A DNA stretch of 64,000 bases, from the NCBI GenBank assembly GCA_001599975.1, contig BCIO01000005.1, positions 2,714,508 through 2,778,507 of the forward strand, read 5' to 3'. Source of the stretch: Cystobasidiopsis lactophilus (lineage: Eukaryota; Basidiomycota; Agaricostilbomycetes; Agaricostilbales; Chionosphaeraceae). Each line of letters starts with the position of its first letter. Position 1 is the stretch's first letter. The position numbers were made by a program, and so were the translations under genes. The notes beneath the pieces were generated by a model that had not been told where the DNA came from, ran no database searches, and saw only the letters and a list, made by a program, of their open reading frames with translations. This document shows positions 1 through 64,000 of this stretch, one piece after another.

Positions 1-19
1 TAAGGAGTACAAGTCTTAA

Positions 20-2141
20 TCAGGCAGCTCGCTCTGCTCTGAAGTCCGCGTGTTGGTATGGTAGGTTCGCCAGCCAAAGTGGGAGCCGAGGAAGCTGCCC
101 GGGTTGAAGACGTGACACTTGCCATCTTTGCCACGATCTCCCAGTTCATAAGTAAGGTCGTAAGATGGGCACGAGTGGTCAGCGAGGATGAGCTGTTGGT
201 TGAGACGGTGGCGTCAACTAGACACTCGCCGGACCAAGGGCAGCAAACTCACAGCAGTGGGCATTGGATATAGCCGAAGAGCATGATCAAACTCCCATAA
301 GACAGGCCTAGTGGTGAGGGAAAGGGGCGACAGATGGGCTTGGTCCAGGATTGTTTGGACGAGCTGCACATGCGACGCCTTTTTGAGTGTCTGGTGCCAC
401 TTTAACGAGCCAAGCAACCTACATATTCCTGAAGCAGTGAGCTCTGGGCCTCTTGCCGGCCGTGTTCCTCCTCTTCCCGATCCTGCGCCGTCTTGCTCAA
501 CACGGTGTTCCGAAGCGTCTTGCTCATGACATCGTCCCGGAAGACGACAATCTCTTGGCCCAAGAAGACAATGCGACAGGGATTGCTCATTAAATGGACT
601 TTTGGAACTTTTGCGCGCAGGCCGGCAGTGAGCGAGGCTGGGAGGGGAGGCCGCGGTAAGGTGGTGGAGTCGAACGGGTCATTGGGCCCTGGGACGAGGA
701 TGAAGTGGGCGACGGAGGAAATGTTAGGAAAAGAGGAGATGATATCGGCCAGCGTGTTGAAGCCCTCTGCTCTCGGATGTTGCTTGAGACAAGCAAATCA
801 GATAAAGAGCACAAAACCAACCTTTGTAGGCGTTGGTCGATTTGCCATCCAAAATGAAAGGCTTGCTACTGAAGTTACCACAGAGCACAAATGCACAGGG
901 CACCTCAGAGGGCGAAGTGGCAGCGGCCTCATAGCCGGCCAAGATGGCCTTGAACGAATTCCGCACTTTGGCCAGGTCGAGGAACAGATCCGAAAGGACG
1001 ACGATCGAGTTGGGGTGAACATCTTCTAGGCGCTTAAAAGTAGCTTCTTCCGAGAGCGTCATCTCTCCTGTGCCGAGGTGGTCGAGGTGGCCAAAGATGG
1101 ATCTGTGCCGCATCATCAGCATGCATTGCTTTGCTTCAATTCGCAGCCTTGAGCGCCCACCTGGTGATCTTTCGGCCTTCGGAGGGCGGGTGCGCGATTT
1201 CAGCCACGGTGAAAGTGTTGTTGGCTTCATAAGTGCCATCGACCAAAACGAAGCAGCCTTCGGTAAACAGCCCGACAGCCGGGTTCTGCAAGGGACCAAA
1301 GCGTTAAGAATGAAGCCTTCTTTGAGTATATGGTCACCTACAGCTTCGTTAAGGTTGAGCCGGACGGTGTCGTCGATGTCTTCCAAAGCGAACGACCCGT
1401 CCGGGGTGCGGGTGAGCATGCCGAACAGCAAGAACCGGTTCCCTTGTCTTCCCAATAGGTTCTTTATACTTGTTAGCTGCAGAAACGGGGGGTTTGTTAA
1501 GTCAAAAGCAAAAGCGTGCGAGAGCAGGAAATGCTCACCTGAAGATAGTCGGACCGGTCGTGGCCAGGTAAAGAGGGCGGCGAGAAGTGCTCGCTGCGAA
1601 GGATGGTCTGCTTGATGACGCTGTACCGATCCCTGAGAAAAGCAGCCTTGGAGGGCGCCGAGCCCAAGATCGATGGTTTCCCAGCCGCTCTATCCCAAAG
1701 TGTCAGCCTTTCGCCAATCTACCTGGTGACGACCAGAGCTCACCTTTCAAAAGTCGACTTCTCCAAGTTCCACCGGATGCGAGGCATGTCAAAAGCGTCG
1801 ATGACTTTGATGAGCTGCTCTGGCAGGTCCTCCGCGTCCTCGTCCATCTCATCCGCCGCTCCTCCACCCGCTTCGCCGGCCACTTGGAGCTTTTCATACG
1901 TCTTCTCCAACTGCGCAGGTCCAATCGGCCCGCTTTCTACAAGCCAAAGTGGTCAACAAAACGCGACGAGTTTTTGGGGCAAGGAAGGCGAACCTTCGGT
2001 GAGAGCTTGGGCCATGTGCATCAGGATCACCTCTGGGTCCTCGTCGGCGAAGTGAAGCAGCATGGACTCGAGCCACTTGCGCCCGCTCGAGGTGAGCATG
2101 AGCGAGTAGCGCCCAAACACCTGCAGGATCAAGTTGGACAT
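20..2141 (-). CDS. DPB2: DNA polymerase epsilon subunit B
   Basis: Non-catalytic second subunit of the leading-strand replicase, which tethers POL2 to the CMG helicase in the nucleus. Read on the minus strand in several exons. The N-terminal exon starts [14 protein letters not shown] at 2141. Next comes the OB-fold part, which includes [18 protein letters not shown]. The calcineurin-like domain carries [10 protein letters not shown] and [12 protein letters not shown], followed by LVPGPNDP-type and [18 protein letters not shown] segments, and then [15 protein letters not shown] and [11 protein letters not shown]. The last exon reads [18 protein letters not shown] and ends in TGA at 20-22, so the gene is complete. 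The phosphodiesterase-like metal ligands of this family are normally degenerate and the domain is inactive. Exon borders were placed by eye. The start is the only ATG that gives a normal N-terminus. The POL2 partner lies 39 kb away in the same window. Confidence 0.93.
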
Positions 2142-2465
2142 CTTGCGCCTGGTTCGCCTTGAAGACTACGCGTCTTTCGGGTCTGTCAATGCCGCTGCTG
2201 TTTGATCGAAATCTGAGAAAGGATTTAGAAGCTCATGGTCGCTGGGTCAACTGGAAGGCGCGTCCTTGTTGTCGCATGAAATTCTGGCTGACTGAACCCA
2301 ACTCGCGGTAGCAATCTCAAAGTCGGGCAAATGCAATCAAAGAGACTCCAGGGAAAGGTAAGAAGTCTTTCCCAGATGGTTGGGAAATGCATCGGCAAGT
2401 GAAAGCAAAACCCCTCTCTCTTCGTTTTCCCAACTTCCAATCTTTTGCGCGAGAGCTTGAGACCA
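2142..2465. promoter_or_regulatory. DPB2 upstream region
   Basis: A 324-base gap between the DPB2 start and the stop of the gene behind it, which is on the same strand. It should hold the DPB2 promoter and the terminator of EGD1. The short open frames here have no recognisable product. I see no clear TATA box or repeat. Confidence 0.4.
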
Positions 2466-3294
2466 CTAGCTGACCTGTACAACGAAATCCTGCAAAGTAA
2501 GCAAAAGAGTTTGCTGAAGGAGAACAGAGGTCGTACCTCCTCCAATTGGCCGTCTTTTGTGTCCTGCACATCGAAGGACTCGACGAGGTCCTGTGCCCCC
2601 CAATCCGCTCAGCCCAAGCCCACATTCATAAAGCAAGGACGACATACAGGCACATCGTCGTCGTCGTCATCGTCCGCGCCTGCACCGGGAGCGCCGGCGC
2701 CGGCCTGCTGTTGGCCCTGCTGCATGGACTGGTAGGACTCGGCGAGCTTCTTGAGCGAGTTGAGCGAGTCGGGCCCGAGCTGGTTGAGGATGCCGGGCAC
2801 GAGCTCGGTGAGCTCCTTCTTCTGGGCCTGGCCGTATATCGCAAACGTATTGGCCGTCACCGCAGCGTGCACTACCGCAGCCCTCCTTTTTGAGCATTCC
2901 CCAGGCCTGGCGAACTCCCCAAGGCAGTGAACGCACCTTTGGGCGCTGAGAAATGAAGGACGTTGCCATCGTCTTGGAACATGTTGACCTCTTCAGTCAC
3001 TGGCAAGGCTTGCACCTAGGAATTTTGGGCCCCTCGTCCTCAGCTTGGTCCTCTGCCCCTCTGGCACTTCTGCCCAACTCACAGGCAATTTTTTAAGCTG
3101 TGGGCATCTCATCGACTCAGGACCAAGCTGTCATGAAGCAAGCCGAGGGGACGCACGGCAGTAGCAATCTTTTGGTCAATCGACCCGCTCGAGGCCGGCT
3201 TGCTGCTCGTCTTCTTCCGGGGCACGCCCTTCGCCGTCGTCTTGGCCCGCGCTTGGAGCTTCTTAAGCTTCTCAAGATCAATCTCGTCGGCCAT
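2466..3294 (-). CDS. EGD1: Nascent polypeptide-associated complex, beta subunit
   Basis: Beta subunit of NAC (BTF3 family), the ribosome-tethered chaperone dimer at the polypeptide exit tunnel. Spliced by eye: exon 1 [19 protein letters not shown] through DQKIATA; then LKKLP; then [18 protein letters not shown] to VLHFSAPK; then [17 protein letters not shown] with [18 protein letters not shown] (the NAC domain core); then an acidic stretch [10 protein letters not shown]; then [18 protein letters not shown]; and a last short exon DFVVQVS with the TAG stop at 2466-2468. Introns are 50-90 bases with GT-AG ends. Length (about 160 residues) and domain order match the family. The start ATG at 3292-3294 matches the usual short basic N-terminus of this protein. 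The neighbours on both sides are also on the minus strand. Confidence 0.92.
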
Positions 3295-3530
3295 TCTAAA
3301 ACTCGGGGGACTTAGGTTGGTGGAGAGCAGACGACCCCCAGACGCTCGAAACGCAGCTCGAAATTCAGCTGGCTTCTTCAACTTGCGGCAGACCCTCATT
3401 TCGGTCGAAATGTGAACTGGGTTTGCGTGTGGAAAGAGACGAAGTGGAATGCATTGGAGCAATCCTCCCAAGAATCCCTCTGAGAAAACTATCGTGAAAT
3501 ATGAAAAGCCCCGCCAAGATGCGTCCGCTT

Positions 3531-4580
3531 TTACAACTTCTCCAAAGCCTCGACGGTAGAGCCTGTGAGGTTCAGTTTGAGGCCAGATCCTGTGAAAGGA
3601 AAAGGCAAGCGAGAAAACCCACCGGCAGCCTTGGCGCGCTTCGCGAGCTTAGCGGACGACTTGTTGCCGCGGATGCCTCCGCCCCAGTGCCTGCGCGAGT
3701 CCTCGTATCTGTGCGGCGAAACCCAGCTCAGACATGCACTTGTCTAGAAACGCGGGGAGTCTGCTCACTTGTCGAGGAAGTTGGCCTTGGAGGCAGAGAC
3801 GAGCTTGGCGAGCTCGGCCTTGTCCTCGGAGCGCACGTCCTGGATGGTGAGGATGGCGGCGGTCTTCTTGTGGACGACCGTGCCGAGGCGGGCCTTGTTC
3901 TTGACGATGACATAGGGCACGCCCATCTTGCGGCAGAGGGCGGGGATGAAGACGACAAGCTCGATGGGGTCGACGTCGTCGGCGATGATGACCAGGCTGG
4001 CCTTCTTAGCTCTGTTGGCAGCGACTGTTTACTGCTATCCTCCAAAGGATACAAAGGGCAGAGGAAACCAACTCGATGAGGGCGACGCAGTGGTTCAGGC
4101 CATACTTGGCGTAGATGGGCTTCTTGCCGTCAAGCTCGCCCGCCTTCTTCTTGCCGTCCGCGATCTCCTTGGCCTCGTTGTCCAGGCGGAGTTTCTTCTC
4201 CTGCTTGGTCTCGGGCCTGTACTTGTTGAGGAGGCGGAAGAGCTGGGTGGCCGTGTTCTTGTCGAGCGTGTTGGAGAACTGGGCGATGGCAGGGGGCACC
4301 TTGAGGCGCTGGTGGAGGATGACCTTTTGGCGCTGGAGGCGGACGTATTCGGGCCACTTGACGAACCGGGTCAGGTCCCGCTTGGGCTGGATGTCCTGGC
4401 CTGTTTGACAACATCGCGTTTAGTCAAGACACAATGACAGAGGGCAGAGGGGAGCAACCAACCGATGCCGAACGAGCGGGGCTTCTTCTCCAACAGCGGG
4501 TTCTTGGCCGACTTGGAGTTCTTGCTAACCTTTGGTTGAGCAAAGGGGGCAGCGGCCGGCTTCTTGCCAGATTTCTTGGG
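3531..4580 (-). CDS. RPL8: 60S ribosomal protein eL8 (L7Ae family)
   Basis: Large-subunit ribosomal protein. Clear exons are [19 protein letters not shown] to KPRSFGIG; then [18 protein letters not shown] and [19 protein letters not shown]; then the L7Ae core ([19 protein letters not shown]-like, [15 protein letters not shown]-like) through ANFLDK; then [20 protein letters not shown]; and a final exon [18 protein letters not shown] with TAA at 3531-3533. The exon that begins at 4580 follows an acceptor (CGACAG) and an in-frame stop lies just upstream. The initiator ATG must therefore sit in a short upstream exon that I could not fix; candidates lie between about 4650 and 5250. Many introns, as is usual for fungal ribosomal protein genes. 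Confidence 0.92.
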
Positions 4581-5220
4581 CTGTCGAATCGCAAGCACAC
4601 ACAGTCAGTCTTGTGTTTATAAAACCTTTTTGGTTGCAAAGGCAGCGGGGTCATCGAGGAAAGAGCTGCAGCAGCAATTTCCTCTAAAATGGATTCTGCG
4701 TGCCTTTGGGATTCCCGCAACAGCTGCGCCTGGGCCAACTTCCCCCGTTGGACAAGGTTCATCTCATGCAAGAGAGAGAGGTCCGTCAGGAGGGGCACCA
4801 GGCAGCAGAGGGGGTTTGCCCAAAGCAGCAAGATATCCAATCCCAAAGGTTTGGTCGGTCAATGGCTCGCTCTCGCGCGGAGGTCATCGCTCATTCTGGG
4901 CGGGTGGTTGGCGGGCTGCTCTTTCCTCGATGGCCGGCCAGTGCTTGCCAAGTGAAGGGTAGACTAACGGCCATTTCTTGGGTCGGGGGAAGGTCGTGGA
5001 TCTCGCAATGCCCTTGCGCGGGCCAAATCATGGGCAATTTTTTTTTCTGGCCTCCAGCCAGTGGTAGGATTGCAACTCGCTCAAAAGGCAGAAAATACGT
5101 CCACCATAACAAGTAAAACACCTGTCTGACGCGGAGCGCAAAGCGGGCATTTTACCTAGGCGTGGCAGCTTTGCGCCTGCTGCGCGGGTCGGAGAGCTGC
5201 CACCAAGTCTGACGCCGAAA

Positions 5221-5253
5221 GCCATCTGGGGTTTTCAGCTTTTCGCCATCTGG
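5221..5253. repeat. GCCATCTGG half-sites in direct orientation
   Basis: Two copies of GCCATCTGG (5221-5229 and 5245-5253), the second preceded by TC, in the same orientation and 24 bases apart. They match one arm of the dyad motif found further right, so this may be a rearranged or decayed copy. Confidence 0.5.
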
Positions 5254-5295
5254 CTGTCCTTTTTGTGTGCTGTGAGACAAGACCGTCGGGCGCGC

Positions 5296-5331
5296 CCCCA
5301 GATGGCGATTTGGCAAATTCGCCACCTGGGG
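5296..5331. repeat. Dyad-symmetric motif, copy 1
   Basis: The left arm CCCCAGATGGCGA pairs with the right arm TCGCCACCTGGGG over 13 bases with one mismatch. The spacer contains its own ATTT/AAAT symmetry. This is the longest and best copy of the motif in the gene-poor interval. Confidence 0.8.
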
Positions 5332-6365
5332 CCACCGGCTCTCCTTTCTACTCGCTGCAGTCCTCGCGCTTTGCCCTGCTTTCTTGCCCTGCTAGATGAT
5401 CTGTGATGCGGTTTGCACTTCGGGTGACCTTCATATGGACTCCAGCCCCATCCTGAGTTCCTATCAGCCCTCCCAGGTCGAAAGCCGACTTCCTACGCCA
5501 CCTGCTCTCTTGCCCACTTTGCCCATTGGAATGACGAATGAGATAACAAGCTATCCGAGGATTTCCTCTGCCGACCGGGCTGGGCAGTCTGCAGTTCGAC
5601 GAGTCTAGCGACTTTGTGGTAGCTGACAGCCTGCTTGGCTCTCGCTCCTGCCTGGAATAGGACGCCTTCTTGTGCTTATCTGCTCCTACAGAATCAAGAT
5701 CTTACTGCTCAACTGAGCACTGACTCGTGGAAGTGGTGCACTCGAGCTCTCTTCGTTCCCGAAAACCCGGCACAGCAGCGAGCCGCGGTGGCAACGATCA
5801 ACTCGGACAAGCAATGCACATGTTTAGCATCCGGCTCCCATCACTTTCTGTGTGTTCTGCTTGATGGACGTTTGGCTACTTCGCGTGATTGATATTCGCC
5901 GCTTGTCATATTCGCCGCTTGTCAGTCTTGTGGTTTGCCTTCCCGCTTGCTTCACATTCGGCTCACCACACGCACTTGCTCTCCATAAATGACTCTTTGT
6001 CTTTCGCCTGTTCTTATCAGATCGACCAAGTGCGGCAGCTATTTGGCGGACATTCAAAGACTCTCACCAACGGCAGCTCCTTGTGCAGCCGCAGTCCTGC
6101 AAGACTTTGCTCCTTCGCAGGCTTGTTTTCCTATATAGGAAGTTTCACAAAAAGTTGGAGAGAAAGTCACCTCGCCCTTGTTTCCTCAGGACCAAAGCTT
6201 CAAATGGCATTTGTCCGAAGTGGCCCGTCAAGAAATCCGGACTTCTCAAATATGCCCAAAGACACTAATACGGATAAAAAAGGCACTCAGATCACCATGA
6301 AGCATGTCGGAGCCGGTCAGCTCTGAATCAAAAGGAAGCGCAGGTAATGGGCCAGGTTGTAGGGC

Positions 6366-6395
6366 CAGGTGGCGAAAATGTAAAATCGCCACCTG
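6366..6395. repeat. Dyad-symmetric motif, copy 2
   Basis: Perfect 10-base inverted repeat: CAGGTGGCGA, ten A/T-rich bases, then TCGCCACCTG. Same core as copy 1. Confidence 0.85.
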
Positions 6396-6790
6396 CCATG
6401 GCTCCTTGGTATCAGCGGTGGCAAAAGATGATTTCTGAAGCAATACACGCAGTTGGCGTCGTAAGGCTGTAAGACTTACTTTATTATGCTCAGGAAGCTC
6501 AGCTGAATCGGTGCATGTCGGTTTTGAAAATCACTTCGGATCTCATGAAGACCGTTTGAACGAGACCACCTACAGAGTATCTTCAGTGACTTCAGTGACT
6601 TTGGGGTGTATTTCAGATGAAACCCAGAATAAATTTTACAATAAGAAAGGCACGAGGAGCTAAAATACCGAGGCGGCAAAGACATCGCAAGCCCTGGGGT
6701 GCTGATAGCACAATATGACCTTGAACATTGTCTACGAGATGAATGGCATTTCACGCTTTGTGTGGGCTGTATGACCTCTCTGCAGTACAC

Positions 6791-6820
6791 CAGGTGGCGA
6801 AAAGGCGAAAACGCCATCTA
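6791..6820. repeat. Dyad-symmetric motif, copy 3
   Basis: AGGTGGCG and CGCCATCT as inverted arms around an A-rich spacer, with one non-Watson-Crick position. Total span and spacer are the same as in copy 2. Confidence 0.75.
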
Positions 6821-6886
6821 CCCTCCAGCTGCCCGAACCTATTCCAGTAGCGTTTGCGTAAAGCACCTGGCATAATAAGCCAAACG

Positions 6887-6918
6887 GCAGATGGGGATTT
6901 CCGCAAATCGCCATCTGC
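6887..6918. repeat. Dyad-symmetric motif, copy 4
   Basis: GCAGATGGGGATTT and AAATCGCCATCTGC as inverted arms around a four-base spacer, with one mismatch. It lies under 100 bases from copy 3. Confidence 0.75.
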
Positions 6919-6966
6919 TGATAGCCCAAAGCCACACGTGGCGGCAAGGTCCAGGTGAACATTCTT

Positions 6967-7372
6967 TCAGCTCGGCCGGCCACTTCAAAAGATCTGAGCC
7001 CTCATTGCCTCTTCATGAGATGCCATGCGCGTCAAAAAGGCCACCGGCCAGTGCGCTCGAACGCCGGGTTTCACGCGCCCAGCACGATGCTCGGTGCGAG
7101 GCCTTCCTGCGCTCGCAGCTAGAATCATTGCTTAAAGAGCACGATGCAGCTATCACTTAAGTCACAAATCCAAGCGCAACAAAAGGCGCGCTGAACAATA
7201 TCAGCTGGCTCGTCAAGCGCTCGCGACGCCGACCGAGCCCGGCGAAGTCGCTCGAAGAACTCCAATGCGCCGCGGTCGGGGAGGCATGGCGGTCTTATGA
7301 GGAAGCAGACAAGCTCTGGAAGGGTCTAAAGCGGCAACACGAAGAGCGTTTGTGGGGGCCTGGACAGGAGTA
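6967..7372 (+). other. Possible coding remnant or small unrecognised gene
   Basis: Two frames look coding-like. One runs through RRVSRAQHDARCEAFLRSQL and ends ...KEHDAAIT at about 7160. The other, about 7200-7372, reads ...LEELQCAAVGEAWRSYEE and ends ...RLWGPGQE. Both are charged and helix-forming. I found no convincing GT-AG intron joining them and recognise no family. It could be a decayed gene, a small lineage-specific gene, or chance. Confidence 0.2.
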
Positions 7373-7556
7373 GACCCAGCTGCTCACAGTGTACAAATTG
7401 GCATCGAAATACAACTTGGCATCGAAAGCGGGCTTCCAACGAGACCGCAATGTTAAACGCAGGCAGGAAGCTTGCTTGGCTAGAGCATTAATTTGCACCG
7501 GCTATTGCTGGCAGAAGGGGCAGCGGCGAACTGAGGTCGGGCCAATTGGCATTAGG

Positions 7557-7587
7557 CAGATGGCGAAATCACGAAAACGCCATCTAG
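7557..7587. repeat. Dyad-symmetric motif, copy 5
   Basis: AGATGGCG and CGCCATCT as perfect 8-base inverted arms around a 12-base A-rich spacer; same consensus as the other copies. Confidence 0.75.
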
Positions 7588-7884
7588 TAATCTAGTTGGA
7601 AGCGACAGCAGGCAACGCTATAACCTCAGATAGATCAGATGTCGAGACTCGCATAGCTAGAGCAAAGGCTGCAGGCAACTTAGCCACCAGCAAATTCAGG
7701 CTCTGGAACCAAAGAGCGCGGAAAACGCAGGCCAGACCGTGTAACTACAGGTACAGGTATGAGGCTCGTCACGCTGTGTGACTCTTAAGCGCTGGCAGTT
7801 AAGGCTGCCACGGCCAGGTGGTTGACCCTGCCAGAGAACTTCTTTTCCGCGGTCACCCGCCTCCCGCAGCAGGCTCCCTAAGTG

Positions 7885-9394
7885 TCAAAAGGACCCTGCC
7901 CGCTTCCTATGCTTGGTACCAGCCCTAACCATCGCTCCATCCTTGCAAGTCATGCCTGAATGTCGAAAATGAGACCACATTGCTCCGAATCAAAAAGTGG
8001 GAAGGAACGCACCAGCCGCCACGCTGCCCATGTTGATGTACACGCCATTCGAGCACATCGACCAGCTCGAGCCATTCGAGCTGCACTTGATCGCCCCGCC
8101 CACGCAGGCCGCGCTCGGGGTCGAACTCTTCGTCTTGGTGCTGCTCGCTTTCGGCGGCTTCTTCGTTGAAGTCGGCTTCTTCGTCGTGCTCGTCTTGGAA
8201 GTCGTGCTGCTCTTGGTCTTGGTGGTTGAGGATGCAGTGGTCTTGGTTTTGGTAGTAGTAGTCGACTTTGAGGAAGTGGTGCTCGTGGTAGAAGTGGCTT
8301 TCGAGGAGCTGGACGAGCTACCTCCGCCACCGCCGGGCACGGACGAGCCGCTGTTGGACACTGTGACAATGGCAGAGAGGTCGACGGGGCAGTTGTTGAT
8401 CGGCGTAGCGGGCGAGTTCTTGTTGGGCGAATTGGGAAAGGCGCCCGAGTAGACTGTGCTCACGCTATTCGGATGCGGGTACTGAATGTCAAGGCCTTCT
8501 TCGGTGATGCACGTCCCGTCCGAATAAGTGTTGACTCGGAAGATGGACGGTGCTTAAAAGATCCCTTTTGAGCTCTCGGCCCGTTGTGGAACCGGGTGGC
8601 AACAACTCACCGGTGTAGGTGGTCACGCTCGAGTCTTTGTTGGCAATCGCGACCGGAACGCTGATCGCACGGGAGTCAGTGAGGATCAAAAGAGGTAGCT
8701 CTGCTTGCAGCTCACCAGTTCATGTACACTGTTGCCACGTTGAGCTGAAGGCATTTATAGGCAACGAAGAACACCACTCACGCTCTCGATTGCCAGTGTG
8801 GTTCTCCCAGGACCACGCCAGCATGGCCTTGGATGAGGACGGCAGGTTGGGCACGTCAAATGCGTAGTCTGTCGACAAGGGGCACCCGCCGACGACCCGG
8901 TGGATGACGGCCCACGTCTTGCCCTTGTCGTATGAAACTGATGGCGATAGCTCAGCTACGGTCCCAGGTTAAGATTGGAATCACCAACCAGAGAACTCGC
9001 AACTGCCGCCGTTGTGCGCTATTTGGATCCAACTCAGTGGTGATCGCGGGGGCAAGAAGGGAGTCCCGACTCACTCGCGCCTTGTGAAATGGTCACGGTG
9101 AAAGCTGAATTGGCCTGCAATGTAGCTTTGACGGGGGTCGAATCCAAAGCGCTGTGGTAGCCTTTGCAAGGGTAATTCGACCCATCGGCCAGGAGGGGCG
9201 AAGTCATGCTGTAGTCGATATTCTGCGAGGGCCTTGATTATACCAAATTCAGTCTCGCGCATGCTAAGCGAAAGAGACAGTGCTCACTGGTTGGCTGGGT
9301 CGAACCGGCTCTTGAATGGGAACGGGGAGGAAATCTCGCAGTGCGCGCGCACGAGCGACGCCACTGCCACGATCAACAGCAAGGAAGACTGCAT
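7885..9394 (-). CDS. Secreted AA11-like lytic polysaccharide monooxygenase with Ser/Thr linker
   Basis: Predicted extracellular copper enzyme; AA11 members oxidatively cleave chitin. The signal peptide MQSSLLLIVAVASLVRA is followed directly by His (HCEISSPFPFKSRF), the expected mature N-terminus and first half of the copper brace. Next comes MTSPLLADGSNYPCKGYH. The second histidine lies in ATHNGGSCEFS, encoded by a 30-base exon (8989-9018). Then follow SYDKGKTWAVIHRVVGGCP, AMLAWSWENHTGNRE and a 13-base exon (8716-8728) giving the conserved YMN and part of a Cys codon. After DGTCITEEGLDIQYPHP comes a Ser/Thr/Lys-rich linker, and the protein ends in a small Cys-rich module (CVGGAIKCSSNG, NMGSVAAGMTCKDG) and a basic tail. 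Stop TGA at 7885-7887. The Cys-rich module resembles chitin-binding modules, but that is only a guess. A related gene lies at 31.7-33.3 kb. Confidence 0.82.
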
Positions 9395-10135
9395 TTTGGG
9401 AGTCGTCGTTGAAGAAACACAACACAGAGAGAGAGCCAGCTCCCCAAACAGCAACAAAAACACGGCGGATGTAGATCAAGTGGCGCTGAGGAATGCTGGG
9501 GCGCGCTCGAACCTTTTTATCGGAGAGCCTCTTTTTGCCAAGACAGAGGGTGAAACGGATATTGTTTGTGGGCATTCTTCTTGTCTGCGCGCGCACACAC
9601 GGAACAATTGACCACAGCAAGCAGGCTTTGGTGTCCGAGCGGAAACTAAGGGAGAGTGGTCCATTGTCTTCGGCTCCCGGGTTGCCGTGAGTGGCATACC
9701 GCGTCCTTTCGATAGTTCACGATACAGAGCAACATTGGCTATCGTTATAGATCAAGCCGTCGCTGCAGCCATTGGTAATAAGATCGACGGAGACTTTTTT
9801 CAAGCGAGCGCATTGAGCTGTGGCAGAAACTGTAGTGGCGCTTTGGCGTCTTGCATTGTCGTGCACCCAGCTGGTAATCACTATAACATTCATGCTTGCA
9901 ATGACGAGCCAGCTTTCGAATGCCGAAGTGCCAAGTCGAGCTGACGACTTTGGTCGCCGTGCCTCTCCAACCCCGACAACGAAAGCCTCGATTTCGCCTT
10001 CGGCTCCTGGCTCGAGGCTTCAGTCTGGAACAGAGAGTCAGACAAAGGCGCCCTGCGGAAGCGGATCAAGGGAGGAAGGCTTTCATGCGCCGTTGTTGCT
10101 TTTGGGCTGCCTGAATTTCCGCACCTCTTTGGAGC
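9395..10135. promoter_or_regulatory. Divergent intergenic region
   Basis: 740 bases between two divergent starts (monooxygenase to the left, SppA to the right). It should contain both promoters. Short open frames here have no recognisable product. I see no strong repeat or clear core element. Confidence 0.4.
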
Positions 10136-12995
10136 ATGGCCGCCGCTGGACAGAGCTTTTGGCAGCGAGCCCGAAACAGTCGCATCGGGAGCGGCCTGAG
10201 GACGCTCAATGCCCATCGTCGGACCGTCGTAGTCGTTGCCATCGGGACGTACGGCGGCGTTCAGTACCTCCGCACCAAAATCGCCATTGCTCGAAGAGAC
10301 AGGATCCAGTGAGCATAGAAATGTGCTCTCGAGAGCGTGCAGTATCTTGACCACTGTTGCAACAGCCCCAACACAACTCTTCACTGGCGCATCACTGACG
10401 GTTCAATCGTCGAGCAGAAGTCGCCAGGGTCTACCTTGTCCCTCTTACTTTCCTCGCCTAATGTAAGCCTCTCAATGACACCATGAGTATGTTTCTCATT
10501 CGTGCTCAAAGCCTGGAGATGACCCGCCACGGATTCTCCGCCTCTTCGATGTTGTTCACGCGCTCAAGATGATTGAATCGGACGAGAGAATAGTCAGCCC
10601 TTTTTGTGCCGCTATAGAGACAAAGCTAATTTGATGCCAAAGACTGGACTGGTGGCTGACTTTTCGTCGCTCGGCACGCCGAATATCCCAAGTTACACGC
10701 TCGGGTTGGCGCAGCTGGAAGAAATCCACGACGCTGTCACTTCATTAAAACGATCTAGGAAAGCCACCGGCAATCCCATCAGAACTGTGGCCGTCACGGA
10801 TTCCTTTTCAAGCCAAGGCGAATACGCATTAGGTCAGGCCTTCTCTACAGTGCGCGCCAGCTGAAGACTCAGTCGAAGTCTTCCAATAGCCACCGCCTTT
10901 GACGAAATCTATCTTCAACCCTCTGGCGAAATTCCCCTTACTGGCCTCTCTGCCACCATTCCCTTCTACTCAAGGCTACTCTCCTTCCTCGGGATCAAAA
11001 TTCATGCCGAAGCGCGCACCAAATGGAAGAGCATGGTCGCGCCTTATGTCCAGGAGCAACTCACCGCCGACCAGAGGGAGAACGAGGAGCAGCTCATCAG
11101 CGATCTCAACGACAACCTGCTCACCTTGATCGCCAGAAGTCGCTTCAGCGCAGACAGCCCTGAAGTCGGGCTGGAGAAGTTGAAGGCCCTCAGTCAAAGA
11201 GGTCCATTCACGGCTCAAGAAGCGGAAGCGTGAGCGTTTTGTCCGCACAATCTTGCCAGCGTGCTGAGTCATGGATCGATCAAGCCTGGGCCTCGTAACC
11301 AAGGCAGAATTCAAGAGCACCATCCTGAAGGAAATGTTTCCTGAGCCACCCGAAGACGGTTTTGAAAATCCAGATGACGAAAAGAAGCTCTTTGTGAGCA
11401 GACGGTGATTTCAAAAGTTTGCCGATGAGCGCTGACAACTCTGGCCAGGGTTTTGCTCACTACATCAAGGTGGCGAAAGCCCAGCTCGCCAAGGCCGATA
11501 CTGATATCGTAGATGTCGGAGTTGTCTACTTGCTCGGCACTATCAGCGGAGAGTCTTCAGAGTGGGCCTTTGTCTCGTGCACATCTGAGGCTGTTCATCG
11601 TCCGCTGACTCACATTGGGTAGCTTTGGCACGGCCTCGGTCGTTCGTGGGTTCTCCCAGTGCCTCGATTGAGCTTGGCGGCGAGCTTATGAATTGCACAG
11701 GCGGACTCAAAGAAGCCGGAAATGACGAAGACATCCACGCCGTAATCTTGCGCATCGATTCTGGCGGCGGTGGAGTGGTCGAGAGCGAAAGCATCTGGGA
11801 CGCCGTTCGCCAGCTCAAGGCCAAGAACAAGGTCGTCATCGCCAGCTTCGGCAACGCCTCAGCATCTGGAGGCTACCTGGCGTCTACCCACGCGGACCTC
11901 ATAACAGCGTCGCCTTCCACCATTACCGGATCCATTGGCGTAGCTTCCATTCGTCCGACTGTCACACAAACATTTCTAGACCGCTTCTATCTGAACGTCG
12001 AATCCTTCTTCACCGGCTCCAAGACCAACTCCCTTTTGCACGAACTCGAAGGGCGTGATCTGGAGAGGCATCGAAAGCACATTGACGAGACATACGACCG
12101 CTTCAAGGCACACGTCTGCGACGGCCGCAGCATTCCCGAAGACAAGATCGAAGATTTGGCCGGTGGCAAAGTGTACACGGCTTTACGAGCCTTTGGCCAA
12201 GTGGCCGACAAAGAGGTGGTGGACAAGCTCGTCGCCGCACAAAATCTCTTGCCGCTTCAGGTAGAGCAGCCAGCAGCAGGCGAAGCGGTGACGGAGGTGC
12301 CTCTGGCTGAAGAAGGGGTGCAGCTCGCGGCGGATCAAGAGACATCACCTTTTGCACCGGTCGAGCCGCCGTCGGACGTCATGGAAGATTCAGAGTCCGA
12401 AGTCAAGCGGGCGCTTGGACCCCTGGGACGCGGACTGGTCGACACCCTCGCTGGGATCTATGCGACATCTACGCTCGCGGCCGAGTTGGGCATCTTCAAA
12501 GCTCTATCGCTCGCCAAACAGAAGCACCCAGATCTCTCGGACATTGAACTCCTTGAGTTTGCTCTTCCGGATCTCGAGGTGCGAGAGAGCGAAACGGGCG
12601 AACCGGTGAGTCGTCGCATTCTGCGTTTGGCCACCCACTCACCCCAAAGTTAGATTATGGCCTTTGATGTTCGCCTCAAAACGTTCCCTGTCGAGCGCAG
12701 CCTGTGGGACAGCGTTGTGACTGCAGCCAAGCGCGGCGACTCCATTGATCCTGAGTCGGTTTCCATGTGGAGGCTCGGCAAAGCGGCCCTGTTCGTTCCT
12801 CCTCTCGTTGCGCCTGCCCGTGTCCTCAATAAGCCTCCCCCCAGAGCAACATGGATCCTCCGCAGTATTGCGCAGAGTCTTTCGGCAGAACTGCAGGATC
12901 TTGGGCTGCCCCTGAAAAGCTTCCAGCAAGCGTCCAGACCTTCAAACGTACGGGCTCAGTACCTTGGGGCGGGGTCCAGGATATCGCTGACCTAG
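10136..12995 (+). CDS. S49-family signal peptide peptidase (SppA / protease IV, long form)
   Basis: Membrane-anchored serine protease with a Ser-Lys dyad. Spliced by eye from ATG 10136: MAAAGQSFWQRARNSRIGSG; a hydrophobic segment TVVVVAIGTYGGVQYL; RIHPNTTLHWRITDGSIVEQ; DDPPRILRLFDVVHALKMIE; ITGLVADFSSLGTPNIP; TDSFSSQGEYALATAFDEI; LQPSGEIPLTGLSATIPF. The N-terminal domain keeps the general-base Lys in RTKWKSMVAPYV. The C-terminal domain has VILRIDSGGG and the nucleophile Ser in NASASGGYLA, followed by TASPSTITGSIGV. The last exon, after an intron at about 12,606-12,655, ends ISLT at 12,995. The duplicated two-domain layout matches the long bacterial/plastid type. The Arg-rich, acid-poor N-terminus suggests a mitochondrial location, which is inference. 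Family S49 is best known from bacteria and plastids. Confidence 0.85.
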
Positions 12996-13135
12996 ACCAT
13001 CGGTGCAACTCTGCTGACCGGGCTCGCCACTTCTTTGTGCGGCAAAAGCTTGAGCTCTGACATCGAAACTGCCGTTCCACTCTAGGCCGAGCTTGTTTTG
13101 AAAGACCAGTCTTCTTCGCCTTCCTTCTCCGCGAC

Positions 13136-13899
13136 ATGGGCAAGAGACCAGCGAAGACGCAAGGCGGCTCAACACCCAGCGTAGTCGCACCTCAGGCCCC
13201 AAAGGCGTTGAAGTGGCCTGCGTTTTCGACACCACACCTAGCCAAAGATCTCAGCCTTCAGATGGAGCTACCAGACGAGATAGGTGCGCAATTCGTAAAG
13301 TGCTCTGGCCTCCCCAAGTCTCATTGGGCTGCGAACGAACCATGCATCCAGGCGTCGTCTTGAACCTCTTCACTGCCAAGGAAAGCCAGACTCTGGTCAA
13401 ATTCTTTGAGTCCAACTTGAAGATGGAAGCCAGCCCGCCTGCCAAAAAGGACGAGGCGACTAGGACCAATTCCCGGTTTTCGACTTTGGACCAGGAGTTG
13501 GCCAAGCGCCTTTGGCAGGAGACGCCGTTGAGCGACCTTTTGCCACCCGTACTGGACTCATCGGCTGCAAAAGCCAAATGTAAAGGCTTGAACTCGAACA
13601 TCCGCGTCTATCGATACGAAGGCTCTCAGTTCTTTGGCCGGCATTACGACGAGGCGGTCATGGACTACGGATTGAAGTCCAGGTGGACGCTTCTCATCTA
13701 TTTGACTGGGTCAGAGGACGGCTTAGTGGGTGGCGAGACGGTCTTTTATGAAGAGGATGGACGACAGGCCTTCTCCTTCATGCCGCAAAGAGGCGCCGCG
13801 CTCATTCACAAGCATGGCTCGGACTGTCTCTTGCACGAGTCTAATCCCGTCGAAGAGGGAATTAAATGGGTGCTGCGCTCAGACGTGATGTTTGGATGA
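13136..13899 (+). CDS. 2-oxoglutarate/Fe(II)-dependent dioxygenase (prolyl 4-hydroxylase-like)
   Basis: Predicted non-haem iron oxygenase that uses 2-oxoglutarate; the substrate is unknown. Exon 1 (MGKRPAKTQGGSTPSVVAP to ELPDEI) joins exon 2 (GVVLNLFTAKESQTLVKFF...) across a GT-AG intron of about 70 bases. The double-stranded beta-helix is clear: NSNIRVYRYEGSQFFGRHYD gives the H-x-D iron ligands, TLLIYLTGSEDGLVGGETVF follows, and the distal region ALIHKHGSDCLLHES supplies the third His. KWVLRSDVMFG then carries the Arg expected to bind 2-oxoglutarate. About 230 residues, with no signal peptide, so probably cytosolic or nuclear. It follows SppA on the same strand and converges with the expansin-like gene; the two stops are 87 bases apart. 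Confidence 0.85.
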
Positions 13900-13986
13900 C
13901 GAGGGGGGCAGAGCAAGCGCTCAGCGCTTGGACGACGTTGCACATCCTCTAGGGACGGAAAAGGTCGAACTGGCGGCCTTGTTGCT

Positions 13987-15415
13987 TCAAGCAGCAGCGG
14001 CAGCAACCGGACATACTGGGTTGGCCGTATCACAGTTGATGGGCTCCACCGCACAATTGACTCTCGTTGACCAGGAGAACCCCCCAGCTGCAGCCAAAGT
14101 CAGTCTCGATCTACCTTTACACGCTTCTTCGCATCTCACGAGTTTGTATGCACTGCTGCAGCGTAGTGCCGGCACATTTCCATACACCGGGAGTGTCTGA
14201 GCAGTCTCCAGTGGATGCAGCAGCAGCAGCAGCAGCAGCAGCAGCTGTAGTCTTTGCGGCCAGCGTGGTTTCTTCCGGTGTGTTCGCTGTAGTGGGTGGC
14301 AAAGGTGGTGTGGAAGTGGATGTGGTGGGAGCCGCAGCATTGTTTTGTCCTGCCTTGGTGCGAGACCGAGTGCGCGTTACAGTCGAAAGAGGCTTAGATG
14401 TCTGTGCGGTGGTTGTGGACGGAGTAGCCGGTCGTGAAGTCGTTGTATCGACGGGCGGGGCCGGTGCGTTACCCGAGGCTGGGGTGCCATCCAGATTCCA
14501 GATCTGGTCATCATGTATTTCCCCTGACCTTGGATCAACCCAGGTCCGGAACCAAGAGACATCACACCTACAAGTGACTCCACTGATGCGTCCTTGAGCG
14601 CAGCGGTCAGATCCGAAGAGCTGCGCGAAAACGTCCGAGCTAAAGTCCGCCCCGCCACTTGAGCACAAGGAGTGAGCTCGGGTTGCTCTCGTATTATGGA
14701 GGCTCGGATCCTACTTGAGATCGCACTCCACGCAACCGTCCCAAACGATTAGATTGTCGACGACGTTGCCTGAGAGAACGAGTTTAACTTCGAGCGCACG
14801 ACTGCCGGGGGCTCCCCCTCACCATTGAAAGTAGCCGTGAGCCTTTTGCCACAGAGACCAGCAGGATTGGCAGACAGCAACGAGTGAGGGCTTCAAGTAG
14901 GATGTCAGATGCCGTTGTTCAGCCAAAAGGCGACCTACATTGCCACGACGTTGTCTGTGCCGCGCTGAGCAAGAGTCTGGGCATTGCCCGACGGCTCGCA
15001 TTGAGCAAATCTGCAATACCTGTGAGCACTGGGGATCCTAAAAGGGTGCCCGAGAGAAGATGCGCACCCATTTGTCTCAGGATAGCTCGAGAGCCCCTGT
15101 CGATTTACTCAGTGCGCAATTAAGGCCCGATAGAATGGCTACAGCTCACGTTCACAGGCCCACAGGTGCCACCGCCGTGAATGTCGTAGTAAAAAGTCCT
15201 TTGTGGATTCCATCAGCTCTACGCTCGAATGAGCACGCTAGCGCCACCCACCCGTCGCCGGTACCACTGAGCACAACACTGTTGTCGCGACGTCCGAAGC
15301 GTGCTATAGAGCGAGCGCCATGTCGACGAGAATGGCTTCGTGTGTCGGTGTGACCAGAGCGGCGTGCGAGAGCGAGCGAAACGGAGGCCGCGAAGAGGAG
15401 ACCGGCCAGAATCAT
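13987..15415 (-). CDS. Secreted expansin/RlpA-like double-psi beta-barrel protein
   Basis: Predicted wall-loosening or wall-binding secreted protein. Start MILAGLLFAASVSLALARR at 15,415 is a signal peptide. A basic propeptide-like region (RRHGARSIARFGRRD) follows. The barrel begins GTGDG, joined across an intron to TFYYDIHGGGTCGPVN, then AQTLAQRGTDNVVAM, NPAGLCGKRLTATFNG, NVVDNLIVWDGCVECDLK and SSDVFAQLFGSDRCAQGRIS. A Thr/Ala/Pro-rich linker contains an alanine run encoded by a GCA-type triplet tract. The C-terminus has a Cys-rich piece (GDCSDTPGVWKCAGTTLQQC, VNCAVEPINCDTANPVC) and ends in TGA at 13,987-13,989. Several splice sites were chosen to keep the barrel in frame and need transcript support. 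The linker plus Cys-rich tail architecture resembles the nearby monooxygenase. Confidence 0.7.
14218..14246. repeat. CAG/GCA triplet tract (polyalanine-coding)
   Basis: A run of about nine GCA/CAG units within the linker of the expansin-like gene. On the minus strand it encodes an alanine tract, so its length is likely to vary between strains. Confidence 0.9.
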
Positions 15416-15895
15416 GATGAAAGGCGAAACAAATACCAAATGAATGCGAGAGAGCAAGGAGAGGTGTGGCTGGCCGGCAGCTAAGGGCAGAGGGAAAGGA
15501 GAGGCAAGATGGAGGATGTGTGTGAACAGAAGCGGACAGAACAGGTGCAAAAGCCTGAAGCTGACATGTCCGGGCCCCAGCGCAGGGTGTCTTCTGAAAG
15601 AGGCTCGAGCATTTATCGCGTTTGACCTCCTCGCACGTATTCCAGTGGCGGCAGGGGTGTGGCCGAATGTGTTTCGTTTTCGTGCCGACCTCCATTGGGC
15701 AAAGCCTACCCATTCGCGACAGGTCGGACAGCACATAGATGTACAGTTAGCATGGGGGACCAAAAGAGCCTATAGAAGAGCCACCTAGAAGAGCTAGAAG
15801 AGGTGGAGAATCCGCTCGAGATCACGGGAGCCCCCGTTGACCATGATCGATGTCAACCCTGTCCGCTAGCAGCCACAGCCTACCTACCTAAACCA
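15416..15895. promoter_or_regulatory. Divergent intergenic region
   Basis: About 480 bases between the start of the expansin-like gene and the start of the carboxylase alpha subunit. It should hold both promoters. Purine-rich patches occur at 15,440-15,530; nothing else stands out. Confidence 0.35.
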
Positions 15896-18620
15896 ATGCT
15901 CCATAAAGCCACCAAGAAGTCGGAGCAGGCGCTGTCAGCAGCCGGCCGCGCTGCGATCGTCTCTGCCGCTGGACGAAGCTACCCCGCGCTGGCGGCGGAA
16001 AGGAATGGGCCTTCTCGAGGTGTTGGCGTAGATGGCCGAGGATCAGCTCGACGAGCCTCTACTCTGTCCGCCCCTCGTCGGACTGCCGTCGAACGAGATC
16101 TCGCTCGCTTTGCGTCCTCTCTGGCTATTGATCCGTCGACCTCGAAACCTTTGTTCAGCAAAATGTGCGGTCATCGCCCTCTGCTCCCTTTTCTCGTTAC
16201 TCACATTTGTGGATGCAGCTTGATCGCGAACCGCGGCGAGATTGCCTGCCGAGTGATTGCGACCTGCAAGAAGCTCGGGATCCAGACGGTCGCCGTCTAC
16301 TCAGAGGTGGAAGCCGACGCTCAGCATGTGCGCATGGCCGATGAGGCCTATCTTCTTGGCCCCGCCCCGTCCTCCGAGAGCTACCTGCGCGGCGACAAGA
16401 TCGTCGAGATCGCAAAGGCAACCGGAGCGCAGGCTGTTCATCCTGGCTGTAGGCCCCTCTTCTCGCACCTCTCTGACCAGAGCCTAATTTCGTGATGGCA
16501 TAGACGGCTTTTTGTCGGAAAATGCGGCTTTTGCTGAGCTGCTTGCCACCGAGGGTCTCACCTTCATCGGGCCCTCGCCTCAGGCAATCCGCTCTATGGG
16601 CTCCAAGAGCGAGTCTAAGGATGTGGGACTCCTATTATTTCAATCCAAAGAAGAAACAAGTGCTGAGCACGAGCAAACAACAGATCATGCTGGCAGCTGG
16701 CGTTCCCTGCGTGCCTGGCTACCACGGGACCAACCAAGACCCCGCCTTTCTTCAGCAGCAGGCGCAAGAGATTAGATATCCTGTTCTAATCAAAGCAGTG
16801 TCAGGAGGAGGCGGAAAGGGCATGAAGATCGTCACCAAGGACGAAGACTTTGTCGAGCAACTTGACAGCGCTAAGCGCGAATCGCTCAAGTCGTTTAGCG
16901 ACGACCGCGTGCTCATCGAAAAGTACCTCGAAACTCCCCGTCACGTCGAAGTCCAGGTTTTTGGAGACACTCTGGGCAACGTGGTGCATTTGCATGAGAG
17001 GGATTGTTCAGTCCAGGCAAGTGGCGTTCTGGCTAGCAGCCCGGCTTGACTGACGCTTCGCAAACATTAGCGCCGCCACCAAAAAATCATTGAAGAGGCT
17101 CCGGCTCCCCACTTGTCGGATGCTGTCAGGCAAGAGCTTGGCGCCAAAGCTGTGGCCGCCGCCAAAGCTGTCGCATATGTTGGGGCCGGAACGGTCGAGT
17201 TTATTATGGACTCCAACACGAAGCAATTCTATTTCATGGAGGTGAGGTTCCGTCACCGAAGGCGGTTGGCCCCTCATTAAGTCCGGGCGCTTCAGATGAA
17301 CACTCGACTCCAAGTCGAGCATCCCGTCACCGAAATGATCACTGGCACCGACCTTGTCCATTGGCAACTTCAAGTGGCCGCTGGAAACCCATTGCCGCAG
17401 CAACAAGACCAGATCAAGGCCAGAGGCCATGCCTTCGAAGCCCGCATCTATGCCGAAAACCCTGCAAAGTTCGCTCCTTTCTCTTCACCCATCCTGCTGT
17501 AGCCTTGGGCTCATTCCGTTCTCGCAGCAACTTCCTGCCCGAAACGGGAACTCTAGTGCATGTTCAAGCGCCCGAGCTCTCGAGTAATGTTCGTCTCGAG
17601 ACAGGCTTCGTGCCCGGGGACGAAATCAAGGTTTTCTACGACCCTATGATTGCGAAGCTTGTCTGCTGGGGCTCTGATCGCACTGCTGCTCTCCGACAAC
17701 TCGTCTACTCGCTCAAGCAGTTCCAGGTGGCCGGCCTCCACACCAACATCCCGTTCCTAATATCACTGGCATCTCACCCTTCATTTCAAAATGGTGAAGT
17801 GGAAACAGGGTTCATTGATGTGGGCTGTTCCTCCTGCGTGACATGCAAACGTGCGCTCAATCACCAACCTCTCGCAGAAATTTCATGCGGAGCTTTTCCC
17901 ACCACCACCTAGAGTCTCTCTTTCCGAACTCAGCGCTGCCGCTTTATATACCGGCTTGACGCAATCTTCGCCCTCAGCGTCGCCCTGGGGCCTGTTGGCG
18001 CGGAAGCGGTTCGGTGGTGGCACCGCTCATCAGTCTTTTGCTTTCTCGAGTGTCCATGGAGCGACCGAAAGCGACTTGACGTCCTCGAACGACGTTGTTC
18101 AGCTGCAGAGCGGGTCCTCTGGTCAGACAACCATCAGCTCTGCCCTTCTCGTTGGCAACAACATAGAGGCGGGATTGTCCAACGAAAGGCTGCGAGCCAC
18201 TGTTGTCCCCCAGGCGGACAAGCTGCATGTTTTCAACGACGGAAGGCAAACCGAGCTCACTTGGACGCCTCCAAAATGGGTTGATGAAGTGGCGCAGCAA
18301 CAAGGCCTGGCAGGCACCGGCTCCATTTCAGCGCCCACACCAAGTCGCGTTGTCGCCGTGCTTTGCTCAGTTGATCAGGAAGTCAAGCAAGGCCAAACCT
18401 TGGTGGTTCTAGAAGGTACTTCATTGGGCTTTGCTGTGCATAGCCAATGACCGAGCTGAATCGCCCTTTCACAGCGATGAAAACGGAGCTCAAAATTACA
18501 GCTCCCGTCGCTGGCAAAGTCAAAGCGATTTTAGTGCAGGAGGGACAGATGGTCAAAGAGCTAGAGATTCTGGTCGAGGTGGAATCGCCTGAGGACGAGA
18601 CCACCGCCCAGGCCTCGTAA
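15896..18620 (+). CDS. MCCC1: Methylcrotonyl-CoA carboxylase, biotin-carrying alpha subunit
   Basis: Mitochondrial biotin-dependent carboxylase subunit for the fourth step of leucine breakdown (3-methylcrotonyl-CoA to 3-methylglutaconyl-CoA). The N-terminus from ATG 15,896 is rich in Ala, Arg and Ser like a presequence. Biotin carboxylase motifs, in order: [14 protein letters not shown] (joined across an intron), [27 protein letters not shown], the ATP-grasp Gly-rich loop [69 protein letters not shown] and [10 protein letters not shown]. The C-terminal biotinyl domain has [19 protein letters not shown], with the biotin-accepting Lys in AMKTE. Pyruvate carboxylase is excluded because no transcarboxylase domain follows. 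The stop is TAA at 18,618-18,620. The beta subunit lies at 25.0-27.0 kb. Confidence 0.93.
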
Positions 18621-19707
18621 AGTGCCCGCGAGTACAAGTAGTGCGGACCGTATTCTTGTCACTTGAATGACTTGCCGCTGGTATGGATTGTAGGCTGCAC
18701 CATCACCTGGAGAGCTCATCAAGCTGCATCCGCAGCCCGGTCGGGTCACTCAGGTCTCCATGCTCGAGAATGGAGACCTGCCTCAGGTCGCTAAACAGCG
18801 TGTTCTACTCGTTGGCCGTCATCTCTTTCGTGATTCTTCATACTGGCCGGATAGCCTATCACTCTTTTACAAAGGGCTTTCACCATCACTAGAAAACGAC
18901 GAGATCCTTGGCCCTCTCTGCCGCCTTGCGCCACATGCCCAGCTTTTCCGCAAGATTCACACAGAGTTCCAGGTGCAGGGGTTGTTTCTCGTTGGGCGCA
19001 TTTGGGGCAAGCGACAGCAGAGGGATTTCAAACCTCACTTTGCCACCCACTGAAGCCGTCAAGGGGCCCTGCTTCGGCAGGGTGCCGAGGCTCCAGTGCG
19101 GCGTGGCGCATTCGTCGGGTTGAGGGCCTTATGCCCTCAGCGGAGCTGAATCGTGGGCGACCACGAGTCGGCGTAGGCGATGCAATCAAAGTCAAAGTCA
19201 AAGTCGGGTGGCCGAAGCAACTCTTGCCCAAGACCGCCACTCATTGCTATTAGACTTTGCCGATCCTTTCTAATAGCTGCCGCGAAGGGTGGATCGCGGC
19301 CAAGCTGCACTGCCGAACTCTCGAGCTGAAGTGTTTGCCACCGCCGGTGATGAAATCTGCCGCTCACCGAGAAGCTGTGGTCTCTCGTCCTCGGGCTCTG
19401 CGTGCCGTATCACATCATTGCTGGTGTCCCAAGTCTAGCTGCCGACCTGGACTCCTCTAGTCGGTTGCAAGTTTGCTCCCATGTGGGCAGTTCCCGGGAC
19501 AACGCGGCAAGGCTGAGAGGCAGCCAATCTGATTGGCTTGTTCAATTCGAATATTCGGCAGCTTGATTGGGCGCTATTACTAGCACATTTGTCTTGGGCT
19601 GATGTTAGCAGGATGCTTCATTGGACAGAGATCACGTTCCGGAGTTGTAAAGATTCATTGCCTGCCTGCCCTTACTGCCCTGCCCTTGACCACAATCCAG
19701 CGTCGCC
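18621..19707. other. Intergenic region with one unassigned open frame
   Basis: About 1.1 kb between the carboxylase alpha subunit and the cytochrome b561-like gene. It holds one coding-like open frame (listed separately), a short AAAGTC tandem run at about 19,188-19,206, and presumably the promoter of the gene to the right. Nothing else is recognisable. Confidence 0.4.
18760..19053 (+). CDS. Hypothetical protein (uncertain)
   Basis: An open frame of 98 codons beginning MLENGDLPQVAKQRVLLVGR and ending ...WGKRQQRDFKPHFATH. Its composition looks coding-like, and the frame stays open upstream to a possible acceptor (TTGTAG) at about 18,692, giving ...ELIKLHPQPGRVTQVS before the Met. It could therefore be the last exon of a longer gene whose first exon I could not find. 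No family recognised. Confidence 0.3.
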   Translation: MLENGDLPQVAKQRVLLVGRHLFRDSSYWPDSLSLFYKGLSPSLENDEILGPLCRLAPHAQLFRKIHTEFQVQGLFLVGRIWGKRQQRDFKPHFATH

Positions 19708-20593
19708 ATGGCACCAGCAGCAAAATGGGACTACCACGACAAGATGATCATCACGCATGGTGGGTGGTATGTGGTTTGGGTGTGGCGAAACAGGCCTCAG
19801 TTGCTTTCCTGGACGAACCGAAGCCGTCTTCGCAGGCATAGCGGCGATGTTACTGGCGCCCGCCGCTATAATTTACTCTCGATTCCGACAAGCACACGGT
19901 AGCCGCTACTACGTCCATGCCGTCCTCCAAACCATAACCGCCGCGTTCATACTGTGCGTGCCAAGTCCTCCCTCTCCGACTGCAAGCTCATGTCGCCATG
20001 GCGAACAGCATCGTCTTCGTCACTGGTCTTGAGGCGATTAACAAGAACATTGGCCCTTCAAAACCGTACCAGTTCGTTGGGGTTCGTAGCTCCTCTCACT
20101 TACAGAGGCGAAGTTTTGACAGAGGCCGGCCAACAGCATGGCCAAGATATTCATCATGGTTCGTGAACGCCAGCCCTCCTTCCTTCGATCAGGTGATAAC
20201 GAACAGCCGGCAGACCTGGGTCTTGCGCTCTTCATCATCGTCATGGCCCAATCTTTCATTGGCTTGGCCTCTCATTTCACCCGCCGGCGACAAGGTTTTA
20301 CTGCCGTTCTCTCAAGTCCCAGCATTCTACGTTGGTTTCACATCTTCATGGGCGTGGCGACGATCGTGCTCCTTTGGACCGAGATGGTCCTTGGGTTCGA
20401 CGAATGGGACGAGACTTCCGACGCCGGCGTCATGGTGCCTACTGGTGTTCGGGTCGTATTCTGGATCCTACTCGGCGTTGCAGTAGCGCTATACGCGACC
20501 GCATGGGTTCTCCAAGCGATGGGATTTAAATCCCAAGCTGCCGGGTCTGAGTCCGGCGAAAGCGTGCCCGACGAGAAGACCATCTCGAATTGA
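19708..20593 (+). CDS. Cytochrome b561-domain membrane protein
   Basis: Predicted multi-pass membrane protein with a b561-type haem domain, usually involved in transmembrane electron transfer. Spliced: MAPAAKWDYHDKMIITHG joins IAAMLLAPAAIIYSRFRQAH and YYVHAVLQTITAAFIL; then TGLEAINKNIGPSKPYQF; then HGQDIHHDLGLALFIIVMA and SFIGLASHFTRRRQGF; then ILRWFHIFMGVATIVLLWTE; then GVRVVFWILLGVAVALYATA. Four histidines (in THG, YYVH, IHH and WFH) sit at the right spacing on successive helices to ligate two haems. The tail is hydrophilic and ends KTISN. No signal peptide and no DOMON or ferric-reductase domain is visible, so this is a stand-alone b561 core. It converges with the acyl-CoA synthetase gene; the stops are 45 bases apart. 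Confidence 0.75.
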
Positions 20594-20638
20594 ACATGTA
20601 GATAAAGGCAGGAGTCAGTTGAACAATCATCCAAAAGG

Positions 20639-23142
20639 TCACCATTGCCTCATCCTTGCCATGTCCTTTTCTGAGCCAACATAACCTGGCGCGCCTTCGG
20701 ACCGAGAGAGCTCCTTTGCATGCCCTCGGAGCACCATCTTCTGAATTTTGCCTGACGCTGTCTTGGGGAATTCGGCCGGCGCGCCCTCCTCGCCCATCAT
20801 CCAAACCCAATGAGGTGCGGATTGGACTGAAAAATTCTTGATGATGGAGCGGACGTCGTGGTTCGTTAAAGATCGGCCGGTCGGGTTGTCTGCCCGCCGT
20901 ACGAATGCGCCAACAGTTTCACCTGCACCTGACGTGTGAGGCAGCTGGCGCTAACATGGCATAAGTCTGCTTACCCCAGAACTGGTCTTCGACTCCGACA
21001 ATCGAAATGTCGCCAATGCCATCATGCTTAAGGCAGTGCGATTCAAGGAGGATTGGAAACAGGTTCTCGCCGCCTGCGCGAAGTCATTTGTGAGCTGACA
21101 AGAAGGGCAAACCGCTCGTGTTCGACGTTCACCTTTGATGATAATGTCCTTGATTCGACCTTTGACGCTCAAGAAGCCGTCCTCGTCACAAGAAACCAGA
21201 TCGCCAGTGCTGAGCCAAGTTTCACCTTGAGAGTCCTTGAACATCACTTTCGATGTCTGCCGTTGCCACTTTGAGATCGGGAGACCGGCAAGTGAATGTA
21301 GGCGTTCTTCTCACCTCCTTTTCGTTGTGCCAGTACGAGTGCATGAGCTGGCGCAATAAATGAGCTCAAAAAAACGGGGAAGAAGGATGGAGTGCTCTGG
21401 ACTGACGGGGTAGCCTTTGACGAACAACTCGCCCGGTGTATTGATCGGTAACGGCTGAAGCTTGCCGTCTGGAGCAGCTACCATAGCCTCTACATGCGGT
21501 AGCACAGTGCCCACGGTTTCGATGCGCTTGATTAAGGGGTCGTCAGTCCTGGTCTGAAAGCTGACCGGACTAGTCTCCGTCATCCCTTGTGCCACAATTG
21601 AGTATTAGAGTGTGCCTGGAGCCTGATTTACGGCGCTTACCGTATGCGATGGTCAGCTCCGTCAGGTTCAGACGCTCTACTAATTTCGCCATCAGCGAGC
21701 TCGGCACGGAGGTGCCAGCTGCTATTCCGGTTCTGCACGCGGTCATGAGATGGGCTTGAGAAAACATTGAGGGGCTGTCGCACCTAAGGTTAGAGAAATC
21801 TAAATCCTGCTTAGAAAGGCCGCCGATGGTCTCTCCGGCCTCTATCCGATCCAAAACTTCGAACATGGCCAGATGCATCGTCGGAACGGCATGCATTGCT
21901 ACAGATACAGAAAGATCAGGACAGAGAGCACTGGCCGAAGGAAAGGGCGCCTACCCGTGCACTGCTCCTGGAGAACGGTCTTTAAAGTCGCCACTGGGTC
22001 GAACACCTCACTGGAGCGCGTGTGGTCAGTCAAGAATCTTAGTAAGCCTGAAAGAGCACCTGCTTGGGATAAACTATGCAAGACCCGTGCGTCCAAGCAG
22101 CCAAATTGCCCAAGACCAAGCCGAAGCAATGGAAGAGTGGCGGCGTGTTGCAAAGGATATCTTGGGGGGTTAGACGCATGCGGGCGCCGATGTGAATCCC
22201 ATTGTTGATCAGATTGCGATGGGTGAGCGCGACAGCTTTGGGTACGCCAGTTGTCCCGCTGGTGAACTGGAGGTTGATGACGTCCGAATTGTCTAGCAAG
22301 CCGACCGCTTTTGGACGAGAGGCAGTCTTCATCAGAGTGTCGAAACTGGTGAACGCCGGCACTTTGTCCAAGATGGCTTGGAACGGGTCTTGCCCGATGT
22401 TGTCGACCAAAAAGACGCTTTGCAACGAAGGCACTGCCGGGTCGTTCACATTGTGGGCGGCTGCAGTGTTTAACGTAGGTAGAGCAGCCAGTAATTCTAC
22501 GACGTTGTTTGTCGTCCTCAGCTGAGGACACAGAAAGAGCGCTTTGCAATCGACCAAATTGAGGGCGGCGATCAATTCCGGCAGCCGAAAGGATGGGTTG
22601 AGGCTGGTGTGAATGGCACCAATCCTAGCTGTCGCAAATTGGAGCAGAGCATGTTGGGAGCTGTTGCCTAGCCACACGCCGACCCGATCGCCCTTTTGGA
22701 TGCCAATGGCTTGCAAGCCCGCCGCCAGCCGGTTCACTTCCTCGTCCATCTGTCCAAAAGACCACCGCAGAAAGTCATTCCCTCGCCTCTCGTGCCGGGA
22801 AACCAAAGCAGGCCGGTCGCCATGCTTGCTGACAACCTGACTCCAATACGAGTATAGGGTCTGCAAACGCGCCCTCAGCTCGGGAACTTTCAACATTGAG
22901 CCACATACATCTTCAACCAAGGGTACATCTTTGGCCCCAGCAACGTAAGAAAGCCCGTTTGTCGGCTTACTGCCACTGGCCACCGGAGCGCCGTGGCTGG
23001 CTTGGGAAGAGAGATTTCTCTTGAGCACGCTGGCGAGGCGATTCCGCATTCCGGCCAGTCTGTCAGCTCCCACAAAGACTTTTCGAGTCGCCGTCGACAC
23101 AGACAAAGGTATGAACCAGGAGGGGATGTGGCCACCCCGCAT
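20639..23142 (-). CDS. Acyl-CoA synthetase (ACSF2-like, medium/branched chain), probably mitochondrial
   Basis: AMP-forming acid:CoA ligase (ANL superfamily). Motifs in order: GDRVGVWLGNSSQHALLQF, ARIGAIHTSLNPSFR, the P-loop LQFTSGTTGVPKAVALTHRN, PPLFHCFGLVLGNLA, ALHAVPTMHLAMFEVLD, GIAAGTSVPSSLMAKLV, AYG...MTETSPVSF, TVGTVLPHVEAMV, PGELFVKGYPV, TWLSTGDLVSCDEDGFLSV, GRIKDIIIKGGENLFP-like hinge, and the C-terminal lysine motif FPKTASGKIQKMVLR. The stop is TGA at 20,639-20,641. The first in-frame ATG is at 23,142, but MRNRLASVLKRNLSSQASHG, starting at 23,049, is the better mitochondrial presequence and may be the true start. It is divergent from isovaleryl-CoA dehydrogenase, which suggests its acid substrate feeds branched-chain catabolism; that is inference. 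Confidence 0.88.
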
Positions 23143-23233
23143 CACGGCAATCCGATCGCTCGCCGGCAGCTGCACGAGGTTGGTCAAGGACGTCCAGTTT
23201 TCAGCCAATTTTCCTTAGACGACAACAGAAAGC
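23143..23233. promoter_or_regulatory. Short bidirectional promoter, acyl-CoA synthetase / isovaleryl-CoA dehydrogenase
   Basis: Only 91 bases separate the two divergent ATGs (184 bases if the synthetase starts at 23,049). Both transcripts must be driven from this interval, which predicts co-regulation. I could not name a binding site. Confidence 0.55.
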
Positions 23234-24993
23234 ATGTTAGCAGCACGAAACACGCTTCGGCGGGCAGCAAAGGGCGGCCGGAGCCTGTCCTCGTTGGCCA
23301 CCTCGGGCTTGTCCGAAGAGCAACTGGAGCTGCAGGAGGCCGTTCGGCGGTTCGCAGCTCAGGAAATCGCCCCCATTTCTGCAGACATTGATAAGAACAA
23401 CACTGCTCCCATAGACCTATGGAAGAAAATGGGAGACATGGGGCTTTTGGGCGTGACGGCGCCTGAGGAATTCGGCGGCCTTGCGAAGGGTTATTTGAGC
23501 CACACGCTGGTCATGGAGGAAGTAAGTGCAATGCGTCTTGCAGGCGATTCAAACTCAAGGTGTGCTCCCGCAGCTTTCGAAGGCGTCGGGCTCGGTGGCG
23601 TTGTCCTACGGAGCACAGTACGGTCGATCTTTGAAAGTGACGCGCTGTGCTGACTATTGACCCATCCAATTAGTTCCAATCTCTGCGTCAACCAGATCAC
23701 CCGCAACGGTACAGCCAAACAGAAGCAGAAGTACTTGCCCGACCTGATTTCCGGCGCCAAAGTCGGCAGCTTGGCCATGTCAGAGCCAGGCTCGGGTTCC
23801 GACGTTGTGTCCATGAAGTTGAAAGCAGAAAAGAAGGATGGTCACTATGTTCTCAAGTGTGTCACGCTTGTTCTTGTGGACTTCCTACAAAGCTGACGGA
23901 GTGAGGCAGTGGCAACAAGTTTTGGATCACCAACAGGTGGGCCACCCCCTTGCGTTGCCTTTTGTGCTCATTAAGCTTTGTACAGCCCAATCGCGTCCAC
24001 CTTCATCATTTACGCAAAGACAGCGCCCGAAAAGAAGTCCAGGGGCATCAGTACGCGCTCTCACTACTCGATACCCATGATTTCGAGGTTGATCGCGCAC
24101 GTCTAGCCGCGTTCATCGTGGAAAAGGGCTGGAGAGGCTTCTCAGTGCACCAAAAACTCGACAAGCTGGGCATGCGCGGCAGCGATACAGCGGAGCTAGT
24201 GTTTGAAAGTGAGGCCCTCTGAAGTACTGTTCGCAGTAAAGGCCTTACTGGTCAAACAGATTGCGAAGTCCCGGAAGAGAATGTCCTTGGTGAAGTGAAC
24301 AAGGGCGTCGAAGTGCTTATGAGTGGTCTTGATCTGGAGCGCCTCGTGCTGTCCGGCGGCCCGCTGGGCTTGATGCAGGCGGCTTTCGACGTGAGCTGTG
24401 ACCTAGAGCGGTCGTTTCGTGGACTAATCTCCTGTGGCAGTTCGCAATTGATTATACCCATGATCGAAAGCAGTTTGGCCAGCCCATTGCTCAATTCCAG
24501 CTCATTCAAGGCAAAATCGCAGAGTGAGTGCCAAAAAGTCATCAACCACGTCTTTGGCATGAGCTCAGTGATGTGTTACAGTATGTATTCGAAAGTGAGC
24601 GCCATCCATTCCCAACCGATTCGAAGTTGAAACGTGCGGCAGATGAGCGCCTCAAGAGCGCTCGTTTACGCTGTGGCTCGTAAGTGGCTGATGCGCCCTT
24701 TGATTCCTGGACTAACACGGGCCACAGGGGCATGCGATGAGGGCAAAGTCAGCCGCCGAGATTGCGCCGCCGCTATCCTCTATTCGTCAGACAGGGCTTT
24801 CGAAGTGGCCACTGAGGCCATGCAGTGCGCTGGTGGCAACGGCTACATCAACGACTACCCTATCGGCCGCATCTGGCGCGATTCACACCTTTACAAAGTT
24901 GGCGCAGGCACACAAGAAATTCGGCGCATGCTGATCGCGCGGACATTCACGGAGGAGATCATCCCTCCCGTCAAGACTCCTCTTGCGCAATGA
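23234..24993 (+). CDS. IVD1: Isovaleryl-CoA dehydrogenase
   Basis: Mitochondrial FAD enzyme oxidising isovaleryl-CoA to 3-methylcrotonyl-CoA, the step before methylcrotonyl-CoA carboxylase. The presequence [20 protein letters not shown] is followed by [57 protein letters not shown], the FAD/substrate loop [18 protein letters not shown], and [40 protein letters not shown] contains the catalytic Glu (ERLVL) at the position specific to isovaleryl-CoA dehydrogenases rather than other acyl-CoA dehydrogenases. The gene ends [15 protein letters not shown] and [19 protein letters not shown], with stop TGA at 24,991-24,993. At least seven short introns interrupt it. It converges with the carboxylase beta gene; the stops are 14 bases apart. 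Confidence 0.93.
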
Positions 24994-25007
24994 GGATGCA
25001 TGCATTT

Positions 25008-27015
25008 CTACATTCTGAACACTCCAAAGTTGCCTCTGTCCGAAGCCCGGGCGTCCCAGCCACTCTCCGCCGCCACCGTCAACCCGAGGCCCAAAGCGGC
25101 GCGGGTTTCTGTAGGTGGGATGACGCCGTCGTCCCAGAGCCGCGCTGTCGCGTACATGGCGTCACTCTCGCGCTCTATCCGGGCTGCGAGCTTGGCTGTC
25201 GCGTCTGTCGAGGCTTGCGAGGAAACTGTGGCCATGACCGAGGATAACTGTGCGGGTCCCATGATTGCCACTTTTGCCGTGGGCCACGTAAAGAGAAGGG
25301 TAGGGTTGAAAGCTCGGCCGCACATGCCATAGTTGCCAGCCTTTGCACAAGACTTGAGCGGCTTTTCGCCTGAAATGTTGAATTGTCACTCACGCCGTAC
25401 GACCCGCCAACGATGACGGTAAACTTGGGGACCTTGGTCGTGGCTACAGCACGGATCATCTTGGCACCATGCTTGGCGATGCCGCTGCGTTCAGCCGCAG
25501 AGCCAACCATGTAGCCGCTGCATTGAATGCCTTAGCTGTGCGTGCACTCAGAGAATCGCACTGGGCTCACCTGATGTTAACCAGGAATAAGAGAGGAATG
25601 TTGCGTTGCTCGCAGAGTTGCATCTGAACGACGATTGAGCAAAGGCGCCAGCCATTGGACGTGAGCGATCACTCACGAAATGGGTTGCCTTCACGGCAGA
25701 GTCTGAGAACAAGACGCCATTGTTGGCGATGATGCCGACCGGGTAGCCATAAATCTTGGCTGCATGCGGGAATGTTCAGTTCAGATCCGGCGGCGAACCG
25801 GCATATGAAGGTGGAGAGCGCACCGAAGCCCGTGATGAGCGTTGGCCCATACTCCTTTTTGAACTCATGCATCCGGCTGCCGTCGACCAGGCGCGAGATG
25901 ACATCCTTCATGGCGAAAGGTCGCTTGGGGTCTGTCGAGACGATGCCATGCAGATCCTGGGGGTCGTAGAGTGGCTCCTCGAAGGATTCGGGTTTGAAGT
26001 AGGACTTGGACGGGTGGAAGTTGGCGCGCGCGATGGCTTCTCTTGCTAGAACCAGAGCATGCTCGTCGTCCACAGCCAGGTGGTCTGTCACGCCGCTGAC
26101 GGAGGAGTGCATGAGACCGCCGCCCAACGACTCGTCGTCGATCACTTCGCCTGTGGCGGCCTTGACCAGCGGTGGGCCGGCCAAGAAAATGGTGCCTTGG
26201 TTCTTAACAATTATAAGCTCATCTGCCATAGCTGGTGTGTAGGCGCCGCCAGCTGTCAGGAGGAATTCAGTCCACAGAACAGGAATGTGGTCTAGTGCGG
26301 ATGCCATGACCCACCGACGGTGATGCCATGCACGATGGCGATCTGAGGTAGGCCTTCTGCCGACATTATTGCTTCCTGGGCGAACATCTTGCCAAAGTGG
26401 TCCTTGTCCGGGAAGACGTCTGCCTGCTGTGGCAAACTGGCGCCTCCAGACTCGGCGACGTAGATAGTGGGTAGCTTGTTCTGCCGCGCGATCTCTTGCG
26501 CCCGAACGTGCTTTTTGACCGTCTGCATCCGGCGAGTTTTATCAGCGTTTGGAGTTGAGTGCCAAAGAGGCAAACCTCACAATTGGGCTGTAACTGCCGC
26601 CTTTCACCGTAGGGTCGTTGACGATGATCATGCACTTGACACCTGAGACCATGCCAATGCCAGTGATCAGACCGCCAGCCGGTAGCGGGTCTTTGTACAG
26701 CTCGTGGCCGGCGTGCTGGGAGAGCTCGAGGAAGGGCGAGTTCGGGTCCAACAATCGGTTGAGCCTCTGGCGAGGCAGCATCTTGCCCTGAGCCAAGTGC
26801 TTCTTCCTCGCCTTTTCCGACCCTCCAGGTTCCACCTGGTTCTTGAACAGGTCCGTCAAGCCGGAAACGAGCGTGTCCATTTTCGCCTTGTTCTCCAGGA
26901 AGTCCGGGTCCGCCTTATTCACGGTGTTGGGAATGGTAGAAGCCAGAGCATCGTAATGGTATGCCCGCGCGAGTAGAGGCGAGCAACACCGCCGCAAACT
27001 CTTGAGGGCGGCCAT
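25008..27015 (-). CDS. MCCC2: Methylcrotonyl-CoA carboxylase, beta (carboxyltransferase) subunit
   Basis: Carboxyltransferase partner of the alpha subunit at 15.9 kb; mitochondrial. Start [20 protein letters not shown] at 27,015 looks like a presequence. Motifs: [136 protein letters not shown] and [18 protein letters not shown]-type segments, then [20 protein letters not shown] and the conserved tail [19 protein letters not shown]. Stop TAG at 25,008-25,010. Propionyl-CoA carboxylase beta is less likely, given the [12 protein letters not shown] motif, the company of IVD and MCCC1, and the general fungal pattern. Confidence 0.93.
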
Positions 27016-27374
27016 CTCTGCGAAAGTTGATCCGGGGAAGGCAGGCAGTGGGGGAGGGCTCAAAGTCGACGGCGGCTTCCTGCTCCAATGCCAGGGACAC
27101 TGAATAGGGTCTCAAAAGCAGATGAAGGCAATGACAAGATGGACGTCGAGGTGCAACGAGTTGATCGATGTTCCGGGTTGCTGCTGGAGCGGGGTCGCAC
27201 GCGGATGTCGCCCTTGGCCCCAGACGGCGTTTTGGCGTGCGCTAAAGGAGCTGATGCGGCCTGTTCGACGCCTTTGACCCTGAAACCTCAGCCCCGCGCT
27301 CCTCTGACCGCACTCGGGGAGCGCTAGCGCAGCGACCCTTCAAGTTGTTCAAGCTTCCTTCCGAGTCGGTGGCC
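27016..27374. promoter_or_regulatory. Divergent intergenic region
   Basis: About 360 bases between the carboxylase beta start and the next gene, which points away from it. It should hold both promoters. No clear motif recognised. Confidence 0.35.
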
Positions 27375-28417
27375 ATGAAGAGCCGGATCACAAGTGCCCA
27401 ACACGCTACGAGCGCAGCCAGCTCGGTCCCTGTCAACTCTGCCTCGCCCGTATCCTCCTCTCCTTACCCCCTTCTGCTTCAAGCCCTTCGTGCCGCCGCG
27501 ATCCAGCAACCCAATGTCGTCGCCTACGCACACTTCCAGCGCGTTCCTGGCTCGGAACTGGACAAAGAGATCACCTTTCTTTTGGCCTCTGGACGTGGCT
27601 TGAAGGAGATTGGGGAAGAGACTGGGGCGGTCTTGAGGCTGGAATGGTCGGCAACGGATCTCTGCATCAAGTGCATGCCGAATGTCACGTATGAAAACTC
27701 CGTCATGCTCACCTCATTACTGCTGCAGCACCTCACCTCCACCTATGGGAATGAGCTAGAGGATCAGATCTACCCCAGTGGGTCTGGAGGTGAGATGGCA
27801 TATGGCTTGTGTTCAGGCCGCCGCTAACATGGACTCAAGCTATCCAACTGTCGCCAGGCGTAAGCAAGCAGCCGGATGGCTCGATTTACCACGATTTGGA
27901 GTTGAACTGGTTCACTATTGGAATTGAGGTGGGCTGCTCTGACCCGCAGGGCCAGGTGGCACTTGATGCGCGGCGCATCTTGGATTCCATGACCTCTAAA
28001 CAATACGTGAGCATCCTTTCGCACTTGGCACTTTGTTGATCTCCGCCTCAAGCGCAGTGTGGGCAGGTCAACATGGTCATCGCCATCTGCATCGACATCT
28101 TGCCAGCCAACTCGCCGCGTATCCGAGTTCAGCTCTGGACCCGCCAAGCCAGCAACCGAACGGGGTCGATCCAGGCAGCCCGGTTGGGCCCCGAGCACGA
28201 CTGGCAGCCCCTCGATGAAGCAGGTCAAGCTCGCCCGCCCTTCGCCCTCTCCTTCCCTTTGCGGCATTTCTTTGCCCAACAGATCATTCCCCAAGACCTC
28301 CTTCAGCGAAATCCCCAAGTCGACCAAAGCACAGTCTTCACTTTGCCAGCCGATCGCGTCTACGTTTGGCTCGAAATGGTCCGGAAATTCGCCAACCGAC
28401 CACCTCCCCCTCCATGA
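27375..28417 (+). CDS. Hypothetical protein, about 300 residues
   Basis: Three exons give a continuous protein: MKSRITSAQHATSAASS...; then after a GT-AG intron ending at about 27,836, AIQLSPGVSKQPDGSIYHDL, NWFTIGIEVGCSDPQGQVA and LDARRILDSMTSKQ; then CGQVNMVIAICIDILPANSP, VQLWTRQASNRTGSIQ and VFTLPADRVYVWLEMVRKFA, ending in a proline run. No signal peptide or membrane segment. A Ser/Ala-rich N-terminus precedes a globular alpha/beta-looking core. I do not recognise the family. It is divergent from the carboxylase beta gene. Confidence 0.6.
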
Positions 28418-28701
28418 TGCGCGTTCCCTCTCTTCTCTCTTCAACATGACAGCAAGGCTATACCATTATCACCACTGTAGGACAGAGTGCTCGCGAGGGG
28501 AGAGGAGCCCATTTCACGCCCAGAAGCGGAAATTCATGCGCATTATTGCCTGGCGCGCCCTACAGTCCAATTAAACTCACTGTACACAGCGTTCCAAGAC
28601 CACCCAGAGAATCTGAAATACAAAATGCTAAACCATAAAATGACAATTGGAGCTGAAGCCAGAGGAAAGGCATCTCTTGCGCTGCACCCAACTGCGTCAA
28701 G

Positions 28702-31689
28702 ATGGTGGGCAAGCGCAAGCGGTCTTCCGTCATAGCTGGTGTCCAACCTCCGACACCAACAACACCGGCAAGCAGCAGCAGCGCCGGGGAGACCAGCTAC
28801 AGCCAATACAAAGCCGAGTTCAGCAAGGCATTTGGGCTTTGCCTCGAGCTGGCGCCTGCCTCAGAGGACCTGCGCCAGTTGGTGGTGGAGCACCTGAAGC
28901 CTGTCGAGTCGCAAGCGTTGCCGGAAGATGCGGCGCTGGCGGTGAGGGAGGAGGTCCTGCAGGCCGCCCTGCTCCAGGTCGACCTCGACGACGCCCCGAC
29001 TGGCTTGGACGTCGCGCTGGCCTGCGCGGCCGAGAAGATCTGTGGCGAGACGACGCCGCACGCTGTGCTCGAGCTGCTGTTCGAGAGCGAGACGGTCGAA
29101 GGCGCCCAGCAGCTGTTTGACTTTGTCGAGACGAGGGCGGATGCTCTGACAGCCGTGCGTGCTGCTCTTGCCCATTGGATCTGTTGGTTCCAATTGCTCA
29201 AACGGAATGCACAGGGCCTCGAACCCAAAAAAATGAAGGCGCTCACCATCCTACGGTTCTGCAACGAGCTCCTCAAAAGGCTCAGCAAATCCACCCACAC
29301 CGTCTTCGCCGGCCGCATCCTCATGTTCCTCGCCAACGCCTTCCCCTTGTCCGACCACTCCTCTGTCAACCTCAGGGGCAGCTACAACATGGGCAACGTC
29401 ACCGTGCTCGAAGAGCCAAAGTGGGAGCCAGAGCCTGTGGAAGCGGAGGAGGAGGCCGAAGAGCCTAAGACGAATGGCATGGACGTGGACGAGAAGCCAG
29501 AGGAGGAAGCAGAGACCAAGGAGGACGGCGAGGAGGACTCTTCGCACCCGGAAAAGCCAAAGGAGGCGAAGCGGCCGTTCGAGCCAGGTGCGCTCGCCAC
29601 TTTCCTTTAGCTCTGATCCTGCCAGAGCTGAAGTACGACGCTGTCCACAGACTTCTATACCCTGTTCTGGTCCCTCCAGCGCATCTTTGCTTTCCCACCG
29701 GCACTAATGAAGCCCGAACCGCTGTTTCCGTTCACACCACCTCCGCTCTCCGCCGCTCCCGACCTCCCAGATGCCAGTAAAGTGAACACCACACCCAGTA
29801 AAAAAGGCACTCTGCCGCCTACCTTGCCCATCAAGCCCGCCGGGTCGACCTCGTCGAGGATGGCCTCGCCTGACCCGTCCTCCTCCAAGCCCAACCTCGA
29901 CTTCTTGCGCTACACCGCCGAAAAAGTCTTGGCCCGCTTCAACGCGGCAACCAAGCAAGAGAGGGAGCTGGCTGGGACAGGCGGGCCGGGGAGCGCCAAG
30001 ATGGCCAAAGCGACCGAGCAGGGGCTGACCAGCGTCGACTCGGCCGAGGAGGTCAAGAACACCTACTTCTTCCCCAAGTTCCTCACCTCTAGAAAGCTGC
30101 TCGAGCTCCAGGTGAGTCCGGTCTCCTCCTTTTAAGCGTTGCCTTTTCAAACAGTATCGCCCTCTCCCACAGATCGCCGACTCAGTCTTTCGTCGTCAAA
30201 TCCTGGTCCAGCTTTCGATCATCTTTCAATACCTCAAGGGGTTCTCAAGACGGGACCGAGAGGTGGCCATGAAGGCCGAGAACCTAAACAAGACGCTCTT
30301 GCCAGCGATGACGCTGACCGACGCAGAGGTGCGCTTCCTTCCACAGTTACTGTTCGGAGCTAAGATCACTGGGATACGCACAGGTCGGTGTGTTGTCCAA
30401 CTTGAGCAGCAAAATCTTTATGGAGCTCCGGATCACCCCGCCCGACGGCGAGCGCTTCTTGACCACAGTCCGGCTCATCCTCGAACGAGAGTCGCATTGG
30501 GTGAGCACTGTCCTCCGCATTCAACCTGAATGTTGTCCATGATGTTTCCGTTCACAGATCGCATGGAAGCTGTCCAGCTGCAGAGACTTCGTCAAGCAGC
30601 CCTTGGACGAGGTCGTCGTCTCGGACGAGAGGAGGGCCAAGAAGCGCCAGGTGCTGCAGACCCGCAAAGTCCAGCTGTGGAGCATGGGCAACGCGACCTT
30701 GTCCAGGCTGTGGAACGCCGGCACCGGCGAGTGCCTCGAATTGGCCGACTTGCAAGACCTCGAGCCGTGGGTCACGCTCCTTGCCTTAATCAGCCTTCCT
30801 TGCTGATTCCGTCGTGGCGTATTCTCACAGGGAAAAGGACATCGCCTATTTTAGAGCTGGGATGCAGGACCAGCTGGCTGCGCAACAAGCCAGGAAGGAG
30901 GCCTTGACCAAGGATGGAACCGAGCCCACCGTCCCTCAGCTGCAAGAAGATTCCGAGTGGATAGCTGCTGAAGAGGTGCGCTGTGCTCCACCCTTTCAAA
31001 AGCGATCCGGATTTGATGTTTCTGCAATGCCTGCACAGAAAAAGAACTCGCTCGCTTGGAGGGCTCTGCGGCTGGTCGCGCCCAACGAGCTCCAGTACTG
31101 GGGCAAGTTCGACCGCAAGGCCGACCTGACCAAGATCTTCGACAGCATCGAGGAACAAAAGAACCAGCCGCAGCCCCCGCCGCTCTCGCTGGCGAAGGCC
31201 AAGGCGCTGGCCAGCAGCCAACCGCCCTCGGAAAGCCCGGTGATCGACACTGGCATCAGCACCTTGTCGTCTGCGCCTGGGACGCCCGCCGAAACGGTGG
31301 TTGCTGGCACGAGCACGCCCCGATTGGCGTCGGAAGAGGTCAAGACCGAGGTCACAGTGGCTGAGCCGGAGTCCACACCTGGTGTTCCAGCTGTTGCAGC
31401 GGACGCCGATACAGAGATGGCAGACGCGGTTGCTGAAGAGGACACAGGTAAGCTTCTGAGTTTGCCGCCTGTGTCGAAACCAGGCTGACATTTGGCACCT
31501 ACAGCTGCCTCTCTGCCACCGCCAACGGACACAGAGATGACACCAGCAGAGACAACTCCCAAAGAACCAGAGGCTGATGAGTCAAAGGGTGCGGTGGAGG
31601 GTGCTAAGGTCGAGGAGGGCAAACCGGAAGTGGCGCCGGGCAAGGCGGAGGAACCAAAAGTGGAAGTCAAGGCCGAGACGGCCGATTGA
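28702..31689 (+). CDS. THOC1: THO complex subunit 1 (Hpr1-like)
   Basis: Core subunit of THO/TREX, which couples transcription elongation to mRNP assembly and nuclear export and limits R-loops. Start MVGKRKRSSVIAGVQPPTP at 28,702. The helical THOC1 domain includes ALTILRFCNELLKRLSKSTH, TVFAGRILMFLANAFPLSDH, SSVNLRGSYNMGNVTVLEE, SRKLLELQ joined to IADSVFRRQILVQLSIIFQY and LKGFSR, and later RDFVKQPLDEVV. A conserved Trp-rich patch, SLAWRALRLVAPNELQYWGK and KFDRKADLTKIF, follows. The acidic insert rich in Glu and Lys (29.4-29.6 kb) and the long Glu/Pro/Ala tail are low complexity. Stop TGA at 31,687-31,689. At least six introns. Convergent with the monooxygenase gene to the right. Confidence 0.9.
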
Positions 31690-31742
31690 TTGCAATGCAG
31701 AAGGCACAGATGCTACGAAATCGAACACAGTCTGAGGAGTTA

Positions 31743-33310
31743 TTATAGCACGCGCCTGACCAGCTTCCAGAGCCTGTCTCTCCGCTGCCTTCTCCGCTGC
31801 TGCCCTTGCTTGTTTGAAGGCTGGTACAGAAATGATTTGCACTTCTTGGACGCTGTTCTCTAGATTGAGCACAAAGCTTCTCTGATGTCAAAGCAGAACG
31901 CCTACTTGAGCCCACGGTCGTGCCACTGTCGTCGGTGGACGTAGCCCCAGGAGCCGAGTCGGTTTCCGAAGAAGTGTCGTCGTCAGGAGGAGGAGAGGTT
32001 GTAGTAGAGTCCGAGCCGGCGCTGCTGGTAGCCGCGGCCTTGCTGGACGTGTTGCCACCAGCGCTCGTCGTCCCAGCGCCGTTGTTGGCACTGGCTGTCG
32101 TTCCACCCCCGCTGCCTCCGGTTTGGACAGACCCAGAAATTTCCGGCTCAGAGCCGCTGTCGGTCATCTTGCCGCTGCCATCGACAGCCAAGTTTTGATT
32201 GTTGTTGTACTTGGGGCAGCTGAAATCGGTTTTCGGGGTAGAGTCAGAGGGAGTTGTTCCGCCTTGAGCTTGGTACAGGATAGAGTTTCCAGGATTAGGA
32301 AAGACGAGGAGTTGCCCTTCCTTGGTCGTGCAGGCCGGATCCGCGGAGAAGATATTTGCAGTGAAAGCGGCCGGGGCGGAAAACCCTCCTCCAGAGCCGG
32401 TTATCGAGACCACGGCGCAGTTTTGGTACTCCTGACATCGTTTTCAGCCAAGCTTAAGCAATGAAGGTCGTATGCACCTCTCGGTTGCCGGACCAATTAA
32501 ACCAACTCCAAACAAAAAGGACCTTGTCGGCCTTTGGTGCGCCAGATGGGATAGGTCTGCAGCAAACTCAGAAATAGTCGTCCATCTATGCAGCGGACAT
32601 ACACTGAGTAGCTTAGGGTGGTGGGGCAGCCTCCAATCACGGAATATATGACCATGAAGGTTTTCCCGGAGTCGTAACTGGAACGGTCAAGTCAGAACAA
32701 GTCCCCGTTGCTCTTAAGATTCAAAAGGACCTCAATGCGAACTGACAACTCCCGCCTGCCTGTTGTTTGAATAGGCACGATAAGACAAGATGAGGATCTT
32801 CGACTTCATGCGGAGGTGGCGAGAGTGACCTACATGCGGCGCGCCACTAGCAAAAGGCGAAGGCCGTTCGGTACATACCTAGTAGCTGAACAAAGCAATG
32901 CAGCTCACCCGATGATGGTGACATCGACTTTGGAGCCGGCCGCATAGGACGCCACCGGGCTGGTGTCGGCCAGGTGGGCTAGCATTCCCACGCAGGGGTA
33001 GTTGGATCCATCTGCAGCCAGCGGGGACGTGTAGCTAGGAGAAAAGGCAGGCGAAGAAGAGATGAGCCACTCGCATCCAAGACTGGAATGACATTCCCAA
33101 TAGTTATTCACCTGTACTCAATAGGGCTGATGGGGGCCGGGCCATGCTGGCTACCTATTGGCGGAGGGACCGACATCCTTCGAGGAGGGGATCAGCATCG
33201 CCCAGGAAAGACGTGAAAGCCTCGAATGCTCACTCCATATGGGCAGAAACGGAAAGGCATAGTGATAACAGGCAAAAGAGCGTATTTAGTTGGACTCGTC
33301 GCAGAGGCAT
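31743..33310 (-). CDS. Secreted AA11-like lytic polysaccharide monooxygenase, second copy
   Basis: Exon 1 (ATG at 33,308-33,310) encodes a signal peptide MPLRRVQLNTLFCLLSLC... ending VSA, then His-Met, the mature copper-binding N-terminus. Splicing gives AHMDQHGPAPISPIEYSYTS, PLAADGSNYPCVGML and GSKVDVTIIG. A 17-base exon (32,830-32,846) follows, giving GAPHV with the second copper His, then GGGSCQFAL, SYDSGKTFMVIYSVIGGCP, VLFVWSWFNWSGNRE, EYQNCAVVSITGSGGGFSAP, ANIFSADPACTTKEGQLLVF and FSCPKYNNNQNLAVDGSGKM. A long Ser/Thr/Gly linker and a Lys/Arg-rich tail end at TAA 31,743-31,745, reached through a 53-base intron. Without that intron the frame would run on into the tail of THOC1, so the spliced ending is preferred. 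Chitin is the expected substrate class. Confidence 0.8.
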
Positions 33311-33644
33311 CAGGACATGGAGGTTACAGGTCAACCAGGAGGAGAGGGAAGCCTCAGAAGCCGTTTTTGAGGTCTGTTCGAGGACAGAAGGCATGAGCCG
33401 CAGCCGGTGGCGAGAAGAATTCGTTCCCAGTCTTCGCAAATTTCAAAACAGGTCTCAATCGGCAGGAGTCTCACAGACGAGCATGCAGGCAGGCAGAATA
33501 GGGCAAGGAGGACACGAACGACCAGGAGGAACTTCACTGAAAGCTGAAAGCCTCGAACCTAGAAAGCGCCACCGCAGGGCGCTGCTTGTGGTCCTCACGA
33601 CCCCAACCCCACCATGGAACTTTGTTTGCATCAAGCCATCAACA
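33311..33644. promoter_or_regulatory. Divergent intergenic region with upstream open frame
   Basis: About 330 bases between the monooxygenase start and a divergent gene. It should hold both promoters. An ATG at 33,614 opens a 24-codon frame that overlaps the ATG at 33,645 in another frame. It could act as an upstream open frame for the right-hand gene. Confidence 0.35.
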
Positions 33645-35280
33645 ATGGCCGCCACAGGTCGGGCGCGACGCTTCTCGCTTTCTGAAATGTCTGGCTCTTC
33701 GTCCCAGCCGGCGGACCCTGGCCAGGTACGCCTCTAGAGGCCCATTCCTTCAGAGTTCGAGGGATTTGGTAATGACGAAGGTCCCAAAGAGTTGCTCGCT
33801 CCGCCTGACCATCATGCAAGCGCCAAAGCAGCCCACTTCTCCTCTGCTCTCTCCAACTCCCAGCGGCAGCTTCCGTTCCAAATCGTTCAGCGTGGCGTCG
33901 CCTCGGAGCGCAGGCCCAGCCGCGCTGTGGAGCACGCTCGCGGGCGAGTCGCCAGCGCCGTCCCAGAGCATGCCTCGCACGCCCACGACTTTCTATTCCG
34001 CAGAGCAGGTGCTCGAAGAGATCAAATCCTCACAAGACGAACCAAATGAAATTAACGGCCTGGACGCAATGGAACAATGCCCAGACGACGTGAAGCTGCC
34101 CTACCGCGACCGAGCCTCGGAGGCCAGAGAGGTCTTCATGGATCCCGTCAACCAGCAGCTCTTTGATATGGTCAGTAGACGCTCTAATAGTTGTGAGCTC
34201 ATGGGTGATGTCAATTGGGAAACAGCTTCACAACGACCCCCGAACTTGGAAGAAGATTGACCGCATCCTTGCAATTAACCGTGATATCATGGACGATACC
34301 CAATGGATCTCAGAGCTCAAGTCAACCATCAAGCCACTGGGAGAGTCGCTTTGGGAGAGGTGCGTCGCTAAAGTTTATGTTGGGGGTCTCCCCACACTCA
34401 CGTCTTGTGATTGTGGAGCAGGACCCGCACTTGCCTCGGCATCGACTCTGAAGATGCTCATGTGGCTGGCGAGGACGAGTGGTTCAGCTCGCCCATCATG
34501 GTGGAAGCCTTCCTTGAGGGCGACCCGCTGCTGGAAGGCGATCGCGTGCGACGCAGCCCTCACGGCGGCTCCACCCAGCTGCCCTTCCCTCTTGACGACA
34601 TGCCCAGTAGCAGCCCATCCAAGATGTACAGGTCGGATTCGTTCGGCTCGACGCGCAGTACGCTTTGCCTGTTCTCTCTTACTGCCGGTATCCTTCTTAG
34701 AAAGCTACTTGGACAGGTCCCTTCATGATGGAATCCATTTCTGAGAGCATGCCAGTTCTGGAACCTCCCAAAAAGCTCGACTCGGCTCTACTGGCGGAAC
34801 ACGATCGGCGCGTCAACAATTCCTCCAAACGGTCGAGCTGGGGGCAGCAGCGCAAGCGCCTGTCCGTCGGTTCGGACATCGAAGCACTATCCGAAGAGCC
34901 AGACGAAGAAGGGGAGGACTCGTCGGCAGAGGCCCAACGTCTCACTCGTCGCAGCTCCCAACGCTCCGACATATCGACCTCGACCTCACCCGGCCGACGT
35001 CGCCTTCGTGGCCTCAAATTCACCGCCTGTACTCCATCAGAGCCCAATCCTACGCCTGGAACCCCCATACACACGACTTCCAGTTTCTTGTCCGTCAACA
35101 GCGCGCTCGCTGACGACGACTCATCCAGCATGGCTTCCAACGAGACGAACAGACCTCGCCACACGTAGGTTCTCTCCTTTTTGACAGACACTTTCTAAGC
35201 TTACATTTGTCTCGAGTAGACTCAAGTATTCCTTTGGTCAAAGCAACGCCAAAGGCCCAGTCAGCCTTCAGGCCTATTGA
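33645..35280 (+). CDS. Hypothetical Ser-rich fungal protein
   Basis: Multi-exon gene. The start MAATGRARRFSLSEMSGSSS is followed by a low-complexity Ser/Pro part (PTPSGSFRSKSFSVASPRSA). The best-conserved-looking core is EVFMDPVNQQLFDM joined to LHNDPRTWKKIDRILAINRD, IMDDTQWISELKSTIKPLG, ESLWERTRTCLGIDSEDAH and EDEWFSSPIMVEAFLEGDP. Then come RKRLSVGSDIEALSEEPDEE and Arg/Ser-rich stretches, ending LKYSFGQSNAKGPVSLQAY with TGA at 35,278-35,280. No signal peptide or membrane helix. RRFS, KRLS and RRSS patches look like kinase targets. I do not recognise the family; probably a cytoplasmic or nuclear regulator, which is inference. Confidence 0.65.
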
Positions 35281-35896
35281 ATCCCCCTAGACGACCCCGC
35301 TCATGACCTGTATATACGAACCCTTTACTCCCTCGAGACGTGCTACGAATGCAACTGTATCATTTTGGTTCTTTCTTGCTGGTGGACACCCAAGTCTTTG
35401 AGACCATCAGTGCCCCTCGCGCGCAGCGAGCAAATTCGCCACCCAGCATGCGTTTTTGTTCTCCCATCCCATGCCGATCTGCCTATGTTCAAGCCAGGGA
35501 ATGTGCTTGAGATGTCTCTATGAGCGACCTTAGGTGGCTAAAGAGGCTGGACAGCGGCCCGACTCAATCTAAAACCTTTCTTCTCCCGGCCTCGACTGAA
35601 TGCCCAAGATGACCGCCCTTTTCCGTTGTTGACTACAGCGCTTCCTTTTAGAACTTCAAACCATGGACTTTGGTTGACTGAAACCACAATTCAGTTTGTC
35701 AAGTGCCCTGCAGCCCTGCAGATGCCCTGGAAGACCTGGGAAAGGACGCACAGACTGTTTTGATGTCGCCGTCGCGCGAGATGTTCTCTGCCTCTTCTCC
35801 TTACTCGACCAACCCTTTGGAGTTTCGTTTCTTGGTATTTGTGGCTTTTTTCAGCATCTTTTACGACCTTTTTTACGACTCCGACGCTTGACGTTC
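35281..35896. other. Intergenic region of about 0.6 kb
   Basis: Separates two genes on the same strand, so it should hold the terminator of one and the promoter of the next. The pyrimidine-rich segment at 35,790-35,890 is typical of fungal leader regions. Single half-sites resembling the dyad motif (TTCGCCACC near 35,436; AGGTGGC near 35,531) occur but are not paired. Confidence 0.35.
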
Positions 35897-38880
35897 ATGC
35901 ACCGAGCGCTCCCGCCCAGCCAGCGCCCGTTTACGATATCCCGCCCAGCTTCCACCTGCAGCTCATCCTCCAATGCATCCTTGATATCGCTCTACCACGA
36001 AACTTACGAACCCCTCAAGCAGCACAAATCGTCCGACGACCTTCGCTCCCATCCCGCGACAACAATGCCGCCTCCATCTCTTTTGAAACGAAGCAAGAGC
36101 GTGACGCTGTTGGACTCCTTCTCGACCTCTAGAGTGTCAGAGGAAGCGCGCCTAGCACCCAGAGAAGCGCCCACCACCTCCAAGCAAGGCCTCTTCCGCA
36201 AGGCTTCCACCCTACGTACTCGCATTTCGACGAAGCGCAAGTCTTCCAACTTTCAAGTGTTTGTCGACACGCCTCAACCAGTGTCACCCTACCCACTCGA
36301 ATCGGTCCTCAGTCCATCCCTTCGCCAACCCAAAACGCCGCCAAAATCGAACGCCGTCCTCGCCAACGTCACGAACTTCAACGGGCAGGGTGGGGTTGTT
36401 GCGTCAAAGGGAGCTAGCCCAGGAAAGGAGACTTCCAAGTCTAAAGCGGCCAGCTGGCTGAAGTCCAAGTTGAAGCGCCACTCGAAAGAGCTGCATGGTG
36501 CGTTGTTTTTCCAATCTCGCGCATCAATAAGGCCGTCCATCTCATTAACACCGTCAATAAACAGCTCGCACAGAAGAGCTGGCGCCTTGGGCTACACAGA
36601 CCCCGCGCTCGCACACGACCAGCGATGCCAGCACGCCGTTCTCCGACCTGGTTCCTCGAGTGCCTCATTCAACGCCACTCTCGGAAAGTCGCTATGGCTC
36701 TTTGACTAAAGAACTCAACCGCAAGATGAAGTCTCTCGCTAGCCTTCGGTCGGCGAGGCCCGGCAACGCGCCGCCGTCGCCACCTACGGGCTCTCCGGCT
36801 TCTCGACCTTCAGGTCAGTTCTTTGATCGAAGGTCTCCATGACTCTGAGTTGGACTGAAAAGCGCACACTACAGCTGATATCCAAACGTGCCGCTCTGTC
36901 ACTAGCGAGCTGGCCTGCCTCGTTCACGACTTTTCGGATTTGGAGTCGGAAGACCAGACTGGCAGCGCTGTGCATGCAGATTTCGACGAAAACACACCGC
37001 CACGGCTGTCGCTCCCAGTCTTTGACAACGAGGAGCACGACTTGCAAGACCTCATCGATGCCGTCCTCGTCGCCCCCGAAGACTCTACCTCGGCCGGCAT
37101 TTCCGACACCCCGGCGTGCCGCGATCACCCATCGGAGTTGCTGTACGATGAAGACGACACTCGATCTACATTCGTTGGTGAATTCAGCACGGCGGCCGAC
37201 ATTGCTGCCAGCAACTTGCGCAGCGTTCTTCAGCAAAGCGTGTCCAGCAGCGCGGACAGCTTCCCTCGCCCTTCCTTTGATACCGAGAGGCCCAGCTACG
37301 AGACCAATCGGACAAGCCTGGATTCAGAGGAGGGCGGCACTTGGCAAGCGAAAGAGCAGGATTCGCACAGCATGCGGTCCAGCTTCCGCCACTATATGGA
37401 CATTGGCCGTCCAAGCGTAAGCACTGTGCCTCTTTGACGATCCCTTATTCTGAACTTCTGTCAGGTCGAAGACAAGATGCTGGGCGAGTCGCAGAGGAGC
37501 GGCGTCCGGCCGTTGATGACATCGCCTTCGGCCGGCTCGAGGTCCAGTTGGGCAACAGAACCCCCGCACTCGCCAATTTCTACCCATCAGGAGGACATGA
37601 CGGCTTCTTCTTTCAATTCCACCGCGACGCCCTGCCCAGGCTCCGCTGGCCTGCGCACCTCTTTGCACCGTTATTCCCTCGAAGTCAGCAGCATCGATAC
37701 TCGCTTTCTTGCGCCTCCTTCTCGGCGCCTCAGCACGACCTCCTTCGACTCAGACTCTAGCTCTCCCTGTCCTCGCCCTACGGGCAGGGTTCCCATGCTC
37801 ATCCAGAAACTTCCCCGGTCCGTGGCGGCTCTGCGATCTCAGTTCAGCAGTGGCAAATCGACGTCCGAGATCCCACCTCCCCCAGAACCTCAATCGAACC
37901 AGGACGACCTACCGGTTCCACCAAAGCGGCCACCCCGTCGAAACAGAGAAATCGTCTCACTGTCCAGCTACCGACGCAGCCGGACCGGCATGCCTGCCAC
38001 TCTGAGGCATTCAATGATACAAAATACGATCAAAGAAGAGAGTCCCTCAAAAGTTGGGACTGTCGAAGGTCCCGCTCCTACTCCAACCTCTCCCGCCACC
38101 GGCCTCCGCCCCAATAACGTCCAGACGGTCGAAGATCGCCTTCTTTCAAAGACAGCCGCTATGTACTCCTTTTGCAGGGAAGCTACCCGCGAGCTTGCTC
38201 TGTCGCAGGCCCGCTTCCACGACACCGCCGCTTCGGTTCACAGCCTGGTCAATTTCAAGGCCCCCGTCTCCGCTATCGACATCGCGCGCTTCATCATGAA
38301 CAGTCAAGACTCTTTCCGTTCCACTGCGCCCAAACTCAGCCCTTTGGACCCTTCTAACAACCGCTTCAGCTCTTACAGCGTTATGTCATCAAGCACTGCA
38401 TCGTCTTCCACCTCTTTGGACGATCGCTTCATTTCTCCTTTGCGCGATTCAATCATTTCCATTGATTCCAACGACCAGAGCATCATCAACGTCACGGCGC
38501 TTTCGCGGCGCAATCCTATGACCTCTCTCTCGCCCAACGTCTCCTCTCCTTCTCCAGCTCCTAATGATGCTAAAGGCCGCCACAATCCGTTCCAGAGGCG
38601 CCAGAAGGCTGTGGATTTGGCTGTGGCCAAGTTGGAGGGCAAGGTCAATACCGGAATGTCGTTCGGACGCCGCAAGAAGTCCAAGCTGCTGGTCAGCCAA
38701 GGCGAGGCCGAAGTCGAATGCGCCTTCCCATGCTTCTCTATACCCTTCGATGGTGCTCAAGAAATCACACAGGACGTCGAGGCCGATTTCCCGACCTCGT
38801 CCTTCTCGCTCTCGCTCTATCTTGCGCATCCGCTGAAGAGCCCATGTTTCTTTCTGTTCTGTTCGTACATAGAAACTTGA
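35897..38880 (+). CDS. Large Ser/Pro-rich hypothetical protein
   Basis: About 900 residues in five or so exons. Start MHRALPPSQRPFTISRPAST; then SLLKRSKSVTLLDSFSTSRV, FRKASTLRTRISTKRKSSNF and AASWLKSKLKRHSKELH; after an intron RYGSLTKELNRKMKSLASLR; then VTSELACLVHDFSDLESEDQ and EEHDLQDLIDAVLVAPED; then after a further intron EDKMLGESQRSGVRPLMTSP, LPVPPKRPPRRNREIVSLSS, EDRLLSKTAAMYSFCREATR and NPFQRRQKAVDLAVAKLEGK, ending ...FCSYIET at 38,880. The sequence is mostly disordered and very rich in Ser, Pro, Thr and basic clusters, with PPKRPPRR like an SH3-binding site. I do not recognise a domain. The exact C-terminus is doubtful because the last 60 residues could be read-through of an intron. 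Confidence 0.6.
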
Positions 38881-38908
38881 AATGGACATCAGACAAGCTC
38901 CTTGTATA

Positions 38909-38926
38909 CCTCTCTCTCTCTCTCTG
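38909..38926. repeat. CT dinucleotide run
   Basis: A short run of TC/CT repeats in the gap between the Ser-rich gene and IKS1. It is probably part of the pyrimidine-rich leader of IKS1. Confidence 0.8.
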
Positions 38927-39058
38927 CCGAAGAGTTCCCTTTGCTGCGCCTCCCCACTCGAAGGCCGACGGCGGCGTCACTGCATGAAGAAGCCCCATCC
39001 ACTCTTTCACCGCTCCCACCAACCGCTCTGAGGATTCTTTTCAATATCAAAAGCTGCC

Positions 39059-40966
39059 ATGGAGGTGGCCCTGCCAGCAGACTCGAGCCTGCAGCTTGTC
39101 GTCGCCCACGGTCGAACCCTGCTCTTCAACAAGACTTCCAAAGCTTTGACTCTCGTTGAGCCGCCTACGCATGCCGAGTTTTCTGTTTGCCCTTACTGCC
39201 AACAGTCTATTCCAACAACTCCCAGCCGTCCGCATGCTTCGACCTCAGCCACCAGCGCTGCCCCGCCGTTTGCCTCGACGTCCTCTCCCAGTCCCACTTT
39301 TGCCTACGTGCCTCCGGCGATTGCTCCAGCTGCGGGTGGCCGGATTCGACAGCTGACGCAGGACTACTCGATGGACTACTTTGAGGTCTTGTCGCGCTCA
39401 GTCCAAGGGTCTCCCGAGCCATCGCGACCTTCGACCCCGAATCCTGCAGGTGAGACCCTTTCATCCTTAAGCGCGGACACCATTGAGCCAAAGTATTGCT
39501 CAGAGAATGCGACACTCAACCCGGCGTCGTTCGTTCAAGGCTACTACGCTCGTTTCTTCAAAGAGCTGTAGGGTCTGGTCTACTTCGCGTCATTGTCTGA
39601 CTGACTTGCCACGAAGGAAACTGCTGGGGCGAGGAGCCAGAGGAACCGTCTTTCTTTGCGCCCATGTTCTTGAGAACCAAACCCTGGGGCATTACGCGGT
39701 GAAGAAGGTGTCCATTGGCGACTCGGCCAGGTTGCTCACCAAGACGCTGCGAGAAGTCAAGCACTTGGAAACACTACGCCATGTCAGCCTTCCTGGATTG
39801 GAATAAGCACATTGTCCGGCTGACAACTCTTGCTCAGGCGAATATTGTGGCCTACCACCACAGCTGGATCGAAATGCACGCCACCACCCAATTCGGCCCA
39901 GAAATCCCACACTTGTTCCTGTTGATGGAATACGCCAATGGTGGGAGTCTAGAGAACTTCATCGCACTAAGAAGAAACGCCTCCATGGCAAGCGGGGCCA
40001 GTTTGAAGGACCAGCTCAAGAAGCAATTCCGAGCCCGGCAGACGCGGTTGTCCATCGACGACCCTACCAAGGCCGCCATTCACTATCTTCGGCTCGACGA
40101 AATCTTATCGCTCTTCAAAGACCTGGCCGCAGGATTGGAATACCTCCACTCCCAAGGCATCCTGCACCTGGATCTCAAGGCCGATAACGTGCTCCTCCAT
40201 TTTGTGGACACCGAGACAGCGATACCCATCGCCATGCTGTCCGACTTTGGCAGCAGCGAGACGTCGGTGTACACCAAAGGCAGACTGCGAACTGGCGGAA
40301 CAGGCACACTGGACTACGTGCCACCGGAGGTGCTTCAAGTGGATAGGAGGACAGGGCAGCTTCGAGCGCTGGACACATCGACGGACCTGTGGGCTTTGGG
40401 ACTACTACTCCATTTGCTCTGCTTCTTCCGCCTGCCATTCCAGCAAGAGGAGGACATCGACCTGCTGAAGCAAGAGATTTCGAACTACCCAGGCTACCTG
40501 GCCTCCAAAACACCCCGGTTCGACATCCCCTTTGGCGTCGACAATCTCATGATGCGGCTGATCAACCGGGTGGCGACTGCCCGACCTTCGGCCAGGGAAG
40601 TGCTCGATTGCCTGGACCAGGTCTCTTTGAGTCCTCTTCCTGTGAGTCTCGCTTTCTCTAGGCTTGTTTGACTCACTGAGATGTAAACTGCATGTGTAGG
40701 CGGATGGCGCCTTGGTCAGACGTTCCAGCTCTCCGGCCACGATCGTTCCCCAGCCCGACCTCGTTCCCGAGACCGACCTAGCTAACGAAACGCCAGTGAC
40801 CTGGTACGAAGATGTGCTCAATGATCGGGCGCTTCGAGTGCGGGTCGCCTTTGGAGCAAGCGCCCTTCTAAAGGTGCGTCTGCATTCTCTCAGCCCAACA
40901 GCGCGCTCAAAATCATCTTCGGCCAGCTCCACCTTTTCTCTACATGTAATTCCGCCCTTCTGCTAA
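39059..40966 (+). CDS. IKS1: Serine/threonine protein kinase IKS1
   Basis: Fungal kinase of the IKS1 family. Start MEVALPADSSLQLVVAHGRT at 39,059. The family's N-terminal cysteine motif FSVCPYCQQSIP and the pre-kinase segment NPASFVQGYYARFFKEL are followed, across an intron, by the Gly-rich loop KLLGRGARGTVFLCAHVLE. Then come the catalytic Lys in HYAVKKVSIGD, NIVAYHHSWIE, the hinge LFLLMEYANGGSLENF, the catalytic loop ILHLDLKADNVLLH, DFGSSE in place of DFG-x, GGTGTLDYVPPEVLQ and TSTDLWALGLLLHLL. The catalytic loop has HLDLKADN rather than HRDLKPEN, normal for this family. The C-terminal end is unsure. The frame drawn ends at 40,966, but another frame after 40,890 encodes a hydrophobic tail that would suit the family's C-terminal membrane anchor. 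Confidence 0.88.
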
Positions 40967-41222
40967 CGCTCTGCTTGACCGAGATTGCGAGGTGAGCACT
41001 TCTGACGTCCAGTCATGCGCATGAGTCACTCTTTGCCCAGCCAACACGCCCTCGTTTCCTCGGCGACGACTGTGGCTTGCTGCTTGTTGTGTAAAGCTAC
41101 GAGCTGGCTGGGGCCCAGTGCACTTCTTGGGGCCTCCTTGCTCGCTGCAATGATGACCTCGTGACTTTGCCACGCGCCAAAGCTGATCGCGTCTCCTTGC
41201 CTAGGAGCCATCAGTCCTCCCA

Positions 41223-44200
41223 ATGGCCCGTGGCGGCAGAGGGAATGGCAACTTTGTCAGAAGTGAGTACTGCTGGAGCATCCTGAGCGAGCTCTAAGCC
41301 GATGGCGCGCAGACAACAACTCGCGAGGGCGCGGAGGAGGAGGTTCATTTAGAGGCAACTTTCGAGGACGCGGCAGAGGCACCTGGAGGGGCAAGAGCGG
41401 CGCCGCGAACGACAAGGCAACGCTGGTGACCGACGATGGTACCTTGCTGCAGTCCCAGCTCGAGGAAGAGGCCCTCCGGAACACGGTCGACGAGCAGCTT
41501 GGGTTTGGCAGATTTCAAGAGGGTGCGCTTGCCTCTTTGCGTCTCGCTTTGGACTTCAGCTGACGTTCCGATGGTCTGACAGGTCCTACCAAATGCGGCT
41601 GGTTGGTCAATATGCACGCGGTAAGCCTCGGGTTCGCTCAAGACAGCCGGAGAGGACTTGTTTAATTTACTTGGAGCAGACGATTGTGCGCGACGACGCG
41701 TTTCCTAATGGACGAGCCGCTGTGGACTACTACTTCATCGAAGAGGACGGCAAGCTGTTCAAGTCCACCCTGCTCTACGAGCCCTACTTCTTCCTGGTGT
41801 GCAAGGTGCGTTCGGATTACTCGAATGTTTTGCCCAGCCCTAACTTGTCTCCCTACGCGCCGCACAGAAAGGCGCAGAGCATCAAGTCGAAGAATGGCTA
41901 CAGAGGCGTTTTGAAGGCACACTCTTGCGGATAGAGCGGAAACGGAAAGAGGATCTGAAGATGGTGCGTGCCACCCCCGATCTTACGTTGATATCGCTCT
42001 GACACGCTACTGCCGGTGCACCACAGCCCAATCACTTGCTAGGCTATCGGAGGACTGTCTTGCAGCTTTTCTTCAGGAACATGAACGACTTCTTCCAGGT
42101 CCGGAGAGAAGTCTTGCCCATCGTCACCAAAAATCAGGCCAACCTAGACGCCGTGGACGCTTATGCGGAAGTGGTCGGCAACGGAGCACAAGACGATGCA
42201 GATCGGGACCGGATGGACATCGACTTTGGGGACGAGGAGTCGCAGGCCTTCGTGCCGCAAGCTGCTCGGCTTGGCGGACAATCTCAGCTGGCCTCAGATT
42301 TCTTAATAGACATCAGGGAGTATGATGTGCCCTACTGCCTGCGAGTGGCCATCGACAAAGGTGTGTCCTCACCTAACTGCCGCTGCCTGACGAACCTTCG
42401 CTAAATTGTCCCGCCCGACAGACATCCGAGTCGGTCTCTGGTACAATGTTTCAACCACAAATGGCGACATCTCTATGGCTTGCATCACGGAAAGGGTGGA
42501 ACGTAACGATCCGGTCGTGCTGGCCTTCGATATCGAAACGACAAAAGCGCCCCTCAAGTTCCCAGATCAAGCCGTGGACCAGATCATGATGATCTCGTAC
42601 ATGATTGACGGCCAGGTCAGTTTGCTCATCTCAAGGTGGGCCACTGAGCCGTGGCTGACGGGAGCGAACAGGGCTATCTGATCACCAACCGCGAAATCGT
42701 CAGCGAAGACATCGACGACTTTGAGTACACGCCCAAGCCAGAGTACGAAGGCCCCTTCACCATCTTCAACGAGGCGTCCGAGCTAGACCTGCTCAAGCGC
42801 TTCTTCGAGCACTGGCGAGAGGTCCGCCCGACCGTCGTCGCAACTTACAACGGCGATCTCTTTGATTTCCCTTTCGTGGACGCGCGGACGAAGGTGCACG
42901 GCTTGAACTTGAAGGCTGAGATTGGTTTTGGGCCGAACTCGGAAGGGGACTACGAGAGCTCCTGCTGCGCTCACATGGACTGCTTCAAGTGCGTTCGATG
43001 TCCCCTCCGACCGATTTCCCGGTCTGATTGACTGACTCCTCGAACCGCAGATGGGTGAAGCGCGACTCGTATCTTCCCCAAGGCAGTCAAGGTCTGAAGG
43101 CAGTCACCACGGCCAAACTCGGCTACAACCCGGACGAGCTGGATCCAGAGCTGATGACACCCTATGCCATCGAGCAGCCGCACATTCTGGCGCAGTACTC
43201 GGTATCCGACGCTGTTGCCACCTACTACCTCTACATGAAATATGTCCACCCTTTCAGTGAGCCCCTTTGATCTGAAGTCGTCTTCTAGGGCCTGACGGGC
43301 TGGCATTCAGTCTTCTCACTCTGTAACATCATCCCGCTCAACCCCGACGAAGTGCTCCGGAAGGGCTCTGGAACACTCTGCGAAACGTTGCTCATGGCAA
43401 GTTTCACGCTCGCCAATCCAGGTCGTGCCAGTCTAACCGCGATCCTGCACTCAGGTCGAAGCTTACCGAGCCACTATCTTGATGCCAAACCGTCACGTCG
43501 AACCGCATGGCAATATGTACGAAGGCCATCTGCTCGAATCTGAGACCTACGTGGGCGGGCACGTCGAAGCCCTGGAGGCCGGCATTTTTCGCAGCGACAT
43601 CGCCACCGACTTCAAGATGGTGCCTGCCGCTCTGTCCAAGCTCATCGAAGAGCTTGATTCCGCCCTCAAGTTTGCCATTGTCGAAGAGAACAAGATCGAG
43701 CTGGACGCTGTCGAGAATTACGACGAGGTCCGGCAAGAAATTTTGGCAAAGCTCGAGAGCTTGCGAGACACGCCTCTCATCCAAGACAAGCCGCTCATTT
43801 ACCATCTCGACGTCGCAGCCATGTACCCCAACATCATGTTGTCCAATCGGCTCCAGCCTGACTCCGTGGTGTCGGAGGCCATGTGCGCCGCGTGCGACTA
43901 CAACAGACCGGGGAAGTCGTGCGACCGACGGATGGAGTGGGCTTGGAGAGGCGAGTACTTTCCGGCCAAGTTGGACGAGTTCAAGATGGTCCGCAACGCG
44001 CTCGAATCCGAGAGCTTCCCACCCAAATGGCCCGGGCGGCCAGAGCGCCGCTTTGTCGACTTGGCGCCTGCCGAACAGACCTCTATCCTTCACAAGCGCC
44101 TTGGCGACTACTCTCGCAAAGTGTACAAGCGCACTCACGACACCAAGATTGTTGAGAAGGAAGCTATCATCTGCCAGCGCGAGAACCCGTTCTACATCGA

Positions 44201-47200
44201 CACTGTCCGCGCCTTCAGAGATCGTCGTTACACCTACAAAGGGCTGCTCAAGGACTGGAAGCGCAACTTGGACCAAGCTGGCAATCTCACCGAGTCGACG
44301 GAGGCCAAGAAGATGATCGTGCTTTACGACTCGCTGCAGCTGGCGCACAAGTGCATCTTGAACTCTTTCTACGGCTACGTCATGCGAAAGGGAGCGCGGT
44401 GGCATTCGATGGAAATGGCAGGCATCACTTGCTTGACCGGTGCGCGCATCATCCAAGTCGCGCGGCAGCTCGTTGAGCAAATTGGTCGCCCTCTCGAGCT
44501 GGACACGGACGGTATCTGGTGCATGCTGCCCGCCACCTTCCCCGACAACTTCTCATTCAGCCTCAAAAGCGGCAAGAAGCTGCACCTCAGCTACCCCTGC
44601 ACCATGCTCAACCATCTGGTCCATGGGCAGTTCACGAACCACCAGTATCACACCCTCTCAGACCCGGCGCGTGGCACCTACTCAATCTCAAGCGAGAACT
44701 CCATCTTCTTCGAGCTTGATGGCCCCTATCGAGCCATGATTCTGCCGTCGAGCAAAGAAGAGGACAAGCTGTTGAAGAAGCGCTATGCTGTCTTTAACGA
44801 GGACGGCTCATTGGCCGAGCTGAAGGGCTTCGAGGTCAAGCGAAGAGGCGAGCTCCAGCTCATCAAGATCTTTCAGTCCACCATCTTCGAGCATTTCCTC
44901 GAGGGCACCAACCTTACCGAGTGCTACGCAGCGGTCGCAAGCGTGGCCGACAAGTGGCTGGACGTGTTGATGTCGCACGCGGTATCACTGCCTGACGAAG
45001 AGTTGGTCGAACTCATCGCAGAGAACCGGTCCATGTCGAAGACGTTGTCCGAGTACGCTGGCCAAAAGTCGACTTCTATCAGCACCGCCAAGCGTCTGGC
45101 CGAGTTCTTGGGCGAGCAGATGGTCAAGGACAAAGGCCTGGCTTGCAAGTTCATCATCTCGGCCAAGCCGCATGGAGCACCGGTTACCGAGCGCGCCATC
45201 CCCGTCGCCATCTTCACGGCCGACCTCGAGACCAGGAAGATCTTCCTTCGCAAGTGGCTCAAGGACCAAGGCCTCACGACGTTTGACCTGCGTGACATCT
45301 TGGACTGGAGCTACTACATCGAGCGGCTAGGGTCCGTTATCCAGAAGGTGCGCTTCGTATCTTCCCATTTTCAACCAAGAGATCTCTCATCAATTTACCA
45401 GCTCATCACCATTCCGGCCGCTTTGCAAAAGGTGCCAAACCCCGTCCCGCGCATCCACCATCCAGATTGGCTTGCTCGGCGCGTGGCCAATCTCGCCGAC
45501 AAGTTCAAGCAGCACAAGCTCGCCGACATGTTTGCTGCCCAGAAGCAGACCACCGCTGCGCGCGTCGAAGCAGGCTTGTCTGCTGTGGAAGAGAAGGCCT
45601 ATGTGACCATCGGCCACGCAAAGCCGCCCAAGCCCAAGAAAGCGAGCGCCGCCGCCACCGCTCGCGACCTCGAGACATTGCCTACTGGCCCCCCGCCAGA
45701 CCCGGCCAAGGACTACGTTGCCTGGATCGCTTACCAGAAGCCCTTCTGGCGCCAAAAGCGACGCGAGTTCGCTCAGCTCAAGGCCGCCGGCCACGCCATC
45801 GGGTCCAACCGTGGCTTGCTCAGCTCCATGATGCGCCTGCAAACCACCGACTTCTCCAACTCGACCTGGGAAGTCGTTCAGCTTAGCGAAGTATCCAGCC
45901 GGCCTGGCGAGTTCCGCTTGTGGCTCCTCATCCGCGACACGCTGCAGTCTGTCCGCCTTCGGGTGCCGCGCCACTTCTACCTCAACTTGAAGGAGATACC
46001 GGCCGACTATGACTGGCCAGAGAGCTGCATCGTCGAAGAAATCTCGCGCACTTTGCCGAGAGGGCAAAAGTCGCTCAACTTGGTGCGGGTCAGCTTGCCC
46101 GAGCCGGCCTTTCTTGAAGAAGGCGTCGCCTATGCGGATCTCCTGAACCGACCGGAGATTGACGGCATCTACGAGCTTCAGCTTCCCCTTCTGGTGCGAG
46201 GGCTGATGGCGATCGGCAAGGAGTGCGTGCCAGTGGGCAGCTCTGGCTTAGCATACGGCTTGGACAAAGGCTTCGACCTCACTGACCTCAAGCGTCCAAC
46301 AGTCGTCTTATCGAGACGTCGGTACTTGGATGGCGGTCGCGGCTGCTCTTTCGCCTACCTCTACCACGCCAACGCCGAGTCTCGCCACTTCATTGCACTC
46401 GTCACCCCGACCGGCAAGACCAGAGTCTGGATTGTGGAGCGCGGTTCAAACCGAGAAGCGCCCAATCTCGAGAAGCACTACGCTGAGCAGCTTGCTTCCG
46501 TCCGCGCCAAGGGCGTGGCCGCCTTTGACATCAAGACCGGCAAGGGAACCTTCAACTACCCTTCCGCCCTCAAAGTCGAAACCACCTTTCACGCCACTGA
46601 AGACTTTGCTTTTCGTTCGGTCACCCGCGAGCTCAACGCTCTGGCTAACCAGAAGGCTGGCCCGACCGTCCTTGTGGCGTATTCGCCAGCCAACCGTGAC
46701 TTCCTCGAGGACCGCCTTGCTGGCGCCATGGGCTCCTTCCCGCTCCTCTGCGTTGGCGCCCGATCCAACGACAACGACTTTCCCGCCCTCGGCTGGCGCC
46801 TGCCCGCCGGCAAGCGCTTCGTCGCACACTTCCTGCGCGCATCAGCCCACCTCAAAAAGGTCATGGATATGGCCGATTCTTTCGACCTGCCGCTGTGCAA
46901 CTTCCCGTCAGACGAAGCGACCTGGTGTGCGGACATCGACTTTGCTCGCAGGGTCGCCAAGGCCGACGGCGTCCTTTGGTGGAGCGCGTCCAGCAAGCCG
47001 GATTTGGCCGGCAAGGAGCTCGACTCTACGACCGCTGGCCTCGAAGAAAGCCCTCCTGACATTTCGCGCGCGGGCGTGTACTCCAATGCGAGCTTGGAAG
47101 TCGAATTGCGCGACCTTTGTGTCGACGCCATTCTTCAATCGGCCCTTGTGTACGAGCTGGAAGGCACCTCAGCTGGTGGCATCGGCATTGGCGAGGCGTC

Positions 47201-48955
47201 GCACAACCTGGACGAGTACGCCAAGGGCGAGGATGGCAAGCTCAAGGAGGAGATGATTTTGGGCAACATGGTCCTGCCGGCGGCCACTTTCGCGCATCTA
47301 CGCACCATGGTCAAAGGCTGGTGGCACGAGTCTGGCCGGCCAGGCGCACTTGGCATGCCGTCGCGGAAGGTCTTGGATCACCTTTGTGCGCTTCGTCCCT
47401 CATCCAAACAGATCGGCCACATGCTAAGCGCTTCACGCAGGGAGGTGGCTCTCGAGCCCCAGCGCCAACATGTACGATCCTGCGATCTATAAGTTTGTGC
47501 TGGGTTTGATGCGCAAGACGTGAGTTCCGTTCCTGCGTTCGGAAGCGAGCGAAGCCTCATGATCCCTTAGATTTTCGCAATTGGTCGCCGAGTTCCGGCG
47601 CTTGGGTGCGGATGTCATCCATGGCAACTTTGGCCGGCTGTAAGAGAGCGCTCACTGTGTGTACTTGCCGCAGTCGCTCACGTTAGTACAGATTCCTCAT
47701 GACGGGCAAACCCACCCCCAACATGGCCTACGCCTATGCAAATTACGGTGGGTCGTGCGCCCAAAAGGTTACATTTGCTTTGTACTAAGGCAAGAGCGCA
47801 GTGGTGTCCTCGATCAACGCGCGAGACCTCTTCAAGTACATTTCGCTCGAGATCTCGCAATATTGGGACATTCTGCTTTGGATGGATTCGTCCAACTTTG
47901 GCGGCATCACCTGTGCAGACCCTCTTTTCGAAGAGCTGCCGACTACCACCAACGCAGAACGCGAGGCCGTGTTCCAGATCGACATGAACTGGAACATCGC
48001 CAGCTTCTTGCCGCCCGCCATCCGCAATGCCTTCACCAACGCCGTGTTCACGTTCATCGCTGGCATCCGCGCTGCTAAGCAAGATTCCTTGGAGGCCTAC
48101 CGCTCACCGCTCCGCGTCCTGCAAAACACCTTGCAGTCGCAACAGGCCGACCCCACCAAGGTCCAGCAAACCGATCTGCTCAAAGACTTCATCCAGCACA
48201 AGCTCACACGCCACTTGTTGAAGATGCTGCAAGATCTGCAGCAGCAGCACGCAATAGACGCTCCGGACGAAGAGGCCCGGCAAGAGTGGGACTTTCCCAA
48301 CCTGCCCGGCAAGTGGGTCAACATGCAGACACCCATTCTCGAGGGCATCAAGTTCATCTGTGCCGTCTTGGCCCTCTCAAAAGAGCAAGCGACGGAAGTG
48401 GGTGTGCTGAGGCGGAATCTGCTGGACATGATCAACGTCAGAGAGTGAGTGGCGGCGCGCTTCTTAAAACGCCTCGCTCCCCAACCTAATATTCTATAAA
48501 CTCTCCACAGATTTTCGGCCGCTGCGATGTTCCGGAACCCGGCCATGCCTTTCCGCTTGGACTTGGTGTGCCAGCACTGCACCACCGTCCGGACCTTTGA
48601 CCTCACCCGCGATTCCGACTTGACGATTCCGCTGCCCGCTGGCCACAAGCGCCACTTCCTCTGCCCCCGTTGCGGCAACTCGCACGACCCTGCCGTCATC
48701 GAGGCCCATCTCATCGACACAGTGACGCGCAATCTGACCAACTTCCAGGTCTCCGACCTCAAGTGCGAACGGTGCAAGTCGATCAAGACCGACTCACTCT
48801 CGCTCTGGTGCGAGTGCTCGGGCGGCTTTCAGGCCGCTTTGACCGAGCAGCGCCAGGACGCCATCAAGAAGCTGGACATCACCCTGGGCATTGCCCGGTG
48901 GTTCGAGTTCGAAAGCCTGACCGACACTTGCCAATGGCTCAAGAGTCGCCTGTAA
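41223..48955 (+). CDS. POL2: DNA polymerase epsilon catalytic subunit A
   Basis: Leading-strand replicative polymerase with proofreading. Start [13 protein letters not shown] at 41,223, then an Arg/Gly-rich N-terminus. Exonuclease motifs: Exo [17 protein letters not shown] (about 42.5 kb), Exo [19 protein letters not shown], Exo [22 protein letters not shown]. Polymerase motifs: [54 protein letters not shown] (about 44.5 kb). A long exon (43.48-45.35 kb) continues after a 54-base intron into the inactive second polymerase half. At the C-terminus are the zinc-finger ligands CQHC...CPRCGN and the second cluster CERC...CEC, needed for binding DPB2. It ends WLKSRL with TAA at 48,953-48,955. All catalytic carboxylates are present. 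Full length, about 2,200-2,300 residues. Motif A has AAMYPN where SMYPN is usual. Confidence 0.96.
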
Positions 48956-49119
48956 AACAACCTCATGTACATATATGTCTCGGCCCCCAAAATAGGAAGC
49001 ATGGGACGTTCCCAACCAGCCTTCTGCTCATCACTTAGCATGTTCTAGTCCTCGAACGAACGTCTGTAGCATTGAAATGCATCTAGCATCTAAACAGAAC
49101 TGCTTTTGGCATCCCGTTT

Positions 49120-51534
49120 CTAGTCAATGTTGATGATGTTGGAGTCCTCCTCGTCCGAGTCGTCCAACAAGATGGCCCCGGACGCGTCGATCTTGGCCTT
49201 TTTCATCTCCTTTTGAGCCTCGACCTGGTCCAACTCGGCGTCGTCGGCCGTGCGCTTCTTGCCGACGACTGAGAGCGGCGCCGGCTTTTCCTCCTCGGGC
49301 TGGATGGGCGGGGCGGCTTTCTTTGGCACGCTGGGGATCTTGCCCGGGATGTTGTATGAGCCTTCCGATCCAGCTGGGAGGCTATGCATGCCCATGTATT
49401 CTCAGCGTTCCGCAACTTGGAAAGTCGCAAATGTAATGGGAGCAGCGCACCTGGACACGATGAAGACGACGGATTCCAAATCGCCCTCCTCGTCGTTGAC
49501 GGTGATCAACGTGCCTTCCTTCAAGCCGACCGTCTCGAACGCGCTATCCTTGTTGTCCTCAAAGTCGGGGTCGAAGATGATGCGGCTGCCCTCGACCAGG
49601 CTGACGTCGCCTTCGAAGCCGACTTTCTCCTGCGCGACCTCGGCGACAAACTGGCCAACGGTGAGCTTGGAGATGTCGACGAGGATGGGCACATAAGGGG
49701 TCCGGCAAACGGCGCAGGCCGGGTTGGGCTTGGCCAGATCGGTGGTGGACACGGCCTTTTCGGGCGTCCGGCTGACCCAGACCATGGTGCACTCTTTCCA
49801 CGCGTCCTTGAGCACTTTAAGGCATTGCAAGACCAGGATGCCGGCCACGATGGCGTTGGTGGTGGCGATGGCGGGGATGATGTTGCCGGCCATTTCTGTG
49901 ATGCCGAGATTACGAGGTAAGACCCAGCCACAGCCTTTTTGATCTTAAGTTGGGACGGCACTCACGCTTGACGTCGAACCGGGTCTTCTTGAGGATGTCA
50001 AAGATGTGCGCTCGCAAGTTGGCGGCGGCGGTGGCAAAGTCGAGCGCGTCGTCGTCGTCTTTGTCCCAGTCCAAGGTGCCCTCGTTGGGTATGCGGGCGG
50101 TCAGGTTCTTCAAGCTGGTCAAAAACAGGTTGAACGAGTCGACGACGGTGAGCTCCCTCTGGTCCTTGATGCCAGCCGTGGTGCCGTTGGTCGAGGTGGA
50201 GGCGGTCGAGTTGGCTTCTTGGGAGAGCTCGGCGTGGGACAAGGGCTTGGGAGGCTTGCGGTGCTTCCACATGTCCTCCATGGTCAGCAGGCGCTCAATG
50301 TCCTTCTTGAAGACCTGTTCAAAGACAGGTCATCACATTTCTTTGCGAAATAAGGAAGAGCAGGTCCGAACCTTGTCGAAGACTCTCTGGCCAGCGTCGG
50401 GCGAAGCGAGCGTCTGTCGGATATCCTTGATGGCTTGGGCTTCCTTTCGCAACTCGTCCAGTTCTTCGGCTGTGCGTCACAATCCACGTGAGACCATGGA
50501 AATGTCTAATGCAGTAAGGCCACGCGCACCATTTTCGCCATCTTGGGCGGCCTTGTCCAGCTCTGCATCTCCAGTGTCGTCTTCAGGGCCAAACAATTGG
50601 CTGTGCGTTCAAAGGCGACCTCGCAATCAGCGCCTTCCTGAGGCTGATTGAGATGAGGCCGCAACAGACGCACGGAAAGAGGTAGCTCTTGGCCCAGACG
50701 ATGCAGTGGATAGGGGTGGACGGGGTGGAGCGGATGGTGCAGACAGCAAAGCCTTTGGGGACCGGCTTGCCCGTGCAGTCGTAGCACTCCACCGTGTCCT
50801 GTTCAATTTGGCCCCTCCGTCAGCTCCCTCTGTCCTCGAAATAGCTAACAGGTGGAAGGCGAATGAACCTTTTTGATGGGCTGCACTTGGCCAGAGTACC
50901 CCGCGGTGCCAGACTCGACCAAGGGCACACCAGCTGCCATGCACATCTTGTTCACATGTCGCCTGGCGTCTGTACCGCCCTCGGTCTGTGAGCTTCTAAA
51001 TCAAGCTCAAGGTGGAGGGAGAGGACGATACCCATGTTGTCGAGGGCGTTGAGGACGATGTCAAAGGTCTGGAAGTAGGCCACATCGAAGCGCGGCTCCT
51101 TGATGTTGGCGTGGATGGCGTTCATGGTGACGAGCTTGGGGTTGAACTGGGAGGCCGTCTCCTTGGCGACGAGCGACTTGGGCCTCTTGACGTGCTCCTT
51201 GCGGAACAGGAACTGCCGGTTCAAGTTGGACAGGTCGATGGTGTCCAGGTCAATCTGTGTCGCAGCCAAAGGCGTCAAACAGTGCTTGGCAGGAGCACAG
51301 GTAAACCGAGGCCACGCACCACCTCGATGTAGCCAAAGCCAACAGTGGCCAGGTTCTTGAGCAGCTCGCACCCAATCCCGCCCGCGCCCACCATCAACAC
51401 TCGAGCCTTGCCCACTTTGTCGAACAGCTCCGGCCCGAGCAGCGCCTTGGCGTACGCACTTTTGGCCCTCTCATATGAGTCTGTGTAACCTCGCGCACTA
51501 AACTTCAAGAAACGCACTAGCGACCGGCAGACAT
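49120..51534 (-). CDS. UBA2: SUMO-activating enzyme E1 subunit 2
   Basis: Catalytic half of the SUMO E1 (partner AOS1), nuclear. First exon MSA joins [20 protein letters not shown], then the ATP loop [60 protein letters not shown], zinc ligands ECYDC, and the catalytic Cys in [23 protein letters not shown]. Then come [20 protein letters not shown], the adenylation-domain end [20 protein letters not shown], the second zinc pair [12 protein letters not shown], and the ubiquitin-fold domain [20 protein letters not shown]. The acidic tail [17 protein letters not shown] has the look of a SUMO-interacting motif. Stop at 49,120-49,122. The start was chosen at 51,532-51,534 because it gives the normal MSA-DSYERAK N-terminus through a GTCGCT donor; this junction is uncertain. 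It overlaps the upstream gene's last codons. Confidence 0.92.
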
Positions 51535-52396
51535 GATGGAAATGGAGCGCGGAAGAGAAGTGCATAAATTAAAACAATGCAAGATGAAATACAAAAAGTA
51601 GTGGGAATGTCCGGAATGTCTATGCAGCAGCAGCCGTTGGCCGCCGAGAGTACGCTGGTAACCGGTCCTCCGCCGACGCGCAGGCGTATGAAGGCAGCAA
51701 CGGAGCTTGGGGCAGAGCCAGCAGTTTCCGCGAGCGCATCCGCTTCACTTCCCTCTCGCTTGAACTGGCTAGCCACTGTTCGGATCTATTGAGGACATAG
51801 ATCAAAGAGATCAAGCAGGGGAAAGAGGCGAACCTGGGTGCACTCCCAAGCTATGTCGCGGATCACTTTGGGCGGCTTGGCCTGGTCCGGGTCGTACAGC
51901 AAGGGTAGCGCCATGGAGACGATGGTGAGCAGCTCCTCGTTGGTGAAGATGTTGGCGATCGACTTGGCCCGCGCGTACTCCAGCCACTTGACCACGTTCA
52001 ACAGCAGGTCTGGTCCATCGTCAGAAAATCAACAAGCCACCTCCGCCCAAGCGATAGCTCACCATATTCCAGCGCCGCCTGTGCTCTGTCATCAGCGCAA
52101 GGTATCTTCAAGAGATGTAAGTGGGACGAATGACGCACCTCCAGCTCTCGCTTCTTGGCCGCAAACGCCTTGGCCGCAGACAAGTCGCCGCCGGACCTCT
52201 TGAACGCCTCTGCCCGACTGCCGCTGGCCACCTTCCACCGCTCCCTCAAGATCAAGCACTCGGACAGCAGTTCGTCCACCCGAGTCAAGGCGGACAGCTC
52301 CAGCCTGCTGCTCGTCGACGCACTGCAAGCCGCTTCCCCGTTTGAGTGCTGGGGATTGCCAGCTCCAAAAGACAGCGTTCGAAATAATGAGGGCAT
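51498..52396 (-). CDS. Hypothetical protein
   Basis: Three exons: MPSLFRTLSFGAGNPQHSNG... with RVDELLSECLILRERWKVAS, SGGDLSAAKAFAAKKRELEV and DDRAQAALEY; then across a GT-AG intron DLLLNVVKWLEYARAKSIAN, IFTNEELLTIVSMALPLLYD and PPKVIRDIAWECTQ; then IRTVASQFKREGSEADALAE and VAAFIRLRVGGGPVTSVL, ending in a hydrophobic stretch CISSCIVLIYALLFRAPF and stop near 51,498. The final exon would overlap the UBA2 start by 37 bases on the same strand, so its C-terminus may be shorter than drawn. Mostly helical; no family recognised. Confidence 0.5.
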
Positions 52397-52918
52397 ATCT
52401 AGTCGTCGTCGTGTAGCATCAAAGTAGTGAAGCCAAAGCCCAAAGCCAAAGGAGATCGTAGAACAATAGACTTCTTCAACACTCGGACCCACCCCACGAA
52501 CAATCGGTCTTTGTTAGGAAATCAACGCCAGCCATTCTGGTGGTGGCTGGCTTAAGGGGCCACGCCTCCTCGCTGTAGGCCTAGCCTGGTCGTGTTACAT
52601 CTTGGCATTGTTTGGAAGCAGCAACGGCGGGAGGAGACGGAGAGACGATGGAAGCACGCGCGCATGCGCGAAAAAGGAGCGAGAAGCGTGACCCCTCGTT
52701 CAATTTCATGGGAGCTCAGTGGGGAGCGCTTTTGGACAACACAAAGCCTTCAAAGGGCCTTCGAGGAAGTAGAAGAGTAAAAGACACAAGCTGGCGCGCC
52801 GTGAACGCAGGAACAGATGATTTCGCACTCTTTGCCACCCGACCTCTTTTGCCGTTGCCTATGAGAAAACTGAGCACATAGCGGCGGTTGAGACGTGAAC
52901 GAGGACATACACTATCAA
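52397..52918. other. Intergenic region of about 0.5 kb
   Basis: Lies between the start of the hypothetical gene and the end of the F-box-like gene, both on the minus strand. The open frames here are short, and I see no repeat or RNA gene. Confidence 0.35.
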
Positions 52919-54049
52919 TCAGAAAGCGGTCCAGCAGGCGAGGGCAGGTCGAGAAGGGAAAGGGTACGAAGCGCTCTCATATCCGGCGTCATTCAAGTAA
53001 CCCTGAAAGTGGAGAGTGTGGAGAGCTGGAAGGAAGGTGGGAGACTGAAACTGGAGCGATAGGCAATCCCACAACGTCTTCGAGTTCCTTTCCTGCCAGT
53101 CACATGTCTTCAGGTGGATCTCTTGAAGGCTGGAAGGCAAGCACTCCAGAAAATTATTGATGTCCGCCTCGTCTTGGTCGCATGAACATAAACCACTGAT
53201 GATGAGCGTTTTGAGTGAGGTGCACGCCTTCAGATCTGTCCATTGTACCGCGAGGTCAAGGTCGTCAAAGGTGACAAGGTGCAGATGCTCCAAATTGGGA
53301 CCGACAGCGGGACCGACAGCGGATATCATGTCTGAGACCTCGGAGCCCGATGCGTAAAGAGAGCGCATGGACGACGTGAAGAGGGGCGACTCGGCGAAGC
53401 TGAAATTGTCGCTGGACATGCTGATCAGACGGAGGCTGCAGATCTTGGGGCGGAACGGCGGCAGGTCTGGGGTCGAGACTGTTGCAAAGTGTACATTGGA
53501 GAGCGTGAGCGCTTCGACAGCAGGCGTGGCAGCTAGAAAGCGATCGATGGAACCCGTGTCGAGGTCCGCGGCATCGAGGGTCAGGGCCTTAAGCTGGGCG
53601 AGCTTAGCATCCTGCTAAGTTGTTGAGCTGAGACTTGAGTGTCGCGGCATATGGCTTACCTGCGCAAGGCGGGCCAAATGCCAGAGGGAGCTATGATAGA
53701 GGGCCAAAGACTCCAAATTCTCGCATTCGGAAAGCAGCTTAACCACGCCAGATTCCGCACTGTGGTAAAAATCTGACGGGGCAATGTCGTCGGAGCTCTC
53801 TCTGCCACACACAGAGACCTCGAGCGAGCGAATCAACCGAGCAGGGCTCCAATCCGCGCCGGCGACCAGGCCTCTCAACCCTTCTATCGCGCTTTTGCTG
53901 AAGAGGCACACGCTTCGGAGAGTGCGCGATCGTATATCGCGAAGGAGAGCGGAGCACAGAAAGCCCTCGAGGCCTTGGAGTGTGCTTTCCTCGCTCAAGC
54001 TGATGATTTGAGCCAGAATCTCCCACGGGAGGGCGGGTTGCAATGACAT
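52919..54049 (-). CDS. F-box-like protein with leucine-rich repeats
   Basis: Begins MSLQPALPWEILAQIISLSE, a typical degenerate fungal F-box (LPWEIL at residues 7-12), which would bind SKP1 in an SCF-type ubiquitin ligase. A run of irregular leucine-rich repeats follows: LSECENLESLALYHSSLWHL, LAQLKALTLDAADLD, TPAVEALTLSNVHF, LKACTSLKTLIISGLCSCDQ, LPSSLQEIHLKTCDW, LPALHTLHFQGYLNDAG. One 50-base intron (about 53,610-53,660, donor GTAAGC) joins ...LARLAQ to DAKLAQ.... The stop is near 52,919. Proteins of this type expand and diverge quickly in fungi, so the target is unknown. Confidence 0.65.
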
Positions 54050-54288
54050 GTGGCTAGTGATGGACTGGAGCTTGGTATACGAGGATGTCAAGCACTGGGC
54101 GAGGGCGGTCGCACGAACTGGCGTCGTGGTGCAGGTCACAAAGGCGCATGGCGGCCTCAGAGTCGTTTGGGGTTCACGAGTCGTGGGCATAACACGACCC
54201 CTCTTCGTTGCCTTCATTGGAGGACCATCTTTCTAAGTCGCGCAAAAAAGCGAAACCCAGTCGGCCAGATTGCCATTGCAAGCGTCTC

Positions 54289-55833
54289 TCACACCTTCCC
54301 ATCTTCCTTGTCCTTTGCCCCATCCGACTCCATCTTGGACTTGCGAAAGCTGCAAGTATAAAACCCGCCCTTGCCGTTACCCAACAAAAGAAGTGCGATC
54401 ACGCAGCCACAAATCAGGACCTCGTTGAGCTGGTGGCAAATCAACCTTAGGCGATACTTGCAAGGGCAAGACACGGACCAGGAAGCCGTATAGATCAGAA
54501 AGGATTCCAAATGGTGGAACGTCTGGCATGGTATCACGGAGAGTGGCTGTGGAGCCAAAAGGGAAAGTTAGCGGGAGAACGAGTGGGCGTGAAAGGGAGA
54601 CATGCGCAAAGCAAAGATGGTTGCTGTAAAGGCGGTCGCGAGATTGGTCCAGAACGGGTGTCCCAACACCAGAGAGCGTAACGTGACGAACAAAATGGTG
54701 AGAGATAGCAGCCACATGGTGATGACTGGGGTGAGGAGTCAGGACACTGAAGCCTTAAAGCCGGCACTGAAGTAAAATGCTCTTACTAATGAGCAGACAG
54801 AAGGCTTTCACCGCTCCAGTGCGTTGTACTTCGAGTCAAAGTTGTCAAGAGTCGCTGCGAATTTGGGAAGTGCCACCTCACATTTAAGCATCAGCACGGC
54901 GCCTTGCCCAGATTGGAAGCCCGGGCCCACGTAGGGCATGTCGTGGAGAGCTTGCTGAGTGACTGTCCAGCCTTGGATTTGGCCATAGATGTTAAGGCCG
55001 ACTAGAGGAATTGAAGCGTTTGTTTCCGCATTAATGATGGCAAAGCTGGAGTTGAATTGGTATAAATCAAACGGGTAATATATTGAAGTAGCGTCTTCGA
55101 TGGCACCAATAGATGCCGTTGTGCGATGCTGGGTGGCAAAAGTTTGAGGGATGTAGGCGCTTTCTGCGCAGTGTGAGACAGCTAGCGACCGAGAAAATGA
55201 CGCGTTTGATACCTTGAGAAGCAATAAAGTCTCCAACAGGCACCGGATTGCCATTAGCTGCAGACAAAGGTTAGCCTGTTAACTACGCCGTGGCAGACCT
55301 CGCTCACAATACGCTCTCGAGCTGACCGTCAGCATCCCGCCTGATACCGATTGTGGCGTACTTGACTGCATTTGCCTATTTAGAGAACAATCGGCATGGA
55401 AACAAAGAGAGAAGCCCACATAGGATCCCGAGCCCAGCCAAAACCAAAACACTGTGCACGTCTTGACTTTGACGTCCATCTCGCTGATCTGTCCGACCAA
55501 AATAATGCCATCCTGAATCGCATCTACGCTGACCCATCTCGTCGGTGGCGAGCGCCTTTGCTCGGCCAGAGCCGATAGAAGGGAGGCCAACAACGATCCC
55601 ACGACAAGTGCGGCCACGAAAAGCAAGATGCCTGATCCGGAAACGGTTCAAGTGCCGATATAACGCCCACGTGAATCAGATGGCCTACAGACGCGCTTCT
55701 TGCGCTGCAGAAAGGCCAGACAGCCTCGCCAGAGAGAGAAAGATTTAGCGCCGTCGCCGACTTTGTCTTCTCCTTTGTCAAGACGGCCGATTAATGAGGG
55801 CGTCTTTTCGCTGTTACTATCCGCATTGCTCAT
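54289..55833 (-). CDS. DUF4436 membrane protein, copy A
   Basis: Integral membrane protein of unknown function, spliced through many short introns. N-terminal cytosolic part from ATG 55,833: MSNADSNSEKTPSLIGRLDK and LQRKKRV, then membrane segment CILLFVAALVVGSLLASLL. The lumenal part contains RRSPPTRWVSVDAIQDGIIL, TCTVFWFWLGSGS, TPQSVSGGMLTVSSRAY, NGNPVPVGDFIASQ, IPQTFATQHRTTASIGAIE, YYPFDLYQFNSSFAIINAE, GLNIYGQIQGWTVTQQAL and HDMPYVGPGFQSGQGAVL. Several C-terminal membrane segments follow, with the family signature LRDTMPDVPPFGILSDLYGF and ending FRKSKMESDGAKDKEDGKV at 54,289. The paralogue B follows in tandem. The family name is from memory of the RxxMPDxPPxG signature. Confidence 0.75.
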
Positions 55834-56174
55834 CTAGAGTGATTGCTCGTCGTCGAAGCAAGGCCAAGCAAGCCCGGTCGGAGTTGGTCGCGGCGCAGAT
55901 AGTAAACAGATCGCCATCTTCAAGTTGGCTTCTGGCGCTTCTCTCTTTGTATCAACCGTGTCGCGTAGCTGTAAGCATGTACTATGAACGGCAAAAGCAG
56001 CGAGCAACGACATAAGGAGGCAACCAAAGAAGCCGTTGGTTTTCGTCGTTTGCGCGCGGCCCAGTGTGGCAAAAATTCGAGTGTCTCGCTTCTTGCCTCT
56101 GACAACTGGTGGTACCAATAGCAAGTATTCTGGTCAAAAGTCCCAGAGCTCCTCGTATCCCAGAGCTAGCAGCG
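55834..56174. promoter_or_regulatory. Gap between the two DUF4436 genes
   Basis: About 340 bases between the stop of copy B and the start of copy A, both on the minus strand. It should hold the promoter of copy A. No strong element recognised. Confidence 0.35.
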
Positions 56175-57786
56175 TCACACTTGCGCCTCCTTCGCCTTCT
56201 TTCGCTTGATCCTCTCGGATTTGCGAGTATGGCTGGCGCGAAACCCGCCTTGCCCGTTGTTCAATAGGACGAGCGCGAGCAAGCAGCTAGAAAGGAGCAA
56301 GGCGTCGACGCCGGAACAATCAGCAAGGGGGACAAGGCCGGAAAATGGGACACCCAAGAAAGTACACGCACGCAGACACAATTACTTCGTTAACGAGGAA
56401 ACCATAGACGTCACTTTGAAAGCCAAAGGGGGGAACATCCGGCATCGTGTTGCGTAGCGCCGGAAGTGCGAAGAGCATCGTGGAAAAAACCGAAATCAGG
56501 GGCGACCAGAATGAGCCGCCTAGAGCCAGAACGCTCAAGGTATTGAAGAGCACCGCAAGGCTGATGCACCACATAAGGATCACTGTAGCAAACCTGTAAG
56601 CGTGCGGCTCCGACACTGGCTGAGATATTGTGCATGGTAAAGTTGCTTACCGATGACGATGCAAAACGCTCGAACCACTGCCGTTCGTTGCACTGTGTGG
56701 CGAACAGTTAGAATGCTAGACCAATCTCGAGTGAAGCTATGTCCTCACATGTCAAGAGGAGCACTGTTCCTTCCTCAGAGTTGAAGTTTGGCCCAACGTA
56801 AGGCAAACCGTGAAGAGATTGTTGCGTTACTAGCCAACCTTGGACCCAATGTTAGGCAAGCCGTGACGAGATTGTTGTGTTACTAGCCACCTTGAATTTG
56901 ACCAAAAATATTGACTCCAACGAGCGGAAGAGAGGCGTTTGTGTCCGAATTGATGACCGCAAAGCTCGAATTCAGGCCGTAGACGTCAAAAGGGTAGTAA
57001 ATGGACGCTGCCCCTTCGATTGCGTTCATGGAAGCAGACGTCCGATGCTGGGTCAAGAAAGTCTGAGGCACATAATCGCTCTCTGTGCGTTCGTGGGCCA
57101 CACCTGCCGAGGGAAAGAAGTGCAAATGGCTTACCGTGCGAGACCACAAAATCGCCAACAGGTATCGAGTTGCCATCATCTGCTGTAGATTTAGAACATT
57201 ATGTAACAGAAGCTCCAAAGTGCGCACAAAACGCTGTGGCGCTGACTGCAAGCGCTCCGCCCGTCACCGAGTCAGGGGCGTTCGACTACAAGCGCGCTTC
57301 AGAGTCTGTTCCAGAGCGATTGGGAGGAAGAAACTTACAAGGGTACCTGAACCTAACCAAAACCAGGAGATCGTGCAGCTCTTGGCCCGGATATTGATGT
57401 CCGCCACCTGTCCTACCAGAACGACGCCGTCCTGGATCGCATCAACATTTTCCCAGCGCGTTGGCGGCGACCTTCGCTGTTCCGATTGAAAAGAAAGGAA
57501 GGAAGCCAGGACAGAGCACACAATCAGGATGATAGCGATAAGTGAAACGATCCCTTCATTTGTGTGGCGAGGTGAGCTGCACACTCTGCGATAGCTCTCG
57601 GGTACCCAGCTCACAGACACGTTTCTTTCGATGGATGAATCGGACGTGATAGGGCAGATATGTCGCCTTGCGGCCCTCGGTCACGTTCTCGGGCTGGTCA
57701 GGATTGGCCAGCGTCAGCGTTGAATCGTGGTTGCTTGCGTGTGTCACTTCCTCCTCCTCAGAGTCGCGTTGGTGGTCTTTCATCAT
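56175..57786 (-). CDS. DUF4436 membrane protein, copy B
   Basis: Tandem paralogue of copy A with the same order of segments: MMKDHQRDSEEEEVTHASNH, FIHRKKRV, membrane segment IVSLIAIILIVCSVLASFL, RRSPPTRWENVDAIQDGVVL, SCTISWFWLGSGT, DDGNSIPVGDFVVSH, VPQTFLTQHRTSASMNAIE, YYPFDVYGLNSSFAVINSD, GVNIFGQIQG, WLVTQQSLHGLPYVGPNF, then C-terminal membrane segments with ALRNTMPDVPPFGFQSDVYG and the tail ...RKSERIKRKKAKEAQV. The join between QIQG and WLVTQQ needs a 52-base intron (56,839-56,890) absent from copy A; that intron is one half of a tandem duplication. The start was taken at the first in-frame ATG (57,784-57,786), giving a cytosolic acidic N-terminus. All other exons are open and aligned with copy A, so it looks functional. 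Confidence 0.75.
56789..56890 (-). repeat. Tandem duplication of about 50 bp, one copy acting as an intron
   Basis: On the minus strand two adjacent copies begin AAGGTGGCTAGTAACACAAC and AAGGTTGGCTAGTAACGCAA and stay alike through GGCTTGCCTAACATTGGG and GGTTTGCCTTACGTTGGG. They differ at about eight positions including one indel. The left-hand copy has GT at its start, AG at its end and a CTAAC about ten bases before the AG. Confidence 0.85.
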
Positions 57787-57945
57787 TTTTGATGGCAATG
57801 TCAGAAGGCCAAAGGTGATGGTCAGAACACAGGCCCAGCTACTGGTTAGAATCGCAACATGATCAGGCCTGGCTCGGGACGATATCAAATCAGAAGACCT
57901 TAGGATCTTTTTGAACAGAACGCTCACTCTCGGATGGCAACATCG

Positions 57946-60900
57946 TTACTGGTGCCATAGCCGCACATAAGTGGCAACGCTTGACTCTTGGTCCAACCGC
58001 AGGCCGGACCAAAATTTGGTGGCAAGATCGGACCGGCCCACCGTGTCAGAGACCCGCGATGCACGAATCAAAACATCGTTTCGTAGGCTGTCGTTTGCAC
58101 TTGAGTTGCCAAGGTCAACTTCGGCCAGTTTGGACAGGAAGCCCAGTCTCTCTTGAGAGGACATCGACGGCTGTTCAGCTCCTCGAACTAGTCTTCTTAC
58201 CGCACTTAGGCAGTCAGGAGAGTCTGTGAAAGCATTCAATTGGCTGACGAACGCCGTATGAAAGGCCAAGAAGGACCTACCGAGCGCGAGGCCCAGGCTT
58301 GACAACGCATCCGCGGCATCCAGGAGCCAGGCTGATTGAATTTTGCTGCTGAGCTGACCAACGTCAAGATGCGCTACAGCGTTGCAGGCAATTTGAAGCC
58401 AAAGAGCCTTCTCTGCAGGCAGGCGGTGCGAGAGCGACGAAATGAAAGTGAAGAGGGAGAAGCGGCGGACAAGGTCCGTGGCGGCACTGTCGAACTCGCT
58501 AGCTGATAAGAGGATCTGCGGGCAAGCCTTTATTGGAGCACTGGCTTGGGCGCTCAAGAGGGAGTACTTACTTCCAGGATTAGTTGCCGTGCAGCTGCCG
58601 AGGTGGATGTGGCGTTGAAGTGACCCAAAAGTAGCTCGACTGCCTGGCGGCGCTTGAGGACCGGCCATGCTTCCGGTAGACAGAGAGCGTCCCGTAGGAA
58701 GGACAAAAACCACGTCTCTTGGAAAAGCCGCTCCTCGTCGTCGGTCGAATACAGCATCTGGTAGAGCAAAGGGACATCCCTGACTTCGAGGACAGAGCGC
58801 TGGAGCAGGTGACGTGAAAAGGTGGGATAGAGAGCGTCTTCCGGTGATGACACCGCGCGCAGGCAGTTCGCCAAAAGCAGGGCGGAAAGAGGCGTGTGCT
58901 GCCCTTCGACGTTGGCGGCGTGTTCGAGCACGAGCAGCACCTCGTCTAACTCTGTGAACGAGGCATCCTGTAGTCGTACTCGTAGCCGGGCCAGACTGCG
59001 ATCGCTGGACTGGCGTATAGCGAGCTGTGGCGACGCCAAACCACAGATCGCCAGACCAATCACATTGCGGTTGACAAGCTGCAGGAATTCGGCGACGTCT
59101 ATCGAGGGTTCTGCAATGTAGAGGGAAAGAAGAGACAGGACCCAAGTGGGGTCGTAGGCCGGACGGTCGCTGGGGGCGCTTGCTGGACGCAGTGCTCGCA
59201 AGGCCGAGCCATAGACTAGGTCGGGCTCCAGCGCTGCCAGAATATGGCACCCCTTGAGGCCAGTTGATCGAAGAGCGGGAGGGCACCATGCTGCCAGCGA
59301 GACTCGCAGGGATAGCTTCCCAGACAGCTCTGCGCGTTGGAGCGCCTGCGAGATGCGGATATCGGTGTCTGTGTGGGTCATGCCAAAAATGGATAGCAAG
59401 CACTCGTAGATGGCGAGGTAGCTGAAAGAGGTGGTGCCCATCGTAGCCATCAGGTCGACTAGCGCACCCCCAAGTCGATCCTCGCGCAGCCAGGTTCGGA
59501 GGTCTGGCACTGCCAAAAGCATGGCAACATGTTTTGAGCTGTTGATTGACTGAGAGTGAAGGTGTCAGCTCTTGGTGAGTTCCAGCAAAGGGGGGAAGAC
59601 GAACTTCACCCGACTGCACAAGCAGGCCGTTGACCAAGCGAACAACTTGCTCATATCGTAAGCACTTTGATATGGCGGATACTATGACCGGATCAACCAA
59701 GTGAGCTTTTGGCGCTGCTGGTAGTAGCGTGACCACGGCACCTGCACAGAGACCGTGAGATCACATCACGGGGCTAGAATAAAGCGAGCTTACACAATGC
59801 TTCGCACAAGTCCAAAGTGGCCGTAGACTGCACTTCGTCCTCTGCAAATCGACGCACGAGCCACAAAAGAGACTTGTCGACGGCCTCTTCAAGAAGTTGC
59901 TCGCACCCTCCCAACCGGTGCTGCAAGTTGCGCAACTGGATAAGGTGTGAAGCACTCCAGTCGTTCGGATTCGATCCCTGTGAAAACTGCTGCCAAAAGG
60001 TACGTGTTTCGGTCGGCCGGAGGGCAAGGAGCTGGATGAGGCATCCCTGAGCCGAGGCGTCCCCAGCGCTTGCTGCCAGAACAAGCGGCTCAAGCGATAA
60101 GGGCGGAGCATCCGAGGAGGTTGCCGAGCAGATTTTAAGAAAAGCTAAGAGGGCGGAGTAAAAAGCTGGTGCAGGGGAAGGGTGGCGCTGAAGCCAATCG
60201 CGAAAGAGATGCTTGGTGCCCGCGAAACGGCAGACGGCTATTGAAAGACCGTCGGTCGACAGATCTGAAAGTTCTGAGGTCGCTAACAGGCGTTTTGACC
60301 ACCTCGAAATCGCTTTCTCGGGCAACTCCGCCACCTGCTCCAGGTTGGCTGATTCCAGAAGCCTGCCAACACTTGCGCCCGCTGTTGTCACTTGTCCATC
60401 AACGTATAGGTTCACCAGGGCGGTAAGGGTGGGTGGATCGTAGGTCAATGTAGCACCACGTAAAAGGTCCTCCCATAGCCTTGAGGGGCAAGCTTCAGAA
60501 GAGCGAGACAACAAGACCGCTAACAGATCGCTTCTTTGCCGGGGCGTGAAGAAAGGAAGAAGACATTGAATAGTCTGGGCGAAGTGGTCGGAGACGTTTG
60601 ACCAAGCTTTCGCATCAGCTAACAAAACCTCGATATAGGGGCCAACAAAGTTGGAAGCTTCCGGCTGGGCAATCAGCAGCTCGGCCAAATCTGCAGCACA
60701 AAAATCAAGAGATAAATCAGAGCACAGGCCTTCAGACTCACCATGTAGATTGGCATGGTCTTGCTTCACAGCTTGCATGAACGTCGGTAAGAACGCCGTG
60801 CTGTGAAAGAGTTCCGGCGATCGTTCGACACTCTCGTGGAGCACTTGAAGATGTCCCGGGCAGGAGGAAGCGGCAGCAGAAATCGACAGACCAATGAGCC

Positions 60901-63267
60901 GGAGCTGAAGTCGCCGTGCGGAAATCGTCTCAGCCGACCACTGGGCCAGCAGTCGCTTCAGGGCCTTCAAAGACGAGCTTCTGTCTTCGGATTGGATCTT
61001 GGAGAGGTCTGAAATCGCTTTGGTCAGAGGCTTGGTCGAGCCGGCGATGGTTACCACATAAGCCAAGAGCGCGCGGCCCACGGCGGCATCCTCAGTCAAT
61101 GCGGTCAGCATCACTGCCAGCCGCACTGTCTCTTGCACCAGCTCATCTGTCAGGCTGCTCTTGGTGGCCGAGTACCGAAGCTGATCAACCCACGCGCCGA
61201 GCAGCGGGCTGGAGAGGCCAGACACGCCTTGGCCCTCGAAGATGCGGTCCGCCGACTCGATGCACCTGAAAGGCGCTTGATTGGCCTTTTGAACACAGCC
61301 AACCCAGAAACGCCTCGCTGAGGTGGACTCCAAGACGTCGAGCCAAAGGTCGACCTCGCCCTCCGACTCGGCGTCGAACAAGGAGCTGTTGAGCAGGATG
61401 GAGTGGAGCCCCTGTCGGCATCGGACCTTGGCAGTGATCAGAACCGGCTGCTGGAAGATGTTGGCGAGGTGCATGAGGCCACAAGCATCCACTTCGCCCT
61501 TGAACCAATTGCTCGAGGAAAGGGTGTGCGGGATCAAAGCGAACAGGTGAGCTTGGGCCACGACCGCATCGGCCGTCTCAGAGCTGCCGGAGAGGAGGAC
61601 GTCGGCCAGCTTGACCAGGTCGAATCGCAAAGAAGTTGTGAGGGCCGGGAGCGCCTCATAGTACTCGGCCAAGAGAGCGACGAGAGGAAGAAGGCGGGTC
61701 GCGTCGGTCTCGCTCTTCTGGATCAGCCCAATGACGATTTGAGGTTCAGGGACGCGGGAGCCAACGTCCTTGCGAAGCTGGTCAAGCTTGTTCGAGTCCA
61801 CCGCGCCAGCCAGCCATGTCAGCTTGCGTAGGGCGGTAAGAAGCAAGAGAGAAAAGAGATGGGCGACGAGAACGTTTTCGTGCTGCAGCGCCTTCGAGAA
61901 CCAAGCTTTCGAGAAGGAGGTCGGCAAGCAGGTGTCGGCGAGCTGCCCAGGTCGCAAAGCTGAGATGGAAGAGGGATTGGTGGATATGAGCGTGGTGGCT
62001 TGTGTGATCACTGAGATCCATTTGGAGGTGGCCTTCGGTTCCAAAGCAGTGGTAAGCTTGTTCCAAACGGCGCCAAACAGGTCAGGTTGGTGGATCAACA
62101 CTTGCTGCACCAACTCAAAGTGGCCAGGGTTGTCGAGAGGCTTTAGTGCACTGACGAGGCTGGCGATGGTCTTGGACACCAGTTCGGAAGAGCGCGGTTG
62201 ACTCTTCAAAGCCGCCAGATGCTCGACGGCCGCAGAAACGAAGCGGAAGACAACTTCTTCGGACCGCGTTGCGTTCGCCAACGACTTGGGCAATAAGGGA
62301 ACCAAAGAGGTCCAGGCATCTTCGATCGTGTTGCAGCGCAAGGTGACGCTGAGCTTGGCGTCTTCCAGGACGTGAGAGAAGAAAGTGAGCAGCAGGGCCT
62401 CTCTGCACTCTTGCTGGTCTTCTTTGAGATAATCGGACGAGAAGACGGCGTGGACAAGGCCTTTTGAAGACAGGATCTCGCCCTTGAAGGACGCAGAGGT
62501 GATCGCTTTGAGCCAGGTCAGCAGGAGGCCCAGAGTGAGTGTGCGCCCGTCTGCCTTGTTGACCCGCTCCACTTTCTTATGTCGCATCCCAAGCAGCCTT
62601 GTCAAATTCTGTTGTGGCACTTATCAGCCTTGAGGAAGGTTGTTAAGAGAAATGGAACTTGCCTTGATGTTAGAGGAGAGCAAGTTCCAGCTCTTTCGGA
62701 CCCGGAAGCCCCAGCCTTCTTCCTCTACATCCCGGGTCATGTAGCACAGCAATTTGACGACACAGCTGTTCCGGGCATTGCTCCCCGGCCCCAAGGCTTT
62801 CGCGAGCTCCGCTTCGTTTGTCGTCAAAAGTTGTTTCGCCAGGTCCTGCTGGACGGCGATCAACTCCAGGGATCGGATCTTGAGGATCTTGGAGAGCAAG
62901 TTGAGCAAAGAAATGAGCAAGGCGTCATTGGAAGTCTGCCAGCCAGGAGCAAAAAGTTTTAGAAGGCATGCTCGCAAATTCGAGCGGGTTGAACGTGAAA
63001 AGCTTACGGAAGAGCAAGTCGCCAAAGCCTTTGTGAGGGCAGGGATGGCCTCTTTGTACGACCTGAAAGCTTGAACAAAGTCGTCGATGTCGTCCTGGAT
63101 GGCTTGGGCGAGCGCCTTCACCGCTGTTTGAATTTCATGCGCATGAGCGCAGAGGCTTGGGCTTTGAGGGAAGGGACCTCACTGGACTGGATGACGGTTG
63201 TGTCATCGCTCTGAAGTGCTCTGAAGAGCGCCTGGAAGTCAACCTCCTGCCGCTTGCGCTTCGACAT
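57946..63267 (-). CDS. URB1: Nucleolar pre-ribosomal-associated protein 1 (URB1/NPA1)
   Basis: Very large helical-repeat protein of early 60S pre-ribosomes in the nucleolus. Start MSKRKRQEVDFQALFRALQS at 63,267. The conserved N-terminal region includes AQAIQDDIDDFVQAFRSYKE, KLLCYMTRDVEEEGWGFRVR, SWNLLSSNIKASSISLNN and LTRLLGMRHKKVERVNKADG RTL, the last matching the family's W-L-S-S-x-K...LL-x-M-R pattern. A long exon (about 59.8-62.6 kb) continues as alpha-helical repeats. Further exons (59.5-57.9 kb) include MGTTSFSYLAIYECLLSIFG, QALQRAELSGKLSLRVSLAA, PTWVLSLLSLYIAEPSIDVA, FLSFLRDALCLPEAWPVLKR and the tail SVATYVRLWHQ, with TAA at 57,946-57,948. About 1,700 residues, the expected size for the family. 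URB2 was considered, but the N-terminal motifs fit URB1 better. Confidence 0.78.
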
Positions 63268-63427
63268 CGCTGCACGGGTTGACGAGCAACTTCGAGGCGG
63301 ACATGAGCGCTGATTTGGATGCAGTGGTAGGCGCCCTCTATCGCTGTCACAGACATTCTTCTGACGTTTATCGTGCCTGCAGACGGCCGCTATAGCGCCA
63401 GACTCGCATGTCAGGCCAGGTTCGTAG

Positions 63428-64000
63428 CTCGCCTCCGCTTCAGTCAGCTCTGGCCTCGACCTGACAGATCGCCTCTTGACAGACGCCAAAACGCAGCGTT
63501 ATGATAGGCAGTTGAGGTAATGATCTTGTCATTAGTATGGCTCCCATTCAGCAGTGCTCAAAGCTGGCGATAGGTTGTGGGCGGCGGCGGGCCAGACGGC
63601 GCTCGAGAACGCCAACATCCTCGTCGTCAATGGCTCTCCCACGGCCACGCAACTGCTCAAGAACTTGGTCTTGCCTGGTGCGCGTGCTCTCATTCATACT
63701 TCTACCTGACCAAGGGCTCACAAGAGCGACGTCGCAGGCATCGGCTCCTTCACCATCCTGGATGACAAGACGGTCTCTGAGGCCGACATCGGTGCCAACT
63801 TCTTCCTTACCACCGAGTCCTTGGGGCACAAGCGGGCCGAGCAACAAGTCCCATTGCTCACCGAGCTCAACGACAGCGTCAAAGGCCACGCTCTGCTCCA
63901 GGACCTCGCCACCTTCCTCGCTTCCTCCCCGACCGCCTTGTCGCCCTACAACCTCGTCATCTCCGTCGATGCTCCCACGGCCGACACGTTGAAGCTGGCC
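63428..64000 (+). CDS. ULA1: NEDD8-activating enzyme E1 regulatory subunit (partial)
   Basis: Regulatory, catalytic-Cys-less half of the NEDD8 E1 (APPBP1/NAE1/ULA1), partner of UBA3. The first visible exon ends ...[13 protein letters not shown]. An intron (about 63,517-63,573) then joins [36 protein letters not shown] second intron leads to [40 protein letters not shown] and [20 protein letters not shown], and the gene runs off the right edge. RYDRQLRLW and [16 protein letters not shown] are diagnostic of the family, and [14 protein letters not shown] separates it from AOS1. The initiator Met lies upstream of 63,428 in an exon I could not fix; MSADLDAV at 63,304 is a candidate. Divergent from URB1. 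Confidence 0.9.

Follow-up and report, generated by a model that had tools for sequence, protein, structure and literature searches.

The window (the whole stretch of DNA that was analysed, 64,000 nt long) carries two genes of the DUF4436 family, A and B, which are adjacent neighbours on the minus strand. Gene A (54289-55833) is modelled with 370 aa and eight introns, and gene B (56175-57786) with 379 aa and eight introns, including the 52 nt at 56839-56890 that are the subject of this report; the borders were set from the reading frame, the splice signals and the A-B alignment, and were chosen with an open frame in mind. The two proteins align with few gaps, mostly on the N-terminal side and one ahead of the C-terminus, and six introns are common to both genes, in the same phase and at matching positions. 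Two introns are found only in A (54547-54605 and 54430-54478) and two only in B (56287-56371 and the candidate, 56839-56890). The first of these, 54547-54605 (minus strand), is apparently a GC-AG intron (TGC/GCATGT...CCACAG) absent from B, and with it removed the A peptide reads FALPTLRDTMPDVPPFG, matching B. Neither 54430-54478 nor 56287-56371 has a recognisable adjacent source (local similarity to the flank 9 and 11, on the scale used below).

Searches of the genome (22.1 Mb in 8 contigs), which we take to be that of a basidiomycete-type fungus, with the A exon frame gave three matches, every one at the A/B locus, and with the DUF4436 Pfam family a single match, within B; these searches were run exon by exon, so divergent DUF4436 copies could escape them. 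Protein searches found no homologue of spliced B (an early 385-aa model, 8000 candidates scored), of residues 175-260 of the 379-aa B model (197 candidates) or of the 156-aa A frame (22 candidates). Although the frames of A and B (54289-57786, minus strand) are open, their coding scores are close to zero under a model trained on the neighbourhood, and an ab initio gene finder therefore misses both genes; low expression or unusual codon usage is perhaps the cause. On either side the pair is flanked by predicted genes, about 12 kb apart, at 49123-51534 (minus strand) and 63303-64000 (plus strand), which, from the resemblance of their N-termini, may encode the UBA2 and AOS1 subunits of the SUMO E1 enzyme.

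A tandem duplication inside a coding exon of gene B

In gene B, a 52-nt segment occurs twice in tandem after the codons for QIQG. The preliminary description had reported a tandem repeat of 50 bases here; the repeat and its location hold, while the length has to be corrected. A gapless comparison does yield copies of 50 nt (56787-56836 and 56840-56889, 86% identical), but the unit is 52 nt long once gaps are allowed, and the two copies then differ by five substitutions and two single-base indels, copy 1 having lost one T and gained one T relative to copy 2. Both 52-nt copies start with CAAGGT, so that the duplicated piece is an AGGT-containing exonic segment. Copy 2 (56787-56838, minus strand), the one retained as coding, encodes (G)WLVTQQSLHGLPYVGP. 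Beyond its missing T, copy 1 still reads WLVTQQSRHGLPNIG where copy 2 reads WLVTQQSLHGLPYVG, which indicates that copy 1 was derived from coding sequence.

The resemblance of the candidate segment to its flank is exceptional for the region. We trained a gene finder on the window together with the 200 kb upstream of it, a region rich in introns, which gave 101 predicted genes with 690 introns; the local similarity of these introns to their flanks has a median of 9, a 99th percentile of 13 and a maximum of 18, compared with 37 for the candidate segment, and the remaining 15 introns of the A/B pair reach at most 11. When the same 264 kb were scanned for tandemly duplicated segments (80% identity or more over 36 columns, with periods of 25-150 nt), two were found, that of gene B included. 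The other one (L020:1605-1651; period 28, best identity 89%) lies outside predicted coding sequence. The highest flank similarity among the 690 predicted introns (18, upstream) belongs to L017:6605-6667 (minus strand), which could be an older duplication-born intron or a product of chance.

A search of the 22.1-Mb genome with the 191-nt region of B, in which only the best candidates are scored, matched that region itself and nothing else. Among the best candidates scored, an introner-like or other mobile element thus finds no support.

The duplication can be placed relative to the divergence of the two genes. Third codon positions differ between A and B at 115 of 178 codons 5' of the site and at 92 of 151 codons 3' of it, whereas copy 1 and copy 2 differ at about 10% of bases (the five substitutions over the unit). 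Judged from these divergences, the duplication is not fresh, though it is far younger than the A-B split.

Removal of the first copy restores the frame

Copy 1 coincides with a candidate phase-1 intron of 52 nt (56839-56890, minus strand; AAG/GTGGCT...CCTAACATTGGGTCCAAG/GT). The exon 5' of it, which ends in QIQG, spans 56891-57082 and is preceded by the next intron at 57083-57134; the exon 3' of it, which includes copy 2, spans 56749-56838 in the gene B model. If the 52 nt are kept, the frame continues as QIQGG and then meets two stops. If they are removed, B reads VGVNIFGQIQG/WLVTQQSLHGLPYVGP where A reads VGLNIYGQIQGWTVTQQALHDMPYVGP, and the coding sequence is restored exactly, with QIQG/WLVTQQSLHGLPYVG in B against QIQGWTVTQQALHDMPYVG in A. 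In A the corresponding peptide, QIQGWTVTQQ, is encoded without interruption in the exon at 54882-55163. Translation thus bears out the earlier claim that taking out copy 1 as a 52-base GT-AG intron brings back an A-like frame and peptide, and it is equally true that the duplicated AGGT supplies both splice borders: CAAGGT opens each copy, and removal from AG/GT to AG/GT is exact. Of 22 in-frame GT-AG or GC-AG options of at least 38 nt, the 15 listed include only one that gives the exact peptide, the 52-nt one. A 127-nt intron covering the greater part of the two copies (56764-56890) was also tried; its signal sum is higher (5.72 vs 2.73 for the 52-nt intron), but it was set aside on the total including length (-4.20 vs -0.43) and would remove 25 residues.

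Splice signals of the candidate intron

The candidate is ordinary in its GT-AG type, its length (52 nt; the 5th percentile of the predicted introns is 49 and the median 58) and its branch distance. The putative branch site lies in a region reading GCCTAAC (approximately 56848-56857, minus strand), with its A 13 nt from the end of the intron, and 13 and 14 nt are the commonest distances among the 597 introns whose branch site matches well. The signals themselves are weak for this genome. Against the 690 predicted introns, whose commonest donors are GTGAGC, GTGAGT and GTGCGT and whose acceptors are CAG (540), TAG (80), AAG (67) and GAG (3), the candidate scores 2.31 for the donor (6th percentile), 1.76 for the acceptor (5th) and, with distance weighting, -0.56 for the branch site (9th) and 3.52 for the sum (1.6th), percentiles that exaggerate its weakness since the yardstick introns were partly found through their own signals. 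Among the 16 introns of A and B, the other 15 of which were placed by frame and homology, it has the lowest signal (percentile 1.2; the others lie between 2.8 and 85.7). These weak signals suggest that splicing of 56839-56890 is perhaps incomplete.

The preliminary description had further noted CTAAC as a fungal branch-site match in copy 1 where copy 2 has CTTAC, and had proposed that it was selected after the duplication. The copies do differ in this way, yet CTAAC is not one of the preferred motifs here: most branch motifs in this region of the genome are CTGAN or CTCAN (led by CTGAC with 121 introns, CTCAA with 75, CTGAT with 70 and CTCAC with 67), and CTAAC is absent from the 12 commonest among the 597 introns. 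Nor did selection for a better intron find support. From the unmutated duplicate to the present sequence the distance-weighted branch score rose from -1.12 to -0.56, while the scores of the acceptor (2.33 to 1.76) and of the donor (4.10 to 2.31) dropped, the latter because the deletion of a T turned GTTGGC into GTGGCT with loss of the G at +5. The sum fell from 5.31 to 3.52 (from 5.29 to 2.73 without branch distance, in the same direction), and 73% of 20,000 random mutants with an equal number of changes score at least as high as the present sequence (81% unweighted), so that an improvement is not shown.

The unmutated duplicate would have made a reasonable intron, at the 3.8th percentile of the predicted introns on the sum and at the 31st for the donor. 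When 52-nt duplications at AGGT were simulated in predicted coding sequence, 21 of 349 reached the score of the unmutated duplicate and 62 of 349 that of the present one. An AGGT is present in 2321 of 21403 sampled 52-nt coding windows, so that a random duplication of such a length would mostly be unable to make an intron in this way. The history of the signal fits a birth in one step followed by drift.

Given a small per-base coding bonus, the gene finder, which uses no knowledge of A or of the protein family, placed an intron at exactly 56839-56890 at all four bonus levels. This support is modest, since neither A nor B is called without the bonus, several other A/B borders disagree with our gene models when it is applied, and the change of frame forces some placement. 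Forbidding introns costs the gene finder only 0.5 nats at the candidate, since it can turn to a near-equivalent TAG acceptor 9 nt downstream; among the seven remaining introns of B the penalty is 3.2-8.5 nats for five and 0.0-0.3 for two.

Decay of the first copy and the state of gene B

Two stops in the unspliced reading could also mean that B is a pseudogene or a truncated gene, its frame broken by the duplication, the 52 bases retained and the protein ending at QIQGG. The weakness of the signals is compatible with this, as the candidate lies inside the score range covered by exon decoys (a score as high is reached by 755 of 8448 GT-AG pairs from within predicted exons, or by 14.1% when branch distance is left out), and the gene finder without bonus misses B, although it misses A likewise. 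The differences between the two copies point the other way. Polarised with A, five of the seven fall in copy 1, one in copy 2 and one is ambiguous; the copy 2 change is at a synonymous third position, a class that differs between A and B at most codons, and all five differences that alter the frame or the protein are in copy 1 (one-sided probability 1/32 for the five altering changes, 7/64 for all six polarised ones). Altering decay limited to copy 1 is what would be expected if copy 1 were intronic and copy 2 coding. An unspliced gene would keep copy 1 in frame and leave copy 2 free, the opposite of the observed pattern.

The rest of the gene also argues against a dead B. The 379-aa B frame holds no further disabling lesion, on borders picked with the frame in mind. 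If B had lost its function at the time of the duplication, its other 1088 coding nt should by now hold about 21 indels and about 2 stops (point estimates), and the probability that a B neutral since then would show neither a frameshift or stop nor the loss of a splice dinucleotide outside the site is 1.6e-4. This test rests mainly on the two 1-nt indels; with one indel counted and splice sites omitted the probability is 0.005, and with stops alone it is 0.19. The predicted exons 3' of the site score better in frame than in either of the two other frames in four of four cases (the last intron having an earlier border in this test), though only narrowly so for a 42-nt exon. Finally, a Pfam search of B cut at the stop met without splicing gives no DUF4436 match, while B minus the 52 nt scores 78.1 bits, compared with 66.6 for A. 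We therefore consider a pseudogene unlikely, and an intron of duplication origin remains the preferred reading of the segment.

Alternative borders and other origins

The TAG acceptor 9 nt downstream offers a variant of the same birth, in which the main intron is 61 nt long (56830-56890) and G-W-L is lost, or in which both acceptors are used. The nine additional nt are GTTGGCTAG (56830-56838, minus strand). The resulting frame is open and in register, the gene finder rates this choice only 0.5 nats worse, and TAG accounts for 80 and AAG for 67 of the 690 predicted acceptors. At the same time, its signal sum is lower (1.63 vs 2.73), G and W of the residues removed are identical in A, and the Pfam score drops to 68.9 from 78.1 bits, which together make this variant quite improbable.

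Near-identical tandem copies can in general arise from assembly or sequencing errors, but five substitutions and two indels separate these copies, with the altering ones confined to one of them, so misassembly is extremely improbable here. There is hardly more to be said for an ancestral intron lost from A, with its exon similarity secondary: three further differences in intron position show that loss and gain did occur in the pair, but the segment is a recognisable copy of the adjoining exon, relic codons WLVTQQSRHGLPNIG included, and has diverged from it far less than A has from B.

Discussion

Our analysis suggests that 56839-56890 of gene B is probably an intron born by tandem duplication. 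This is the best-supported explanation because the frame is restored exactly, the source adjoins the intron, A lacks the intron, B is otherwise intact and the frame- or protein-altering decay is confined to copy 1. We infer that the intron was gained in the lineage of B and that the spliceosome excises the segment in the cell, completely or in part. After A and B had separated, a 52-nt piece of exon encoding (QIQ)GWLVTQQSLHGLPYVGP would have been tandemly duplicated in B. As the piece carries CAAGGT, the 5' splice site would have been furnished by the GT of copy 1, and the 3' splice site by the AG that stands ahead of the GT of copy 2. Copy 1 would then be removed by the spliceosome as a 52-nt phase-1 intron, leaving copy 2 to encode an unchanged protein. 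Any unspliced B messages, with QIQGG and two stops, might be targeted by nonsense-mediated decay, provided that the fungus has this pathway.

A possible, though doubtful, extension is that we see a newborn, intermediate intron, one that was serviceable at the moment of duplication and then drifted weaker, the T deletion having put two stops immediately behind the donor, which would cause unspliced messages to be discarded. Such an intron may have two in-frame 3' splice sites in competition, 9 nt apart and both of coding origin. If true, this would be a natural snapshot of intron birth buffered by quality control.

Birth by duplication of an AGGT-containing segment is an established route. The tandem genomic duplication model goes back to Rogers 1989, with ATP2A1 as a case (Hellsten 2011; both as given in PMC4974935 and PMC3443670). 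A 2012 review (PMC3443670) counts 188 unambiguous events of intron gain by tandem duplication, with one in vivo demonstration, and fission-yeast, potato and vertebrate cases have been described, so the rarity claimed for such cases in the preliminary description was overstated. For most gained introns, according to PMC4974935 and PMC3629103, the source sequence is not found. Gene B resembles the cases under the model in that an AGGT-containing exonic segment was doubled, the borders would come from the GT of the first copy and the AG of the second, and the protein would be unchanged, a precise gain. It differs from them in that its signals are weak for its genome and that the 52-nt unit by itself has the length of an intron (genome median 58 nt).

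Among fungi, the closest likeness is with SPOG_01682 and SOCG_00815 of fission yeast (PMC3629103), where introns likewise lie within tandem exonic repeats and their source can be read; those units are 24 nt long, occur in several copies and have EST support, whereas B shows one 52-nt duplication. The proto-splice site of fission yeast is given as AGGC in PMC3629103 and as AGGT in PMC4974935. In CNN00420 of Cryptococcus (PMC2395259), duplication of repeats also produced new introns in a fungal gene, but there the repeats multiplied already held a full intron, while the B intron would come from coding sequence. The second intron of the potato RdRp gene (PMC4974935) is, like that of B, recent, made by tandem duplication and readable in both copies; its duplication spanned an existing intron-exon border and so inherited an acceptor and a branch site, in contrast to the wholly exonic segment of B. 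In Drosophila, novel introns are likewise marked by weaker splice sites and a greater number of stops (PMC2809761); for these NMD-assisted introns the sources were mostly not known, while the source of the B intron adjoins it.

No title or abstract among the matches listed in a search of the open literature names the B case; DUF4436 is mentioned in one of the papers listed. It would leave the accepted mechanism of intron gain unchanged, and is a clear natural example of a mechanism that specialists already accept. Because the source, the two copies and a tandem paralogue without the interruption all lie within about 3.5 kb, the passage from exon to intron can be traced base by base, and as a single exonic duplication of about 50 nt already gives an intron of normal length here, fungi with short introns may gain introns in few steps. 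The probable B intron is a new example of gain by an already established route, one in which readability is unusually complete and the splice signals are unusually weak.
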